Part shown: positions 1 to 64,000 of the stretch, piece after piece
Numbering within the stretch: the stretch's first letter is position 1
How the letters are laid out: every line of letters begins with the position of its first letter
From: Methanosarcina sp. DH2
GTDB lineage: Archaea > Halobacteriota > Methanosarcinia > Methanosarcinales > Methanosarcinaceae
Reading direction: 5' to 3'
Assembly: GCF_020804225.1 (NCBI RefSeq)
Contig: NZ_WJBI01000002.1
Coordinates: forward strand, 559,417-623,416
DNA length: 64,000 nucleotides
Notes under the pieces: model-generated
Databases searched by the model: none
What the model saw: the letters and a program-made list of their open reading frames with translations, nothing else
Told to the model about the DNA's origin: nothing
Position numbers and translations under genes: made by a program

Positions 1-172
1 TTCTGAAACCATAATTACTGTAATAGAGCTTGGTTTGCTCAAGAATTCTACCAGAGGTAAAAAGGCGGCATTTATTGTTCTGTCAAGTATTTACAAACAT
101 CAAACGCCAGGTAGAAGAGATATGGAAGAGTTCATAGAAGAGGTGAGCAGGCGCCTTAAGCGCAGGCGTTAA
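1..172 (+). CDS. C-terminal tail of an unidentified protein (partial)
   Basis: An open frame enters from the left edge (codons begin at base 2) and ends at TAA 170-172, giving the last 56 residues of a protein that starts outside the window. The tail is strongly basic at the end (RRLKRRR), with a short acidic helix before it (MEEFIEEVS). I do not recognise the family. It converges on the VWA gene, and the spacer between them is AT-rich without a clear hairpin. Confidence 0.5.
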   Translation, partial: SETIITVIELGLLKNSTRGKKAAFIVLSSIYKHQTPGRRDMEEFIEEVSRRLKRRR

Positions 173-301
173 TTGTTTGTATCCTGCTCTTTTTTATTTG
201 TCTTGTTTTTATAATAAACCATGAGATTTTGAAAAATCCCTCTCTGTTTGGAAATTGTTCTCTCAATTTACCCAGCCAGTTAATATTCCCGTATCTCCTG
301 A

Positions 302-2032
302 TTAGAACATCCGCGCAGGCTTACTAACTGATTTTATAAACCTTGCAGGACTTTCCTCAACCTGCCAGTCTCCGGCATCATGGATAATATAAGTATGGTC
401 TGAGACCTTGTCCAGACCTCCAGCATCATAATTTCCTATTATCAGGGAAAAGATGCGGGCTTTTCTTTCTACTTTTATTTCATTCCATTCACGGATAAGA
501 GGTCTCTCTGACAGTTCTGAACTCCCGTCAGTAAGGAAAAGAAGATCTGCTCCCTGGAAGACTTTTTCCTCTTTTACTGCTTTTAGCCCTGCCCGGAGTG
601 CCGTATTGAAATCTGTACCCCCGCCAAATGTATACTTGAGAAATTCAAGAAACTCCTTTCCCATACGCTTTTTGTCCGTAAGTTCAATCTCAACGGTCTG
701 CCATTTTGATGAAAAAAGAATTACTTTGACATCTCTGCTTTCTCTTAACATCCTCCTTGCAATTGCCAGAACCACGGCTTTTGCAAGAAGCTCAGGGGTT
801 CCCCGCATGGAAGCAGAGGTGTCGACAAGGGCAACAACAGGTCCCTTTCTCTTTTTTCCTGCAAGGTCCGAGTTCCAGTTTTCTCCTCTTAACTGGTATG
901 TGAGGAGTTTTTCTTCAATCATGTCAGCATAGAACTTGCGCTTCAGCACGGGATTTTTAAGTTTTACGGTTTCTATCGGAAGCAGGGTCTGGATATCGCC
1001 TGAAAAGGTGATTGTGTGCACTTCGCTTTTGCTGTGGGGCGATAATCGCAGCCTTTTTGAGCCGTACTCAAGTTCAATTCTGCCTACCTGATCAAGAATT
1101 TCATGCAGGTCAGAACTTTTCCTGAAAAGGGATGCATACCTGTCAAGATTTTCGAAATATTCTCTGTGTAGGGCCTGTAAGGAATGGTCCCATGCTCTTC
1201 CTGGAAAAAGCATGGACAGTATCTCAAGCATCTCAAGGTGATCTTCAAGTAGAGAAATAAGCTCCTCAAGTTTTGTAGCTATCTTCTCCCCTGTGACCAG
1301 GTCAACAGCCTCGCCAGCCTTTTCGCTGAACATAAATTCCCTGGTCATTGAGGCAAGTCTTTCCGATGCTTCCAGGTCTTCAGACTCCTGGTCCTGATAA
1401 TCCTCTGCCCTGTCTTCCAGCCTTTTAAGGAAACTTCCCTGGCTACTCTGGTTGCTCTCTTCCGCTCCTTTTCTTTCCTGGAATTCGTTCGAGTTTCTCT
1501 GCCACTCGTAGTTTCTCAGGCTCTCATTCCTTTCCAGTCTATTTTTTTCCCACAAAGCCTGAGTTTCATTGATCAGCTCTTTCAGGGCTTTCAGAGCTTT
1601 TTCCAGTCCCTTCTGTGATTTCCTGAAGAGCTCTTTCTCCACTTTTTCATAATCTTCAAGGAGCGTAAAAAGTTCTTCGAGCAGAGTTCTCAGGATAAAA
1701 ATCCCTGCCATACGGTTTGCTCCGGCGAGGATTTTTATTTCTTCCCAGACCTGCTGATTTCTCATGCTAAGAAATACAGGATAAAAAACTCCAAATTTTC
1801 CTATAAAACGCTTTTCATCCTTTATTTCGTAGCTTTTTCCTGAAAGAAGCTCATAAATGAGAACCTCTGCAATCTCTTCTCTGAGCCTGTGAGGTACTTT
1901 TCGGGGAGTTGCCAGAAATTCCCGCAGTTCTATATTCAATATAGTAGAAGGATTAAAGTCCCGATCAAAAGATGTCCTATCTAATTCGAATAGATTTTCA
2001 AAACCTTTTTTTGAGCTTTTCAGATTCTGCAT
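302..2032 (-). CDS. VWA-domain protein, ViaA-like partner of the MoxR ATPase
   Basis: This 576-residue protein has a long charged helical N-terminal part and a C-terminal von Willebrand factor A domain. The MIDAS signature DTSASMRG lies near residue 402, followed by GGGTDF and LTDGSS, so the metal site looks complete. This is the layout of ViaA (CoxE-like) proteins, which work with RavA ATPases in a chaperone-like system linked in bacteria to respiratory complexes and Fe-S proteins. It starts 40 bp after the RavA-like gene on the same strand, so the two are probably co-transcribed. The pairing is clear from sequence. The client in a methanogen is unknown. Confidence 0.85.
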   Translation of the reverse strand: MQNLKSSKKGFENLFELDRTSFDRDFNPSTILNIELREFLATPRKVPHRLREEIAEVLIYELLSGKSYEIKDEKRFIGKFGVFYPVFLSMRNQQVWEEIKILAGANRMAGIFILRTLLEELFTLLEDYEKVEKELFRKSQKGLEKALKALKELINETQALWEKNRLERNESLRNYEWQRNSNEFQERKGAEESNQSSQGSFLKRLEDRAEDYQDQESEDLEASERLASMTREFMFSEKAGEAVDLVTGEKIATKLEELISLLEDHLEMLEILSMLFPGRAWDHSLQALHREYFENLDRYASLFRKSSDLHEILDQVGRIELEYGSKRLRLSPHSKSEVHTITFSGDIQTLLPIETVKLKNPVLKRKFYADMIEEKLLTYQLRGENWNSDLAGKKRKGPVVALVDTSASMRGTPELLAKAVVLAIARRMLRESRDVKVILFSSKWQTVEIELTDKKRMGKEFLEFLKYTFGGGTDFNTALRAGLKAVKEEKVFQGADLLFLTDGSSELSERPLIREWNEIKVERKARIFSLIIGNYDAGGLDKVSDHTYIIHDAGDWQVEESPARFIKSVSKPARMF

Positions 2033-2072
2033 ACTCTTTGTTTCCTTTTTGAGCTTTCAGAAATTTTTCGGC

Positions 2073-3593
2073 TCAAGCAACTTCTGCTTCTTCGATTTCG
2101 ACATCGAATATTTTCGGTTTTTCTAGAAGGGCCCGGATTTCATTCAGATGACTTGCTATCTCGTAAATATCCGTATTTTTGGAGTGATATTTCATCAGAA
2201 TTTCTCTGCTGTCCTGTCCGGAAATCCAGATATTTTCCCTGAGGGTTTCTTCGAGAGCTTTTTCTTCTTCTTGCACCTGCTTTCTGAAGTAGTTCAATTT
2301 TTCCTCAAGGTTTTCGTACTCTTTTTCGTAGAGTTTTTTGTCTCCGTAGTCAAGGCTCAGCTTGAACTCAAACCCGTACCTGCGACGGAACTGTTCTGCC
2401 ACGGCTTCAAAACTCAGTGAACCATTGATATTTCCATAGTCAAGCCCGAGACTATAGGTATGAACAGGAAATTCCGTATGGTGTTTTAACAAATCAAGGG
2501 CATTACTGAAAGTGAGACTCTTCGGAGCTTTCACTCCCGTAAACCTGGAGCTTTTTATGCTCCCAGTTGCCTTTTTCTCCTCCTCAAAGCACTTATTGCA
2601 GGATACAGTGTCCGGAAGCTCCTGCTGCAGGCAAATATAGACAGAGTTTCTAAGGTCAAGCACATTCTGCTTTAGCTTTCCGGTATCAGTGCCTCCTGAG
2701 ACAACCCTGTCAAGGATAAGTTTCCTGATAGTTTCTTTCTGTTCCGGTAGATCCCAGAGCATATGCTGCAGCAGAACAATGGTCATCCTGTTTACGCTTG
2801 TGTGTCCGTTTACGGCTGAAGCTACTCTGAGGACGTTTATGATCTTCTTCCAGCGCCTGTCTGAAACGAAAATGTTAGAGTTCTTAAGCTCTCTTCTCAG
2901 CCCTCGAATAATTGTCCTGACTTCGGGATCTACAGGCATTTCCCTTGCTTTCTTTTGAATTTCTCTTATATTTTCAATCGAGAGCTTTGTTGAAGGCAGG
3001 AAATCTTCCGTATTTTCGAAAATGAGAGCTTCTAGATTTTCTTCGTGCTGGATATAGTCCACACTGTACCTGAAGAGGAACCTGTCATAAAGGGCTTCAA
3101 GGCTTTCATCTTCTTCAGGTAGTTCATTGGAAGCTCCGAAAACGGAAAAGAGAGGAACATCCATAACTTCCTTGCCGTTATGATACTTTCTCTCGTTCAG
3201 GACTGTCAGAAGACTGTTCAATATAGAACTGTTCGCCTTGAAAATCTCGTCAAGAAGGGCGATGTGTGCAGTTGGCAGGTAGCCCTCCACTCTCCGGCTG
3301 AATTCATCCCTTTCGAGTGCCTTTAAAGAAAGGGGCCCGAACACTTCTTCCGGAGTGGAAAAACGAGTAAGGAGATAATGAAAAAAGTTTCCTCCCTCGA
3401 TGGTTTCGCAAATTTTGTTTGCAAGCAGGGTTTTTGCAGTTCCCGGAGGACCCAGTAAAAGTACGTGTTCTCCTGAAAGGAGAGCCAGAAGAGAACCGTT
3501 GATCTCAGAATCTCGCTCTTTAAAGTAGCCAGAGAATTCCTGTTTAATATTGAGGATAGTATTTTTTAAATCCAGAACTTTCATAAATTCCAA
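2073..3593 (-). CDS. MoxR-family AAA+ ATPase, RavA-like
   Basis: This 506-residue protein has an N-terminal AAA+ module of the MoxR/RavA type: Walker A GPPGTAKT at about residues 48-55, Walker B ALLDEIF near 112, sensor 1 GASNELP and an arginine-finger region YDRFLFR. The remainder is helical, with one CxxC pair (CNKC) and a coiled-coil segment near the C-terminus. MoxR ATPases remodel or insert metal centres together with VWA partners, and the next gene encodes such a partner. The start ATG lies just downstream of AT-rich sequence with a possible TATA at 3600-3612. Assignment to the family is firm; the specific substrate is not known. Confidence 0.87.
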   Translation of the reverse strand: MEFMKVLDLKNTILNIKQEFSGYFKERDSEINGSLLALLSGEHVLLLGPPGTAKTLLANKICETIEGGNFFHYLLTRFSTPEEVFGPLSLKALERDEFSRRVEGYLPTAHIALLDEIFKANSSILNSLLTVLNERKYHNGKEVMDVPLFSVFGASNELPEEDESLEALYDRFLFRYSVDYIQHEENLEALIFENTEDFLPSTKLSIENIREIQKKAREMPVDPEVRTIIRGLRRELKNSNIFVSDRRWKKIINVLRVASAVNGHTSVNRMTIVLLQHMLWDLPEQKETIRKLILDRVVSGGTDTGKLKQNVLDLRNSVYICLQQELPDTVSCNKCFEEEKKATGSIKSSRFTGVKAPKSLTFSNALDLLKHHTEFPVHTYSLGLDYGNINGSLSFEAVAEQFRRRYGFEFKLSLDYGDKKLYEKEYENLEEKLNYFRKQVQEEEKALEETLRENIWISGQDSREILMKYHSKNTDIYEIASHLNEIRALLEKPKIFDVEIEEAEVA

Positions 3594-4137
3594 ACCTTTA
3601 TATATTTATATTTTCCAGTCACTCATCTGTATCCCTTAAAAAGGTCTTTATAATAATGAGCAGTAGTACCCGATTCCAGTAATGTTAAAAATTATGTAAC
3701 TATTTTTATGGGTCTTGCCTTAATTAATTTTTCCAAAAAAAAATTTTCTGCCTTTCAAGCTTTTAACCGCTTCTTGCCCCGAAAATGCACTTTCTCATAG
3801 ATATATCTTCTCTTGCCTCTTTTTTTATATCTTTTCATTATCTTTTTTATCCCCGTTTTACACCTTTTTCGTGTCTTCAGGTAAGTTCTTGCCCCCTATT
3901 GTTTGATATTTGACTTCTCCGAAGGTTTCCGTTCTATTTCAGCTCTCCGAAGATGTTATGCATAAAGAAGTCAATCTACTGAGAAAAGGGCACGGACTTC
4001 TATGAAATAGAGCACTATGGGGCTCTACAGATACTGGTAAATCATAATTTAGCACTCCTGAACGAGTTATCATTCCTGGAAACCAGTATCCTGAACAGTT
4101 AACAGGGATCAGAATATTAAAAATCAGTTTAGAAAAT

Positions 4138-4329
4138 AACTTACTTAATTTAAAAATTTCTTACTTTATTTATAAATAACTTACTTAATTTAGAAATAAA
4201 TCACTCAATTTAAAAATGAGTTACTTAATTTAACAATTTCTTGCTTTATTTATGTATAACTTACTTAACTTAAAAATAAATCACTCAATTTAGAAATGAG
4301 TTACTTAATTTATAAATGAGTTCCTTAAG
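4138..4329. repeat. AT-rich 20-bp tandem repeat with higher-order order (intergenic)
   Basis: The 820-bp spacer 3594-4413 has no credible gene. Its right part is a run of 20-bp units that fall into four types. The order is A B A C D B A C D plus a partial D, so a four-unit block of 80 bp (B-A-C-D) occurs twice. Unit A reads AACTTACTTAATTTAAAAAT and unit C begins AAATCACTCAATTT. The array ends about 85 bp before the E1-like gene. There are no spacers between units, so it is not a CRISPR. Confidence 0.85.
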
Positions 4330-4413
4330 AATCAACTCTTAAAAATCGGTGTTCTTGAACTCAGTATCCTTTAAATCAAATTTACTTAAATTAACATTCT
4401 GGAAGGGACCTAT

Positions 4414-5148
4414 ATGGATAATCTGGAACGAGAAAAGTATAGTCGGCAGATTCTTCTCTTTGGAGAAGAAGGGCAGGAAAAACTAAAGGCTGCAAAAGTA
4501 TTTGTTGCCGGTGCCGGAGGGCTCGGGTCCCCGGTATCCACATATCTTGCAATTGCTGGGATAGGAAAAATAATCCTTGCAGATTTTGACTTTGTGGATC
4601 CTACCAATCTGAACAGGCAGTTCCTTCACCACGAAAAAGACATTGGGAGGTTAAAGATTGAGTCCGCAAAGGAAAAACTTCTTTCAATGAACCCTTTAAT
4701 TGAAGTTGAAACAATTGAAGAAATGCTTACCGAATCAAATATTGATTCATTGGTCCCCCAGTGCGATATTATAATTGATGCCCTGGATAACCTGGAAACC
4801 AGGCATATTCTTAACAGGCTTTCAATCAAGAGAGGCATTCCTTTAATTCATGGAGCAGTTACGGGTTATGATGGGCAGGTCACAACAATAATTCCCGGAA
4901 AAACTCCCTGCTTTTACTGTATTTTCCCACGAATTTCGAGAAAAGAGGTCTTTCCGGTTCTTGGAGCAACTCCGGGAGTTATCGGCTCCATTCAGGTAAG
5001 TGAGGCAATTAAGTTTCTGACTGGAAAAGGAAAACTTCTGGAGGGCCGACTTTTATTCTGGAACGGGCTTTCAGGGAGCTTCAGTGAAATTTCACTCGCA
5101 AAGCTGAACAACTGCCCTATTTGCGGAAGTGTCAACAAAAAAATTTAA
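4414..5148 (+). CDS. E1-like ubiquitin-activating family enzyme (MoeB/ThiF/HesA)
   Basis: This 244-residue Rossmann-fold enzyme has the nucleotide loop GAGGLG (residues 33-38), the family block NLNRQF and a zinc site of two CxxC pairs (CFYC in the middle, CPIC at the C-terminus). Family members adenylate the C-terminal glycine of ubiquitin-like proteins such as MoaD, ThiS or archaeal SAMPs for molybdopterin, thiamine or tRNA sulfuration. There is no rhodanese domain, so it is the short MoeB/HesA form. No MoaD or ThiS gene is adjacent, so the partner cannot be told from context. A ribosome site (GGAAGGGACC) precedes the ATG. Confidence 0.9.
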   Translation: MDNLEREKYSRQILLFGEEGQEKLKAAKVFVAGAGGLGSPVSTYLAIAGIGKIILADFDFVDPTNLNRQFLHHEKDIGRLKIESAKEKLLSMNPLIEVETIEEMLTESNIDSLVPQCDIIIDALDNLETRHILNRLSIKRGIPLIHGAVTGYDGQVTTIIPGKTPCFYCIFPRISRKEVFPVLGATPGVIGSIQVSEAIKFLTGKGKLLEGRLLFWNGLSGSFSEISLAKLNNCPICGSVNKKI

Positions 5149-5285
5149 CTAAGTTTCTTCCCTCCTTTCAGCAGGATATGCCTTATTTCAGCTTCACTGC
5201 ATGTTTTTAATTATATTTCCTGTTGATCAATTTTTATATATCCTCAGTGATAATATCCTATAGGGTATGTTGGAGGGAAGATGGC

Positions 5286-6230
5286 ATGAAAAAAAAAACC
5301 CGACCAGTTGAACAAAAGGAAAACATCTCACAGGATTACTCAGGTTCCTGGTTTCAGGGCTTTTATGACCTGGACCCGTCTGCACCCTGTTTCTCTTTCA
5401 CTTCTGTCCCGTGTATTCCTTATCTTGATCTTAGCATTTATCGGGAATCAAGGGTGAAGTCAATTATCAAAGCACACAGCAAGGATATGTACCACCTGCT
5501 TGAAAATGTTCATTTTGACGGTAACTATTGCAGGGTAAAGTGCGTACGAAACAGAGAGTGGGAGTGCTGTTGGGATCTGGCAGTCAGGGTTCAGTTTTTT
5601 GGAAAAATGCAGGGGGTGGCTCTGTACCCGAAGCGTTCGGTTTCAGAAAAAGAGAAGAGGATCGTTTACAGGTCTTTGATTCTGGTTAATCCGTATCAAC
5701 TCTGGGATGCGTCCCTTGTAAATAGGTTCTGGAATATTCAGGAGAGAGTCGAGTTCCTTATAGCCAGAATCCTTTTTCATGAGTGCATCCATGTTATGAT
5801 TTCACTTGGAAAGACACTGCCTTCACCTTCCGGTAGTACGGATATTTTCCTTGAATTCAAGGAAATGCTGGATATTGCAAACTCCAGGAAGCTTGTTACC
5901 GAAATGCATGAAGTTCAGTTCCGTCTCTGGAACCTGGTTGTTTTCGGGGCATCGGGTTCTGAAAGTGAGCAAAAATTGCTCGAAAGGGTTCAGGAAATCT
6001 ATGAATTTCTTATTAATGAAAAGTACAGCAACCAGAAAACAGGACAGGTCTTCCACTCTCCTTTACGCAACTCAAAATTAGCCCGGAAATATGCCTGGGT
6101 AGCAGCGGTTAAAGCCGGGGGGAACGGGCAGATCAGTAAAAGGGTATGGCAGGTTGAAGTCCGCAGACTGAGCATAGCATTGAGAGCATTATATGATGGG
6201 ATTGATGCCCTGTTACGAGAAAAAATCTGA
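5286..6230 (+). CDS. unknown protein with an HExxH motif
   Basis: I place the start at ATG 5286 (314 aa) because GGAGGG at 5272-5277 sits at good distance. An ATG at 5281 is out of frame and hits a stop after one codon, and the open frame further upstream lacks a ribosome site. The middle of the protein contains HECIH, matching the HExxH zinc signature of gluzincin-like metallopeptidases, inside a hydrophobic helix (LIARILF before it, VMISLG after it). Glutamates about 20-25 residues later could be a third ligand. Four cysteines cluster in the N-terminal third. No signal peptide is visible, so it is probably cytoplasmic. Peptidase activity is inference only. Confidence 0.6.
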   Translation: MKKKTRPVEQKENISQDYSGSWFQGFYDLDPSAPCFSFTSVPCIPYLDLSIYRESRVKSIIKAHSKDMYHLLENVHFDGNYCRVKCVRNREWECCWDLAVRVQFFGKMQGVALYPKRSVSEKEKRIVYRSLILVNPYQLWDASLVNRFWNIQERVEFLIARILFHECIHVMISLGKTLPSPSGSTDIFLEFKEMLDIANSRKLVTEMHEVQFRLWNLVVFGASGSESEQKLLERVQEIYEFLINEKYSNQKTGQVFHSPLRNSKLARKYAWVAAVKAGGNGQISKRVWQVEVRRLSIALRALYDGIDALLREKI

Positions 6231-6313
6231 AATCAAGGGTTTCATTCTTCGATTAATGAGAGAATAAAACTATAGTGACCGAACCAGGATTCAGTTGAAT
6301 CTTGATTAGTTGA

Positions 6314-6408
6314 ATCTGGGTTTAGTTGCGTCTGGGTTTAGTTGCGTCTGGGTTTAGTTGCGTCTGGGTTTAGTTGCGTCTGGGTTTAGTTGAATCTGGG
6401 TTAGTTGA
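6314..6408. repeat. 16-bp tandem repeat, about six copies
   Basis: The unit GTCTGGGTTTAGTTGC repeats with a strict 16-bp period at 6330, 6346, 6362 and 6378, with diverged units at both ends. It fills the 319-bp spacer 6231-6549 between the HExxH gene and the converging sensor kinase. I see no gene or hairpin terminator in the spacer. Confidence 0.9.
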
Positions 6409-6549
6409 ATTTGCTATGCTAAACCCGAAATCTACCAAATTCGATCTTTATTGAACCGGAATAATTGGACTGAGGGATTATCTAAAAACGAATATTTACA
6501 ATGAAAATATGGCAGAAATGCTACAGGATAAGTTGTTGCAGAAAAAGCT

Positions 6550-8595
6550 TCATTGCTTTTCTGTAACCGCAAATGTTATGCGAAACTCAGTTCCGCGCTC
6601 TTTTCTCAGTTCGAGTTTACCATTTAACTGGTCTACAAGTGTGGTTACAAGTTGCAGACCCAGGGTTTCAGGGTTTGCGATGTTAAAGCTCTGAGGAATG
6701 CCTGTTCCGTTATCCGTAACTGACAGCATAAATTTTGTGTTTTTATAATTTTCTTTTCGGTTCTCTTCCCTGCAGTTTTTACGTTCCCAGGTTTTTTCTC
6801 TATAGAGTTTGATCTTAATTTCTCCTTTCACTCTTCCTGGAAATGCATGTTTAAAGGAATTTGAAACAAGTTCGTTAACAATTATTCCTAAAGGAACAGC
6901 GGTATCCATATCAAAGAAAATATTTTCTTCCACATCCATGTTCAGGCTGATATCTGAATTTCCAATCCTGTTTGTCTCGAAAAGATTTTCAGTGAGCTTT
7001 TGCAGGTACTTCGAAAAATTTAATGTATCTACCTGCCCGCCCTTGTGCAGTTCCTCATGGATAAGAGCCATGGATATAACCCGATTCTGGCTTTCCAGAA
7101 ATGCTTCAAGGACTTCCGAGGTTTTAACAGCCCTTCTGTTCCTGAACCTTTCAGCCTGAAGGTCGAGCAGAGAGGAAATTACCTGCAGGTTGTTTTTGAT
7201 CCTGTGGTGAATTTCTTTTTTGCGGGCAAGCTCAAGCGTTGCCAGCGACTCTTCTGCCTCTTTCCTTTCGGTTATGTCATACATTGTACCCTGGTACATA
7301 TCAGGCTTCCCGCTATTGCCCGGAATCTTCTGATAAATTTCATGGACCCATTTTATTGTCCCTTTTCTGTGTATTATCCTGAAGTCAATTTCTCCATAGC
7401 CTGCACCTGGCGAACTTTGAATCCTTTTCTCTTCCTCATACATACGGGGCAAGTCTTCAGGATGAATTATGTTTTTCCAGGGCTGTTCGGACATGAGTTC
7501 TTCTTCACTGTATCCCGTAATCTCTTCGACAGTCCCATGCAGGAACACAGGAACGAAGTTCTCATCTGCCTGAAAAGCAATTCCTTTAAAGTTTTTTATG
7601 AATGAACGGTATTTCTCCTCACTTTCCTGAAGTTCTCTCTGAGCCTTATTGCGTTCAGTAACATCGAGAACGGCACCTACAAGTCCGCTTATTTTACCGT
7701 CTTCATTAAAGCATGGAGCTTTGATAACGATAAATTCCTTTCCAAGGCAGTTTGGAAGGTATCGGCTTTTTAATTCACAGCAGTGCTCTATTCCGTCCCG
7801 GTATACCTGGACATCCGTTTCATCATATTTTTTAATCAAGTCTTCAGGTGCCTGATATGTAAGTTCACCATAGACTCTCCCCGTTATCTCTTCTTCAGGA
7901 AGGCCTATAATTTCCTTTGTAAAAAGCTTATTGCACCCTGTGTACCTGCCCTCAGTGTTTTTATAAAAAACAGGAACCGGAATTCCATCGAGCATTCTTT
8001 TCTTAAATTCCAGATTCTCTCTCAGATCTTTCTCAGTCTGCCTGATTTCAGTAATATCCTGCATAACTGTAACAAGTCCGAAAATTTCTCCCTTTTCGTC
8101 ACTGAAGGCTGATTTGTTTACCAGGAAAGACCTTTTTATCCCATCGGCACAGATTCCCTGACATTCGAGGGTAAAGCTTTCTCCGGATTTTAGAAGCTGC
8201 CTGTCTGTTTTATCCCATTCTTCAAAACATCTGAGAATACTCTGTTGCTTGTTTTCGAAAAGTTTTCCTGGTAACTTTTCTGAGTTGCTGCATGCAACTT
8301 CATTCAGGGTATGCCCGATAATCTTTTCTTCCGGGAGGCCTGCAATTTGCCTGGAAAAAGATTTATTAGCACCAAGAATTACTCCGTTTCTGTTGGTATA
8401 GAGAACCGGATTTAGAATACTATTTAGCATGCTTTTTATAATGGAAAACGCGGCTCCAATTGTATGTGTTTCTGCCTGTCCCCCGTTTTCAGATCCCGGA
8501 ATCTGGAAGCAAAAGTTTTGATCTGTAATATCCGGTTTTTTAACTTCATCATCAGCCAGCGTTTCAGCCCCCAAATCTTTTTTCTCAGTCTGCAT
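6550..8595 (-). CDS. PAS-domain sensor histidine kinase (HisKA_2 type)
   Basis: The 681-residue protein has three PAS modules (roughly 55-170, 185-310 and 325-450, each ending in a D-[IV]-TE-R/E motif such as MYDITERKEAEE), then a HisKA_2 dimerisation domain with the phospho-acceptor HHRIKNNLQV near residue 463, and a C-terminal ATPase domain with the N-box NELVSNSFKHAF and G-box DNGTGIP. There are no transmembrane segments, so it senses a cytoplasmic signal. It is a close paralogue of the next kinase over the third PAS domain and the whole kinase core. No response regulator gene lies nearby. Ligand unknown. Confidence 0.9.
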   Translation of the reverse strand: MQTEKKDLGAETLADDEVKKPDITDQNFCFQIPGSENGGQAETHTIGAAFSIIKSMLNSILNPVLYTNRNGVILGANKSFSRQIAGLPEEKIIGHTLNEVACSNSEKLPGKLFENKQQSILRCFEEWDKTDRQLLKSGESFTLECQGICADGIKRSFLVNKSAFSDEKGEIFGLVTVMQDITEIRQTEKDLRENLEFKKRMLDGIPVPVFYKNTEGRYTGCNKLFTKEIIGLPEEEITGRVYGELTYQAPEDLIKKYDETDVQVYRDGIEHCCELKSRYLPNCLGKEFIVIKAPCFNEDGKISGLVGAVLDVTERNKAQRELQESEEKYRSFIKNFKGIAFQADENFVPVFLHGTVEEITGYSEEELMSEQPWKNIIHPEDLPRMYEEEKRIQSSPGAGYGEIDFRIIHRKGTIKWVHEIYQKIPGNSGKPDMYQGTMYDITERKEAEESLATLELARKKEIHHRIKNNLQVISSLLDLQAERFRNRRAVKTSEVLEAFLESQNRVISMALIHEELHKGGQVDTLNFSKYLQKLTENLFETNRIGNSDISLNMDVEENIFFDMDTAVPLGIIVNELVSNSFKHAFPGRVKGEIKIKLYREKTWERKNCREENRKENYKNTKFMLSVTDNGTGIPQSFNIANPETLGLQLVTTLVDQLNGKLELRKERGTEFRITFAVTEKQ

Positions 8596-8815
8596 TTATT
8601 CTTTAAACGCAGGTTCTGAAGTTTTTATATACCGATTTTCAAGAATCAATTAGTTATTATCTGGCTTTGTAACCTATCTTTATTGTTTTATATAACTTAT
8701 AAAAAGCGATCTTATATTATTTGTGCCCTCTCAAGGAACTGCGTTATATATTTCTATGGTAAGTGAAAATAAGTATTCTGATTATGATGGCGTCTCTTTA
8801 TCCTGAGAGGCTGTC

Positions 8816-11341
8816 TTAAACGATATCGAAACTTATTTTGAATTCCGTTCCCTGCTCCCGTTTAAGTTCAATATTTCCATCCAGCTGTTCAACAAGAATG
8901 CTTACTAATTGCAGACCGAGGGTTTCAAGACTTTCCATCTCTATGTTTTCAGAAATCCCTTTTCCATTATCCGAAACCGTCATAGTGAAACAGGACCTAT
9001 CGATCTCATTGTCCTTGTGTTCCCTGCAAAGCTGAATTCGGATTTCCCCCTCATCGTTTTCAGTAAATGCATGTTTTAGGGAATTCGAAACGAGTTCATT
9101 AACAATTATTCCTAATGGGACAGCAGTATCCATATTAAAAAATGCGTTTTCTTCCAGGTCCATGCACAGGCAAATATTATCGCTCCCGAGACTATAAGTC
9201 TGGAAGAGGTTTTTCACCAGTTTTTGAAGGTATGCTGAAAAGTCCAGTGTGTCAGTTTCTTTACCTTTATAAAGTTCTTCATGAATAAGGGACATTGAGA
9301 TTACCCGGTTCTGGCTTTCCCTGAAAGCCTCGAGAATCTCCTTAGCCTGGATTGCTTCCTTTTCACTGAACTTTTCAACCTGCAGATCCAGCAGAGAAGA
9401 GATTACCTGCAAATTATTCTTAATCCTGTGATGAATTTCTTTTTTTCTGGCATCTTCAGCTTTTGCCAGGGCTTCTTCAGTCTCTTTTCTCTCGGTAATA
9501 TCATATATTGCGCCCTGATAAATCATGGGCTTTCCATTCTTACCCGGAATCTTCTGATAAATTTCGTGCACCCATTTTATTTCCCCGTCTCTGCACTTTA
9601 TTCTATAGTCAAGTTGCCCGTCACATGCAGAAGGAGAGCTTTTTGTTTCTCTTTCTTTTTTAAGGAACAAAGGCAGGTCTTCCGGCTCAATAAGTTTTCT
9701 CCACAGCTTTTCAGATATAAACTCCTCTTCGCTGTACCCGGTAATCTCTTCTACGTTTCCTTTCATATATTCCAGGTTAAAATCCCTGTCTGCCTGAAAA
9801 GCAATCCCTTTAAAATTCTGTATGAAAGAGCGGTACCTTTCTCTGCTTAATTCAAGTGCTTTTTCAGCCTTTTTGCGTTCCGTAATGTCCTGAAGTGTCC
9901 CTCTAATACTGATAGGCGTATTTTTCTCCTCAAAAATAACTTCGCCTTGCAAATGAACTACGCGCTCTTCTCCATCAGCCCGGATTATTCTATAATCAAT
10001 GTCATAGGGCTCTCCGTTTAAAGCTCTTCTAACGGCATTATCTGCATAGTCCCTGTCATCAGGATGTATATAGCTTAAAACTTCATCATAAGGTAAACCG
10101 AATTCTTGAAGGTCAAGCCCGAAAATGCGATACATTTCATCAGACCAGTATGGTTTATTGGTTACAATATTCCATTCCCAGTTCCCGATATGAGCCATTT
10201 TTTGGGCTTCAGAGAGTCTTCTTTCATTTTCCATTAATGCCTTGTAAGCTTCTTCAAGTTCAGCTGTACGTTCTTTAACTCTTTCTTCTAAATTGTCGTG
10301 TGCTTTTTTGAGAGCTTCTTCTGCCTTTTTGCTTTCTGTGATGTCGCGGGCGACATGAACACTCCTGATGACTTTCCCTTCGTTGTCGTATAACGGCGAG
10401 ACACTTATTAAGAAACTATCACCCAGGAGATTTTCGTGAACCTCTATTGTATGTTCGAGCCCGTCCTCAAGCAACCGTCTCTGCGGGCAAAAAGAAGGGG
10501 GTTCTGTAGTTCCGTGCATAGCGGGATAGCAGGTCAACCCCATACACTCTTCTGGTGTCGTTCCCATTTTTGCTGCCATTGCTCTGTTTGCACGGACAAT
10601 CCTGTATTCATCATCAATTACGGATATCAAGTCGGGAACGGCATCAAAGGTTTGCTCCCAGTCTTTTGCAGCCTGAACAGCTGCTTCTTCTGCTCTCTTC
10701 CTTCCAGAATTTTCTATCCGTTCCCATTTTCCTTCCCTTTTGATCAAAGCAAATTGATGGTTGGAAATTACATCAATAATCTCGGCTGTGTTGCATATAT
10801 CGAGATAATACGGGCACAGAGCTATTACATGGTGCTTGTCGATAATAGCATCCACTTTTTTTTCATAATTAACAAAACCATCCCAGCCTTCTTTTTCCAG
10901 CCAGCGGTTGTCCCCTGTAGCCCTCAGTCCATCATAGCCCCTTGTCAGAGCCTGATTAATTTTTTCAATCCAATTATTTACGACTCTCTCCGGATTGAAA
11001 ACACCCTCCTTTAGATACCCATGAGTATGAGGGATAATTTCCATTTGCCCTTTCTCCAGATAAACATCAATATCAGGAACAGCTATTTTCAGGGTTTCTT
11101 TTGCTTCTCCCACTTCTGAGGGTTGTGACGTGATCCACACACAAAGCTCGTTATTTTCCAGCCCTGTTTTGAAGTAAGGGACGAGTATTTCCATCAAATC
11201 TTTTTTTGTCTGATAAAACTGGCAGAAGTGCGTTCCCCAGGGCACATCTCCAATAACATCAATCCCGGAATTCCTAACATTTTCTTCCATCTCTTTTTTT
11301 CTCCGGCTTTGAGAAGCAAATAATCCATTTCTCAGGTTCAT
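8816..11341 (-). CDS. MEDS-PAS sensor histidine kinase (HisKA_2 type)
   Basis: The 841-residue protein begins with a MEDS domain (GDVPWGTHFCQFYQ, about residues 30-185), known from methanogen and methylotroph sensors such as DcmR. Three PAS domains follow (about 225-340, 390-485 and 505-620). The first carries a conserved Cys/His pattern (TCYPAMHG, then FCP), and a coiled coil follows it. The end is a HisKA_2 domain (HHRIKNNLQV near 637) and an ATPase domain with NELVSNSLKHAF and DNGKGIS. No membrane helices are present. An internal ATG at 11290 is an alternative start that keeps the MEDS domain. It is tandem with a paralogue and has no adjacent response regulator. Confidence 0.9.
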   Translation of the reverse strand: MNLRNGLFASQSRRKKEMEENVRNSGIDVIGDVPWGTHFCQFYQTKKDLMEILVPYFKTGLENNELCVWITSQPSEVGEAKETLKIAVPDIDVYLEKGQMEIIPHTHGYLKEGVFNPERVVNNWIEKINQALTRGYDGLRATGDNRWLEKEGWDGFVNYEKKVDAIIDKHHVIALCPYYLDICNTAEIIDVISNHQFALIKREGKWERIENSGRKRAEEAAVQAAKDWEQTFDAVPDLISVIDDEYRIVRANRAMAAKMGTTPEECMGLTCYPAMHGTTEPPSFCPQRRLLEDGLEHTIEVHENLLGDSFLISVSPLYDNEGKVIRSVHVARDITESKKAEEALKKAHDNLEERVKERTAELEEAYKALMENERRLSEAQKMAHIGNWEWNIVTNKPYWSDEMYRIFGLDLQEFGLPYDEVLSYIHPDDRDYADNAVRRALNGEPYDIDYRIIRADGEERVVHLQGEVIFEEKNTPISIRGTLQDITERKKAEKALELSRERYRSFIQNFKGIAFQADRDFNLEYMKGNVEEITGYSEEEFISEKLWRKLIEPEDLPLFLKKERETKSSPSACDGQLDYRIKCRDGEIKWVHEIYQKIPGKNGKPMIYQGAIYDITERKETEEALAKAEDARKKEIHHRIKNNLQVISSLLDLQVEKFSEKEAIQAKEILEAFRESQNRVISMSLIHEELYKGKETDTLDFSAYLQKLVKNLFQTYSLGSDNICLCMDLEENAFFNMDTAVPLGIIVNELVSNSLKHAFTENDEGEIRIQLCREHKDNEIDRSCFTMTVSDNGKGISENIEMESLETLGLQLVSILVEQLDGNIELKREQGTEFKISFDIV

Positions 11342-11992
11342 TCACCAGTCTATAAACAGTGTCTGGCACTGTACTGGGAATACTTTTGATAAAGAAAAGC
11401 TGATTTTACATGCCAACTTTTCTTTGTATCCAGAAGATTAGCTGGGAAGTGTCAACTTCATGTTCCCCAAATTCTTAATCCTTTTTCCAGCATATTCATT
11501 TTTTAGTGAAAGCAGATTCTAGCTGCTTTCTAAAAGGTAAAAGACTTACTTATTGCTTAAAATCTCATGAGCTATTTATATATTTCTTAATTTATCTTAA
11601 TCATTGTTAATTACCAAATTCCCACCGGTAAATAACAGCTTCGTCAATATCCATTTGCGTATATGATGTATTCAAAAACATGTCTGTTGAAGTCTCAGAG
11701 ATTGAGCTGTCACCTTTGTCAATCAATTGCTCCGGTCAGTAGCAGTAAGTCTGAAATTGGGACATCGGGCTCATAATGAGAGGTTCTTTACAGGAATAAT
11801 CGGTAGGGAGAGTTTTCATAACAAGTAGGCGGTCCCTTTTTGAAGAGCGGAATTTTTTCCACAATTAACTTTTGCCTTGCCTTCAGGTCCATGAGTGATT
11901 CCGGAGCAAAAATCCTCATCCTCTACAACTCAAAAAAGATTCTAAATTCAGATCAAACAATTCAAAAAACAAACAATTTCAATAAATTTAGA
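11342..11992. other. gene-poor spacer
   Basis: This AT-rich stretch lies between the MEDS kinase start and the tRNA. Short open frames here lack ribosome sites and family features. The part nearest 11342 should hold the kinase promoter. I see no repeat, hairpin or recognisable RNA. Confidence 0.5.
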
Positions 11993-12066
11993 AGCCTCGT
12001 GCGTGATTCGAACACGCGACCTAGTGATTACAAGTCACTCGCTCTACCGGGCTGAGCCAACGAGGC
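11993..12066 (-). tRNA. tRNA-Thr (anticodon UGU)
   Basis: Read on the minus strand, the 74-nt gene starts GCCTCGT and ends ACGAGGC plus a U discriminator, making a perfect 7-bp acceptor stem. The anticodon stem AGTGA/TCACT encloses the loop CTTGTAA with anticodon TGT. The T arm is CGTGTTCGAATCACG with the standard loop. No CCA is encoded and there is no intron. It decodes ACA, and U73 is usual for archaeal tRNA-Thr. Confidence 0.95.
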
Positions 12067-12220
12067 GCAATGAAGCTGATTGCAGACTTATCTAATTACA
12101 ATACTCACAGATAAACTTTATGGCAGAATTCTCACTCTCTTACATTTTGCAAATTATTTTAACTGTGGTCTTCCAATCCGCTTTTGCAGTATTCTTCATT
12201 TGGGGCGGTGCATAAGCCTT

Positions 12221-12811
12221 ATGGCATTCTTTCTCTATATCTCGGATAAGATGTGGCAGGAAATGACAAAATATGGGCGCAAGCTGGTGGAACATGGGCT
12301 TGTGGAATCAAATTTCGGGAATATCAGCGTCAGGGCCGGGGACAGGATGCTTATTACGCGGAGCGGAACTGCCCTTGACGAGATTACAGGCGATAATGTT
12401 GTTGAAGTTGACATTCAGGATACCTCGTCTCTGGATATAATTGCATCTTCCGAGACTGTAGTGCACAGGGAGATTTACAGAAAGACTTCCGCCCTTGCAA
12501 TAATTCACGCTCACTGTCCCTATGCAGTGGTAGAGTCTCTGCTTGCCGGCCCGGGGAGGGTGATTGTTCCTGTGGATAGTGAAGGTCAGTATTTTCTCGG
12601 GAATATCCCGGTAGTAGGCGGCGGGATCGGGAGCCGGGAACTTGCCGGAAACCTTGCAGAGGCGCTTTCGGGACACAGGGGTGCTGTGGTTTTCAGCCAT
12701 GGGACTTTTGCTATCGGAAGAACCCTTGCAGAGGCGTACATCGCGACCACACAGCTTGAACATTCCTGTAGAGTAAAGTACCTGTACGATCTTGCAGCCG
12801 TAAAAAAGTGA
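12221..12811 (+). CDS. class II aldolase/adducin family protein (L-fuculose-phosphate aldolase-like)
   Basis: The protein shows the class II aldolase fold: LVESNFGNIS near the N-terminus, the zinc-binding pair in IIHAHCPY, the later histidine in FSHGTFAIG and LEHS. Archaeal members cleave or form fuculose-1-phosphate-type products with dihydroxyacetone phosphate or lactaldehyde, and have been linked to coenzyme F420 lactate supply or deoxysugar salvage. ATG 12221 (196 aa) follows GGGGCGGTG at suitable distance. ATG 12251 (186 aa) is an alternative closer to the usual 180-residue length. An open frame further upstream has no support. Exact substrate unknown. Confidence 0.82.
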   Translation: MAFFLYISDKMWQEMTKYGRKLVEHGLVESNFGNISVRAGDRMLITRSGTALDEITGDNVVEVDIQDTSSLDIIASSETVVHREIYRKTSALAIIHAHCPYAVVESLLAGPGRVIVPVDSEGQYFLGNIPVVGGGIGSRELAGNLAEALSGHRGAVVFSHGTFAIGRTLAEAYIATTQLEHSCRVKYLYDLAAVKK

Positions 12812-13026
12812 AAACAAGAAGTAAAAAGGGAAATAAGTAAGTATTATCTATGGAGTGCGCTGATAATTCAACATACAGCCTTAAGTATAAATATCAAAAG
12901 ACAGGTAAACAAAGAAATAATATAAATAAGTAGATTCAAATCGGCATAAGAAGCAGGATAACCTGCCACTCTTTCAGGCCTGTCTTCTATAACGGATATA
13001 CAATTAAAAGGAAGATCCCAAGTACC

Positions 13027-13638
13027 ATGACATTTAATGCCCTGAGACCCGTTGCCTCGAGAGTTATTGACCCGCTGGCAGATTTTTTCATTAAATGTGA
13101 GGTCTCGCCTGATACGGTTTCCATAGTTTCCTTGATCTGTGCTTTCTTTGCGGGGCTCAGTTTTTATTATTCTCCCGAATATAAGGAACTCATCCTTCTC
13201 GCAGGCATCCTGGTAGTGTTTAACTCTCTTTTTGATGCCCTGGACGGGGTAATTGCACGCAAGTCCAATAGGGCAACCCCGAGGGGCGATTTCCTCGACC
13301 ACGTGATCGACCGCTATTCTGATGTGTTCATTATCTGCAGCATCTTTTTTGCAGGTTATGTGTCCTGGCAGATAGGGGTTGCGGCAATCGTGGGTGTGCT
13401 TCTTACAAGTTATCTCGGGACCCAGGCTCAGGCCCTCAATCTCGGGAGGTATTACGGAGGGATCATGGGCAGGGCTGACCGTCTTGTGGTCATAATCCTT
13501 GCCGCTTTTGCCAATTCAGTTTATCCGGCTTCGATTGTAGGTTTTACCATCCTGGGCTGGGCTGTCATCCTGATCGCTGTGACCAGCCATATTACTGCAA
13601 TCCAGCGGATTGTTTATATCTGGAAAAGGCTGGACTGA
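13027..13638 (+). CDS. CDP-alcohol phosphatidyltransferase, probably archaetidylinositol phosphate synthase
   Basis: This 203-residue membrane enzyme has the full CDP-alcohol phosphotransferase signature: DALDGVIARKS, then RGDFLDHVIDRYSD, giving the D-x2-DG-x2-AR-x8-G-x3-D-x3-D pattern that holds the catalytic metals. About six hydrophobic segments follow from residue 20 onward. In archaea this family joins CDP-archaeol to inositol phosphate or another polar head during membrane-lipid synthesis. The inositol assignment rests on resemblance to archaeal AIP synthases and not on a diagnostic residue. It lies in a run of plus-strand housekeeping genes with the aldolase, archease and RtcB. Confidence 0.82.
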   Translation: MTFNALRPVASRVIDPLADFFIKCEVSPDTVSIVSLICAFFAGLSFYYSPEYKELILLAGILVVFNSLFDALDGVIARKSNRATPRGDFLDHVIDRYSDVFIICSIFFAGYVSWQIGVAAIVGVLLTSYLGTQAQALNLGRYYGGIMGRADRLVVIILAAFANSVYPASIVGFTILGWAVILIAVTSHITAIQRIVYIWKRLD

Positions 13639-13772
13639 TATTTTTCAGTACTTTTTTGATTCCAGCTGTTTTCCGAGTTTAGCCGGCTAAGCCTCTTTTA
13701 AGTCTTTTTGATGCCTGGAAACAGGCTTCTGACGCGAATAGGTTAATGTAAGACAAAATCCAATACTGCGCT

Positions 13773-14213
13773 ATGCCGTCTCAAGGAAAAAAGTATGAGT
13801 ATCTGGAACATACTGCAGATATAAAGTTCCTGGCTTATGGTAATACCCTGGAAGAGGTATTTGAAAATGCAGCTCTCGCCATGTTTAATGTTATTATTGA
13901 TACCGGGAAAGTTTCAGGAGAGACGACAAGAGAAGTTTTCCTCACATCTCCTGATCCGGAGTCCCTGCTTGTAGACTGGCTTTCTGAACTTTTATATCTT
14001 TTTGAGGTCGATGAGATCATTTTCTGGAAGTTCCAGGTAGAGGAAGTAAGCGAAGAAGCAGGGGAGTACTCAATAAAAGCCCTGGCATCAGGTGAAAAGT
14101 ACTATCCTGAAAGCCATCCTTTTGAAACTGAGATTAAGGCTGTCACATATAATCAGCTGGAACTCGAAAAAACTGCCAGCGGCTGGAAAGCTCAGGTTGT
14201 TGTCGATATTTAA
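13773..14213 (+). CDS. archease (RtcB ligase cofactor)
   Basis: This 146-residue protein opens with the archease hallmark YEYLEHTADIKF and contains the conserved block LLVDWLSELLYLFE; the acidic residues that bind calcium are in place. Archease speeds guanylylation of the tRNA-splicing ligase RtcB and widens its nucleotide use. The RtcB gene follows 290 bp downstream on the same strand, the classical pairing. Length is typical of the family. Confidence 0.95.
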   Translation: MPSQGKKYEYLEHTADIKFLAYGNTLEEVFENAALAMFNVIIDTGKVSGETTREVFLTSPDPESLLVDWLSELLYLFEVDEIIFWKFQVEEVSEEAGEYSIKALASGEKYYPESHPFETEIKAVTYNQLELEKTASGWKAQVVVDI

Positions 14214-14268
14214 GGATCATAAGCTTTTGGGGTTTTTGGGAATTCTATACATCGCTTTTATGTATGGC

Positions 14269-14346
14269 TTTTATGTATGCTGTTATGTATGACTGTAGTG
14301 TCTGACCTTTTATGTATGCTGTTATGTATGATTGTAGTGTCTGGCC
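14269..14346. repeat. two tandem copies of a 39-bp unit between archease and rtcB
   Basis: A 39-bp unit starting TTTTATGTATGCTGTTATGT occurs at 14269-14307 and 14308-14346 with two mismatches, and a partial third start follows. Inside the unit the string TTATGTATG itself recurs. The rest of the 289-bp spacer holds a TATA-like CTATATAA at 14477-14484 and a GGGAGG ribosome site at about 14490 for rtcB. Confidence 0.8.
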
Positions 14347-14502
14347 TTTTATACAGTCTCAAACAGTGTTTTACTATATTTCAGAGTAATTTACGATCAT
14401 CTAGGAAACATAAGGTACATGAATAATTTCAGAATTATATTGATATAGGGAATAATATTTGAAATCACATTTGCACTATATAAGGAGCAGGGAGGATCAG
14501 TT

Positions 14503-16005
14503 ATGGTAGAGAGTGAAGATACCGCTATTGAGGAATTGGGTACGGAAGATGTACAGAGAGATATAAAAAGCATGGTCCGGAAGCTTTCCGATAACGAATG
14601 GGATATCCCGCAGGGGCATATCCCCAACATGAGAGTTCCAGGGCGCCTGTTTGTATCTGAAAATTTGCTTGGAGGCATTGAGCCTGGGACTATTGACCAG
14701 ATTGCAAACGTGGCAACTCTTCCTGGCATTCAGAAATATTCCATGGCAATGCCTGATGCCCACCTTGGCTATGGTTTTGCTATAGGGGGCGTTGCAGCTT
14801 TTGATGCAGAGGAGGGAATTATCAGCCCCGGAGGAGTGGGCTTTGATATTAACTGCGGTGTAAGACTCATCCGCACAAACCTTCAAAAAGAAGATGTTGT
14901 TCCCCACATAAAGAGGCTTACTGACGAACTGTTTAATAATGTGCCTGCAGGTGTCGGCTCAAAAAGCCGGTTCAAAGCCTCTGATAAAGAACTGGACAGT
15001 GCATTCCTTGAGGGCGCGAAATGGGCAGTAGACGCCGGATACGGTGTGGAAGCCGATGTGGTACACTGTGAGGGGAGTGGTTACCTGGAAGGAGCAGACA
15101 CTTCTCATGTGAGCACAAAAGCAAGGAACCGCGGAAAACCTCAGTTAGGAACTCTCGGGAGCGGCAACCACTTCCTTGAAATCCAGTATGTGGACGAGAT
15201 TTATGATCAGGAAGCGGCTTCAACATTCGGGCTTGAAAAAGGTCAGGTTACGGTAATGGTCCACTGCGGGTCAAGGGGTGCAGGACATCAGATCTGCACG
15301 GACCATCTAAAAGAACTCTCTCAGGCTGTAAAGAAGTACGGAATTGAGATTCCGGACAAGCAGCTTGCCTGTGCCCCGGCTCAGTCAAGGGAAGCTCAGA
15401 ATTATTTCAAGGCGATGCTCTGTGCTGCAAACTATGCCTGGGCAAACAGGCAGATGATTACTCACTGGACACGTGAGTCTTTCGAAAAGGTATTTGGCAG
15501 GGATGCGGATGACATGGGAATGAGCCTCCTGTATGATGTTGCCCACAATGTAGCAAAGCTTGAAGAACATAATATCGACGGCAGGAAAAAAGAGGTTTAC
15601 GTACACAGAAAAGGGGCAACAAGGGCATTTCCTCCCGGACATCCGGAAGTTCCTTCCGCATATAGAGATGTAGGACAGCCCGTTCTAATTCCTGGAAGTA
15701 TGGGAACTCCTTCTTTCATACTCTGTGGCGCAGAAGGGGCCATGGATGTTTCTTTCGGCAGCGCCTGTCATGGAGCCGGGAGGATTATGAGCAGGGCGCA
15801 TGCAAAGAGAGAGTTTCATGGGCAGAGCGTAAAAGAGAACCTCGAAGCCCACGGAATTACTGTAAGGGCAACTCACCCTTCCGTAATTGCTGAAGAAGCT
15901 CCTGGTGTGTATAAGTCCAGCAGCGAGGTAGTAAATGTTGTGCACGAGCTTGGTATTGCCCGCAAGGTTGCAAGAGTTATCCCTCTTGGGGTTACAAAAG
16001 GTTAA
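14503..16005 (+). CDS. rtcB: RNA-splicing ligase RtcB
   Basis: This 500-residue ligase joins tRNA halves after intron removal, using GTP, a 2',3'-cyclic phosphate (or 3'-phosphate) end and a 5'-OH end. Visible hallmarks are MPDAHLGYGFAIGG, the metal-binding DINCGVRL, VHCGSRGAGHQ and the guanylylation motif CHGAGRIMSR with the GMP-accepting histidine. No intein interrupts these blocks, unlike some archaeal RtcB proteins. It is preceded by archease. A strong GGGAGG ribosome site precedes ATG 14503. Confidence 0.96.
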   Translation: MVESEDTAIEELGTEDVQRDIKSMVRKLSDNEWDIPQGHIPNMRVPGRLFVSENLLGGIEPGTIDQIANVATLPGIQKYSMAMPDAHLGYGFAIGGVAAFDAEEGIISPGGVGFDINCGVRLIRTNLQKEDVVPHIKRLTDELFNNVPAGVGSKSRFKASDKELDSAFLEGAKWAVDAGYGVEADVVHCEGSGYLEGADTSHVSTKARNRGKPQLGTLGSGNHFLEIQYVDEIYDQEAASTFGLEKGQVTVMVHCGSRGAGHQICTDHLKELSQAVKKYGIEIPDKQLACAPAQSREAQNYFKAMLCAANYAWANRQMITHWTRESFEKVFGRDADDMGMSLLYDVAHNVAKLEEHNIDGRKKEVYVHRKGATRAFPPGHPEVPSAYRDVGQPVLIPGSMGTPSFILCGAEGAMDVSFGSACHGAGRIMSRAHAKREFHGQSVKENLEAHGITVRATHPSVIAEEAPGVYKSSSEVVNVVHELGIARKVARVIPLGVTKG

Positions 16006-16076
16006 ACAGATAGAAATTTAACCTTCTTTTTCTTTATTTCTTAATCCTCTTGAGCAACCAGTCTTTCTGAGGAATT

Positions 16077-17207
16077 TTATTCTTTAGAATAGAAATCTGA
16101 TTCAGTGAATTCTTCAGCCCTGTATGAATCTAAGCTATCTGCAGGTTCATGTTCCTTATAGAACCTGAATACAATCATACTCGAATACGAAGAAGTTACA
16201 AAAGGCGTGCCATTTTCTCTGAATATATTCGAAAAGTATTCGACAAGGGTATGGATAACTTCCTCATTTTTGAAATCATGAAAGATGGTTACGGATTCTT
16301 TTCCCGGTTCAAGACATATATCTATATTCTTTACGAGCTGGGTTGCCATGTACATCTTCCTGAAATACACAAGTAAATCAGGAAGAGTCATTTCGCTTAC
16401 CGATTGTTTGCACAGGCGTTCCAGTATCTTTGTCGGGTTCGGGATATCTCCGGCTGCAAAAGTTTCGAACTGACTTCTATGCAGAGTTACAAGATTGTAC
16501 CTTTCAACATTGTATGTATACATTAACTGGGTCCAGAACTCCGTGTTGTCGTCGAGTTCTCTGCATACGATGTCAAGATAGCCAAAATGTTTCCTGATCC
16601 CTGGCATGGTCTCATTAAGAGAGACTGACAGGTTCTTTTTGAATGATATCTGGGTCGAATTTGCCCGCCTGAAAATATGTTCGACATCCAGCTGTTTCCA
16701 TCTTGCCAGAAAATGAGCAATAAGCTGGGCAAAGAATTCTCTACTATTTATGGTGGCATTGGAAAGGAGTATAAGGGCAGACTCAGGGTTGTGTATGTCC
16801 TCACACTTGATTGAAGTTCTGATCGTCCACTGATAGTTTCTGGAGACCCGGTTCAGGTAGTCCTCCAGTCCTTTCATATCACTGATCTCAAAAGGATTGA
16901 TGAGTTCATTAACCAGCTCTTCGTCAGTGAGTCTTCCCTTGGTATACCTGAAAAGCCATTCGAGCATCGTTTTATTTATAATGATATTTTCCCCGTTTTT
17001 GATTGTATCGCTCAACTCTTCTTTTGCGGGGGTTTCTTTTAAAAATTTGATTGCTTCATCAATACTTTTATGATATGTAAGTGCTGTATCTGCAACTTCA
17101 ATTGTGTCCCTGACTGCAGCGCTAAGATTCCCATCATTGGCATCCAGAAGAGGCTGCAATTTTTTAAGGTACTTATCATCAAGGGATATATTTTTTCTGA
17201 TCAGCAT
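16077..17207 (-). CDS. unknown protein with a ribbon-helix-helix-like N-terminus
   Basis: I choose ATG 17207 (376 aa), which follows GGGTGA directly. A TTG four codons upstream is the other option. The first 50 residues (MLIRKNISLDDKYLKKLQPL, then NLSAAVRDTI) resemble a ribbon-helix-helix DNA-binding arm and helix. The rest is helical and soluble, with no membrane segments and only two well-spaced cysteines. I recognise no catalytic motif. It may be a DNA-binding regulator with a large sensor domain, but that is inference. It is transcribed towards rtcB. Confidence 0.65.
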   Translation of the reverse strand: MLIRKNISLDDKYLKKLQPLLDANDGNLSAAVRDTIEVADTALTYHKSIDEAIKFLKETPAKEELSDTIKNGENIIINKTMLEWLFRYTKGRLTDEELVNELINPFEISDMKGLEDYLNRVSRNYQWTIRTSIKCEDIHNPESALILLSNATINSREFFAQLIAHFLARWKQLDVEHIFRRANSTQISFKKNLSVSLNETMPGIRKHFGYLDIVCRELDDNTEFWTQLMYTYNVERYNLVTLHRSQFETFAAGDIPNPTKILERLCKQSVSEMTLPDLLVYFRKMYMATQLVKNIDICLEPGKESVTIFHDFKNEEVIHTLVEYFSNIFRENGTPFVTSSYSSMIVFRFYKEHEPADSLDSYRAEEFTESDFYSKE

Positions 17208-18287
17208 ATTTTCACCCAAGGTGATCTGGTTTTCTGGTTTCTTATGCTTCGATCCATAATCTGTACCCCTGATACCAATGGTTTTTATCTCTTCATACTA
17301 AAAACTTAAAAAATTTGTTTTATCAAATGTAATATTATTCTGGCATCCAAAAAACTTTATCAGTAGTTTATATGTTGGTAAGTGCTACCGAATATTAAAT
17401 CTTTCTGTTTAGTGCCATTTTTTGAGAATTTTTGTCAATTTATATTATTCTTCTGCGAGATCAATTAATTTGCAGTTTCATAAATATCTCCTGTTTTTTA
17501 TTTCTGACAACTTCCTCTAATCCACGGTTTTCTCTTCATATTCTACTGCCTGTCTCAGGTAGAACTTTCCTGCGATGTACTGAAGTGGGGAAGTGACAAC
17601 GTGTCCAAAACAGGTAATATCGGTTCACAATTCTTTATATATATATGTAAGACAGTGTACGAGATGTAAATCAAATAAATTAGAATGTGAATGGGGCTTG
17701 AATAGCCTTGAGAATCAGGTTACTGATTTCCTGTATACTCACAGTTTGTATGTCTTTGTTGTCCTCTCTAGTTTCGGAAGACACGGGTTAAATCTCTGAC
17801 AAATGGTGAGTCTGGAAATGGATTTGTATAACTCCTGACAGGTGGGGGTCCTGTATAAACACTCAGTCAGGCCTTTACACATCCTTAATCTGATATCTAC
17901 AGGTATATTTGTTCCCCATTGAAAGCGAGTTGGGAGTGGATTCATCGTACCTGGCGGGCTCTTTATACTTCCTCGTCCGCCAGGTACTTTCCTTCCAAAT
18001 ATTCATAAGAATCAATAAGTTTCTTTAACGTCTTTTCTCTATTGTTTTTCGGTTGCTTTCTCTCTGATACTATTCCTCTGATACTATTCCTCGGTGGTAT
18101 TCTTCGATGTTATTTTATTCTGCTATTCTTCTGTAGTACAATTATTCAGTTGTTCTTTATTGTTTTTATCTCTATTTTAGTTCCGTTATTTCCCCCTTAA
18201 TTTTTTAACTATTCAAGGGAAAATAGCTACAAGAGAGAAATGCCCCGGAGGATGTAACTTTACAGTCACCTCTATTAAGGACTCTTA
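17208..18287. other. 1.1-kb non-coding spacer with an isolated hairpin
   Basis: No convincing gene. At 17947-17957 and 17977-17987 there is a perfect 11-bp inverted repeat (GTACCTGGCGG / CCGCCAGGTAC) with a 19-nt loop. A strong TATA-like run TTTATATATATAT lies at about 17634-17646. A Cys-containing 68-codon frame on the minus strand (17739-17945) starts immediately after the hairpin. The interval from the TATA-like run to the hairpin could be a small RNA, or the hairpin could control the small frame; neither is established. Confidence 0.4.
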
Positions 18288-18528
18288 GAGCGTGTCTTAA
18301 AATTAAGTTTGATTCTACAATTGGGTCCGGACTTACGCATTTGAACTGAAAAAATGGTAACCTTAAATAGTTAAATACCTAAAATGCAATTTTTTAAAAT
18401 GATGCCTAATGTATTCTATTTTATACATTGGGCGAGTAAGTCCGATGTAGTAAATTTACGACATGAATTTGAAATTAACGTTGCCTATTGTCCAATTGTA
18501 GAAATGGTTTGAATTTTAAGACACGCTC
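18288..18528. mobile_element. MITE-like element, 241 bp
   Basis: The ends are GAGCGTGTCTTAAAATT and its reverse complement, followed inward by a second matched block (TTCTACAATTGG / CCAATTGTAGAA), so the inverted repeats extend about 40 bp. TTA stands directly outside both ends (18285-18287 and 18529-18531), a likely 3-bp target duplication. Inside, 18328-18444 is a 117-bp unit bounded by CGGACTTACGC and GCGAGTAAGTCCG, similar to the ends of the elements at 42766 and 43385. There is no transposase frame, so it would be moved by an element elsewhere. Confidence 0.8.
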
Positions 18529-18581
18529 TTAGATATAACGATGAGAAAACTTTGAAATAAGCTACAAAATCGATAGTGAAA

Positions 18582-18620
18582 CAAAAAAAAGAAAAAGCAA
18601 AGGGAAAACTCCTCTTTGCT
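18582..18620 (-). terminator. intrinsic-type terminator after mtrH
   Basis: On the minus strand AGCAAAG and CTTTGCT form a 7-bp stem (18614-18620 with 18596-18602), with two more G-C pairs possible, followed by a T-rich tract (18582-18595 as A on the plus strand). It lies 36 bp past the mtrH stop and probably ends the mtr transcript. Confidence 0.7.
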
Positions 18621-18655
18621 TCTGGGTCTTGCGATCCTTTCAATAATTTTTGAGC

Positions 18656-19606
18656 TTACGTAAGTTTGCTCACAGGGTGGTTTTCCAGATCTGAGATCTC
18701 GACGCCAAGTTCCTTTGCGGTTTCGCCAAGCATGATGTCCACCATGGCCACAGCAGGGAAGATCTGGCTCACGTTTTCGATCGGACCGTAGAGCAGGAAG
18801 TCAGAACCTGCAATTTGGGCAACAAGGTTGGTACCTATATCAGCAGGCATATAGATTGCCTTGGGGTCAGGCTGGGTCTTCTTGAACTTGCGGAGCCAGT
18901 CCCAGGCAGAGGCCATGTTGTGGTATCCACCGCCTACAGGCAAGCCGAGCTTTCCTTTAATTGTAGGAACTGAGCGGATTGTTGCGCCAGAACCTGCGCC
19001 AAGGGGCATTGCAGCGACATCGATAAGGGGAATCTTGATCCCACAGTCCTTGGCGACCTGGAGCATACCCTTTGTCTGCCCGGAGCCACCGACTTCAAGA
19101 ATGTCCATTTTTCCTTTTACGGTTGGGTCGGTTGCATTGAAAGCCAGAACTATTGCGGCTTCTACATCGCTCTCTGTGAGTATATCGATTTCTGACTGTT
19201 CGATACTTGCGTTAATGGAGTTGTGAATTGCCCTTTTTGCAACTCCTATTTCAGTACAGTACTGGGCTGCAGCTGCTCGCACTTCTCCGGCTGAAGAGTC
19301 GATCAGGAAAGGAGTCCTGTCGTCGATTTCAATAAACCAGTCGATGTAGCGCCTAATTGCTTCGGGAGTCTCGCCCACGATCTGGTTTACATAGGGGTTC
19401 CCGGTGGCATCACTCATTGACACCTGGGTATTCCACAGGGTTTCTGCGGCTGCCCTGTCAAAGAGACCCTTGTCCTCGTCGGTCACGATTTTGTGCCTTG
19501 CGTAGAACATGGTACTGACTAACACGGTCGGGTTTTCGCCCGGTTGTCCGCCGAACTTAACTCCACCTATCTCGTAAACTTCCTGTTTCCTGTCAAACTT
19601 GAACAT
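18656..19606 (-). CDS. mtrH: tetrahydromethanopterin S-methyltransferase subunit H
   Basis: MtrH (316 aa) is the soluble subunit that moves the methyl group from methyl-tetrahydro(sarcina)pterin to the corrinoid of the Mtr complex. It begins MFKFDRKQEVYEIGGVKFGG, the standard start, and has the TIM-barrel fold of pterin-dependent methyltransferases with the block EVGGSGQTKGM. It is the last gene of the mtr operon, 12 bp after mtrG, and is followed by a hairpin terminator. Length matches the family. Confidence 0.97.
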   Translation of the reverse strand: MFKFDRKQEVYEIGGVKFGGQPGENPTVLVSTMFYARHKIVTDEDKGLFDRAAAETLWNTQVSMSDATGNPYVNQIVGETPEAIRRYIDWFIEIDDRTPFLIDSSAGEVRAAAAQYCTEIGVAKRAIHNSINASIEQSEIDILTESDVEAAIVLAFNATDPTVKGKMDILEVGGSGQTKGMLQVAKDCGIKIPLIDVAAMPLGAGSGATIRSVPTIKGKLGLPVGGGYHNMASAWDWLRKFKKTQPDPKAIYMPADIGTNLVAQIAGSDFLLYGPIENVSQIFPAVAMVDIMLGETAKELGVEISDLENHPVSKLT

Positions 19607-19618
19607 TTTGATCCCTCA

Positions 19619-19840
19619 TTATATTGTGAACATTGATGATATCGTGGCATAGATCAGGAAGAGAAGCAGTCCTACCACTGCCCCGTACAGAATTCCGATG
19701 TCTCTTCCTACTTTCTTTCCGATTCTCTGTGCAACTTCACTGTTGACGAACTCAACCTTTTCATCGATCTTTTCGAGCCTTTTCATTACTTCGTTAAACT
19801 CAGCTGGATCTACAAATGCTGCTGGTGCTTTTCCATCCAT
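19619..19840 (-). CDS. mtrG: tetrahydromethanopterin S-methyltransferase subunit G
   Basis: This small subunit (73 aa) has a soluble helical N-terminal part (EFNEVMKRLEKIDEKVEF) and one C-terminal membrane helix (ILYGAVVGLLLFLIYA) that anchors it in the Mtr complex. I start at ATG 19840, which follows GAGGTGA. The open frame extends five codons upstream only through a TTG. It lies between mtrF and mtrH. Confidence 0.95.
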   Translation of the reverse strand: MDGKAPAAFVDPAEFNEVMKRLEKIDEKVEFVNSEVAQRIGKKVGRDIGILYGAVVGLLLFLIYATISSMFTI

Positions 19841-19857
19841 TGTTTCACCTCTCAAGC

Positions 19858-20076
19858 TTAGAGACCGGCCATTAACGGGAGTATGATTACCATCAGCAGT
19901 GAAAAGAGGAAGCCTGCTGCAAAGCCAATCATTCCGGTAGCCATTACCCCGGAATCCAGCTTCTGGTTCCTCGCGATCAGCTGTGCTCTGTACCGAATGC
20001 TCTCAACAGTAGCGTCAATTGCGCCCATCTGGGGGTTGAGCACCATTGGGACTCCTTTTCCGTATTCTTCTGCCAT
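19858..20076 (-). CDS. mtrF: tetrahydromethanopterin S-methyltransferase subunit F
   Basis: MtrF (72 aa) has an amphipathic N-terminal domain ([20 protein letters not shown]) and one C-terminal membrane helix rich in Leu and Met. The N-terminal half resembles the equivalent part of MtrA's membrane-proximal region, as known for this family. ATG 20076 is preferred over ATG 20082 because GGGAGGT then sits seven bases upstream. The earlier ATG would abut the ribosome site. Confidence 0.95.
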
Positions 20077-20081
20077 TCTCA

Positions 20082-20804
20082 TTACCTCCCGAGCAGTAAC
20101 AACCCAAGCAGGGATATGGTTACTGTCAACCCGATCATGGCACCTTCAATCTTTCCTGCATGAATCCCTGAGTGGAACTTATTCAAGTTTCCTATATCAA
20201 GCATCCGGGCTTCGATGCCTTTCAGTCTGCTGCGAATGACTGCAATCTCACCGGAGACTGGTCTGATGACTCCAGCCTCTTCTTCTTCTTCTCCCTCGTC
20301 GCTGATTACTACGACCATTGGTTCTGCATCAAAGGCACCAGGGTCCTTTGCCACGAGTTCCCTTACCTTGGCTGTGATTGCACCCATGTCTTCTGTATCC
20401 AGCAGGTTTACGGTCTGGACCTGCTGCTGGAAGCGGGCAATTACCTCATCGTTCAGGTTTTCTACGTACGGAATGGCACCTACTGCACCTACAATTCTGT
20501 GATCTTTTACACCATTTTCATGGACCGCGAGCATTGCCTGTCCTGTAACGTGCCCTTTAACTTCAGCTCCTGTTACGATCAGGAATCTGATATTGGGGTT
20601 TGCAATTATGTCGGCAACGACCTTTTCTATACCCAGATTTTCGGTTTTACAGGATCCTGTAATTGCTGCTCCTGCATCGAGAATAGGCTTTCCGGGAAGG
20701 TGTGATGCGCAGGTAATGACTGCAACACAGCCCTTTACATCGCCTACTTCGTACTCTCCTTTCAGGATGGGCCATCCAGGTGCGGGTTCTCTTTTATTTA
20801 CCAT
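20082..20804 (-). CDS. mtrA: tetrahydromethanopterin S-methyltransferase subunit A
   Basis: MtrA (240 aa) carries the corrinoid that shuttles the methyl group between MtrH and coenzyme M. The histidine in VKGHVTGQA (residue 85) matches the lower cobalt ligand known from Methanothermobacter MtrA (His84). The soluble cobalamin domain fills residues 1-170, and a hydrophobic helix at the C-terminus anchors it. GGAGG precedes ATG 20804. It is the fifth gene of the operon. Confidence 0.97.
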
Positions 20805-20805
20805 T

Positions 20806-21132
20806 TTACATACCTCCCTCGATCAGTCTCTGTATGAATATGATCAGGGCAAGCAGCCCGCTGAAGGCAAGACCTACAACGATTCCGTAGAACGCGTTTC
20901 CATAAATTCCTGCCATATAGGAGGTGTTCTCACGGCCAGGCCATGAGTTAAGGAGTGGTTTGCTGGGTGAAAGTGAGTTCAGCAGATCATCTGCAACCCC
21001 ATCAAGTTTGTCCATTCTTTCAAAGACAGGTTCCATGGAATAAAGAACCGAGTCCGCCCTTTCTTCTGCTACAGTTGCAGTGTCAGGGTCCATGACCAGA
21101 TGTACTTCGGGAGCTATGCGAATCATGCTCAT
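20806..21132 (-). CDS. mtrB: tetrahydromethanopterin S-methyltransferase subunit B
   Basis: MtrB (108 aa) has a soluble N-terminal segment ([18 protein letters not shown]) and one C-terminal membrane helix ([17 protein letters not shown]). It is a small structural subunit of the sodium-translocating complex. Its ATG overlaps the mtrC stop codon (ATGA), indicating translational coupling, and GGAGG lies seven bases upstream. Confidence 0.96.
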
Positions 21133-21932
21133 TGCAATTCCTCCGCACTTGGCAACAGCCCAGTTCCAACAACCGAATGTGCATCTCTCTTGACAAACCC
21201 ATAGTACTTCATAAAGGCAACAGTCCAGATAACAAGTCCTACAGCGATGTTTAATCCGGCTGCCATCAATCCTTCATGGAGTGAAGACGCAAAACCTGTA
21301 ATTATCAGTGCAATGGCTGCCTTTTCAACAGCTACAGACAGAGTCCTGTCCTGCTTCTCGTCAGGGCCGAGATTTGCGTTGAAGGGGTGAAGGATTCCCA
21401 TACCGCCTATGATAAAGATCAGTGCAATGTATCCGTTGGCGACTACGTTCTCAATAACTGCGCCATATGTGAATTCTCCTGCAATGACAACGCTTAATCC
21501 TATAATTGCAAGAGTACCTGCACCTGCGATTTCCACCATGGCCTGTTCCATAATAGGAATACCCATCCCGATTACTTTGTTTGCAAGGACACCGATAACA
21601 GCGCCTATAATTGCTGCTGCAACGAAGGATACTATGGGTCCGGCAATGCCTCCCACGGAAAGCCCGAACAGGGCAGCGACGATTCCCATACCAAGGGCGA
21701 TCATACCAATAGATGGGACACCTGTACCAAGTCCGTAGCTTGCAACACGGCGAACCGCATCAGCACCCCAGACAATAGCGCAGATTGCTCCCAGGCCTCC
21801 GAAGAATGAAAACATTGGAGGCAAGAAGTGACCCAGGTAAATTCCTGCGAGACCGCCGACTGCACCTATAGCCATTATTGTTTGTGGAGGATACGCGGCA
21901 TTTGCTCCTCCTCCTGATCCACCTGCAGACAT
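21129..21932 (-). CDS. mtrC: tetrahydromethanopterin S-methyltransferase subunit C
   Basis: MtrC (267 aa) is one of three large integral membrane subunits that form the sodium path. The chain consists of successive Gly/Ala/Ile-rich hydrophobic helices, with a glycine/alanine-rich opening ([17 protein letters not shown]). It sits between mtrD and mtrB, overlapping mtrB by four bases. Length is normal. Confidence 0.96.
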
Positions 21933-21933
21933 T

Positions 21934-22683
21934 TTAGATCACTCCAAGCTGTGAAATTGCGATTACTGCCACAACGGCACAGAGTATAGTTGCGACAAAG
22001 GAAGATATTACCGCCTTTGGCCACTTCTTCCATTTCGGGTCGTGGAACCCTTCGATTGTACCTCCGATGTTATAGGAGGGGATCACAGCGTTCACGAAGA
22101 AGATACCTATTGCGAACATTGCAGCAATTCCTACAAGTTCATGCCCTGTAACAGAAGAGCTTGTGCCTGCGGTGAGGCCTGCCTTAAGTCCAACTTCTAT
22201 AAGAGCGTAGTATACGAGGGCTCCACCTATTCCACCAAGTAAGCCACCAATAACACCACTGACAAAAGAAACTGTTGGAAGTCCATGCCCCTCAGTACCC
22301 TGGGAGACATACAGGTCCTGTCTGTATTTTGTAATCGGGTCGACTTTTACCTTTGCTGAAGAAGGCACACAGCCCACACCATAGACGTAGACCCAGGTTC
22401 CGACAATCATGGTCACAGCGATCATGATCATTGCTCCCACTGCGCCCGATGCGAGAATCAGTGGAAGGTTATCTGTTACGTTCATCATGAATCCGGCACT
22501 TACAAGCCCTGTCAGGCCTGCTCCGGCTGCCAGCTGCACGGTACCTGTACCGATACCAGTTGCCTGAGCCATAGCTGCAGGTGCGCCACCTACAGGCACG
22601 AAGTGTACACTCCAGGAAATCAGGACGCCACCCAATATAATGTATATCATCGACACGATGTTATCCAAGAGAGCGTCGATCAT
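21934..22683 (-). CDS. mtrD: tetrahydromethanopterin S-methyltransferase subunit D
   Basis: MtrD (249 aa) is an integral membrane subunit with repeated small-residue helices. The N-terminal block IYIILGGVLISWSVHFVPVG is typical. It starts inside the end of mtrE (ATGA overlap). Together with MtrC and MtrE it forms the sodium-translocating membrane part of the complex. Confidence 0.96.
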   Translation of the reverse strand: MIDALLDNIVSMIYIILGGVLISWSVHFVPVGGAPAAMAQATGIGTGTVQLAAGAGLTGLVSAGFMMNVTDNLPLILASGAVGAMIMIAVTMIVGTWVYVYGVGCVPSSAKVKVDPITKYRQDLYVSQGTEGHGLPTVSFVSGVIGGLLGGIGGALVYYALIEVGLKAGLTAGTSSSVTGHELVGIAAMFAIGIFFVNAVIPSYNIGGTIEGFHDPKWKKWPKAVISSFVATILCAVVAVIAISQLGVI

Positions 22684-23594
22684 GCTGAGGCCTCCTCGGT
22701 CTTGTCTTCTTTGTAAGGTCCGAAAGCATTACGGGCTTTGACTTCAATTTTCCAGTTCCAGATAATTAAGATAAGGACAATGATGACACCTGCGACAACA
22801 GAGAACCAGCCTCTGGTAAGGCTTACTGCAGGATCAAAAACAGTTGTTACCCAGCTTCCAAGGAATACAGTCATACCAAAGGCAATACCTGTAACAGGGC
22901 CTCCGAATTTGGCACAGAACCAGGAGTTATCATACCCGTTCCTGACACCGGATTCTCCATATCTGACAATGTTTCCCGAGTTTGAAGCGTTGAGCCCGGA
23001 ACCGAACTCGAACTGCTGGAATTCACGCTCTGCACCGTAGTGGACGTCACCTGTAGATGAACCAATTGCACCTACTGTAATACCCCAGATAAATGCAAGC
23101 ATGGTTAATGGGAAGGGGTGTCCGAGAACGACGGTCATCAGATAAGACACGATAAGGATACAGAAAGTCGTTATGAAGGCGTATCCCATGATTACCGGGG
23201 TGTGACTTCTTATCATATCCAGATAAACTGGTTGTTTGAAACGCCTCTGACTGGCTGCACGCCCCATTGTAGATGTGACGGCAAAAGTGCCGTGAACGCA
23301 TGCTGCAACAAGAGCACCGATTACCAGTGCAAAGAGCGGAGATAACGTAAATTCACTTATTAATACTGTAGCTACGGCTGCACCGACCGAGCACATCAAT
23401 GCATTTGAGGGTGGTTCCCCCGATACCGCTTTATTATATATTCTGTGCGGAAACATCATTTGGGGAGCTAACTGGACCTGTGAGTTGGGATTACTCTGGG
23501 ATCCGACATCGGATTCTAGGTCTTCTGAGGCACCTGCAATGGTTGCAGCTACGCCAATAAGTGCCAGCACTCCCATGCCTATGAGTGGTTCCAT
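22680..23594 (-). CDS. mtrE: tetrahydromethanopterin S-methyltransferase subunit E
   Basis: MtrE (304 aa) is the first gene of the operon and the largest membrane subunit. The conserved cytoplasmic loop includes GDVHYGAEREFQQFEFGSG, a region rich in charged residues often discussed for ion binding. About six to seven hydrophobic helices surround it. AAAGGAGG sits seven bases before ATG 23594. A perfect 18-bp palindrome lies 18 bp upstream of the start. Confidence 0.97.
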   Translation of the reverse strand: MEPLIGMGVLALIGVAATIAGASEDLESDVGSQSNPNSQVQLAPQMMFPHRIYNKAVSGEPPSNALMCSVGAAVATVLISEFTLSPLFALVIGALVAACVHGTFAVTSTMGRAASQRRFKQPVYLDMIRSHTPVIMGYAFITTFCILIVSYLMTVVLGHPFPLTMLAFIWGITVGAIGSSTGDVHYGAEREFQQFEFGSGLNASNSGNIVRYGESGVRNGYDNSWFCAKFGGPVTGIAFGMTVFLGSWVTTVFDPAVSLTRGWFSVVAGVIIVLILIIWNWKIEVKARNAFGPYKEDKTEEASA

Positions 23595-23612
23595 TCATTT
23601 TCCTCCTTTATG

Positions 23613-23630
23613 TTATTAACATGTTAATAA
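23613..23630 (-). promoter_or_regulatory. perfect 18-bp palindrome in the mtr leader
   Basis: TTATTAACATGTTAATAA is identical to its reverse complement. It lies just upstream of the mtrE ribosome site (AAAGGAGG), inside what should be the 5' untranslated leader. It could be a repressor site or fold as an RNA hairpin next to the ribosome site. The function is inferred from position only. Confidence 0.55.
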
Positions 23631-24374
23631 GCTGGATTCAAAAACGTTATACATTTTTTTAGAATCGTCTGCCACATCATTGCAAATAAAAATGATGATG
23701 ACGAGCGTTAAAATTTGGATTAGAGAGGATCATTCATAAACCTTTCGAAATAAGGGCGCTTTTAAAATATTATTATATGATTATATATTATACAATCAAT
23801 TTTATAAGATGTATTGTACCCGTTAAAATAAGCAAAATCCTAAATATATATAAGAAAATAAATTATACTTCTTTCAGTATCATATAAAGATTCCGATTCT
23901 TACTAATGAATTTTTTTATTTATTTTTAAAAATATATTAACTATTTTTATAATAATCAGTTATCCTGATGTGGTTTTTATATTATTAAATTTTATATAAT
24001 GTATATCTCATCAATTTCCTGCATTTCTTCAGGGACAAAATGGATATTTTTTTCTGGTTCAGAAATTCTAATTATTTTTTACTGCCTCTATTTTCAATGA
24101 AAATATATTGCTAGAGATAAATCTATGTTTTTCTTAAGGAACTATTTATTAATTCTTTTAAAATGAAGGTCGGATAACAATTTATTATATATAAATATGT
24201 TGGCTATATTTCCATCTTTACAGGAACTTAACGCCTTCTGCCACGGATTAAATGTAAATCTCATTTTTTTTCCCTTTTTCACTCAAGTATTTTAATAAAT
24301 CTATACAGTTGAATGCGTTTTGATTATTATTGATGCCGCAAAAGGAATTTATATCTGGTCTCCTTGCTTAATGC
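23631..24374. other. AT-rich divergent control region (mtr / TIM-barrel gene)
   Basis: No gene. Several TATA-like runs occur on the minus strand, notably around 23769-23800 (TATTATATGATTATATATTA) and 23843-23880, which are candidates for the mtr promoter and would give a leader of over 100 nt. The right end serves the divergent gene at 24375. No tandem repeat is present, unlike most other long spacers here. Confidence 0.5.
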
Positions 24375-25181
24375 GTGATTTTCGGAGCATCATCCTTTGC
24401 TGGTTCCCTTCAGGAGCTGAAGGAAAATGTAGGGTCTATAGAATTATATGTCCCTAAGCTGGGAATTTACAATGGTTCAGTACTTGAAAAGAAAGAACTT
24501 GAACGTATCCTTGATGAAATGTCAACATATTGTTTCACAGGCACTGTTCACGCCCCTTATTCTGCAGCAGACCCAAGGTACCCTGCAGCCCTGCAGGTGG
24601 ATACTGCAAAAATGGGAGACCGGGAGTTTACTCTCCTTGAAGAGTCCATGGCAATTGCAAACAGGATAGGAGCCAGTGTAGTGGTGTTCCATCCTGGCAG
24701 GATTGGACCAGATAGGGAGAAATCCTTTGCTTCTATGATCAATAACCTAGGATCCCTTGCCTCTCTTGCTGAGGACTACGGAGTTATGCTGGGGCTTGAA
24801 AATAAAGAAGGAACAGATCTTTCAAATTTTTGCTGTGAAGCAGAAGAACTTTCCCGGACTATCGAAATTGTAGATTCAGAGCATCTTAAGGCTACTTTTG
24901 ATATCGGGCACGCAAACCTTACCTGCGGGGGGAATTCCGAAAAGCTCAGGGCTTTTATCAGGACTCTGCAGAAACATATTATTCACCTTCATTTGCATGA
25001 TAACAGTGGACAGTGGACAGAAAAATATGATGGGGACGAACATATGGTACCAGGAAAGGGATGTGTTGACTTCTCGGTTCTTAAACTGCTTTCCGACTAC
25101 CGGGGTGTCTATAATCTGGAAGTTTTCTCCGTGGAAGATGTTCAGCTTGGAAAGCAAGTCATCGAGAAAGCTCTATATTAA
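24375..25181 (+). CDS. sugar phosphate isomerase/epimerase family TIM-barrel protein
   Basis: This 268-residue protein is of the AP-endonuclease-2/xylose-isomerase-like family. Metal ligands typical of the fold are visible: VHAPY, VVFHPG, LGLENKEG, FDIGHANL, HLHLHDN and the late glutamate in YNLEVF. The start is GTG 24375; a TAA at 24369-24371 closes the frame directly upstream, so no longer protein is possible. The nearby ATG at 24371 is out of frame. Substrate unknown. It is divergent from mtr. Confidence 0.85.
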   Translation: MIFGASSFAGSLQELKENVGSIELYVPKLGIYNGSVLEKKELERILDEMSTYCFTGTVHAPYSAADPRYPAALQVDTAKMGDREFTLLEESMAIANRIGASVVVFHPGRIGPDREKSFASMINNLGSLASLAEDYGVMLGLENKEGTDLSNFCCEAEELSRTIEIVDSEHLKATFDIGHANLTCGGNSEKLRAFIRTLQKHIIHLHLHDNSGQWTEKYDGDEHMVPGKGCVDFSVLKLLSDYRGVYNLEVFSVEDVQLGKQVIEKALY

Positions 25182-25317
25182 AATTAAACCTTGGAGTTTG
25201 AATTTAACTTCAGAACTCGAATTTAATTTCATAACTAAGTCCAGAAAAAGAAATTAATGGCCGGATTCGTTTAGAATCTCAGCCTTTTTCAATACTTCTA
25301 CCTTCTTAATTATCTTT

Positions 25318-27237
25318 TTAATAGAAATCCAGTTTAACTCCTTTCTGGCCAAGCACTTTTTTGAGTTCTTCATAAGCAGTAAAAAGCTCTTTCCTCTGCC
25401 TTCCCACGGTTTCAAGTTTTGGTTCGGCTTTGAGCCAGATATCCTTCTCTCCGCTTCCTCTTGTAACAGCAACGCATGCAAGCATATCACCATGGGTCAG
25501 CCGGTATACTGAATCAAGCCCTGTTGGAGTAACCCATGCCGGAGAACTGGTTTTCAGCCTGTCCACAAGTTCATGCCAGTTGAGAGCCCCCGAAGCCTGG
25601 AGGTTAAGCTGAAGGTGGGTGCGCTCCCCTGTGACTTTTTCATCGATATTTTTGAGGAAAGCACTGTATGAGGGATCTGCTTCATTGATCTCACGGGTCT
25701 CGTAGCGGGCAAGCTCTTCGGCTTCCTCTTCGAAAAAGGGGGCAAGGTTAACCCTGTTTGAGGGCTTTGTCATAAAGGAGACTCCAAAGAAGGCAATAGC
25801 ACTCAGACCCATTCCCACGATAACACCGTGACTCATCAGTGCCGGGTGGACTGTTTCAAGGTAGGAAGGCGCCAGAGGTGGAGTCTTTATAAGATCCAGG
25901 GCTACAAGGGTTACCTGGACAACAAATCCGATTACCATCCCTGCAAATGCTCCTTCTTTTGTAGCTCTTTTCCAGTAAAGGCCTCCCATGAGGGGGAAGA
26001 AGTAGGAAGCGCTTGCAATAAATGTTGCAATGTGGATTGCATCGATAATATTGGGGATAACAAATGAGCCTGCGGTTGCAGCAAGTACAATGATGAGCAC
26101 GCTTATTCTGTTTACAACCAGCATCTCCTTCATTGTAGCATCAGGTTTTATGTATCTCTGGAAAATGTCCCTTGAGATACAGGAAGCTCCTGAGGTTGCA
26201 AATGTGTCCGCACATGACATGGAGGCCGCTGCAAGTCCGATTGCGCTGAGAGCTATTATCAGGGGAGTTGAGGCGAAACGTTCGCTGACAAAGGCAAGGA
26301 GCGCAGGTTCTGCCAGAGCCATGCCTGCAGGAAAACCCATTCCTGCGATCTCAGGGTAAATGGTGTTAAGGGCTATTGCAATTACAGCACATGCCGCGAA
26401 AACTACGGTTATCATAAGGGACCCTATGATCATCCCAAGCCGGGCTGATTTTGCATCCCTTGCAGCCCATACCTTTTGCCAGGGATCCTGTTCTGTAATC
26501 CAGCCCGGAACAATCGCCAGGACAAAGATAAGGACCATAGGAATACCAATTGAGAAGGGATTCCACCATACATCCGGTACGTTTCCGAAAAGCTCTGAGC
26601 TGCTTATTGCAGGAGTATCAAGGCCTCCGTCAGCTACTGCACCTACTGCGGCAAAAGCCATTGCTATTGTGAAGATTGCAAGGAAAGCAAACTGAATTAC
26701 ATCTGTCCAGACTACTGCCGAAAGCCCTCCCAGGGTTACGTAAAGGGAGACTGCAATCGCAACAATAGCTGCAGCATAAAGAGGATCGAGTCCGTAAAAG
26801 ACCTGAAGTACCAGGGAGAGCCCTGTAACATCTGCTACCGCGAAAAGAATCATCACTACAGTAATGATCAGAGCGATCGGCCACCGGACTGCGCTGCCAT
26901 AGCGCTGTTCCAGAAGTTCGGGTTGTGTGATTGCAGGCAGGTTCTTGATCTTCCCCACAAGCATCGCAATAATAAGGAGAGCGAGGATGTTCGGGGCAAC
27001 AAAAGCCCATACAGAGCCCATTCCCTGCAGCATGTAATACCCTATAACCGCAAGGATTCCTCCGGCTGTCAGCCAGGAGGCAGCAGCTGAAAACCCAAGA
27101 GCTGAAGGTCCTATCCTGCGTCCCGCGAGCCAGAAGTCAGTAACGGATTTCTGTTTTTTATTGAAGTACCAGCCAATAGCCACAAGTACGGCTATGTAGA
27201 CCGCAAGCAACACCAAGAAAATATTATAACCATCCAT
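25318..27237 (-). CDS. sodium:solute symporter (SSS family)
   Basis: This 639-residue protein has the SSS/LeuT-like transporter core in about 480 residues with some 13 hydrophobic helices. Family motifs include FWLAGRRIG after the first helix, AAASWLTAGG and GGLSAVVWTDVIQ. It most resembles PutP/PanF-type carriers, but the solute cannot be read from sequence. After the last helix there is a soluble tail of about 150 residues containing LARYETREINEADPSYSAF and, near the end, VGRQRKELFTAYEELKK, which is unusual for the plain transporter and may be regulatory. Confidence 0.88.
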   Translation of the reverse strand: MDGYNIFLVLLAVYIAVLVAIGWYFNKKQKSVTDFWLAGRRIGPSALGFSAAASWLTAGGILAVIGYYMLQGMGSVWAFVAPNILALLIIAMLVGKIKNLPAITQPELLEQRYGSAVRWPIALIITVVMILFAVADVTGLSLVLQVFYGLDPLYAAAIVAIAVSLYVTLGGLSAVVWTDVIQFAFLAIFTIAMAFAAVGAVADGGLDTPAISSSELFGNVPDVWWNPFSIGIPMVLIFVLAIVPGWITEQDPWQKVWAARDAKSARLGMIIGSLMITVVFAACAVIAIALNTIYPEIAGMGFPAGMALAEPALLAFVSERFASTPLIIALSAIGLAAASMSCADTFATSGASCISRDIFQRYIKPDATMKEMLVVNRISVLIIVLAATAGSFVIPNIIDAIHIATFIASASYFFPLMGGLYWKRATKEGAFAGMVIGFVVQVTLVALDLIKTPPLAPSYLETVHPALMSHGVIVGMGLSAIAFFGVSFMTKPSNRVNLAPFFEEEAEELARYETREINEADPSYSAFLKNIDEKVTGERTHLQLNLQASGALNWHELVDRLKTSSPAWVTPTGLDSVYRLTHGDMLACVAVTRGSGEKDIWLKAEPKLETVGRQRKELFTAYEELKKVLGQKGVKLDFY

Positions 27238-27470
27238 AAGGGCACCTTTAAAAGGATCAAATAATTTATATGAGTATTACCATTTTATAGAAATTTTCCT
27301 GAAATATTACAATCATTCAGGAATACTTTGCTTTTATATATTCTCATATTATTAAATCTGAATAAGTAAACTTTACTTTTATTCTACTATTTATTTATTC
27401 CTCAGATGCTTTACGAACTTCTTTTTACAAATAAATGCAAGTTAACTTGGGTTTATTCATTTTAATTTCC

Positions 27471-27583
27471 TTATTTTTATTCATGGATTCTTATTTTTAT
27501 TCATGGATTCTTATTTTTATTCACGGATTCTTATTTTGATCCATGGATTCTTATTTTGATCCATAGATTCTTACTTTGATTCT
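27471..27583. repeat. 20-bp tandem repeat, five and a half copies
   Basis: Units of TTATTTTTATTCATGGATTC repeat exactly at 27471, 27491, 27511, 27531 and 27551, with a few substitutions (TTTTGATCC in the last copies) and a partial sixth. It lies in the 507-bp spacer between the divergent symporter and wtpA. The rest of the spacer is AT-rich promoter sequence for both. Confidence 0.9.
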
Positions 27584-27721
27584 TGACTCCCAATTTCATT
27601 TTTTACATAAACCGATTTTTCCCAGGGAAAACGCTTTTTTAGGCTTCAGTTCCTTCTTTTTTGTTCATCATGATTTACATCACGTGAAAAAGCAGAGGTT
27701 TTACTCAAAAGGTTTATATTT

Positions 27722-28836
<1,115 letters not shown>

Positions 28837-28974
28837 ATTACAGGCTCTTATAGAATAAAGATGAGCTCTTTCCCTGGTCCTAAAACTACTTTAAACACCC
28901 TGGTATAACGAATTTCAGAAAGCAGGATTCAGGGAATTACTTAAAAACAAAAACGGCAGTAAAAGGGTATAAGA

Positions 28975-29793
28975 ATGAATGCCACAATCCAAAAAATCCG
29001 CAGAATTGAGCCTCTGACTTTCATCTTTTCCCTTATACTGATCATTCTTTTCCTTTTTATTTTCCTGACTCTTTCAAACATGATCTTCGGGCAAATCCTG
29101 GAGAATTTTTCGGGCCTGATGAAAGCCGCAGGAAACCGTTCAGTGATGGGCGCTATTTTTCTCTCACTTTATGCGGGTTTTATTGCAACACTGCTTGCCC
29201 TTTTCCTCGGAGCTCCGGCGGGTTACATCCTAGCAAGGTTCGATTTTCCCGGTAAGAGGCTGGTTGAGAGCATAATTGATGTGCCTGTAGTGGTCCCGCA
29301 TACGGTTGCAGGGATTGCCCTTCTTACTGTTTTCGGATCTCGAGGGCTTATTGGGGAACCTCTCGCATCTTATATCCAGTTCCGCGACGCTCTTCCGGGA
29401 ATTGTAGTCGCAATGCTTTTCGTATCCCTTCCCTATCTGGCAAATTCTGCAAGGGAAGGCTTCAAAAGTGTGGACCCGAGGCTTGAAAATGCAGCCCGTT
29501 CTCTGGGAGCTCCTCTCTGGAAAGCATTTTTCTTTGTAACTCTCCCTCTTTCGGCAAGACATCTCTTAATAGGCGCAGTCATGACCTGGGCAAGGGCTAT
29601 AAGTGAGTTCGGGGCTGTTGTGATTATCGCTTACTACCCCATGATAGGGCCCACACTTATCTATGACCGTTTTATCTCTTACGGGCTTTCGGCATCCAGA
29701 CCCATAGCCGTACTTCTTATACTGGTCACTCTTTCTATATTCCTTGTAATAAGAATCCTTTCCGCAGGCTGGAGTATATATGATAGAGATTGA
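28975..29793 (+). CDS. wtpB: tungstate/molybdate ABC transporter permease WtpB
   Basis: This 272-residue inner-membrane permease has six hydrophobic helices and the binding-protein-dependent transport motif (EAA loop) around NAARSLGAPLWKAFFFVTLP, which contacts the ATPase. Its 3' end overlaps the ATPase gene by 14 bp. It follows wtpA after a 138-bp gap, so transcript read-through is likely but not certain. Confidence 0.92.
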   Translation: MNATIQKIRRIEPLTFIFSLILIILFLFIFLTLSNMIFGQILENFSGLMKAAGNRSVMGAIFLSLYAGFIATLLALFLGAPAGYILARFDFPGKRLVESIIDVPVVVPHTVAGIALLTVFGSRGLIGEPLASYIQFRDALPGIVVAMLFVSLPYLANSAREGFKSVDPRLENAARSLGAPLWKAFFFVTLPLSARHLLIGAVMTWARAISEFGAVVIIAYYPMIGPTLIYDRFISYGLSASRPIAVLLILVTLSIFLVIRILSAGWSIYDRD

Positions 29794-30826
29794 ATCCCTT
29801 TCCCGGAAATGGAAAACTTTTGCCCTGAACGATCTTAGCCTTAAAGTTGAATCCGGCGAATACTTTGTGATCCTTGGACCCACAGGAGCCGGAAAAACCC
29901 TGCTTCTTGAACTGATTGCAGGTTTTCATGTCCCCGATTCCGGAAAGGTTATGGTTGACGGAAAAGAAGTAACACACCTGCCTCCGGAAAAACACGACCT
30001 TGCTTTTGTCTACCAGAATTATTCTCTTTTTCCTCATATGAACGTGAAAAAGAATATCGAGTTCGGGATGCGGATGAAGAAAATAAAAGATCCAGAAAGG
30101 GTTCTGGAAACTGCCAGAGACCTGAAGATCACCCATCTTCTTGATCGCAACCCTCTTACGCTTTCCGGAGGAGAACAGCAAAGGGTCGCCCTTGCAAGAG
30201 CACTTGTTACCGACCCTAAAATATTGCTGCTGGATGAGCCTCTGAGCGCGCTTGATCCCCGTACTCAGGAAAGTGCCAGAGAACTGCTTTCAGCTCTCCA
30301 TAAAAATAAAAAACTGACTGTGCTGCATATCACGCATGACCAGACTGAAGCCCGCATAATGGCTGACAGGATTGCAATCATAATGGACGGAAAGCTTGTG
30401 CAGGTCGGGACTCCTGAGGCTATTTTCGAAAAACCTGTTGATAGCCAGGTAGCCAGCTTTGTAGGGTTTGAGAATGTGCTGAAAGGCAGGGTTATCTCTG
30501 CTGACCGCGGCCTTCTAAGAATCGAGGCCGGGGGCGCGGTGATCGATGCCTCAGGGGATATGAAAACAGGAGATCAGGTATATGCCTTCCTGAGACCCGA
30601 AAACATAGCTTTAAGTAAAACTTCCGCACAATCCAGCATCAGAAACTCTCTGCAGGGCAGGGTTACGGAAGTCTGGATACTTGGAGCTCTTGTGCGGGTG
30701 AAAGTTGATTGTGGGATCCCCCTGAATGTCCTCATAACCCGGCAGTCGGCAGAAGAGATGAATATCTCTCCGGGTGTTCCTGTCTATGCCCAATTTAAGG
30801 CAAGTTCTGTCCATGTTCTCCGCTAA
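29780..30826 (+). CDS. wtpC: tungstate/molybdate ABC transporter ATP-binding protein WtpC
   Basis: The 348-residue ATPase has Walker A GPTGAGKT, the ABC signature LSGGEQQR, Walker B ILLLDEPLSAL and the switch histidine in HITHDQTEA. The last 100 residues form a TOBE-type oxyanion-sensing domain, so transport may be inhibited by bound molybdate or tungstate, as reported for archaeal ModC/WtpC relatives. It starts within wtpB and ends 14 bp before the regulator gene. Confidence 0.93.
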   Translation: MIEIESLSRKWKTFALNDLSLKVESGEYFVILGPTGAGKTLLLELIAGFHVPDSGKVMVDGKEVTHLPPEKHDLAFVYQNYSLFPHMNVKKNIEFGMRMKKIKDPERVLETARDLKITHLLDRNPLTLSGGEQQRVALARALVTDPKILLLDEPLSALDPRTQESARELLSALHKNKKLTVLHITHDQTEARIMADRIAIIMDGKLVQVGTPEAIFEKPVDSQVASFVGFENVLKGRVISADRGLLRIEAGGAVIDASGDMKTGDQVYAFLRPENIALSKTSAQSSIRNSLQGRVTEVWILGALVRVKVDCGIPLNVLITRQSAEEMNISPGVPVYAQFKASSVHVLR

Positions 30827-30840
30827 AAAGGTGAAAGTCT

Positions 30841-31428
30841 GTGAAAGCGAAAACAAAGCTCTGGTTTACTGAAGATGGAAAGACGGTAATGGGTGCTGGC
30901 AGAGCCGAGTTGTTGAAATCAATTGACGAAGAACGCTCCCTTCGAAAAGCCTGCCAGAAACTCGGAATCTCGTATAAGCATGCCTGGATGATGCTTAAAA
31001 AAATGAATGAAGCGCTAGGCGAGCCTGCGGTAGTTACCGTGCGCGGGGGAAAAGACCAGGGCACCTTCCTGACCGATCTCGGAAGAAAACTGCTGGTTGA
31101 ATACGATATGAACAAAAAAATGATTAATGAAGCCGTAGGGGATGAAACCTCCTGGGAAAACGTAAGTTTTAAGCTTTCAGCTCGAAATAAGCTTCCAGGA
31201 AGGGTACTTGAAGTCGAAAAAAGCGGGCTTGTTTCCAAGATCACTATTGAACTGGAACCTTCAGTCCTTACCTCTGTAGTTACGGAAGAAGCAGTGGAAA
31301 AACTGGATATAAAGCCTGGAGACCGGATTTATGCAGTCATAAAATCCACCGAGGTAATGGTCGCAAAAGCTGTCAGTAAAAAAGAATCTGTAAACCTCGA
31401 TTTGAAAGAATCTGATATCTCAGACTGA
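30841..31428 (+). CDS. ModE-like molybdate/tungstate-responsive regulator
   Basis: The 195-residue protein combines a ModE-type winged helix-turn-helix (RSLRKACQKLGISYKHAWMM, residues about 30-50) with one Mop/TOBE domain from residue 120 (NKLPGRVLEVEKSGLVSKI). ModE proteins bind molybdate or tungstate in the Mop domains and then bind palindromic operators. The start is GTG 30841, with GGTGAAAG upstream. Its position as the last wtp gene suggests autoregulation through the site at 27722. E. coli ModE has two Mop units; this form has one and would need to dimerise. Confidence 0.88.
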   Translation: MKAKTKLWFTEDGKTVMGAGRAELLKSIDEERSLRKACQKLGISYKHAWMMLKKMNEALGEPAVVTVRGGKDQGTFLTDLGRKLLVEYDMNKKMINEAVGDETSWENVSFKLSARNKLPGRVLEVEKSGLVSKITIELEPSVLTSVVTEEAVEKLDIKPGDRIYAVIKSTEVMVAKAVSKKESVNLDLKESDISD

Positions 31429-31556
31429 ATATTACTTTTTTACGTAAGATATACTTTAAAGATTATCATGTTGAGATCTTCAAATTTAAGATCTTTAAAT
31501 GTAAAATCTATAAGTGTAAAATCTGTAAGTGTAAAATCCTTTATCAAAAAGGCTGG

Positions 31557-31594
31557 AATGCCTGTAAAATTTATCGTTCACAGGCATTTTTTTA
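31557..31594 (+). terminator. hairpin terminator after the wtp/ModE operon
   Basis: AATGCCTGT (31557-31565) pairs perfectly with ACAGGCATT (31580-31588), loop 14 nt, followed by a run of T. A short 15-bp repeat (AAGTGTAAAATCTGT type) lies just before it at about 31494-31539. Confidence 0.75.
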
Positions 31595-31611
31595 TTTACT
31601 TTCGATTATCT

Positions 31612-31645
31612 AATTTCTCAATTTCTCAATTTCTCAATTTCTCAA
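31612..31645. repeat. 8-bp tandem repeat (AATTTCTC)
   Basis: AATTTCTC occurs four times head to tail between the terminator and the converging surface-protein gene, ending in a T tract. Confidence 0.85.
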
Positions 31646-31663
31646 TTTTTTTAGCTTTTTTTT

Positions 31664-32725
31664 TCAGTCCTTCTTCTGTTTTTTCCTGAAAAGGACGAAG
31701 CAGGCTGCAAGAGCCATGAAAGCAATGCCGGTTCCAAACTGATACCCTGGAAGGCTTTCTTTGGCAGGCAGGATCTCTACATTAACCTTTATGCTGTCCG
31801 AGATCTGGTCGTGCCCGTCAGTGTCTTCATAGAGAATCTCGCTGTTAAGGGAATATAGTTTGGGTGTTGCATCCTCGTCTACATCCATATCAAAAATGGC
31901 AACAGCGGTTTTTCCCGGGTTTAGAGTTCCGAGGTAAGCCTGGTCATCGGTTGTGCTGAAGGGGTCACCTGCACTAACCCTGACTGTTGCATCCTTTGCA
32001 GGTTCTTCTCCTGAGTTCTTGTATGTAACATAAAGCAGTCCGCCTTCGTCGGGGTAAAGGTCGCCTGTTACATTTGTAACTTCAAAGTAGGGTTCTTTTT
32101 TGACCTTTACCTCTATGGTCTGGGTCTGTGTCTTGTTTTCGTACCAGATGCCTACTTCTTTGTTTGTTACAAGGCCTATAGCACTGTCAAATTCATCCCC
32201 GCCTACCTGCACATTATGCTGGTACATATATGAAAGCTCAAGGGTTAAGGGATAAGTTCCGGCGGGGGTATTCTTGTTAACTTCAATAGTGAATTTTGTT
32301 GGGCTTGAACTCTGTTTACCCTGTTTGAGGGTACCTGCTTCCTGAGGCCCGGATTTCACCTTTATATGCGGGTCATCGGATTTGAGGGTTGCAAGGATAC
32401 CTACTGCTGTTATGGCCTGGGCTTCGTACTGCATTTCAGCCTGCTGGAGCATCTCAGCCACATAGTCCCCCATATCTACCTCATTTTCGGACTTAAATCC
32501 GGTGATTGCACCTTTATTCATCATATTTATGTTCAGAGTTACCGTATCTCCCCTTGAATATTCATTGTTTCCAACAAGTGTCGCATTAAGGTCAGGCCCT
32601 CCGTATACGGTGTAATAATTCTCACTGATGTCGAAGTTCTTGGGTAAAGCTGCCTGTGCGGGCAGGGCAGCAGAGCAAAGGATCAGAAGGGCTGTAATAG
32701 TAGTAAAAAATCCATTTTTATTCAT
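31664..32725 (-). CDS. secreted surface protein, COG1361 S-layer-like family, with C-terminal anchor
   Basis: I start at ATG 32725 (353 aa): GGTGATGAGA lies directly upstream, and the frame before it is inside the preceding gene. A signal peptide (FFTTITALLILCSAALPAQA) is followed by CARDB/NEW3-like beta domains (NKNTPAGTYPLTLELSY; VTYKNSGEEPAKDATVRVS) and a single C-terminal membrane helix with a basic end (FRKKQKKD). It is a paralogue of the upstream gene and overlaps it by 8 bp, so the two are probably made together with the RND exporter as one surface assembly. Confidence 0.8.
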   Translation of the reverse strand: MNKNGFFTTITALLILCSAALPAQAALPKNFDISENYYTVYGGPDLNATLVGNNEYSRGDTVTLNINMMNKGAITGFKSENEVDMGDYVAEMLQQAEMQYEAQAITAVGILATLKSDDPHIKVKSGPQEAGTLKQGKQSSSPTKFTIEVNKNTPAGTYPLTLELSYMYQHNVQVGGDEFDSAIGLVTNKEVGIWYENKTQTQTIEVKVKKEPYFEVTNVTGDLYPDEGGLLYVTYKNSGEEPAKDATVRVSAGDPFSTTDDQAYLGTLNPGKTAVAIFDMDVDEDATPKLYSLNSEILYEDTDGHDQISDSIKVNVEILPAKESLPGYQFGTGIAFMALAACFVLFRKKQKKD

Positions 32726-33875
32726 TCTCATCACCTGACGCGTTCTCATCATTCTCATTATTCTTCTTTCTTTTCCGGTGCATATTTACGATCTGGTAAA
32801 GGGCGATAAGGATAATCAGTATAATTGCTATGCCGGCTGGGCTGATTTTTTTCTCTGTGGCTTCAAGAGGCACATGTACTTTCAGGTTATCTGAAAAGGA
32901 GGTTTCTCCATCCTCATCAACATATTTTATCTCGCTATCGATTCCATAGCTTTTTACAGTAGCATCCTTGCTTGCAGCGATTTCGAATCTGGCTGTCCTG
33001 TTCTCTCCAGGCCCTATATCTCCGAGTCTCACTGTGGACTTCTCCGCGCTAAGAGGGCTCATTATGATTATTCGGGCCATAGCATCCTGCGCAATGCTTT
33101 CTCTTGTGTTCGTATAGGTGATTTCAATGACTCTATTTTCTCCCTGTTTCAGGTTGCCTGAAATCTCAGTTACCTCTAACTTCGGTTTGCTTTTTATGGA
33201 AATCGGTATTCTAAGCGTCTCTTCTTTCGTCTTATATTCTCTGGTATAGTCCGTATCCGTAAGCCCCAGGTTTATTACTTCCCCGGTTGCGGTCCGGACA
33301 TTAGCCTGGTAGTCATAGCTTACAGGCAGGAAGAGTTCATAATTTCCAGCAGGGGTGTCACTGTCGATCCTTATCGTATATCTTAGGTTTGCGGTATGCC
33401 CTGTTTCAAGCTCTTCCACATCCTGGATATTGGTCGAGGATTCGACCTCTATGTACTCTGTTCCAGAAACAAGGAAGGCGTTGATGTTTTTCGCTGTTGT
33501 GGACTCTTTTTCTTCTTCCATCTCAGCAACTGCTAGCGTCTCTTCAGCAGAATCGCTTATCCCAGCCTGATTTACGTTCAGTCTCTGAAAACCTTCTATT
33601 ACTCCTTTATTCACAATTTTTATCTGCAGGTCTGCAGTCTCTCCCCTGCTGAGCTCGGGATTTCCTGTGACTGATGCCTGCATGACCGGTTCACCGTAAC
33701 TCCTGTAATAGTCTACGGTGTACCCATAGTCTGGAATAATGAAGTTTGTTTCATCATCGTCATCATTTCCGAGGGCTGGAAATGCAGTCATTGATACTAT
33801 TAACAGGATTAACGCAACTAAAGGAGCTCTTTTCATTATCTTTTGCCTTAATTTTTTTATGGGCACTCGTGTCAT
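32718..33875 (-). CDS. secreted surface protein, COG1361 S-layer-like family (paralogue)
   Basis: This 385-residue protein has a signal peptide (VALILLIVSMTAFPALG), an extracellular region of two beta-sandwich repeats (SDTPAGNYELFLPVSYDYQ; IEITYTNTRESIAQDAMARI), and a C-terminal membrane helix with a Lys/Arg and acidic tail. It shares order and motifs with the following gene. Its ATG overlaps the stop of the RND gene (ATGA), so translation is coupled. COG1361 proteins often accompany MMPL/RND exporters in archaea, but their role is not defined. Confidence 0.8.
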   Translation of the reverse strand: MTRVPIKKLRQKIMKRAPLVALILLIVSMTAFPALGNDDDDETNFIIPDYGYTVDYYRSYGEPVMQASVTGNPELSRGETADLQIKIVNKGVIEGFQRLNVNQAGISDSAEETLAVAEMEEEKESTTAKNINAFLVSGTEYIEVESSTNIQDVEELETGHTANLRYTIRIDSDTPAGNYELFLPVSYDYQANVRTATGEVINLGLTDTDYTREYKTKEETLRIPISIKSKPKLEVTEISGNLKQGENRVIEITYTNTRESIAQDAMARIIIMSPLSAEKSTVRLGDIGPGENRTARFEIAASKDATVKSYGIDSEIKYVDEDGETSFSDNLKVHVPLEATEKKISPAGIAIILIILIALYQIVNMHRKRKKNNENDENASGDENE

Positions 33876-36166
33876 ATCTCTGCCCCCTGAATTTGTTTTT
33901 TTGCCTCTTTTTCTGCCGCCGTGCTCCCTCTTTTCTTCTCTCGCCAGGTATCAAGGATTACTATAAGCGGCGGGAAGACTACAAAGGTTGCCAGGAGAGC
34001 TAGCAGGACATCAATAACCGTAACTTTTCCAAAATTGCTAATCATCGGGAATGGGGAAGCGACCAGGGCCAGGAATCCAAACACAGTAGTAGCTCCTGAA
34101 GCAATGATTGCAGTTCCTATTTTTGAACTGGTCATATGGATCGCTTCCATAGGAGTTGCGCCAGCCTCTTTTTCTTCAAAGTAGCGTTCCATCATAAGGA
34201 TCGCATATTCAGAACCTACTCCAAGAATCAGAGCTCCAAGGGTTGCTGTCATGGGGGTGTATTCGATGTTAAGATAATACATGACTCCTCCTGACCAGCC
34301 GATTACTATTACCATCGGAATAATCGGGACTATTGCTTTCAGCCAGTCTCTGTAAACAGCAAAAAGCCCCATAAGCACAAGTCCAAGCCCAAGGAAAGTC
34401 ATAGCTACTCTCCCACTGGTAAGGGCGGTAATAACTTCCGTAAAGACAACATTGTTTCCGGTAATCGTGACTGTTGTGCCCGGGGGAGCTGGCATCCACT
34501 GCATGTCCTGCCTGACAATATCCGTTAGTTCCTGGATACCTGTTACTTTGATATCTGCAACCGCATTTCCGATATTGAAGTTCAGGAGAAGCATATTTTT
34601 CCCGTACATGTAGCGCTCTTTCTGCCATTCAGGGATCTCAGCATAAATATTTTCTACTTCCTGGCTCGTGTCAGGAATTGTGCCCCCGTTCTTTTCCTTT
34701 ACCAGGGATACGATGCTTGAAGCGCTGTATATATGCTTTCTTCCTTCTACTTCATGCTCGGAAAACTGATCCATCCATTTCAGGACATCCGGATTAGCTG
34801 TGTCTTCAACCTTGATGATAAGATTTAATTCATCAGTTCCCCCCATGATGTCTCCCATATGCTGGAGATCCATAAGGGCAGGCATATCCTGGGGCACGAA
34901 AGTTTGCACGTCAGTCTGAATCTCCACGGACTGATCTGCATAAAGGCCACCAAGACAGAGCAGGCTCGCTATTCCCAGGACAATAATATCGTATTTGATC
35001 GTTAGATCTGTAGCTTTCTGGAGGAGTTTCTCTGTTTTGTGTCCGCCTCCGCTCCGTTTTTCTGTTTTTTTCTTTTTCTCTAAACCTGCCGGTTTTATCC
35101 GATTCGTAAATTTCTTTAAAGGATTTTTATCCGAATAACTATCAAATAGTGAAACTGTTACAATCCCTACAAATATGGACGATAGATAACACATGATAAT
35201 GCCTATCAGGAGTAGTTTTCCAAAGTCCTGGATCATTGGCACTGAGGATGTAAAGAGAGACACAAAACCAAGAGCTGTCATTCCAAGGGCTATTAAGACC
35301 GCAGGACCCGTGTTCTTTACGGTTTCTACAACTGCTCTTCCTTTACTCCCGTTTCTATGCAGTTCTTCTTCAAGCCTGTTATGGAACTGGATAGCATAAT
35401 CAATCCCTACGCCTATGAGAATCGGGAACGCAGCCATCGAAACCATGGAAAGAGGAATCCCGATATAACCCATGGCTCCGAAGGTGTAAACGATCCCGAG
35501 AAGAACTACCGGGAGAGGAAGAAGGCCCCAGCGGACATGCTTGAACACGAAAAACAGTACAATAACCATGAAAATGCCGGAAAGCCCTAGAAGTGTACCC
35601 ATGCTCGAATTCATTTCGTAGTTCATGGAGACGCTGAAAGCCGGATCACCTGTAACAATGATGCTGTAAGAAGGTGGAAATTCTGCAAATGAGACCGCAT
35701 CTTCAGTAGCATGAAGGATATCTTCCTGTGCAGTTTCACTGGCTGAGCCGGCCATAACCACCGAAATTAACATGTGGGTATTGTCAGGAACTATCTGGCT
35801 AAAAATATCAGGATTTTCATCTATGATGACCCCAATTTCTTCATCGGTTTCGGGAATCGTGTACCTCCCTGTCGTCTGGTAATTAACCGATTTGATCAGG
35901 GAAGCAGGGCTTGTGGTTTCTATGACCCCCTCGGTAGCCTGGAGCTGATGTTCGAGCCTGTCTACGGCTTTCATCAGGTCAGCATTTTTCACCTCGTTGC
36001 CCTCTACCATCACCACAATTGACTGTGTCTGGAATATTCGTTGAAAAAGGTGGTCATAGTCCTGGTAGAGAGGGGAGTCTTTGCCTACAAAGGTCTCTGT
36101 TCCTGAAGCCATTTCTATTTTCTGCGCGCCCTGCATTGATATGACTATGAACAGGAAAGCTATCAT
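33872..36166 (-). CDS. RND/MMPL family exporter
   Basis: The 764-residue protein has the RND layout: one N-terminal helix, an extracellular domain, a bundle of five helices, then the same again (second half starts near residue 390 with IKYDIIVLGIASLLCLGGLY). The membrane bundles contain GVGIDYAIQFHNRLEEEL and GVGSEYAILMMERYFEEKE, the MMPL/HAE3 signature with the proton- or sodium-relay acidic residue. Such proteins move lipids or amphiphiles. The frame stays open upstream to about 36235 and encodes the usual cytoplasmic lead-in (IKNIFEKLGFF), so the true start may be a non-ATG codon (ATT 36226). Confidence 0.87.
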   Translation of the reverse strand: MIAFLFIVISMQGAQKIEMASGTETFVGKDSPLYQDYDHLFQRIFQTQSIVVMVEGNEVKNADLMKAVDRLEHQLQATEGVIETTSPASLIKSVNYQTTGRYTIPETDEEIGVIIDENPDIFSQIVPDNTHMLISVVMAGSASETAQEDILHATEDAVSFAEFPPSYSIIVTGDPAFSVSMNYEMNSSMGTLLGLSGIFMVIVLFFVFKHVRWGLLPLPVVLLGIVYTFGAMGYIGIPLSMVSMAAFPILIGVGIDYAIQFHNRLEEELHRNGSKGRAVVETVKNTGPAVLIALGMTALGFVSLFTSSVPMIQDFGKLLLIGIIMCYLSSIFVGIVTVSLFDSYSDKNPLKKFTNRIKPAGLEKKKKTEKRSGGGHKTEKLLQKATDLTIKYDIIVLGIASLLCLGGLYADQSVEIQTDVQTFVPQDMPALMDLQHMGDIMGGTDELNLIIKVEDTANPDVLKWMDQFSEHEVEGRKHIYSASSIVSLVKEKNGGTIPDTSQEVENIYAEIPEWQKERYMYGKNMLLLNFNIGNAVADIKVTGIQELTDIVRQDMQWMPAPPGTTVTITGNNVVFTEVITALTSGRVAMTFLGLGLVLMGLFAVYRDWLKAIVPIIPMVIVIGWSGGVMYYLNIEYTPMTATLGALILGVGSEYAILMMERYFEEKEAGATPMEAIHMTSSKIGTAIIASGATTVFGFLALVASPFPMISNFGKVTVIDVLLALLATFVVFPPLIVILDTWREKKRGSTAAEKEAKKQIQGAEI

Positions 36167-36452
36167 GAGTACGGAAAAACGGTTGTTCTGAATAAAAAAT
36201 CCCAGTTTTTCAAAAATATTTTTAATAGTGGATTCCCCTCATAATTTTAATATGAAGTACAATTTAGGGATTTTGATGCATATCTTCAACCTGCAGGTTT
36301 CCCTTTGGGTCGGAGTTTTACCATTCAAGACTTTACTTACTAATATACATTTTTTCCCTTTTCTACTGTATGAATAGTTATTTAATGTTCGACATTTGTT
36401 TGGTATTATATGTGGAAAAGATTTAAATTTATTGTTACTTTAGGGGTAACAA

Positions 36453-37232
36453 ATGTTTTCACAACTTAATCCTCAGTTAATTCGTAATCTGGAGAGGCTA
36501 GGGCTAACTGAAAACGAGGCTAAAGTATATGTCGGGGTCGTCAGTTTGAGAGAGGCTACAGCCAGGGAAGTCCATGAACTTACGAATGTACCAAGAGCCA
36601 AAATATACGAAGTCCTTAAAGTGCTGGCAAAAAAAGGTTATCTGGAAGTCCGCCAGGGCTCTCCTACCTATTTCCGTGCAGTTGATCCCAAGCAGGTAAT
36701 AGGCAAGATAAAAGACGAATTCATTAACTGCGCAATCGAAGCGCTTGACCAGCTCAATGAATTAAGTTATGAACTTCCAAAAACTTCTCCTGTCTGGTGT
36801 ATTCAGAGTGAGTGGGGAATAAAAAACAGAATCCGTGAAATTCTCGGTGGGGTAAAGGAAGAATTGATTGTTTTCTCGTCAAGCCCCGAATTCTTGCAGG
36901 AGTTTGAGGCAGAACTGAAAAAATTGGAAAAAACCTGCCGCATAACCCTTATTGTGAACGAACTCGAGAGGTTCAAACTGCTGCCTTTTGAGTTTAGAGA
37001 GACTACAAAAGAGTTTACGGACTTCATAACTAATATTGTGATTGATGGAATCCGGTATGACGAAGAATTCTTTATAATTGCGGATGGAAAAGAATCAATA
37101 GGAGTCCACAGTGCAGGAAACAAAAGGGAAGCAGTCGTAATCAAACTGCCAGTTGTTTGTTACATGCAGAAAATGATTTATGATAGGGTGCTTGAGCCAA
37201 GTTTTATTAAAAAAGATCTTAAATCTGTCTAA
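36453..37232 (+). CDS. TrmB-family transcriptional regulator
   Basis: This 259-residue protein starts with the TrmB winged helix (LTENEAKVYVGVVSLREATA, then RAKIYEVLKVLAKKGYLEVR) and continues into a C-terminal phospholipase-D-like regulatory domain (SEWGIKNRIREILGGVKEEL onward). TrmB proteins sense small molecules, often sugars, and bind promoters. It is divergent from the RND exporter operon across a 230-bp spacer and is the obvious candidate regulator of it. GGGGT precedes the ATG. Confidence 0.88.
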   Translation: MFSQLNPQLIRNLERLGLTENEAKVYVGVVSLREATAREVHELTNVPRAKIYEVLKVLAKKGYLEVRQGSPTYFRAVDPKQVIGKIKDEFINCAIEALDQLNELSYELPKTSPVWCIQSEWGIKNRIREILGGVKEELIVFSSSPEFLQEFEAELKKLEKTCRITLIVNELERFKLLPFEFRETTKEFTDFITNIVIDGIRYDEEFFIIADGKESIGVHSAGNKREAVVIKLPVVCYMQKMIYDRVLEPSFIKKDLKSV

Positions 37233-37300
37233 GGATCTTAACAGGTCTGCTCTAAAGAAGGGCAGTGCTTCAGGATACTATTAATATGATCCAATATGAT

Positions 37301-37432
37301 CTGAAAGTAGAGCTAATGATCTAAAAGTAGAGCTAATGATCTAAAAGTAGAGCTAATGATCTAAAAGTAGAGCTAATGATCTAAAAGTAGAGCTAATGAT
37401 CTAAAAGTAGAGCTAATGATCTGAAAGTAGAG
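37301..37432. repeat. 20-bp tandem repeat, six copies plus a partial
   Basis: CTAAAAGTAGAGCTAATGAT repeats with an exact 20-bp period from 37301 to 37420, with G for A in the first copy, then a partial copy. Internal copies are identical, pointing to recent expansion. It fills the spacer between the TrmB regulator and the hydrolase gene. Confidence 0.93.
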
Positions 37433-37488
37433 TTCTCTAACAGGACTCTTTTCGCAGATGCAGGAAACAAAGCTCAGCAGGTGTATAA

Positions 37489-38148
37489 ATGAATGGCGTA
37501 AAAATTGAAGGCGTTAGTATTCAATGGTTGGGAAATTCTGGTTTTTTGCTTGAAGGGGATGGCAAAAAAATTTATATCGACCCGTATCAGATCGGTGAAG
37601 AACCGGCTTTTGATGACAAGGCAGATATCCTTCTTATTACACACGAGCACTTTGACCATTGCAGTCCTGAGGATATCCGGAAGGTCCGGAGGTCTGATTC
37701 TACAACCATTGTCCCTGAGAGCTGTTCCCTTGAATTCAGGGGAGATGCAAGAAGGGTTGCTGAGGGCGATATTCTGGCTGACGGACTTGAAATCAAAGGG
37801 GTTCGGATTGAAGTGGTTCCGGCCTATAACCTTGATAAGCCTAATCACCCCAGGGGACTTGGAGTAGGATATATTGTAGAACTTGGGGGATTGAGAATTT
37901 ATCATGCAGGAGACACCGATTTTATTCCTGAGATGGAAACTATCAGTACCGATGTAGCCCTTCTGCCTGTTGGGGGCACATATACCATGAATGAAGAGGA
38001 AGCTGCCAGAGCAGCAGCAGTAATCTCTCCGAATTCTGTCATTCCAATGCATTACGGTTCAGAAGGAATCGAGGGAGATCCCGAAAGGTTTAAAACCCTT
38101 GTACACAGCAAGAACCCAGATATTAATGTAATTATTCTTGACTCCTGA
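37489..38148 (+). CDS. metallo-beta-lactamase-fold metal-dependent hydrolase (UlaG/UPF0173-like)
   Basis: This 219-residue protein has the MBL core motif THEHFDHC (residues about 51-58), further ligands in YHAGDTDF and a last histidine in IPMHYG. The short length and start (SIQWLGNSGFLLEG) place it with the UlaG-like UPF0173 group, whose members hydrolyse cyclic or phosphorylated small molecules. The substrate is unknown. Start ATG follows a GGTG ribosome site. Confidence 0.87.
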   Translation: MNGVKIEGVSIQWLGNSGFLLEGDGKKIYIDPYQIGEEPAFDDKADILLITHEHFDHCSPEDIRKVRRSDSTTIVPESCSLEFRGDARRVAEGDILADGLEIKGVRIEVVPAYNLDKPNHPRGLGVGYIVELGGLRIYHAGDTDFIPEMETISTDVALLPVGGTYTMNEEEAARAAAVISPNSVIPMHYGSEGIEGDPERFKTLVHSKNPDINVIILDS

Positions 38149-38246
38149 TTTCATTTTTCGAGAGAAGGGCTAAACAGGACCCCCATACTGAAACAGGATT
38201 CCCATACCAGTGAAATATAGTAGAAATACCAGGGATAGGTCTATCA

Positions 38247-38570
38247 ATGCCTAAAGTAGCCAGGAAAAAGCAAAAAAACCTTATTCAGAATGTAGCAGCC
38301 CAGCGTATGTGGCGGCTTTTTGAGCTTGCGAAGGCTGAGTTTTCAGAAAATCCTGAGCGCAGCAGGCGTTACGTGCAGCTCATACGAAATATCTCTATGA
38401 GGAACAGGATGAGCATTCCAAGGGAAATTAAAGGCAGGATCTGCAAACACTGCTATGCGCTCCTTATGCCTGGACATAATGCCAGGTACAGATTGAAAGG
38501 AGGGTTTATTGTTGTATCCTGTGAACACTGCGGAAAAGAAATGAGATATCCTTATAAAAAGTTAAGGTAA
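38247..38570 (+). CDS. rnp4: ribonuclease P protein component 4 (Rpp21 homologue)
   Basis: This basic 107-residue protein has the Rpp21 layout: an N-terminal helix (NLIQNVAAQRMWRLFELAKA), a conserved block RYVQLIRNISMRNRM, and a zinc ribbon made of CKHC and CEHC about 22 residues apart. It binds RNase P RNA with Rpp29 in tRNA 5' maturation. The length is that of archaeal family members. Confidence 0.93.
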   Translation: MPKVARKKQKNLIQNVAAQRMWRLFELAKAEFSENPERSRRYVQLIRNISMRNRMSIPREIKGRICKHCYALLMPGHNARYRLKGGFIVVSCEHCGKEMRYPYKKLR

Positions 38571-38604
38571 AACCTAATGATGTGCTACCTTATACTGGAC
38601 CGGA

Positions 38605-38895
38605 TCAAATAAGCAGCGACGTTAAAGCTTCTTTTACAACGTAAGTAGTAACGAGGATCACTATCACGACCATCAGGTATACAAAAACGTTTCTGTAAAC
38701 CAAATCCCTGTCTGATCCTGCCTTCATTCCAAGGGCTCCGGGACAGTTTTCACAGGAAGCTGCTCCACATCCGCAACCGACATTTATTTCTTTGTATGGT
38801 TTCTGGATTATTTTTTTGGAACTACCTGATCCGTTATTTATGACAGGTAGCGTTTTTTTGTTATTTTCGGACATATCTGCAGGTTTTGTTTTCAA
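38605..38895 (-). CDS. small membrane protein with a cysteine cluster
   Basis: This 96-residue protein has a soluble basic N-terminal half, a cysteine cluster CGCGAASCENCPGA (four cysteines within 12 residues, about 41-52), and a C-terminal membrane helix (VFVYLMVVIVILVTTYVV). The cluster could bind a metal or Fe-S centre next to the membrane. It converges on the RNase P gene. I do not recognise the family. Confidence 0.6.
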   Translation of the reverse strand: MKTKPADMSENNKKTLPVINNGSGSSKKIIQKPYKEINVGCGCGAASCENCPGALGMKAGSDRDLVYRNVFVYLMVVIVILVTTYVVKEALTSLLI

Positions 38896-39181
38896 ATGAT
38901 ATAAACGTTCTTTTTAATTCTCAATACAGTTTCATTATCCATGGCCTCTAACCAGAGTTTCAATTGTCATCTCTAACCAGAGTCTCTTGTTTTATTATTA
39001 TTCAGCTCTAATATATATTAATTATTCTATATATATCATATTCGGTTAGAATATTTTGTCTTTAAGAGTTGTACAGGTTTATTCAAAACAGGTAATGCAA
39101 AATAGGGTGCTTTTGACTCTTTTAAAGTCATTAGTGCGGTTTGAAAATAAGTTTGTGAGACTAAAGTCTGTTCAGGCGCTC

Positions 39182-39276
39182 CTTTCTAAATACCCTTTAT
39201 AAATACTCTTTCTAAATACTCTTTCTAAATACTCTTTCTAAATACTCTTTCTAAATACCCTTTCTAAATGCCCTTT
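39182..39276. repeat. 13-bp tandem repeat, about seven copies
   Basis: CTTTCTAAATACT (with CCC variants) repeats head to tail. It lies in the 522-bp spacer 38896-39417, which otherwise holds AT-rich sequence with the promoter of the small membrane protein at its left end. Confidence 0.85.
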
Positions 39277-39332
39277 CTTCTTGACCAGAGATACTCATAA
39301 TTCGGGTTCGTTATAATTTACATTCAATATAA

Positions 39333-39417
39333 CTTACATTTATTATTAGTTTACATTTATTATTAGTTTACATTTATTATTAGTTTACATTTATTATTAG
39401 TTTACATTTATTATAAT
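39333..39417. repeat. 17-bp tandem repeat, five copies, touching the SRP19 stop
   Basis: TTTACATTTATTATTAG repeats with a 17-bp period and ends against the SRP19 stop codon at 39418-39420. Most copies are identical. Confidence 0.88.
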
Positions 39418-39729
39418 TCATGTTCGTGCAGGTGCTTCCTGCCCTCTCATTTTTTTTATTGCTAAGGCGATCTGCTTTGCAATAACGGATTTTGGACCCT
39501 TATCATCCACGAGCACTCTTCCGCTAACTTCCCACCATGTTTTAGGGTAGGCTTTCTCAGGCTCTACTTCAGGGTTAAGGCCCATCTGCTTTGCAGCTTC
39601 TTTGATTTCATTCAGATGCGGCTCTTTAACGGCATTTTTTCGGGAGATGATCCTTCCGCTGCTTCTAGATTTTGTCTGGTCAATATACGCAGGCCAGATT
39701 ACAAGTTTTCCCTTATCTTTCATCATCAT
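39418..39729 (-). CDS. srp19: signal recognition particle 19 kDa protein
   Basis: This basic 103-residue protein has the SRP19 features KLVIWPAYIDQTKSRSSGR near the start and the later NPEVEPEKAYPKTWWEVSGR. It binds 7S RNA and prepares it for SRP54. The start is one of three consecutive ATG codons (39721-39729). The 3' end abuts a 17-bp tandem repeat. Confidence 0.94.
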   Translation of the reverse strand: MMMKDKGKLVIWPAYIDQTKSRSSGRIISRKNAVKEPHLNEIKEAAKQMGLNPEVEPEKAYPKTWWEVSGRVLVDDKGPKSVIAKQIALAIKKMRGQEAPART

Positions 39730-39889
39730 GCTATCTTCGTCCTAAATTGTTTTCATGGAATTTAAAACTGCCCGGCAATTTCCGCAGTTTCGGAGTTTCT
39801 TTTTATTAATTTAAAAGTTCAGGTTTTTCTACAATCTCGTAACCTGTAATTATTTATCTTTCCCTGATAATTTCTGCACGGTGCATTAT

Positions 39890-40147
39890 ATGATCCCGGT
39901 ATTTTCAATTGATGAAAAAGTCAGGGCTTACATCAGAAGGAGCGGGCAGGACTTCAGGCTTTCCACTTCTCCGGATGGTCCTATCCTTTTTCCTCTTGAG
40001 GAATCCTCTCCCAAGCCCTCTGATATGAAAATTCTTATTGGCAGCAATACTCTTTACGTTTCCAAACTTCAGGCAAAATATATCAAAAAAATTGACTGGC
40101 CTATGGTAGAAAGGTATTTGAGCTATTCAGGAGAATCAAAAACCTGA
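39890..40147 (+). CDS. small hypothetical protein
   Basis: This protein of 85 residues begins at ATG 39890, which follows GGTG (the GTG at 39881 is less likely). It is soluble, with no cysteine and no membrane segment. Motifs such as FSIDEKVRAYIRRSG and LYVSKLQAKYIKKIDWPMVE are seen. I do not recognise a family. It is divergent from SRP19. Confidence 0.55.
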   Translation: MIPVFSIDEKVRAYIRRSGQDFRLSTSPDGPILFPLEESSPKPSDMKILIGSNTLYVSKLQAKYIKKIDWPMVERYLSYSGESKT

Positions 40148-40336
40148 GCTTTCAGCACAGGGGATTGGGGAGGTGCAGTTCGCATTTTTTTCTTGCAGGT
40201 TATCCGTTTTGTTTATTAAGAAGAGAGAGCATAGGATAAAGCTGACCTGTTACAGATCCTGCAAGCTTCGCTCAAAATAGTAGGAAATTGCTGCAGCTGA
40301 AAAAAGATCTCTTCAAGCCCAAGGGAGAATTCTTCC

Positions 40337-41203
40337 GTGAAAATGAAAACAAAAAATATATTTATACTCCTTGCCCTGCTGGTGGTCTTCATGTCGGGCT
40401 GTATTGATCAAAAAAAGGAGATCGTTCTGGATGAGCCTGGCAATATCTCTAATTATGAATTTGAGGTTTTTCTGGATGAGTGGGATAACGAAATTCCAGC
40501 AAATACCACCACATATTATATTCTGGAAGACAAAACAGAGCTGCAGGTCGTCCATATCATTATAAATAGCAGCAAGCTTGAAATCTTCCCTCCCGATTCC
40601 CTTGGTGGCAGTTCCAATGAAGACCCTATTAGAAATTTCGTACTTCTGGTAGAGCCTGCAAACGAAACTGTAGCAAGTTCAAGAACTTTTATGAGGCTCT
40701 CAAACAGTAGCAACGTTTCGGACATCAATTATACTCTTACGCAGGAAATTACGCGGAACATGAAGTTAATAAACCTTGAATTTGAAGAGCCTGTTACAGG
40801 TTTTATCGCATATACTCTTGATATGCCCGGAACTCAGAGTTTTACCTTTATGAAGCCTGACTCAGAATTCATCCGCGTAGTTCTTCCGGAAGGCTATGCT
40901 ACAGGCAATAGGGTATTCGGGATAGCAAGGCCTGAACCTTATGACATAAATTTCGATGAAAAAGGAAGGCAAACTCTTCTGTGGATTTCTTCTAAGATGG
41001 GGGAACGGGAAGAAGCTATTCAGGTTAAATACTATGCTGAATCTGCACCCATGTATTTCTTCGCCGCAATTGTAGCTTTACTTTTCGGGGTCGCTATGGT
41101 GCTTTCGCGTTATTCCCGAAGTAAAAAAGAACTGGAAAGCGTTCGGGAAATCTTCGAGCTCGAAAAGGAATATGAGGAGAAAGAACAACGAAAGAAGAAA
41201 TAA
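40337..41203 (+). CDS. membrane-anchored lipoprotein of unknown function
   Basis: The 288-residue protein has an N-terminal lipoprotein signal with lipobox FMSGC (cysteine near residue 22) and a C-terminal membrane helix (MYFFAAIVALLFGVAMVL) followed by a charged coiled tail. The middle is a beta-rich extracellular domain. The start is GTG 40337, nine bases after GGGAG. The architecture recalls uncharacterised archaeal lipoproteins of the DUF5803 kind, but I am unsure. It precedes a pilin gene. Confidence 0.68.
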   Translation: MKMKTKNIFILLALLVVFMSGCIDQKKEIVLDEPGNISNYEFEVFLDEWDNEIPANTTTYYILEDKTELQVVHIIINSSKLEIFPPDSLGGSSNEDPIRNFVLLVEPANETVASSRTFMRLSNSSNVSDINYTLTQEITRNMKLINLEFEEPVTGFIAYTLDMPGTQSFTFMKPDSEFIRVVLPEGYATGNRVFGIARPEPYDINFDEKGRQTLLWISSKMGEREEAIQVKYYAESAPMYFFAAIVALLFGVAMVLSRYSRSKKELESVREIFELEKEYEEKEQRKKK

Positions 41204-41312
41204 CCACGGGTAAAGTTTCCTCCTTGCCATTGCTTCTCTATTTTTTGGACAAACCATCTATTTTTAGTCAAATAGTAATCTATTTATTCAAGCTTCACTT
41301 ATTATCTTCTTG

Positions 41313-41990
41313 ATGAAGGCGTTGGGAAGTCTCTGGCATAAATACCCTTATTCCTTAAAATCTGCATCTGAGGGTCTCTCTCCTGTTGTTGGCTCCCTTC
41401 TCCTTCTGCTAATTACTTTTGCGCTTGTGGGTGCAATCGTTAGCAGTATTAATCTCTCCGGCAGCAGAACTAATTTCCAGCCTCCTGTGGCAAGGATTAC
41501 TCTTGAATCCTGTGAAGGAGGGCTTTATGGTACAGGCCCGGCAAACAATTGGGCCAGATTTGAGGAAAATCAGATTGTTCTTATGCATGAGGGAGGGGAC
41601 TCCCTTCCACTAGACTCTATCTCTATACGAATTTCCGGATATGGACGTTCATACAGGCCTGTCTTTGGAGAGGGTTCTCTCACAGGAGATATCTCCATTC
41701 TCTACAAAGACCTGAGCTCCAGAGGGAAAAATTCCACGTGCTATGTTGTTCACAACAATGCTACTCTTGAAGACGGCTCCTGGGATGTCGGGGAAAAGCT
41801 TGTGCTCTGCGGGCAGGACAGTGCAGTAGGGGCAAGAGAGTCCAGCGTAAAAGTTAGTGTAAATGGGGACGATAAAACTTCTGACAATTACGGTTTTAAA
41901 GCAGGCACCGAAATAACTCTAAAAATCATTGACCGTAAAGGTAGAAATGTTATTGCTGAACGAAAGGCTGTTGTAAAGCTCGCTGACTGA
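41313..41990 (+). CDS. archaeal type IV pilin-like protein
   Basis: This 225-residue protein starts at ATG 41313 (a TTG precedes it). After a short leader it has the archaeal pilin signature EGLSPVVGSLLLLLITFALV, a class III signal processed by a prepilin peptidase before the hydrophobic helix that packs in a filament core. The rest is a beta-rich head with one pair of cysteines and one later cysteine. It could be a minor pilin or adhesin. No pilus-assembly ATPase is in this window. Confidence 0.8.
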   Translation: MKALGSLWHKYPYSLKSASEGLSPVVGSLLLLLITFALVGAIVSSINLSGSRTNFQPPVARITLESCEGGLYGTGPANNWARFEENQIVLMHEGGDSLPLDSISIRISGYGRSYRPVFGEGSLTGDISILYKDLSSRGKNSTCYVVHNNATLEDGSWDVGEKLVLCGQDSAVGARESSVKVSVNGDDKTSDNYGFKAGTEITLKIIDRKGRNVIAERKAVVKLAD

Positions 41991-42765
41991 TTAAACAAAA
42001 TCTATGCCGGTAATTAAATGATTTAAGTAATAATGATAAAGCCGGCTCCTTTTTCATTCCCTGTTTAATTGTCGGACACCCATTGTGAAGCATTATGCCA
42101 GCTTCAGCTTTGTTCTTGTTCACTTTGTATCGGTTCATGTAAGGGTATTGGTCGGAAACTCTGCTTGTTTCTGATAACGATACTGTATCTATATTTGAAA
42201 ATAAGGTTATTCTTTCTTTTTCAGGTCTGTTTTCGGATCAAATTTAATATTTACTCTTTAAGAAACGCCTTTTCCCTTAATCCAACTATTTAATCCTCTT
42301 TAATATAGAGTTTTTAAATAAATTTATCCTAAAAAGCTTCATTGATCTTATTTTGAGTTTTTTTAAATCTGGCTCGTACGACAAGGATGAGAAACCAATA
42401 GCACTAATAATCACCTGTTGAATTAAGAGATTTGACCTGCAAAGTTGATTGTACTTGATTTTGTGCCTTAAGTGAGCAATTAATACTGAATTTAAGTTCT
42501 TGTCCTGAACTTTAAAATTTACTTTTTTAAATTCTGGCTCATTTTTCCTGTTCAAATACACGGCTCTTAAGGGTTCCGATAAGGGTTAATCATGTTATTT
42601 GAAATCATATCCTGGATTAAATGTTATATAAAGCTTCTTTTATAAATTCACCGAATTAAAACCCGGTATTTTTATAAGTATGCTTTTATTTAATCCCGCT
42701 AATTTCAGGAATGTCAGTCGGCGGATAGTCGACAGGACAATTAGAGAAGACCATTAGAGCAAAGC
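41991..42765. other. non-coding spacer
   Basis: AT-rich, without a convincing gene; a 91-codon minus-strand frame (42286-42561) has no ribosome site or family match. It ends at the first of two related MITEs. Confidence 0.4.
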
Positions 42766-42882
42766 AGGACTTATGCTTTTGAGCTAAGAAAACAGTAGCA
42801 TGAGACTCCAAAAAATCTAAATCATAGTATTTGTGACAGAATTGTCTATGCTATCTTTTTGACCTCATGGTATCTAAGTCCT
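42766..42882. mobile_element. MITE-like element A, 117 bp
   Basis: It begins AGGACTTATGC and ends TAAGTCCT, an 8-bp terminal inverted repeat. Its interior (ACAGTAGCATGAGACTCC, then ATCTAAATC) aligns with the reverse complement of the element at 43385. It has no coding capacity. The two copies flank the coiled-coil gene in opposite orientation. Confidence 0.65.
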
Positions 42883-42942
42883 AAGAGATAAAAATCGCTC
42901 TAAATTATATTAAACATAACAAAAATTAGGGGATTAGGACAT

Positions 42943-43332
42943 ATGGGTAAACTAATATTTGACAGACTAAAAAAGATCACGTGTATGTTTATACTGATTT
43001 TTTTTGTGATGTCATTTACAGCTACGTCAGTAAGCGCAGAGTCAAGTGATCAGAAATTACAGACATTAAACAATGAGAGAACGCAGCTGGATGCACAGAA
43101 GACTGATTTAGAAAAAGAAAGACTGAACCTGAATGCAGAGAAGAAGACATTAGAAGAAAAGAAGAAAAAATTGGGCAACAAAAAGAAAAATGACAAAGAA
43201 TATCAGAACTGGCTCAATAATTATAACAAATGGCTGAGAAAATATCAGAAATGGGAAGCCAAGCACAAGAAATGGTCCACCAGAAATCATGCATGGCAGG
43301 TGAACTATAATAACTGTATGAACAGCCGTTAA
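42943..43332 (+). CDS. secreted heptad-repeat protein with Leu and Trp zippers
   Basis: This 129-residue protein has a signal peptide (about 1-32, cleavage after VSA). The mature part is one long charged helix. Leucines stand exactly seven apart at 42, 49, 56, 63, 70 and 77. After a Lys-rich hinge, tryptophans stand exactly seven apart at 90, 97, 104, 111 and 118, with Tyr or His three residues before most of them. Both series fit a coiled-coil core, the second built on Trp. Composition is Lys/Asn-rich, and a lone cysteine ends the chain. No family recognised. MITE-like elements lie on both sides. Confidence 0.72.
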   Translation: MGKLIFDRLKKITCMFILIFFVMSFTATSVSAESSDQKLQTLNNERTQLDAQKTDLEKERLNLNAEKKTLEEKKKKLGNKKKNDKEYQNWLNNYNKWLRKYQKWEAKHKKWSTRNHAWQVNYNNCMNSR

Positions 43333-43384
43333 AAATCAACTGTATAATATTATGCCCGGTGCTATAAAGTAAATGGTTTCTTGA

Positions 43385-43516
43385 TAGGATTTACGCGCCT
43401 GAGAAACAAAAATGAAGCACGAAGATATGTCATAAAGTGTAATTTAAACTCATAGTGTAATTTAGACTCTTTGACATTTCATGCTACCTGTCCTCATTTC
43501 AGGTGCGTAAGTCCTA
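43385..43516. mobile_element. MITE-like element B, 132 bp
   Basis: Ends are TAGGATTTACGCGCCTGA and TCAGGTGCGTAAGTCCTA, matching over 18 bp with three mismatches. The reverse complement shares the interior block ACAGGTAGCATGA with element A. It also contains two short direct repeats (AGTGTAATTTA). No transposase frame. Confidence 0.75.
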
Positions 43517-44078
43517 TTTATATATAAACTCCTCTCCCTTTAACTCCGTTTGTTCAATTTTCACGGAGTTTTCCCTTTAGATTTATTTTTCTCCACAGAT
43601 CAAATGGTAATTGCAGTCATAGGCCATCCGTTTCCGTAACGGCATCTTCTTTTTCTGAAGTTTTATGATATCTTTCAGGTCTAGTTCTTTAATATTTTTG
43701 AATCCTGCTACCATGAAATATTTAAACATCTTTTCAGGCAGGACTTTATGGTGGTTAGGGGGGAAAAATGCCTTCTCTATCGATAATTTTATAAAATACT
43801 TGTTTATATATTTTGAGTATAATAATCCTGTCTTCCGTTTTAATAGATATGTTGAGTCTTACATATCCGGAAGTCGCAGTGTTCTGGCTGGTGTTTCTTT
43901 CCGGCCTCCTGTCATTTGAGGGGTTTCTATCCCTTAATTGGAATTTCACCCTTTGAATCCCTCTGGAACTCCCTCTGGAACTCCCTCTGGAACTCCCTCT
44001 GGAACTCCCTCTGAATCAAACCACAAATCAATAACTTTCTGCTAAAAAGTTACTTATAAATACAGTGTATCCTTCTGC
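43517..44078. other. non-coding spacer upstream of fmd
   Basis: It contains short frames without support, the 12-bp tandem repeat listed separately, and at 44052-44064 a TATA-like ACTTATAAATACA that is the best promoter candidate for the fmd operon. Confidence 0.45.
43959..44016. repeat. 12-bp tandem repeat, four copies plus a partial
   Basis: CCCTCTGGAACT repeats exactly at 43959, 43971, 43983 and 43995, with a partial fifth. It lies just upstream of the fmd promoter region. Confidence 0.92.
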
Positions 44079-44100
44079 GTTATGTTGAAATTTACATAAT
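44079..44100 (+). promoter_or_regulatory. operator site A upstream of fmdE
   Basis: GTTATGT (44079-44085), eight bases, then ACATAAT (44094-44100). It lies about 25 bp downstream of the TATA-like sequence at 44052-44064 and so covers the expected transcription start. Same motif as upstream of wtpA. Confidence 0.72.
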
Positions 44101-44162
44101 GTAATCCTCCCATTATCACTGTTGTCTGACATTTGATCGTGTTTGCAACTGCATTTAATAGC

Positions 44163-44184
44163 ATTATGTTTAATAAAACATAAC
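44163..44184 (+). promoter_or_regulatory. operator site B abutting the fmdE start
   Basis: ATTATGT (44163-44169), eight bases, then ACATAAC (44178-44184), with the fmdE ATG one base further on. The spacing relative to the start codon is the same as in wtpA. The right half ACATAACGAT resembles the TATATAACGAT half-site recalled for E. coli ModE. Confidence 0.72.
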
Positions 44185-44185
44185 G

Positions 44186-44812
44186 ATGAAACCCATGGCG
44201 GTGAACACATTGCATAAAAATTCTGATCAAGAGAAACACAATCTGGAAACAATTCTGAAACAGGTAAAGGACCTTGAGTTGCTTTCACAGATTGAAAAGG
44301 TCGTCCCCTTTCACGGTTTCCTTACCTCAGGGGCATTAATCGGCATCCAGATGCTCAATATTGCAAAAAGAGAGCTCGATGTCCGTGACGGGGAGCGCAT
44401 ATACGTGACCTGCGAAACGAAAAGCTGCATGCCTGACCCCTTCCAGATCCTTGCCGGAGCTACCATAGGAAACAATGGGTTGAAAATCAATAACCTGGGG
44501 AAAATGGCGGTCACGGTAAACAAACAGGCGCCTGAAGGAGTGAACGGCATAAAAGGTGTTCGGATCCTCCTCGATTCTGAGAAAACAAAGGACTATCCTA
44601 AACTCCACGCCTGGTACTTGAACACTGAAAAGCTTCACCATGAAGAGGTTGTGCCCATCCTTCTGGAAGCCGGGGAAAAGGTGTATTCCTGGAAACCTGT
44701 GGACCTGGAAGTTCCGGTCAGGAAGAAAAAGCGGATACAATGCTGCAAAAAGTGCGGCGAAATGTTCATCCAACACGATAATGAGCTGCTGTGCGGCGGA
44801 TGCACAGAATAA
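44186..44812 (+). CDS. fmdE: FmdE, formylmethanofuran dehydrogenase operon protein E
   Basis: This 208-residue protein has an N-terminal FmdE domain (FHGFLTSGALIGIQMLNIAK, with conserved His and the cysteine in ETKSCMPDPFQ that could bind metal) and a C-terminal zinc ribbon (CCKKCG and CGGC). FmdE is the first gene of the molybdenum formylmethanofuran dehydrogenase operon. It is not a subunit of the purified enzyme, and a maturation or metal-handling role is assumed. No ribosome site precedes ATG 44186; ATG 44195 is an alternative start. Confidence 0.92.
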   Translation: MKPMAVNTLHKNSDQEKHNLETILKQVKDLELLSQIEKVVPFHGFLTSGALIGIQMLNIAKRELDVRDGERIYVTCETKSCMPDPFQILAGATIGNNGLKINNLGKMAVTVNKQAPEGVNGIKGVRILLDSEKTKDYPKLHAWYLNTEKLHHEEVVPILLEAGEKVYSWKPVDLEVPVRKKKRIQCCKKCGEMFIQHDNELLCGGCTE

Positions 44813-44830
44813 CGTTGAGAGGTAAATAAA

Positions 44831-45871
44831 ATGCAAGATGAGATGCGATTGTCAGTCTTTTCAGAGAAGAAAGACCGGCAGCTGGTCTATCGGCCTGCGA
44901 AATGCATTGGCTGTGGGACCTGCGTACAGGCATGCCCCAAAGGTACCCTTTCCGTGGGGGCCGTGGGAGCTGTAGCTAGAGGGCTTCTGGATGCTGATTT
45001 TCTGGAAATGACAAAGAGTGAAGACTGCCTTGTCTGCGGGATCTGTGCAAAAGTCTGTCCCACAGGCGCTCTTGAATTGATGCAGGAAGGAAAACCCCTC
45101 ATAGACATGTCCTATATCTCAAAGGCCATGAGACCAACGTCAGTGAACGAAAGCTGCGTCCACTGCGGTCTCTGTGAGGATATCTGCCCTCAGGGTTGTA
45201 TTGAGGTAACCCGGGAGATTTCTACGGACGGAAAACTGAAGCTTATCGGAAAGACTCATATTGATACCGAATGCTGTGTCCACTGCGGCTGGTGTGCTGC
45301 AGTATGCCCTGTAAACGCTATTTCCGTGGAAAAGCCCTTTGAAGGGCGCTGGTCCAGGGATGAGAATGTCTGCCAGACCTGCCACACCTGCATTGATGTC
45401 TGTCCTGCGAATGCCATTTTCAATAAAAAGGCAAAATCAGGGGAAAGGGTTGAAAAGATAACCCACCGGCCCGACGCCTGCATTTACTGTGGAGCCTGTG
45501 CGGTTGCCTGTCCTGTGGATGCTATTGACGTCAGAAAAACCGCAATTTTACCGGAAGTGGAGAAAAAAGGCTCCCTTGAGAAAAAGCTGCTTGAAGCCCC
45601 TGTCCCCGAAGCCCTGCTCCGCACTCGCCTGGAAACGGATGATGCTGCCTGTCTTGGCTGCGGCAACTGTGTAATTGTCTGTCCGGTAAACGCTCTCGAT
45701 AACCGCGAACTTGCTGCAGGCTACCTGTATGACATGGACGAAAAAGCTATCCTTGGAGTTAAGAACGGGATAATTTCGGTCGTAAATCAGGAACGTTGCG
45801 GAGGAGATGGGACCTGTGCCCTTATCTGCCCTGTTAATGCTATTCGGCTTGTGAAAAAAGAGGTGGAATAA
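44831..45871 (+). CDS. fmdF: FmdF, polyferredoxin of formylmethanofuran dehydrogenase
   Basis: This 346-residue protein has eight ferredoxin-type cluster motifs in a row. Seven are complete CxxCxxCxxxCP (for example CIGCGTCVQACPKG, CVHCGLCEDICPQG, CLGCGNCVIVCPVN). The eighth reads CGGDGTCALICPVN, with Asp where the second cysteine should be, so it may hold a [3Fe-4S] or Asp-ligated cluster. The protein passes electrons to the Fmd catalytic core. GAGGTAAAT precedes the ATG, and fmdA starts one base after its stop. Confidence 0.94.
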   Translation: MQDEMRLSVFSEKKDRQLVYRPAKCIGCGTCVQACPKGTLSVGAVGAVARGLLDADFLEMTKSEDCLVCGICAKVCPTGALELMQEGKPLIDMSYISKAMRPTSVNESCVHCGLCEDICPQGCIEVTREISTDGKLKLIGKTHIDTECCVHCGWCAAVCPVNAISVEKPFEGRWSRDENVCQTCHTCIDVCPANAIFNKKAKSGERVEKITHRPDACIYCGACAVACPVDAIDVRKTAILPEVEKKGSLEKKLLEAPVPEALLRTRLETDDAACLGCGNCVIVCPVNALDNRELAAGYLYDMDEKAILGVKNGIISVVNQERCGGDGTCALICPVNAIRLVKKEVE

Positions 45872-45872
45872 A

Positions 45873-47627
45873 ATGGCAGGAACAATTGCAATCAAGAACG
45901 GATATGTCTTTGACCCCCTCAATGAAATAAACGGGGAGATTATGGACGTCTTCATTAGGGACGGAAAAATCGTAAAAGAGCTTTCTGCAGCCGAAATAAA
46001 AACATCAAAGGTTATTGACGCCTCAGGCATGACTGTTATGCCAGGAGGGGTTGACTCCCATTCCCACGTTGCAGGCGCAAAGGTTAACGCCGGCAGGTCG
46101 ATGCGTCCCGAAGACCATTATAAAGCAAATCTTAAGAAAACTTCACTCACCCATTCCGGTTCAGGATACACCGTCCCCTCGGTCTACAAACAGGGGTATG
46201 ATTACGCAGCAATGGGCTATACAACTGTTTTCGAAGCTGCGGTTCCTCCTCTTGAAGCCCGCCACACTCATGAAGAGATGCGTGCAACTCCCCTTCTGGA
46301 TATGGGCGGGTACCTTGTGCTTGGAAACAACTTCTTTTTGATGCGCTACCTCAGGGACGAGGACATGGAAAAGGCTGCTGCTTATGTCGCCTGGATGATG
46401 AAGACCCACAAGACCTACGGGATCAAATGCGTCAATCCTGCTGGGGTCGAAAACTGGGCATGGGGCAAGAACATTAGTTCTCTTGACGAGACCAACATCC
46501 ATTTCGAGATTACTCCAAGAGAGACTATCAAAGGGCTTACTGAGATCAACGAAACCCTGGGCATGCCAATGCCAGTCCACCTGCACGCAAACAACCTTGG
46601 CCACCCTGGCTGCTATACGATTACCAAGGACTCCCTCAAAATCCCTGATGGGGTAAAGACAAAGCAGAACATGAACGTGGAATGGGCAGAAACCAAAATG
46701 GACCCTTCAAGGGACCGTTCCGTATACCTTACCCATCTGATGTTCAACAGTTTTGCAGGCACAACCTGGGGGGACTGTGAATCCGGTGTTAAGGACATTG
46801 CAGACTACATTAACAACAGGGATCATGTGGTAATCGACAGTGGATGTACTCCCTTCGGAGAAGCAACAGTTATGACCGGAGACGGGCCTGCTATCCACGA
46901 TCTTTACACTCTTACGGGAAACAAGTGGTCGAACACTGACGTTGAAATGGAATGCGGCTCAGGTGTCATTCCCTTTACCTATCTCAAGTCCAACCCCGTA
47001 CATAGCCTGCAGTGGGCAATGGGGCTTGAATGTCTCCTGCTCATCAACGACCCCTGGAAAACCATAATGACCACAGATAGCCCCAACGGCGGACCGTTCA
47101 CAAAATATCCTGAGGTTATGACCTGGCTCATGTCCGAAGCTTTCAGAAAGCAGACCTTCGGTGAGTGCCACAAGTGGGCAAATGACCGGAGCGAACTCGG
47201 AGGCGTAAACCGGGAGCTCTCCCTCTATGATCTTGCTGTCCTGACAAGGGCCAACCCTGCAAAGACGATTGGCATGGTCCATAGAAAAGGTTCTCTTGGC
47301 GTGGGTGCAGACGGAGATGTTACAGTCTATAACATAAACCCGCAGCAGCTTGACGCAAACAATTACGAAGCTCTCCTCAGGACCTTCAGAAAGGCAGAAT
47401 ACACCGTGAAGGGCGGCGAAATCGTGGCTGTTAAAGGAGAGATTGTTTCCCTGCCCGAGAAACGGACTTACTATTCCGAAGTGCATGTCGAAAACGAGCG
47501 GGAAAAAGAGATGCTGGCTGACGTGAAGGAGTGGTTCAGGTACTACACCCTTGGCTTTGCCAACTATCCGACTCCAGAAAAATACCTGGCAAACCCGACT
47601 CCCATACAGGTTAACGGTGAGAGGTGA
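45873..47627 (+). CDS. fmdA: formylmethanofuran dehydrogenase subunit A
   Basis: The 584-residue subunit is an amidohydrolase-family enzyme that condenses formate with methanofuran (or hydrolyses formylmethanofuran). Metal ligands are visible in GGVDSHSHVAGAK, in PVHLHANNLGHPG and in the late aspartate of TTDSPNGGPF. It works with FmdB, where CO2 is reduced to formate, linked by an internal channel in the enzyme of known structure. GAGGTG precedes the ATG and spacing to fmdF is one base. Confidence 0.96.
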   Translation: MAGTIAIKNGYVFDPLNEINGEIMDVFIRDGKIVKELSAAEIKTSKVIDASGMTVMPGGVDSHSHVAGAKVNAGRSMRPEDHYKANLKKTSLTHSGSGYTVPSVYKQGYDYAAMGYTTVFEAAVPPLEARHTHEEMRATPLLDMGGYLVLGNNFFLMRYLRDEDMEKAAAYVAWMMKTHKTYGIKCVNPAGVENWAWGKNISSLDETNIHFEITPRETIKGLTEINETLGMPMPVHLHANNLGHPGCYTITKDSLKIPDGVKTKQNMNVEWAETKMDPSRDRSVYLTHLMFNSFAGTTWGDCESGVKDIADYINNRDHVVIDSGCTPFGEATVMTGDGPAIHDLYTLTGNKWSNTDVEMECGSGVIPFTYLKSNPVHSLQWAMGLECLLLINDPWKTIMTTDSPNGGPFTKYPEVMTWLMSEAFRKQTFGECHKWANDRSELGGVNRELSLYDLAVLTRANPAKTIGMVHRKGSLGVGADGDVTVYNINPQQLDANNYEALLRTFRKAEYTVKGGEIVAVKGEIVSLPEKRTYYSEVHVENEREKEMLADVKEWFRYYTLGFANYPTPEKYLANPTPIQVNGER

Positions 47628-47631
47628 AGTG

Positions 47632-48498
47632 ATGACAGAGGGAGTACTTACTCATAAAATGACAGATGCCGGAAAAAGTGCCGGAGAAATGGAAGAAGTG
47701 ACGCTAATTCCTAAAAAAACGATTGACATTAAACTGGAATCAGATGTTATAACTCCTGATTCCTTTGCAGGCAAAAGTGCCGAAGAAATAGGAAAGCTAT
47801 CCGTCTGGCAGGGCCCAAAGACCTATCCTCTTTCCGATTTCTTTGAAGTCGTAGGCAGTGCAGGCAGTTCTGCATCTGAGACCCTGATCCGCATAAAAGG
47901 TGATGCAACGAGGGTTAAAAGGATCGGGGAAGGCATGAGTGCAGGAAAAATTGAGATCGAAGGTTCTGCAGGCATGCATGTCGGGACAGGAATGAAAGGA
48001 GGCGAGATCGTCGTTTACGGAGATGCCGATTCCTGGGCAGGCATGGAAATGCTGGGCGGGCTTTTGCACATTAAAGGCAATGCCGGAGACCACGTGGGTT
48101 GTGCTTACAGAGGAAAGTGGCACGGCATGAAAGGTGGACGTATCGTTATCGAAGGTTCTGCAAGGCACCAGCTCGGAGGCGGCATGGACGGTGGGGAAAT
48201 TCTTGTGGAAGGCAATGTTGAAGGTTTCTGCGGGATCCGCCAGAACGGCGGGCTCATTGTTGTAAAAGGCAGAGCTCTCCGCGGAGTGGGTACAGAAATG
48301 GCAGGCGGAACCATAGTTATCGGGGGCAAAATAGAGCGTTTCTCTCCGGGGTTCGAATTTGTATCTATGGAAAATAGGGTCAGGTCTGGCGATATTGAAC
48401 TAATTGGCGAATTCAAGAAATTCACAGGGGACTACGCGATTAGCAAGCGGGCAAAAGGAGCTCTCTATGTGGTTGCAGATGTAAACCCGGAGCTCTGA
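47632..48498 (+). CDS. fmdC: formylmethanofuran dehydrogenase subunit C
   Basis: I start at ATG 47632 (288 aa), just after the fmdA stop and preceded by GAGGTGA; the longer frame runs inside fmdA. The protein is a glycine-rich right-handed beta helix, with repeats such as GMKGGEIVVYGDADSW and GMDGGEILVEGNVEGF, homologous to the C-terminal domain of glutamate synthase. It is a structural subunit of the Fmd core. Confidence 0.95.
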   Translation: MTEGVLTHKMTDAGKSAGEMEEVTLIPKKTIDIKLESDVITPDSFAGKSAEEIGKLSVWQGPKTYPLSDFFEVVGSAGSSASETLIRIKGDATRVKRIGEGMSAGKIEIEGSAGMHVGTGMKGGEIVVYGDADSWAGMEMLGGLLHIKGNAGDHVGCAYRGKWHGMKGGRIVIEGSARHQLGGGMDGGEILVEGNVEGFCGIRQNGGLIVVKGRALRGVGTEMAGGTIVIGGKIERFSPGFEFVSMENRVRSGDIELIGEFKKFTGDYAISKRAKGALYVVADVNPEL

Positions 48499-48508
48499 GG
48501 TGAAAAGC

Positions 48509-48898
48509 ATGGAAGTAATACTCATTACCGGAAGTACGATCGATGAAGGCAGGCTTGCCAAAGGCGGGGACAAGTTCACTGAAGAATACACTATGGAGTG
48601 TGCGTCCTGCTGGATTTCTCCTGCGGATTTCGCGTTACTCCGTTCTCCTGATAAAGTAAAAGTAACAAGCCGGAACGGAAAACATTCAATCATAGTTTAT
48701 ACGAAATGTACGGACTCAGTCCAGCCAGGGCAGGTGTTCATGCCTAGGGCTATCTGGTCGAATGTTATTATCGATCCTGATACCCTTTCTACGGGTTCTC
48801 CCCTCTATAAAGGAGCTCCCGTAAACATTGAGCCCTCAGAAGAAGAGATTCTTAGCGCTGAAGATGTAGTGCTGAAAGTTTATGTCGGGGGACAGTGA
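48509..48898 (+). CDS. fmdD: formylmethanofuran dehydrogenase subunit D
   Basis: This 129-residue protein is the molybdopterin-dinucleotide-binding domain (beta barrel), which in related oxidoreductases is the C-terminal domain of the catalytic chain but here is separate. ATG 48509 follows GAGGTGA; the GTG nine bases earlier overlaps that site. The segment GQVFMPRAIWSNVIIDPDTL is typical. Confidence 0.94.
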   Translation: MEVILITGSTIDEGRLAKGGDKFTEEYTMECASCWISPADFALLRSPDKVKVTSRNGKHSIIVYTKCTDSVQPGQVFMPRAIWSNVIIDPDTLSTGSPLYKGAPVNIEPSEEEILSAEDVVLKVYVGGQ

Positions 48899-48900
48899 GT

Positions 48901-50202
48901 ATGATTTACAAAAACATAGTCTGTCCGGTCTGTGGGGCAGCCTGTGATGACATCCAGGTTGAATTCGGGGACGGAAAGATTGAAGCTAAAAATGCATGTA
49001 AAATGGGAAACGCCAAGTTCAAGGAGGTTGTAAGTTCCCACAGGCTCAGGCAGCCCCTTATAAAAGTCGAAGGAAAACTGACCCATGCAGCCTGGGACGA
49101 AGCTCTTGAAAAAACTGCCGATATCCTTGTTTCGGCAAAACGCCCCCTCCTCTTTATGGGCAGCGAAACCTCCTGTGAAGCGCATGAAGTAGGGCTCAAG
49201 ATAGGGGAATACCTTGGTGCTATTGTCGACTCCAATGCTACTATCTGCCACGGCCCGACAGCCATGGGAATCCAGGAGTCTGGAAAAGTCGGTGCAACCG
49301 AAGGTCAGAAGAAAAACAGAGGTGACCTCATAGTCTACTGGGGGACCAACCCTCTCGAATCCATGCCCAGGCAGATGTCCAGGTACGGAGTTTTCCCGAG
49401 GGGCTACTGGACCAAGCGCGGGCGTTTTGACAGGACAGTCATCACTGTAGACCCAAGAAAGACCCCTACCACCGAAGCTTCCGACCTGCACGTGCAGCTC
49501 AAGCCCGGCTCGGATTATGAACTGATAAGTGCACTTCTCACCCTTCTCCACGGGAAGACTCCCCACCCGTCGGTGGAAGAAATCACAGGAGTCCCTATCC
49601 AGGTCATGGAAGAGATGCTTGACATGATGAAGAACTGCAACTTCGGGGCCATCTCCGTTGGGCTCGGGCTCTCCTCATCCATTGGAAAGCACAGGAACGC
49701 TGAAATTGCCATGAACCTTGTGAAGGAGCTGAACAACTATGCCAAGTTCACTCTCGGAGCTCTTCGAGGTCACTGCAATGTAGCAGGCTTTAATCAGGTT
49801 GCTTCCTACATGTACGGCTATCCATTCGGGCTTGACTTCACACGCGGACACCCGCGTTATAACCCGGGAGAATATACAACCGTTGATGTGCTGAGAGAGA
49901 AAGATGTAGATGCAGCTTTTGTAATGTGTGCTGACCTTGTCTGCCACATCCCTGCGGACTGCGCTTCTTATCTTGCCGAAATTCCCATGGTCTGCCTGGA
50001 TATTGCTCCCTGCCCGACCACAGCTGCTTCGGATATCGTGCTCCCGGGAGTCATTGACGCCATGGAATGCGACGGAACTTTCTACAGGCTCGACGACGTG
50101 GCTGTACACTTCGAACCTTTTACTACTTCACCCTTCGAGTTTACGAAGAGCAACGAAGATACACTGAAGCAGCTCTTTGAAAAGATTAAAGCAAGGAAAT
50201 AA
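48901..50202 (+). CDS. fmdB: formylmethanofuran dehydrogenase subunit B (molybdenum form)
   Basis: The 433-residue catalytic subunit carries the Mo-bispterin site and one [4Fe-4S] cluster. Cluster cysteines are seen at the N-terminus (CPVCGAAC, residues 8-15, and Cys33). The cysteine at about residue 116 in ATICHGPTAMG matches the metal-binding Cys (or Sec) of the family, so this is a cysteine enzyme. It reduces CO2 to formate for FmdA. It is the last gene of the operon, followed by a hairpin terminator. The Mo label rests on operon type (fmdEFACDB). Confidence 0.95.
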   Translation: MIYKNIVCPVCGAACDDIQVEFGDGKIEAKNACKMGNAKFKEVVSSHRLRQPLIKVEGKLTHAAWDEALEKTADILVSAKRPLLFMGSETSCEAHEVGLKIGEYLGAIVDSNATICHGPTAMGIQESGKVGATEGQKKNRGDLIVYWGTNPLESMPRQMSRYGVFPRGYWTKRGRFDRTVITVDPRKTPTTEASDLHVQLKPGSDYELISALLTLLHGKTPHPSVEEITGVPIQVMEEMLDMMKNCNFGAISVGLGLSSSIGKHRNAEIAMNLVKELNNYAKFTLGALRGHCNVAGFNQVASYMYGYPFGLDFTRGHPRYNPGEYTTVDVLREKDVDAAFVMCADLVCHIPADCASYLAEIPMVCLDIAPCPTTAASDIVLPGVIDAMECDGTFYRLDDVAVHFEPFTTSPFEFTKSNEDTLKQLFEKIKARK

Positions 50203-50273
50203 GCTAAGTCTGTTTCACAGATTCTCAGTTAAAGGATTCTCAGTTAAAGGACAGTACAAAACAAACAGATGAC

Positions 50274-50304
50274 GTGAGAGTGATATAAAGCTCTCACCTT
50301 TTTT
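50274..50304 (+). terminator. hairpin terminator after fmdB
   Basis: GTGAGAG (50274-50280) pairs with CTCTCAC (50291-50297), followed by a run of six T. It lies about 70 bp after the fmdB stop. Confidence 0.75.
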
Positions 50305-50487
50305 ATCTTTCAATCCTTCCTCTTTTTATCACTTTACGTATATTTTTTCCTTCAATATTATGTGATGATCATAACTGCGACCGTAGTTGAAGTTTAAGCA
50401 ATTCTTTAATATGTGCATGTACATTTATAACTTGTTAGAATTGACCGAATCACAATTAACAAAGCATTGGAAAGGGAGTAGGTGAAA

Positions 50488-51237
50488 GTGTCGCAGGAAA
50501 ATAAAAATGATAAGTCTTATTACAGTATCATTGCGCTATCAATTGTTCTGGTACTGATGTCAGCAACAATATACGCTATTTCACAGAATGGATCCGAAAA
50601 GGATACGGAAAGTACTATTTCCATGAGTGGGTATGCTGAACAGAAGGTTGTCCCTGACACAGCAACATTGAGAATAGGTGTTGTAGTCCAGTCTGCAACT
50701 GCAAAGGAAGCGTCCGATGAAAATGCAGCCCTTATGAGTGCTGTAATAGCAGAACTCAAAGCAATAGGATTGCAGGACAGGGAAATGCAGACATCCTATG
50801 TTTCCGTGTACCCTGTATACAACTATGATAAAGAACAAACAATCACAGGTTACTCTGCATCCAACAGCGTGCAGATCACAACCACGAATCTCGACAAGCT
50901 GAGTGAGATCATTGACAGGTCCACAGCCGCCGGAGCTAATGAGATTGGAAGCATTTCCTTCTCAGTGTCCGATGATATGCAAAAGCAGCTTCGTGAAGAC
51001 CTAATGAATGAAGCGGTCGTTGATGCATCATCAAAAGCCTCTACGCTTGCTAAGAGCCTGGGTGTTGAGATAACTGGCGTGCAAACCTCATCTATAAGTG
51101 AGAACAGTGGTCCCAGAGTATACTACGAATATGATATGGCAGTAGCAGAACAGGCTTCTGGAGCAGTTTCCACTCCTATTCAGCCGGGCGAGTCTACCGT
51201 CTCAATGTCAGTACAGGTCACGTACTACATTGAATAA
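50488..51237 (+). CDS. SIMPL-domain (DUF541) secreted or membrane-anchored protein
   Basis: This 249-residue protein starts at GTG 50488, nine bases after GGGAG. An N-terminal helix (YYSIIALSIVLVLMSATIYA) anchors or exports it. The rest is a SIMPL domain: ISMSGYAEQKVVPDTATLRI at its start, the Tyr-rich middle with ITGYSASNSVQIT, and a final strand VSMSVQVTYYIE. SIMPL proteins are widespread and poorly understood. An IS element follows 260 bp downstream. Confidence 0.85.
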   Translation: MSQENKNDKSYYSIIALSIVLVLMSATIYAISQNGSEKDTESTISMSGYAEQKVVPDTATLRIGVVVQSATAKEASDENAALMSAVIAELKAIGLQDREMQTSYVSVYPVYNYDKEQTITGYSASNSVQITTTNLDKLSEIIDRSTAAGANEIGSISFSVSDDMQKQLREDLMNEAVVDASSKASTLAKSLGVEITGVQTSSISENSGPRVYYEYDMAVAEQASGAVSTPIQPGESTVSMSVQVTYYIE

Positions 51238-51495
51238 GAAATTTGGACTAAGTAGTTTGAATGCTGGAGCATACAAATAATCAGGAGTTGCAGATAACGG
51301 GTGTTGTTTGCAACTTCCTATGTCAATTTTTTATAAAGCCGCAGCCAATGTAGACAGAAAAAAGTATTCTTTAAAGATCCTCTTTTTAAGCACGTAACTA
51401 TAAAAATCTAAAAATTTAAAAAATATTTTCTGCTATGCCAGTATATTATCTAAAAAATTTGTATAGTTGAGTTCTGATGTGTATTTATATTTCAC

Positions 51496-52502
51496 GGCTC
51501 TGTAGAAATCCTCTAAATTCTGCTTTTACCCAAAAATTTATAAAAATTAAATTGTAAAATTGCTCCTTATTTTTTGTCCCCACAAAAAACGAAGGAGCAA
51601 TCCCTATTGTCATCAAATAAGTATATTAAATTTGTTGATCTTAGTCTTGAGACGGTTCAGTCTTCCAGACTGAACCTTTACTCCTGCAAATATTCCAAAC
51701 ACGTTTATACTCAACATCAGCTTCTTGTTCTGGTTTTATTGAAAGAGTATATAAGTACGGACTATCGTGATTTTGTAGAACTTATCGAGCTCATGAACGA
51801 TATAAAGGAAAAACTTGACCTTGATAAGATTCCTCATTACACTACACTTCAAAAGTTTGTATCCCGAATTCCTTCTTTACTGTTTAATCTCATTTTGTCA
51901 AAAGTTCTAAAGCTATTTTACTCACATGGAGAAATTGTTTCTATCACTGCGATTGATGCAACTGGGTTTACGAGTTCTTATGCAAGTTATTATTACTCTC
52001 GAAGAACAGGAAAGCTCCGAAGGAGCTTCCTGAAAACTTCAATAGCAGTAGACACAGATAAAAAAGTGATATTGGGATGGAAAATCAGTCAAAAAACAGA
52101 TCATGACGTCAAACATGCAAATACTCTGATAAGACAATCAAATAGGACAAGAAAATCAGAATGTTATGTGATGGATAAAGGATATGATTCTGAAAAAATT
52201 CATGCTCTAGTTAGAGAAAAAATCAAAGCAGACTCAATTATACCTTTAAGAGAAAGAAAAAGGAAGAAAGTAAAGGGAAAATACAGAAAAAAGCTGCATT
52301 TAAGCTTTGACAAAATCAAATACAATAGACGGAATATAGTGGAAACAACGTTCTCTGTTGTCAAAAGGAAGTTTGGAGAAGTGCTCAGGGCAAGAAAGTA
52401 CTTCAACCAAGTAAAAGAAATAAAACTTAAACTGTTAGTCTACAATATAAACAAAAAAGTTGTAGAAATAATTTGCATCAAATTAAGGATTTCTACAGAG
52501 CC
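51496..52502 (+). mobile_element. complete IS5-type insertion sequence, 1007 bp
   Basis: The ends GGCTCTGTAGAAATCCT (51496-51512) and AGGATTTCTACAGAGCC (52486-52502) are perfect 17-bp inverted repeats. It contains one transposase frame. No target duplication is obvious (left flank TTCAC, right flank AAAAT), so the insertion may be old or the target duplication absent. It is unlike the MITEs in this window. Confidence 0.88.
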
Positions 52503-52509
52503 AAAATAA
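51607..52509 (+). CDS. IS5-family DDE transposase
   Basis: No ATG is available. TTG 51607 follows GGAG at good spacing (300 aa); TTG 51574 is an alternative (311 aa). DDE features are the aspartate in AIDATGF, the aspartate in IAVDTDKKV and the Y-R-E-K signature YNRRNIVETTFSVVKRKFGE with the catalytic glutamate. The frame is intact. The stop codon lies seven bases beyond the inverted repeat, in flanking DNA, so the C-terminus is set by the insertion site. Confidence 0.85.
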   Translation: MSSNKYIKFVDLSLETVQSSRLNLYSCKYSKHVYTQHQLLVLVLLKEYISTDYRDFVELIELMNDIKEKLDLDKIPHYTTLQKFVSRIPSLLFNLILSKVLKLFYSHGEIVSITAIDATGFTSSYASYYYSRRTGKLRRSFLKTSIAVDTDKKVILGWKISQKTDHDVKHANTLIRQSNRTRKSECYVMDKGYDSEKIHALVREKIKADSIIPLRERKRKKVKGKYRKKLHLSFDKIKYNRRNIVETTFSVVKRKFGEVLRARKYFNQVKEIKLKLLVYNINKKVVEIICIKLRISTEPK

Positions 52510-52528
52510 CTAATGTGGTCTGATTTGA

Positions 52529-53491
52529 ATGCTCAAAAGAAGGAATATTGGTAAATGGCTGATGCTTATCATTTCTGTTTCTGTTTTTTTGTGCGTTTCT
52601 GCAAGTGCAGATAATAGTAAATTGAATGATTCTGAATCTGATGAAATCTCCGATTCTGTAAAGGAATTTGCAAATGATCCCTTGTTCATAGCATTCAGGG
52701 GAAACATACCAGAAACAGTCGACCAAGAGTGGAAAAATTCAATTACAGATTGCTGGCTAAATCTTAACCGAGTTGGGCCATCGTATTCCGAATTTGACAG
52801 TTCTATAAAAAGTGTTGCTGCTAGTGATGTAATAATAATCGAACTGGGCTCTGCTTATAAGGGAGAAGTAGATAACTCCAGAATTAACGAGATGTATCAG
52901 AAAATTGAGGAGTACTGTGAAAAGCAGGAAGGGATAAGTGAAATTCCTATAGTCTTTGTGTGGGCACAGGATGAGGAGGATCTTCCATTACCTGATTATG
53001 GTCCTCAGATTTTTGAGGAAATTAAAAATGAGACTGGGTTCATAGCTACTCGAGGAACAATGCCTGTAATTACAGACGCTTATGAAAAGGTGGAATGGGA
53101 AGAGACAGCAGGGGAGTGTATTCATAGTTTCAGAAGTGAACTTCGGCCCTACATGAAATCATCTGGTGGACCATTGACTGGTTATGGCTATATCTATAGG
53201 GGATACATATTTGTGGCTTTTGACCCAAAATCTATAGAAAGTGTTAATGATTCTATTATTGATGAAATTTATCTAATAATCGAGGACCACTGTGAACACG
53301 AAGGCGTAAGTGAAGCACCAGTAGTTTTTGAGTGGAGAGGAGATGTGATTGAAGAAGAAGGCCTAGCAGAATCTCCTGATGAGGACAAAGAGGTCACAGA
53401 TAATCTAACATCAACATACCAGACGCCTGGCTTTACTTCAATAATGGTCATTTTAGGGCTTTTATCGGTACTGGTTTTCAAGCGTTCATAA
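52529..53491 (+). CDS. secreted protein with PGF-CTERM-like anchor and an internal duplication
   Basis: The 320-residue protein has a signal peptide (LMLIISVSVFLCVSASA), two related domains of about 100 residues (opening FIAFRGNIPE and FIATRGTMPV, closing IPIVFVW and APVVFEW), a Thr/Glu-rich linker, and a C-terminal TPGF motif with a hydrophobic helix and KRS end. This is the layout of PGF-CTERM proteins processed by archaeosortase A. The start lies 27 bp after the right end of the IS, and no ribosome site is visible, so its native promoter may have been cut off. Confidence 0.75.
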   Translation: MLKRRNIGKWLMLIISVSVFLCVSASADNSKLNDSESDEISDSVKEFANDPLFIAFRGNIPETVDQEWKNSITDCWLNLNRVGPSYSEFDSSIKSVAASDVIIIELGSAYKGEVDNSRINEMYQKIEEYCEKQEGISEIPIVFVWAQDEEDLPLPDYGPQIFEEIKNETGFIATRGTMPVITDAYEKVEWEETAGECIHSFRSELRPYMKSSGGPLTGYGYIYRGYIFVAFDPKSIESVNDSIIDEIYLIIEDHCEHEGVSEAPVVFEWRGDVIEEEGLAESPDEDKEVTDNLTSTYQTPGFTSIMVILGLLSVLVFKRS

Positions 53492-53575
53492 CGTTCTTTT
53501 TTAAAGCTTTATTTTGCCCGAAACCTCTGAAGATTCTTCAGGCTTTTTCTACCTTTTTTCTTCTCTCAAGCGGAT

Positions 53576-54415
53576 TTATTTTTCTTTTTGTTTGCTTCTT
53601 CTGAACGCAACCTTCTCTCCGCAGTACTGGTGCAGCTTTTTTGTTCCTCCAGCCTCGCTGACCACCGTAAGCATTGTAAAGGGATCAATAATTCGGGTTC
53701 CCATTATTGCAGTAATTCCTCTTTCGAAAAATGGGGCAGGGTAGAGAGGTGCGCTTGGGCCGAGAAGGACAACTTCCCTTGCTGCTCCCCGGAGGGAAAG
53801 GAGTTCGTCGAAGGTCCTGTTGGCGAGAGTACTTGCACTGAGGATGATCACATCCGATACAGGGAGGATTTCTCTTGCTTTTTCCGAGGGCAGGGTCCTG
53901 GTTTTAGGAGATTCTATTTCACGTTTTTCAAGGACTGTGAGTTTTTCGGTTATTTTCAGGATTTTCGGGACTAGAGGACCGAAATAGCCTACCATTGCAA
54001 CCCTATCCCCAGGTATTATAAGGTCCAGAATGTCCGAGTAGGAGCGCTGGAAATGTTCGGGTTCCAGGTCCCGCAGCATGTGGGAAAGCGCATTTAAGGT
54101 TGCAATCCCGACTGCTGCTTCAAGGGGATTTTCTGACAGGGCAAGTTCAAGCACTTTATCCGTAGTTTTGCCTTTCAGGGTCTCCGTAAAACCCAGGGCA
54201 GGGCAGCAGGAAAACTCGTAAAGTGGGGTGCAGGCGACACCTCCGTAGTTTTCGGAAAGCAGAACCCCGGTATAGGCGAGCCCTATTCTCACGTCTTCTA
54301 CCTCGATTTCTTCAAGGGCAGGACCCAGGTCCTTTTTGAGCGCAGTTACGAGGGCGGACAGGATTTCGTTTTCTTCTTTTTTCCCAGTTTTCTGTAAGTT
54401 TTTGCTTTCTGGCAT
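53576..54415 (-). CDS. DUF364/DUF4213 (putative heavy-metal chelation) protein
   Basis: From ATG 54415 (279 aa; GGTGG upstream) the protein has an N-terminal DUF4213-like enolase-type segment and a C-terminal Rossmann-like DUF364 domain (GDRVAMVGYFGPLVPKI; SDVIILSASTLANRTFDELL; VLLGPSAPLYP). Such proteins are thought to bind metals, though this is unproven. The reading frame is open through GTG 54439 up to a single TAG shared with the end of modD, so the two genes are in the same frame. It is the last gene of the mod cluster, fitting a molybdenum role. Confidence 0.82.
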   Translation of the reverse strand: MPESKNLQKTGKKEENEILSALVTALKKDLGPALEEIEVEDVRIGLAYTGVLLSENYGGVACTPLYEFSCCPALGFTETLKGKTTDKVLELALSENPLEAAVGIATLNALSHMLRDLEPEHFQRSYSDILDLIIPGDRVAMVGYFGPLVPKILKITEKLTVLEKREIESPKTRTLPSEKAREILPVSDVIILSASTLANRTFDELLSLRGAAREVVLLGPSAPLYPAPFFERGITAIMGTRIIDPFTMLTVVSEAGGTKKLHQYCGEKVAFRRSKQKEK

Positions 54416-54439
54416 GAGTCCACCTTTTATTTTACTCAC

Positions 54440-55231
54440 CTACAGCCTTTCTATTTTTGTTGTAAAGTCAAGAGGATTTGCATAGTATGGGGCGCTTATA
54501 ACGATAATGTCAACAAGAGGGGCGTATTCAGGGATCCTTTTTGCCTCGATTCCTCCCACTGCAAGTTCAAGTTTCGGGTTGAGTTTCTTAAGTTCAGGTC
54601 CGAGTCCCTGCATTTCCTCGGGGGAAAGATGGTCAAGGAGCATAATATCCGACATTTCGGCATATTTGAACGCTTCTTCTCTCGACCGGGGCTCGATTTC
54701 GATCTTTTTCAGGGCTCTGAGCTTTTTCAGGTCCCCGGCAACTTCCAGGTGATTCTGGCTGAGCTGGATGGAGTCGCTGAGTGAATTTCTGTGGATGTCT
54801 CCTCCGCCTGCCCGGACTGCTTTAAGCTCAAACATGCGGGATCCGGGATGAGTCTTTCGGCTTGTTGCAATTATGATGTCCGGGTTTGCCTTTCGGCCCG
54901 CACTTACCATAGAGGCTGTTTTTGTGGCAATGGCACACATGAGGGAAAGAAAGGTCTGGGAGACCCTCCAGAGTTTGAACAGGAGTTTGAGGTCTCCTTC
55001 GGCTTCGAAAATTGCATCTCCTGGCTCGAAAGTCATGCCGTCTCCGAGGCAATTCAGGTTTTTCAGGCCTTTTCGTTCGTAATATTCCGCCAGCTCCCCG
55101 GCGCAGGCACAGGTCCCGTTTTCTCTTGAAATAATTCTCATTTTTCCTCTGCCTTCAAGTTTGAGCAGTTCCGCGCTTTCATCCTGATAGGGGCAATCTT
55201 CGTAAAAGTAAAGCTCAAAAAGGTCTATCAT
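54440..55231 (-). CDS. modD: ModD (nicotinate-nucleotide pyrophosphorylase-like Mo protein)
   Basis: This 263-residue protein resembles quinolinate phosphoribosyltransferase in fold but belongs to the ModD group found in molybdate transport clusters. It shows RKTHPGSRMFELKAV, GGGDIHRNSLSDSIQLSQNH and LELAVGGIEAKRIPEYAPLVD. Start ATG 55231 follows GAGG. The stop is TAG (54440-54442), the only amber terminator among the genes I read here, and the DUF364 frame continues directly after it. ModD function is unknown; it sits 176 bp downstream of modC. Confidence 0.87.
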   Translation of the reverse strand: MIDLFELYFYEDCPYQDESAELLKLEGRGKMRIISRENGTCACAGELAEYYERKGLKNLNCLGDGMTFEPGDAIFEAEGDLKLLFKLWRVSQTFLSLMCAIATKTASMVSAGRKANPDIIIATSRKTHPGSRMFELKAVRAGGGDIHRNSLSDSIQLSQNHLEVAGDLKKLRALKKIEIEPRSREEAFKYAEMSDIMLLDHLSPEEMQGLGPELKKLNPKLELAVGGIEAKRIPEYAPLVDIIVISAPYYANPLDFTTKIERL

Positions 55232-55407
55232 GCTTTGCCTCAAAAATTTCCTTTACATATCACTTATTTTATGTTTCTATTTCCTTTGCTGCCGGCTTTT
55301 CATATCATTTTTTTTCTCCCGGTCCATCTTCACTTCACTTCTGGTTCTGTTAATCTTATTCCCGATCTGCGTTAACTTTACTTCGGCTTCGAATTTACTT
55401 TATAAAT

Positions 55408-56469
55408 TTACCTTATTATCCTGGCATTTGAAGCCTTGAACACGGCATAGATTTCTCTGCCTGGTTCAAGATCAAGCATTTCACATGAAGTAGGTGTGAT
55501 TATTGCTTTAATTTCTGCACTTCCCATCTTCAGCTCGACCACGAAAAGGTGTTCCTTCTTGAAAACTCCTGAAACCCTTCCCCTCAAAGTATTCCGGGCC
55601 GAACTTTCCATAGCCCCTCTGGCAAGGATGACTTCTTCAGGGCGGATGGAGACCGTGACCTCTTCTCCTGGTTCGGCCGGGTCTGCTGAATAGATTTCCA
55701 GACCTTCGGCTTCGATCACCGTCAGTTTTCCTTCGAGCGTCTTTACCTTTCCTTTCAGCACATTGGTGCCCAGAAACTCGGCCACGAAATCCGGAGAAGG
55801 GCGCCTGAAAACGGATTCCGGATCTCCTGCCTGCATAACTTCCCCTTTTCTTATGACTACAACCCGGTTTGCCAAGGTCCAGAGATCTTCGAAATCGTGG
55901 GTCACGTGCAGGACAGTGGTGCTGTAATCCGCAATTGCCTTTTTCAGCATCTTCCTGAGCTTTTCCCTTGTTCTTGCATCAAGGGCGCTGAAGGGCTCGT
56001 CCAGAAGGAGCAGCTTTGGTCTGGCAACCAGGCTCCTTGCAAGGGCTGCTCTCTGTTTCTCTCCTCCGCTCAGGGTTTCCGGTTTCCTGTGCAGCAGTTC
56101 GTTTATCCCGAGGACTCCGGCAATCTGCTTTACTTCGGTCTCTATCTGCTTTTTATCCCTGATCTTTTTCCGGAGGGCATACGCTATGTTTTCAAACACG
56201 TTCATGTGGGGAAAAAGCATGTGGTCCTGGTACACTATGCTGATCTGCCTCATATCGGGAGGAAGGTCGGTGATATCTTTTCCTTCCAGAATAATTCTGC
56301 CTTTCTCGGGTCCGTAAAATCCGATTACGGTTTCAAGAAGCAGGGACTTTCCGCTGCCTGAGGGGCCTATCAGCGCCAGGTAATCCCCTTTTTCGGCTTT
56401 AAGTCCCATATCGCTGAGCTGGAAATCTCCAGTGTCAAGGCAGAGGCCCCTTACCTCAAGGAAACTCAC
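55408..56469 (-). CDS. modC: molybdate ABC transporter ATP-binding protein ModC
   Basis: The 353-residue ATPase has Walker A GPSGSGKS, ABC signature LSGGEKQR, Walker B LLLLDEPFSAL and the switch histidine in HVTHDFEDL. The C-terminal quarter is a TOBE/Mop oxyanion domain (SARNTLRGRVSGVFKKEHLF). It starts with GTG 56469 overlapping the modB stop. It is similar in plan to the WtpC protein 25 kb upstream. Confidence 0.92.
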   Translation of the reverse strand: MSFLEVRGLCLDTGDFQLSDMGLKAEKGDYLALIGPSGSGKSLLLETVIGFYGPEKGRIILEGKDITDLPPDMRQISIVYQDHMLFPHMNVFENIAYALRKKIRDKKQIETEVKQIAGVLGINELLHRKPETLSGGEKQRAALARSLVARPKLLLLDEPFSALDARTREKLRKMLKKAIADYSTTVLHVTHDFEDLWTLANRVVVIRKGEVMQAGDPESVFRRPSPDFVAEFLGTNVLKGKVKTLEGKLTVIEAEGLEIYSADPAEPGEEVTVSIRPEEVILARGAMESSARNTLRGRVSGVFKKEHLFVVELKMGSAEIKAIITPTSCEMLDLEPGREIYAVFKASNARIIR

Positions 56470-57272
56470 AGCCTTCCTCCTTCGAACCTTTCGAAGCTGA
56501 GGATTGCAAGAAAAGCAATTCCCATGAGTAAAATCCCGCTTGTCACTGCCATTTCCAGGTTTCCGTATGAGATGTTAAGGTAAAGGGTCACGGGCAGAAC
56601 TTCAGTATTCATGTAAGAGCCTCCTGCAAGCACAAGCACGGCCCCAAAAGCTCCTATGCAGCGGGCAAAGGTAATTACGCTCGAAGCAAAGAGCCCACTT
56701 CTTGCCATCGGAAGAGTTACGTGCCTGAAGGTCTCGAACTCTCCATAACCGAAGCTCCTTGAGACCTGTTCGTATCGCGGGTTGATGTCTTCGAAGGTAG
56801 AGTAGATGACCCTTACAGCGTAAGGAAAGGCGACAAAAAACTGGGCAACAACTATTCCAAGCTTGCTGAAGGTTACCTTTATTCCTGCCGCCTCAAGGTA
56901 AGGCCCAAGAAAACCGTGCCCGAAAAGGAGCAGGAGTGCAAGGCCCATTACCAGTTCAGGGAACGCCATCGGAAGCCCAAGTATTGCCTTTATGAGGCTT
57001 TTCCCCTTAAACGAAAAACGCGAAAGTGCATAGGCTGTCGGGATTGAAAAGCACATGACAGAAAGTGTCGAAGCCGAAGAGGTCAGCATGGAAAGCTTCA
57101 TGGAATAGAACATCTCTTCCGAAAGCAGGGCTGATAAAATTTCCGAGGGTTTAAGGACAAAGAGCAGAGCTCCTACAGCTATGAAGAGCAAAAAAGTGAA
57201 GAAGAAGGTAACACCTACAGTTAGGTTTCTGAACCAGGAGTGGTTAATACTGGCGTATTTTAAGGGCTGCAT
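56466..57272 (-). CDS. modB: molybdate ABC transporter permease ModB
   Basis: This 268-residue permease has about six hydrophobic helices and the ATPase-contact loop around VSRSFGYGEFETFRHVTLPM. It overlaps modA by 13 bp at its start and modC by 4 bp at its end, so the three are tightly coupled. Confidence 0.92.
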   Translation of the reverse strand: MQPLKYASINHSWFRNLTVGVTFFFTFLLFIAVGALLFVLKPSEILSALLSEEMFYSMKLSMLTSSASTLSVMCFSIPTAYALSRFSFKGKSLIKAILGLPMAFPELVMGLALLLLFGHGFLGPYLEAAGIKVTFSKLGIVVAQFFVAFPYAVRVIYSTFEDINPRYEQVSRSFGYGEFETFRHVTLPMARSGLFASSVITFARCIGAFGAVLVLAGGSYMNTEVLPVTLYLNISYGNLEMAVTSGILLMGIAFLAILSFERFEGGRL

Positions 57273-58078
57273 GGCTCAAAGCCCCATTTTTCCCAGATCT
57301 CTTCTGTCTCTTCTCCTGCAATGTAAGTGTTAAAAACCTCTGCCAGTTCAGGGTCTTCGGTGTATACGGAAACCGCTGTGGGTATGGTCTTTATTTTATT
57401 CTGTTCTTCAGGAATCGGGATAATTTCGAGTTTTCCGCTGGCTTCACCCCAGCTTGCCATGTCTTCCCAGATAATTGTCGCATCTACCTCTTCGGATACA
57501 ACGTAAATGAGAAGCTGGTTTACGGTCGCAGTCCTGACAATTGTGTTATTCTCGACTTCGGGAAGGATGCCTGCCTGTGTACAGATCGTTTCCGAGACCT
57601 GGCCTATTGCAGGCCCGTTAGGGTCTCCGAGAGCCAGTTTTACTCCGGGTTTCGCCAGGTCTTCGAGCTTGCTTATATTTTCGGGATTTCCCGCAGGAAC
57701 TGCAATTACAGGAACATGCAGGGTCAGGTTTTCCACGCTTTCATTGAAAACATAATTCCTGTCCATAGCCTGTCCGGTGTAGTAGTAATCTCCGGGGATA
57801 AAAATGTCACACTCTTTTGAGGTCAGGATTCCGAAGATTTCGGCGCTCCCTCCGTAGCGGACCTCTACGTCTGCTCCGGTTTCGTTTTCAAAGCTCTCAA
57901 TCAATTCGTTCATGGGTTTTATCAGCCCCGCTCCGGAACAAACCGTGAGATGTCTCCCCTCAAATGCTTTTTCCTGGTTTTTCAAAACAGGTGCAGATGC
58001 TCCTTTTTCAGTACACCCTGAACCGGCAAGAGCCACTGCCAGTACCATGATAATTATGAATGTGCAGACTTTTTTCAT
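57260..58078 (-). CDS. modA: molybdate ABC transporter substrate-binding lipoprotein ModA
   Basis: This 272-residue protein has a lipoprotein signal (IIMVLAVALAGSGC, cysteine near residue 22) and a ModA-type oxyanion-binding fold: LTVCSGAGLIKPMNELIESF, VRYGGSAEIFGIL, LALGDPNGPAIGQ and IIWEDMASWG. The family covers molybdate and related anions. It differs clearly from WtpA, so the organism has two Mo/W import systems. A RTTATGT-type palindrome lies 29 bp upstream of its start. Confidence 0.9.
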   Translation of the reverse strand: MKKVCTFIIIMVLAVALAGSGCTEKGASAPVLKNQEKAFEGRHLTVCSGAGLIKPMNELIESFENETGADVEVRYGGSAEIFGILTSKECDIFIPGDYYYTGQAMDRNYVFNESVENLTLHVPVIAVPAGNPENISKLEDLAKPGVKLALGDPNGPAIGQVSETICTQAGILPEVENNTIVRTATVNQLLIYVVSEEVDATIIWEDMASWGEASGKLEIIPIPEEQNKIKTIPTAVSVYTEDPELAEVFNTYIAGEETEEIWEKWGFEPCSP

Positions 58079-58107
58079 TCAAAAACCTCTTCAGATGGAA
58101 GTTCAAT

Positions 58108-58129
58108 GATATGTCTGAACATACATAAC
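58108..58129 (-). promoter_or_regulatory. operator-like palindrome upstream of modA
   Basis: Read on the minus strand: GTTATGT, eight bases, ACATATC. This matches the wtpA and fmdE sites with one mismatch in the right half. A TATA-like CTTTATTAA lies just upstream on that strand (58131-58140). Confidence 0.65.
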
Positions 58130-58249
58130 GGTTAATAAAGTTTTTTACAAAAATATTCAGTGCGGATTTTATTTAAAAGTAGAATGAGATTCAGGCTGCT
58201 TTCCATTCCTGAAATCTCAAAAAATAAAAACAGGCGTTTTCCTTTTTAT

Positions 58250-58891
58250 TTAAAGTTCAAATATTCTCTTTCTATATTTCTCAAGTTCTTCAGCCCCTTT
58301 TTCCTTTGAAAGGCTGCTCACCTCGTAGATAATATGGGACGGCAGAACCTTCATCCCCATATACTCAAAGACGCAGTGAGTAACCGATTCAAGATGCCTG
58401 TTAAGGTCCCCATGTGCCCCTCCTTCGGAATACCATTCTTTTGAAGCCCCTGTAGTAGTGGCAAGAATTGCAGATTTTCCTTTCAGGAGCCCGGTTTCGT
58501 AGGCGCTGTTTGTGATAGGGTTGAAGCCAAAACCCGGAGCCAGGACCCTGTCTATCCAGCCCTTCATGATTGCAGGCATGGACGTGAAGTAAATAGGGAA
58601 CTGAAAGACGAGGAGATCTGCCCACTTTACTTTTTCCATCTCCTCTTTAATGTCAGGCGCAAAAGCCCCGGTTTTGGAGGCCTGGATCGCTTCAAAGAAA
58701 GGCTTGAAAACATCCGGCTTTTTTCGTTCTGTGAAGTCTTCCGCATTGAGCACGGGATTGAAGTTCATCGCGTAAAGGTCTGACAGTCTTACTTCGTTGC
58801 CTTTTTCCTTCAGGGCAGCAAGAGCTGTGTCTTTCAGGGCAGCATTGAAGGATTTGGGCTCAGGGTGTGCATAAACATAAAGAATTTTCAT
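58250..58891 (-). CDS. NAD(P)H:quinone oxidoreductase-type flavoprotein
   Basis: This 213-residue flavodoxin-like protein of the MdaB/KefF/DT-diaphorase group starts ILYVYAHPEPKSFNAAL, has the FMN-loop QFPIYFTSMPAIMKGWIDR and GLLKGKSAILATTTGAS. ATG 58891 is preferred, with AGGGGG seven bases before it. It probably reduces quinones or electrophiles with NAD(P)H. First of several flavin genes on this strand. Confidence 0.86.
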   Translation of the reverse strand: MKILYVYAHPEPKSFNAALKDTALAALKEKGNEVRLSDLYAMNFNPVLNAEDFTERKKPDVFKPFFEAIQASKTGAFAPDIKEEMEKVKWADLLVFQFPIYFTSMPAIMKGWIDRVLAPGFGFNPITNSAYETGLLKGKSAILATTTGASKEWYSEGGAHGDLNRHLESVTHCVFEYMGMKVLPSHIIYEVSSLSKEKGAEELEKYRKRIFEL

Positions 58892-59239
58892 TTTATTCCC
58901 CCTAATTCTATCCATGAAATTCGTTTCCCTTAATATATAAGTAAAGCTGCCTCTCTCGTTGAGACAAAAACATACACAAAATTATATTCATGGTTAAAAA
59001 TTACGCTTCGAGCCAAAAATGCATTCTCCCGTTGATGGTTAATATTATTATATCACGAATTCCAGCCCGGTTGATACTTTCTTTTTTGTCTACTGTATGC
59101 AGGCGGGATTGGGCGGCATATGGCGCATTAAAAAGAAAATTTGAAATGAGGTGTACAGTCTTTCGGATAACGTAAACCAGCTTTTCGGAGAACACTATTA
59201 ATTAAATCTTAAACTAAATTTTATACCTTGAACTAAGAG
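58892..59239. other. spacer between flavoprotein genes
   Basis: AT-rich; two overlapping short frames on opposite strands near 59000-59190 have no ribosome site or known motif. I see no repeat. It should hold the promoter for the gene ending at 58250. Confidence 0.4.
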
Positions 59240-59815
59240 TTATGAATTGATCTTTTTCAAAAGCCACGCCATGTTCTGGCCCAGGACCTGCATGGTCCGG
59301 ATACCTTCTTCGTCTTTTTCAACGTCCCCCTCAGCAAGCCCTATTCCTACGTTCCAGTAACTGGACCCGGGAATTATCATCTGGGAAATCGTGAAGAAAT
59401 GGTTAATGGAATCAAAGACATGGACTGATCCGGCTCTCCTTACTGCAACGACGGCAGCTCCAACTTTGTACCTGAACATTTCACTATTGGCTTTGGCAAC
59501 AAACCCTGCCCTGTCTATAAGGGCTTTGAGCTCAGGCGTCAGGTCTGCGAAATATGTAGGCGAGGCAAGGATTATGCCGTCGGCTTCAAGCATTTTTTCA
59601 ATGCATTCGTTGACGATGTCTTTGTCAATTACACACCTGTGGTCTCTGTTTTCAAAACATTTTGAGCAGGCAATACAACCGTGGATACTCTTTCCCCCTA
59701 TCTGCACGGTCTCGGTTTCGATCCCCTCTTTTTCAAGCTCTGCAAGGGCGTGTTTTATGAGAGAAGCCGTATTGCCTTCCTTCCGCGGGCTTCCGTTAAA
59801 TGCAACGACTTTCAT
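59240..59815 (-). CDS. iron-sulfur flavoprotein (Isf-like)
   Basis: This 191-residue protein has the FMN reductase start [18 protein letters not shown] and the compact cysteine cluster [15 protein letters not shown] (Cx2Cx2Cx7C), the [4Fe-4S] signature of Methanosarcina Isf proteins, which pass electrons from ferredoxin to O2 or H2O2 and related acceptors. The FMN loop [18 protein letters not shown] is complete. Typical length. Confidence 0.9.
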
Positions 59816-59938
59816 TGTTATTCTACCCCTATCAATCTTTAATTATTTATTCTCAGTTTATTCCTTCAGTTAATTAATCCTTTTCAGCTGGTTAATCCTT
59901 TTCAGCTGGTTAACCCTCTCCAGTTCCTTTTTTGTCAA

Positions 59939-60496
59939 TCAGACTTTTACCTGTTTTCCAGGCTTCTCCCCCGTAATCCCCCACGGTCCAGTAGCTGTTA
60001 TCCGGCATGGTAAGTAGCAGGGTTCCATCTTTTTGATATCCGGCTTCCCCTGAGTCAGATACTGCTCTTCCGAATAAGCGGCAATAATTTCTCCCACAAA
60101 GAAGTAGTTTGTTGGAAACTCCAGGGTTTCGATAAGCCTGCACTCAAGGTTCAGTGTGCAATCTTTGATCATGGGAGCGGTTTCGAGCTCCCCGTAGAAT
60201 ACTTTAAACAGGCCTGACTTGTCAATCTTTTCTCCGGAGACAAGTCCACAGTAGTCGGTTTTTTCCACCATTTCAGAATAAGGGAAATTTATGCTGAAGC
60301 TTCTGTTCTCCATGATACCCTGTGGCGTGTAATGGGATTTGTGGACTCCCACTCCAAGCATGGGTGGGTTTGCATTCACACGGCTTACCCAGCCCAAGGC
60401 CATGAAATTAGCTTTTCCTTTCACATTTGCCCCGAGGAGGGTAACAGGCATCGGATAGATGAATACGTTGTTATTTATCCTGACTTTCTCTGCCAT
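59939..60496 (-). CDS. flavin reductase-like protein (flavoredoxin type)
   Basis: The 185-residue protein has the FMN-binding split-barrel fold: PMPVTLLGANVKGKANFMAL, NRSFSINFPYSEMVEKTDYC and the strand NYFFVGEIIAAYSEE. It is of the flavoredoxin group, which carries electrons or reduces flavins with NAD(P)H. It lies between the Isf gene and the ABM gene, on the same strand. An 18-bp direct repeat (TTAATCCTTTTCAGCTGG, two copies near 59874-59910) follows its end. Confidence 0.85.
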   Translation of the reverse strand: MAEKVRINNNVFIYPMPVTLLGANVKGKANFMALGWVSRVNANPPMLGVGVHKSHYTPQGIMENRSFSINFPYSEMVEKTDYCGLVSGEKIDKSGLFKVFYGELETAPMIKDCTLNLECRLIETLEFPTNYFFVGEIIAAYSEEQYLTQGKPDIKKMEPCYLPCRITATGPWGITGEKPGKQVKV

Positions 60497-60612
60497 GGGT
60501 ACTTTCCCCCAGCCTGCTTACACATTCATGTCTCTATCTGGTTTGATGATATCGAGTTTGATGTGACTCCTCCTAAAAATGAATAGGAGTAGAATTTGAG
60601 GAATAGAATAAA

Positions 60613-60903
60613 TCATAACTTTTTTCTGTATACATTGATTTCAGTGTCTTTCTCAAGACATTCTGAAAGCAAAGGAAATATTTCTCTAAAATGACTGGAG
60701 TTTAAGTGTTCATCCAGGCTGCTTTCATCTTTCCACTCTTCTAGCATCGTCAGGATTCCTGAATTCTCCAATTCCTGATACACTCCATATTCTATGCAAC
60801 CCTCTTCTTTTATTGATCCTTCAACAAGTTTTTCACACAAATCCATAAATTCTTGAATTTTTTCAGGTTTGACCTGATTTTTTGCAACAACTCTTATCGT
60901 CAA
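60613..60903 (-). CDS. ABM-family (antibiotic biosynthesis monooxygenase-like) protein
   Basis: With a TTG start at 60903, five bases after GGTGA, the protein is 96 residues and begins TIRVVAKNQVKPEKIQEF, a typical ABM start. It has the block EEGCIEYGVYQE, then MLEEWKDESSLDEHLNSSHF. These small ferredoxin-fold dimers act as quinol monooxygenases or heme and flavin partners. The frame upstream of the TTG has no ATG. Confidence 0.83.
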   Translation of the reverse strand: MTIRVVAKNQVKPEKIQEFMDLCEKLVEGSIKEEGCIEYGVYQELENSGILTMLEEWKDESSLDEHLNSSHFREIFPLLSECLEKDTEINVYRKKL

Positions 60904-60950
60904 TAAAATCACCAGCCTGTACAATGCTTGACTCTGCCAGTATAACAGTA

Positions 60951-61475
60951 TTATTCTTTCTTCTGACCGTACCTGTTGTGATAAACTTTCTCTTTCCTGT
61001 ACCGGTCCTGAGGTTCGGGTTGCTGGGCAGGGTAGCCAATAGGTACAAGCCCCAGAGGAAATACATGGTCCGGTAGTCCAAAAGTTTTCCGGAAGCCTTT
61101 GACCCTATCTGTCATGGGAAAAATCCCTGTCCAGACCGCCCCAAGCCCGAAATCGTGGGCTGCAAGTAGGAGGTTCTGAATGGCTGCCGAGCAGTCCTGA
61201 ACCCAGTATCCAGGCGCTTTTTCCTGAGTCGTATCCCCGCAGATCAGAATTGCGAGAGGAGCTTCCCTGCACATGCCGGCATAAGGGCTGAATGTGGGAA
61301 TCTCGTCCAGAATTTTTCTGTCATCGACTACAATGAAGACCCAGGGTTGAGCATTAACTGCAGATGGAGCACTCATTGCAGCCCTGAGCAGTTCGGTAAC
61401 AAGCTCTCTCGGAACTGGTCTGTCAGTGTATTTTCGAACGCTTCGGCGAGTATGTATCGCTTCAAGAGTTTCCAT
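60951..61475 (-). CDS. nitroreductase-family protein
   Basis: This 174-residue FMN enzyme starts with the family motif AIHTRRSVRKYTDRPV and has APSAVNAQPWVFIVV and NLLLAAHDFGLGAVWTG. It reduces nitro compounds, quinones or flavins with NAD(P)H. GGAGGAGTCTGA precedes the ATG. A GC-rich hairpin stands 35 bp before the start. Confidence 0.9.
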   Translation of the reverse strand: METLEAIHTRRSVRKYTDRPVPRELVTELLRAAMSAPSAVNAQPWVFIVVDDRKILDEIPTFSPYAGMCREAPLAILICGDTTQEKAPGYWVQDCSAAIQNLLLAAHDFGLGAVWTGIFPMTDRVKGFRKTFGLPDHVFPLGLVPIGYPAQQPEPQDRYRKEKVYHNRYGQKKE

Positions 61476-61509
61476 ATTCAGACTCCTCCAATTTATTCCT
61501 GAAAAGTCT

Positions 61510-61543
61510 GGGCGAGAAACCTCCCTCCAGGCTTCTCTCGCCC
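61510..61543. other. GC-rich hairpin between flavin genes
   Basis: GGGCGAGA (61510-61517) and TCTCGCCC (61536-61543) form a perfect 8-bp stem. T-rich sequence follows on the plus strand only, although both neighbours are on the minus strand. It may end read-through or shape the nitroreductase leader. Confidence 0.55.
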
Positions 61544-61623
61544 TATTTTTATTTTCTTTCCCTGTTCTATTCTCTTTTTAGACTTTATTTTCTTTCCTTA
61601 CCTTATTTTTCTTTAATCTCTCT

Positions 61624-62181
61624 TCATTTGAAGAGGTTAAAGCCTGTGTTTTTTGCTTTTTCCATAAGCTCGATATCATCCTTAACTTCTCCCGGAGCGT
61701 GATATCCAACTCCTACTATCGTATCCTTCACATCCATGCGCATGAAGCTGGAAATTTGCCCTCCGAATTCATCATAGACTCCTTTGAAAGCTGCCGCATC
61801 AGGCGCTCCCTGGGTCCCTATAATTACTGCTTTTTTCCCGGCAGGGAGGCGCGGAGAGAAGTCAGCGTTTATAAGGGAATAGCAGCGGTCAAGGAAGAGT
61901 CGCATCTGACCTGTAAACTGACCAAAGTAGATAGGAGAACCAAAGACAACACCATCGGCTACTGCAAGCTCATTGAATAATTCCATAAGGTCGTCTTCAA
62001 GCTTGCACTGATCATGGCTTTTGCAATAGTTACAGGCCTGGCAGCCTCTGTAATTCATCTCGTTGAGGATGAAGGTCCGGGTTTCGGCACCTTCTGCTGC
62101 TGCTCCTTCAAGGACCTGCTGGACAAGGATATTTGTATTTCCATTCTTTCGGGGACTTCCAACAATACCTATGACTTTCAT
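61624..62181 (-). CDS. iron-sulfur flavoprotein (Isf-like), second copy
   Basis: This 185-residue protein has VIGIVGSPRKNGNTNILVQQ at its start and the cluster CQACNYCKSHDQC (Cx2Cx2Cx5C). FMN loop SPIYFGQFTGQMRLFLDRCY is present. It is divergent from the HxlR regulator over a 160-bp spacer and is its likely target. It is a paralogue of the gene at 59240. Confidence 0.9.
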   Translation of the reverse strand: MKVIGIVGSPRKNGNTNILVQQVLEGAAAEGAETRTFILNEMNYRGCQACNYCKSHDQCKLEDDLMELFNELAVADGVVFGSPIYFGQFTGQMRLFLDRCYSLINADFSPRLPAGKKAVIIGTQGAPDAAAFKGVYDEFGGQISSFMRMDVKDTIVGVGYHAPGEVKDDIELMEKAKNTGFNLFK

Positions 62182-62341
62182 CTTTTACACCTTTTATCTG
62201 TTGATTTGAGCCTCTTTTGGCTAAATAGAGTCTCTTCTATCAGTAACGTAAGTTTATTGATATTTAATCTACAGCAACTATACTTATATACCATACATAC
62301 AATCCGGATACTTAGTAACAAAAAGGATAGAATGGAAGATT

Positions 62342-62728
62342 ATGGCAAGTGAGGCAAAAAACAGTAAACACTATCACTGTCCTGTTGAAACAACTCTGGA
62401 CGTAATCGGCGGCAAATGGAAACCTCTGATTCTCTGGCAGTTGAGAGCAGAAAAACTGCGTTTTTCAGGGCTACAGCAAAGCATGCAGGGTATTTCTCCT
62501 AAAATGCTCACAAAACAGCTCAGGGAGCTTGAAGAAGCTGGGCTCGTCCTCAGAGAGAGTTTTCCTGAAATCCCGCCAAGGGTTGAATATTCTCTGACTG
62601 AGTTTGGAAAAACCGTGCTCCCTGTTCTGGATGCGCTCTGTGAATGGGGAAGTAAATATCTTGACCGAGAATGCTCTTTTGGTAGAAATGAGGGCTTTAA
62701 AGCCGCCGACGGCCCCACTTTACAGTAA
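62342..62728 (+). CDS. HxlR-family transcriptional regulator
   Basis: This 128-residue winged-helix protein has the HxlR signature CPVETTLDVIGGKWKPLILW, then RFSGLQQSMQGISPKMLTKQ and RVEYSLTEFGKTVLPVLDAL. The conserved N-terminal cysteine can act as a redox or electrophile sensor in this family. It is divergent from the Isf-like gene and probably regulates it and the other flavin genes. Confidence 0.9.
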   Translation: MASEAKNSKHYHCPVETTLDVIGGKWKPLILWQLRAEKLRFSGLQQSMQGISPKMLTKQLRELEEAGLVLRESFPEIPPRVEYSLTEFGKTVLPVLDALCEWGSKYLDRECSFGRNEGFKAADGPTLQ

Positions 62729-62785
62729 CTATTTCTCGTAGCTACTTCTTGTAGTTATTTTGCAGTAACTACTTTTAGCAGCCGT

Positions 62786-64000
62786 TCAATCCCCGCGAGC
62801 AGGTAAATTCCCTGCAGCCGGGTCATTTCGCACGTTTTTTCCTTTTTCAGCAAGCGATCTGAACTCTCGAATAACCATAATTAGAGTTACCGTAAAAGCC
62901 AGAGAATCTGCAAGCGGGAAGGCTGCCCAGACACCTGGCAGATCCAGGTATTTTGGGAGAATCAGCACAAGCGGAATCAGGAAAAGCATCTGCCTGCACA
63001 TGGACAGAAATAGAGAGGGCTTTGCTTTGCCGATAGCCTGGTAAAGAGCTGCTCCTACTACCTGAAAACCCACAAGCGGGGTTGCAAGCACGACTATTCT
63101 TACAGCATTCTTTCCTTCAACTATCAGCTGGTGGTCTCCACTGAAAATCCCGAAAAGCTGCTCCGGGAACAGATAAAGTATAAGGAAACCCGCAATGGAC
63201 ATAACTGTGGTAGTAAGAATGGCAAGCTTTACAGTATCCTTGACCCGTTCAAAGTTTTTTGCCCCGTAATTAAAGCCCACTATGGGTTGGAACCCCTGGA
63301 TAATTCCGAACATGGGCATGAGCGTAAACATCAGGAGTCTGTTAATTATACCGAATACGGCAATGGCTATATCCCCTCCATAGAAAGCGAGCAGGTTATT
63401 CAAGATTATAATCATGAGGCTCCCTGAAACGTTTCTGGTAAAAGGAGACACCCCTATAGCAAGGGCTTCTGTTATTATTTTGCTGTCCGGTTTGAGGTCT
63501 GAAGGGCGGAACCTGAGTGTACTTTTTCCACTGAGGAAATAACGGATAACATAAAGTACTCCTATTGCCTGTGCCAGCACGGTCGCAATGGCAGCTCCTC
63601 TGATCCCCATCCCGAAGCTAAAAATAAAGATCGGATCAAGTATAACATTGAGGCCGCCGGAGATGAGCATGGAGTTCATGGCGACCTTCGCGTTTCCTTC
63701 CGAACGGATCACAGCGTTTGTCACCATTGCAAGGGAAAAAAGGACAGTACCGTAAAGAATTACTTCCAGATATTCAAGGGCATAAGGAAGAATAGTATCA
63801 GTTGCCCCGAATGTTTTCAGGAGTGGTACGATAAAAATAAGCCCTGCCTCTGTTATCAGTAAGCTCGAAAACAGGGAAAGAAAGATCAGATTTGCGAAAA
63901 TTTTTTCGGCTTTTTTCTGTTCTCTTTCCCCTAGACGGCGAGATATGATGGACGCGCCTCCGATGCCGATAGCAAGACTTACAGCCATTCCGATCATCTG
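62786..64000 (-). CDS. MATE-family efflux transporter (N-terminus outside window)
   Basis: The frame runs through the right edge. The visible 404 residues cover most of a MATE carrier, with GGASIISRRLGEREQKKAEK, GGLNVILDPIFIFSFGMGIRG and GFQPIVGFNYGAKNFERVKD, each at its expected place between hydrophobic helices. About 50 residues (first helix) are missing. MATE proteins export cationic or toxic compounds against sodium or protons. It converges on the HxlR gene. Confidence 0.88.
   Translation of the reverse strand, partial: QMIGMAVSLAIGIGGASIISRRLGEREQKKAEKIFANLIFLSLFSSLLITEAGLIFIVPLLKTFGATDTILPYALEYLEVILYGTVLFSLAMVTNAVIRSEGNAKVAMNSMLISGGLNVILDPIFIFSFGMGIRGAAIATVLAQAIGVLYVIRYFLSGKSTLRFRPSDLKPDSKIITEALAIGVSPFTRNVSGSLMIIILNNLLAFYGGDIAIAVFGIINRLLMFTLMPMFGIIQGFQPIVGFNYGAKNFERVKDTVKLAILTTTVMSIAGFLILYLFPEQLFGIFSGDHQLIVEGKNAVRIVVLATPLVGFQVVGAALYQAIGKAKPSLFLSMCRQMLFLIPLVLILPKYLDLPGVWAAFPLADSLAFTVTLIMVIREFRSLAEKGKNVRNDPAAGNLPARGD

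Follow-up and report, generated by a model that had tools for sequence, protein, structure and literature searches.

An exported-type Methanosarcina protein with regular leucine and tryptophan heptad rows, predicted to fold as a single antiparallel hairpin

Tryptophan is rare in the cores of coiled coils. The designed Trp-zipper, a GCN4 variant with Trp at its core positions, forms a pentamer, and in the classical parallel leucine zipper Leu occupies position d while position a is mostly hydrophobic. Pentamers of the Trp-zipper type occur in designed nanoparticles (PMC4619341). We report a gene at 42943-43332 of a window of 64,000 nucleotides (the whole stretch of DNA that was analysed) from Methanosarcina sp. 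DH2, the product of which, referred to below as the DH2 protein, resembles the designed Trp-zipper in having Trp at the core of successive heptads. It differs in being natural and in being predicted to run antiparallel within one chain; moreover, the designed protein carries Trp at both a and d, whereas the DH2 protein has one Trp per heptad and the other core position of its second arm is Tyr/His. The leucine zipper pattern does not apply either, since the residues at +3 and +4 of every core Leu in the first arm are polar or charged. With prefoldin beta and an Skp/OmpH-like protein the DH2 model shares the antiparallel alpha-hairpin (Z 9.9 and 9.4, values near 10 being common for helical bundles), but no profile or PDB sequence match links them to the DH2 protein, the fold similarity is generic, and the continuous Leu/Trp-Trp and Glu-Tyr/His rungs are the DH2 protein's own feature. 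The best superposition of the model was on the iSH2 domain of PI3K p85 (Z about 11 over 96-103 residues), a eukaryotic cytosolic domain with 12-14% identity, and reflects a common arrangement that does not imply relatedness. FtsL and DivIC likewise begin with a hydrophobic segment and continue as a coiled coil, and gave weak profile matches that were rejected (TIGR02209, 21.6 against a curated cut-off of 42.45 bits, and PF04977, 15.8 against 28.9 bits, respectively); these are signal-anchor proteins, whereas the DH2 leader looks cleavable.

The frame is a real gene under purifying selection. Specifically, dN/dS is 0.41 between the DH2 gene and L037, a relative with 73% identity, and lies at 0.13-0.23 for further close pairs, on the basis of which translation of the frame is very likely. 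Orthologues hold the same position in many species, beside pilin-like and DUF5803 genes or beside transporter genes, and in the window genes for a DUF5803 protein and a type IV pilin-like protein lie upstream and an FmdE-family gene lies downstream. A twelve-base tandem repeat (TCCCTCTGGAAC) at 43946-44017 separates the hairpin gene from the FmdE-family gene. The coding sequence and its parts are:

42943-43332, plus strand: coding sequence of the putatively secreted heptad protein, 129 aa, with an ATG start and an open frame, under purifying selection and with orthologues
42943-43038, plus strand: leader or putative signal peptide, residues 1-32, with an A-x-A-like motif (SVSA followed by ES), as read from the sequence
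43045-43167, plus strand: predicted first helix (AlphaFold2), residues 35-75, with the Leu row from L42 to L70 and L77 just beyond it
43168-43194, plus strand: predicted turn (AlphaFold2), residues 76-84, with the constant 12/13 spacing
43195-43326, plus strand: predicted second helix (AlphaFold2), residues 85-128, with the Tyr/His row (87, 94, 101, 108 and 122), the Trp row and C125

Leu stands at residues 42, 49, 56, 63, 70 and 77 and Trp at residues 90, 97, 104, 111 and 118, the latter being all five Trp of the protein, and both rows have the exact period of seven given in the initial annotation. This heptad spacing is far beyond chance: when the mature part (about 97 residues) was shuffled 200,000 times, a Leu run of equal length appeared at a frequency of 1e-5 and an equal Trp run never did. 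Tyr or His three residues before most Trp, described in the same annotation, was confirmed for four of the five (Y87, Y94, Y101 and H108, the exception being N115), and Y122 extends the row. The proposed signal peptide also agrees with our reading, as the leader is signal-peptide-like and ends in S-V-S-A; it is conserved in all family members aligned. The protein has two cysteines, C14 and C125, and with C14 lying within the leader C125, the candidate for the crosslink suggested in that annotation, is the sole Cys of the mature chain, common only to the DH2 protein and L037. The step from L77 to W90 is 13 and not 14, so the Leu and Trp runs do not form a single continuous register. The length differences among aligned relatives are mostly entire heptads, and the DNA retains a residual 21/42-base periodicity.

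A family profile built from 19 members (E below 1e-5) matched 28 of 30 Methanosarcina genomes, several by the leader only, and by our reading of the match table the hairpin itself is present in about 22 of the 30. Of 392 Halobacteriota genomes drawn, 13 matched the profile, all 13 of them Methanosarcina, and no relative was found in the viral contigs and plasmid collections searched. The family is large, undescribed and, as far as searched, present only in Methanosarcina. Searches of Pfam, NCBIfam, PHROGs and PDB sequences returned only weak coiled-coil matches, below the cut-off where one exists, and the original statement that the protein belongs to no recognised family held up, with no fit in Pfam, NCBIfam or the PDB. 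Literature searches, for which the gene numbers used as queries were partly estimates, gave no paper on the family, and neither the literature nor the records searched held an expression or proteomic entry for it. A DNA pattern of six Trp heptads was also run against the 392 Halobacteriota genomes and the viral contigs; its matches outside the family in readable loci were rejected because by eye they resemble repeats read in a probably non-coding frame. An apparently unrelated Trp-every-seven stretch (WKEVLSKWEELPPEWEELLSEW), seen as matched DNA only, occurs in two Halobacteriota genomes outside Methanosarcina (G147:C7:2177-2305 and G167:C94:14774-14902).

Two subfamilies can be distinguished, A, which includes the DH2 protein, and B, which has repeats of a heptad such as KWDNDKR, and up to nine consecutive Trp heptads occur in the family. 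The DH2 protein has the features by which the family is defined, i.e. the leader, two heptad rows separated by a gap of 12/13, mostly acidic residues at core+3 and Tyr/His at core-3. In most relatives both arms carry Trp, and in the clade of the DH2 protein the first arm carries Leu. In the tree, the DH2 protein and its 73%-identical relative group with Leu/Ile-cored relatives in a clade (99/95) that is nested among all-Trp members, and because of this nesting the ancestral state was most likely Trp in both arms, from which the Leu row of the DH2 protein would be derived. As to the Trp period, on which the initial annotation had staked its reading, homologues retain the period of seven but the residues vary: at some Trp positions Phe, Cys, Ser, His or Leu is found in seven orthologues, and the DH2 clade uses Leu in places that are Trp in most relatives.

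The two rows had been proposed to form a single coiled coil with a five-heptad Trp core, i.e. an oligomerising zipper, and the strict heptad spacing and coiled-coil-like character in this proposal are supported. The stacked-zipper arrangement itself is not, as AlphaFold2 predicts the DH2 monomer to be an antiparallel intramolecular hairpin with helices at residues 35-75 and 85-128 (arm pLDDT 90-97, pTM 0.65) and the model superposes on the solved antiparallel hairpins named above. An all-Trp relative was also predicted to have two helices, with four weak structural neighbours only (Z 7.6 and below); both are monomer predictions from shallow input alignments (9 and 6 sequences, respectively). 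From the last core residue of the first arm to the first core residue of the second, the spacing is 12 in 30 members and 13 in the other 16 of the 46, in a scan that accepted 11 to 15. In subfamily A the lengths of the two arms are correlated (rho 0.79). Matched arm lengths as a family-wide rule were rejected (rho -0.07 over all 46), because the first arm of subfamily B is extended. A hairpin accounts better than a continuous rod for the phase break of one residue, for the constant 12/13 gap and for the arm matching in subfamily A. In the predicted structure each heptad run makes up one arm of a single antiparallel hairpin, a fold that is well supported as a prediction.

With the arms antiparallel, core would face core and core+3 of the first arm would face core-3 of the second. 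In the DH2 protein this register pairs residues summing to 167, namely L77-W90, L70-W97, L63-W104, L56-W111 and L49-W118, and also E45-Y122, E59-H108 and E66-Y101. The core rungs would be Leu-Trp in the DH2 protein and Trp-Trp in most relatives, with intermediate rungs of Glu/Lys/Gln against Tyr or His, and three of the seven intermediate rungs of the DH2 protein are acidic-Tyr/His. In 14 members of subfamily A, one or two per lineage, 57 of 83 intermediate rungs are acidic-Tyr/His (shuffle mean 3.6, maximum 10), and the corresponding figure for 23 other members, mostly of subfamily B, is 79 of 136 (shuffle mean 8.1). What these shuffles examine is position-specific placement; a hairpin explains it but is not proved by it alone. 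In L004 and L010 Cys stands opposite Cys at the third rung.

The mature chains are basic in all 46 members (pI 8.8-10.1), and in M. acetivorans the S-layer protein carries a tether of about 60 residues with negative charge (PMC12369344). Taken together with the signal-like leader, these data favour a cationic rod at or under the S-layer, and we infer, with confidence that is about evenly balanced, an exported basic hairpin rod that binds acidic envelope material. The gene would give rise to an exported, strongly basic protein, the mature part of which would form a single antiparallel alpha-hairpin of roughly 6-7 nm, built as a ladder where Leu-Trp rungs (Trp-Trp in most relatives) alternate with Glu/Lys/Gln-Tyr/His rungs. 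Seven-residue units would be gained and lost entire, such that the register is kept. Outside the membrane the cationic rod would most likely bind the S-layer protein tether or acidic glycans, and it may act as a spacer, a cross-linker or a stress-related envelope protein.

In two of the three locus types the hairpin gene has, within a few kb, a neighbour whose product combines an exported domain with a membrane helix and a DUF7343 winged helix, which is in keeping with an envelope role; these are most of the subfamily B loci and a second A locus, and most of the DUF7343-linked B loci also encode, close by, a small exported protein with GYxKGY repeats. The stretch compared at the DH2 locus has neither a DUF7343 gene nor a GYxKGY gene, and the DUF7343 matches of this genome are on other contigs, a point against the envelope reading. 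The cluster of Trp-hairpin gene, DUF7343 membrane protein and GYxKGY protein is conserved at L063, L064, L095, L099, L102 and L103 and further at L105-L107, L109, L110 and L112-L114.

The main rival to the cationic rod is a holdase-type chaperone under the S-layer, similar to Skp, Spy or prefoldin, in which the basic hairpin would cradle unfolded exported proteins via its aromatics. The presence of prefoldin beta and an Skp/OmpH-like protein among the structural neighbours, the basic charge of all members and the membrane winged-helix gene near two locus types, which suggests regulated expression, are consistent with such a role, but the fold is generic, no sequence link to these chaperones was found and in the predicted structure the aromatics lie buried between the two arms and not exposed; we therefore consider a holdase unlikely. 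A parallel oligomeric coiled coil of two to five chains, in which a Leu zipper is followed by a Trp zipper, would agree with the exact heptad spacing, and a designed pentameric Trp-zipper coiled coil exists. It is nevertheless quite improbable given the phase break of 13, the hairpin predicted for the monomer and the matched arms of subfamily A; moreover, in a parallel homo-oligomer every other first-arm core layer would place Glu on Glu, while the antiparallel register sets Glu against Tyr/His. Equally hard to credit is a secreted low-complexity protein that evolves fast and lacks a specific partner, where a 21-base unit would have expanded by slippage behind a shared leader under loose constraint: the periodicity of the DNA, the variable copy number and length and the similar leader of unrelated repeat-rich exported proteins point in this direction, but the dN/dS values (0.13-0.41), the constant turn spacing, the conserved core positions and the orthologues kept in place across many species argue against it. 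Finally, a continuous aromatic stack with a job of its own, i.e. charge transport or oxidant quenching across the envelope, could be imagined from the Trp on both arms of most relatives with Tyr rungs between them, and from the extracellular electron transfer of Methanosarcina, the route of which is unresolved in type I species (PMC12369344), but half of the Trp are missing in the DH2 clade, which counts against this most improbable reading.

The gene product is a real and unusual protein, with a fold of a known kind, as predicted, and a novelty that lies in the regular ladder of Trp/Leu and Glu-Tyr/His. For protein design, the family provides natural Trp-cored hairpins, predicted to be antiparallel, together with natural Leu, Phe and Cys replacements. 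In addition, it draws attention to a hitherto undescribed group of exported proteins in the little-known Methanosarcina envelope, with a common leader and, near some loci, a membrane regulator.

The gene is bracketed by two copies of a MITE-like repeat of 113-128 bases with the ends GGACTTAYGC...GCRTAAGTCC, and it is preceded by a conserved element:

42767-42881, no strand assigned: upstream repeat copy, 115 bp, with the ends GGACTTATGC ... AAGTCC, degenerate
43387-43514, no strand assigned: downstream repeat copy, 128 bp, strongly palindromic, with TA on both sides (fold z-score -6.1)
42698-42801, plus strand: upstream element (model R1), conserved in 14 relatives, the 3' part of which overlaps the old MITE-like repeat

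A third copy of the repeat is present in the window at 18329-18443. Several copies are palindromic and flanked by TA, and TA flanks are expected for MITEs of the IS630/Tc1 type. The end pattern was found in all 30 Methanosarcina genomes, with 1-110 matches each, and the reversed control gave none. A strict 10-base end box lies within 700 bases of 21 of 23 subfamily A genes, by our own count, as against 0 of 23 others, and the density of end boxes is 0.48 per kb near all hairpin genes and 0.03 per kb elsewhere in those loci; since many boxes are inherited by orthologues, these figures represent few independent cases. Bracketing by repeats was also seen at one other gene. The repeat could not be linked to an autonomous transposase: a 1.1-kb interval between two repeats, the only one inspected, contains a gene for what looks like a molybdate-binding protein instead.

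The 14 relatives of the upstream element include two at another locus, and weaker matches to it precede some other genes of the leader family as well as genes for other exported proteins. The element was rejected as a structured RNA (RNAalifold energy only -3.9, almost no covariation), a search of the upstream region against Rfam gave nothing, and a riboswitch is not claimed because part of the element is the old MITE-like repeat. A promoter-consensus scan showed no excess.

A leader of about 33 residues, MGKxxFDRxKKxxCxxxLVFFVxSxTxASVSA, is common to otherwise unrelated exported Methanosarcina proteins at roughly 40-55% identity. The proteins that share it carry different repeats (L015, L017, L018, L019, L031, L032 and L033), and there are many leader-only matches. 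A similar leader is also found in the exported protein L104 (G028:C2 near 3361077), in which Trp recurs every nine residues in DGWKDGKNR repeats.
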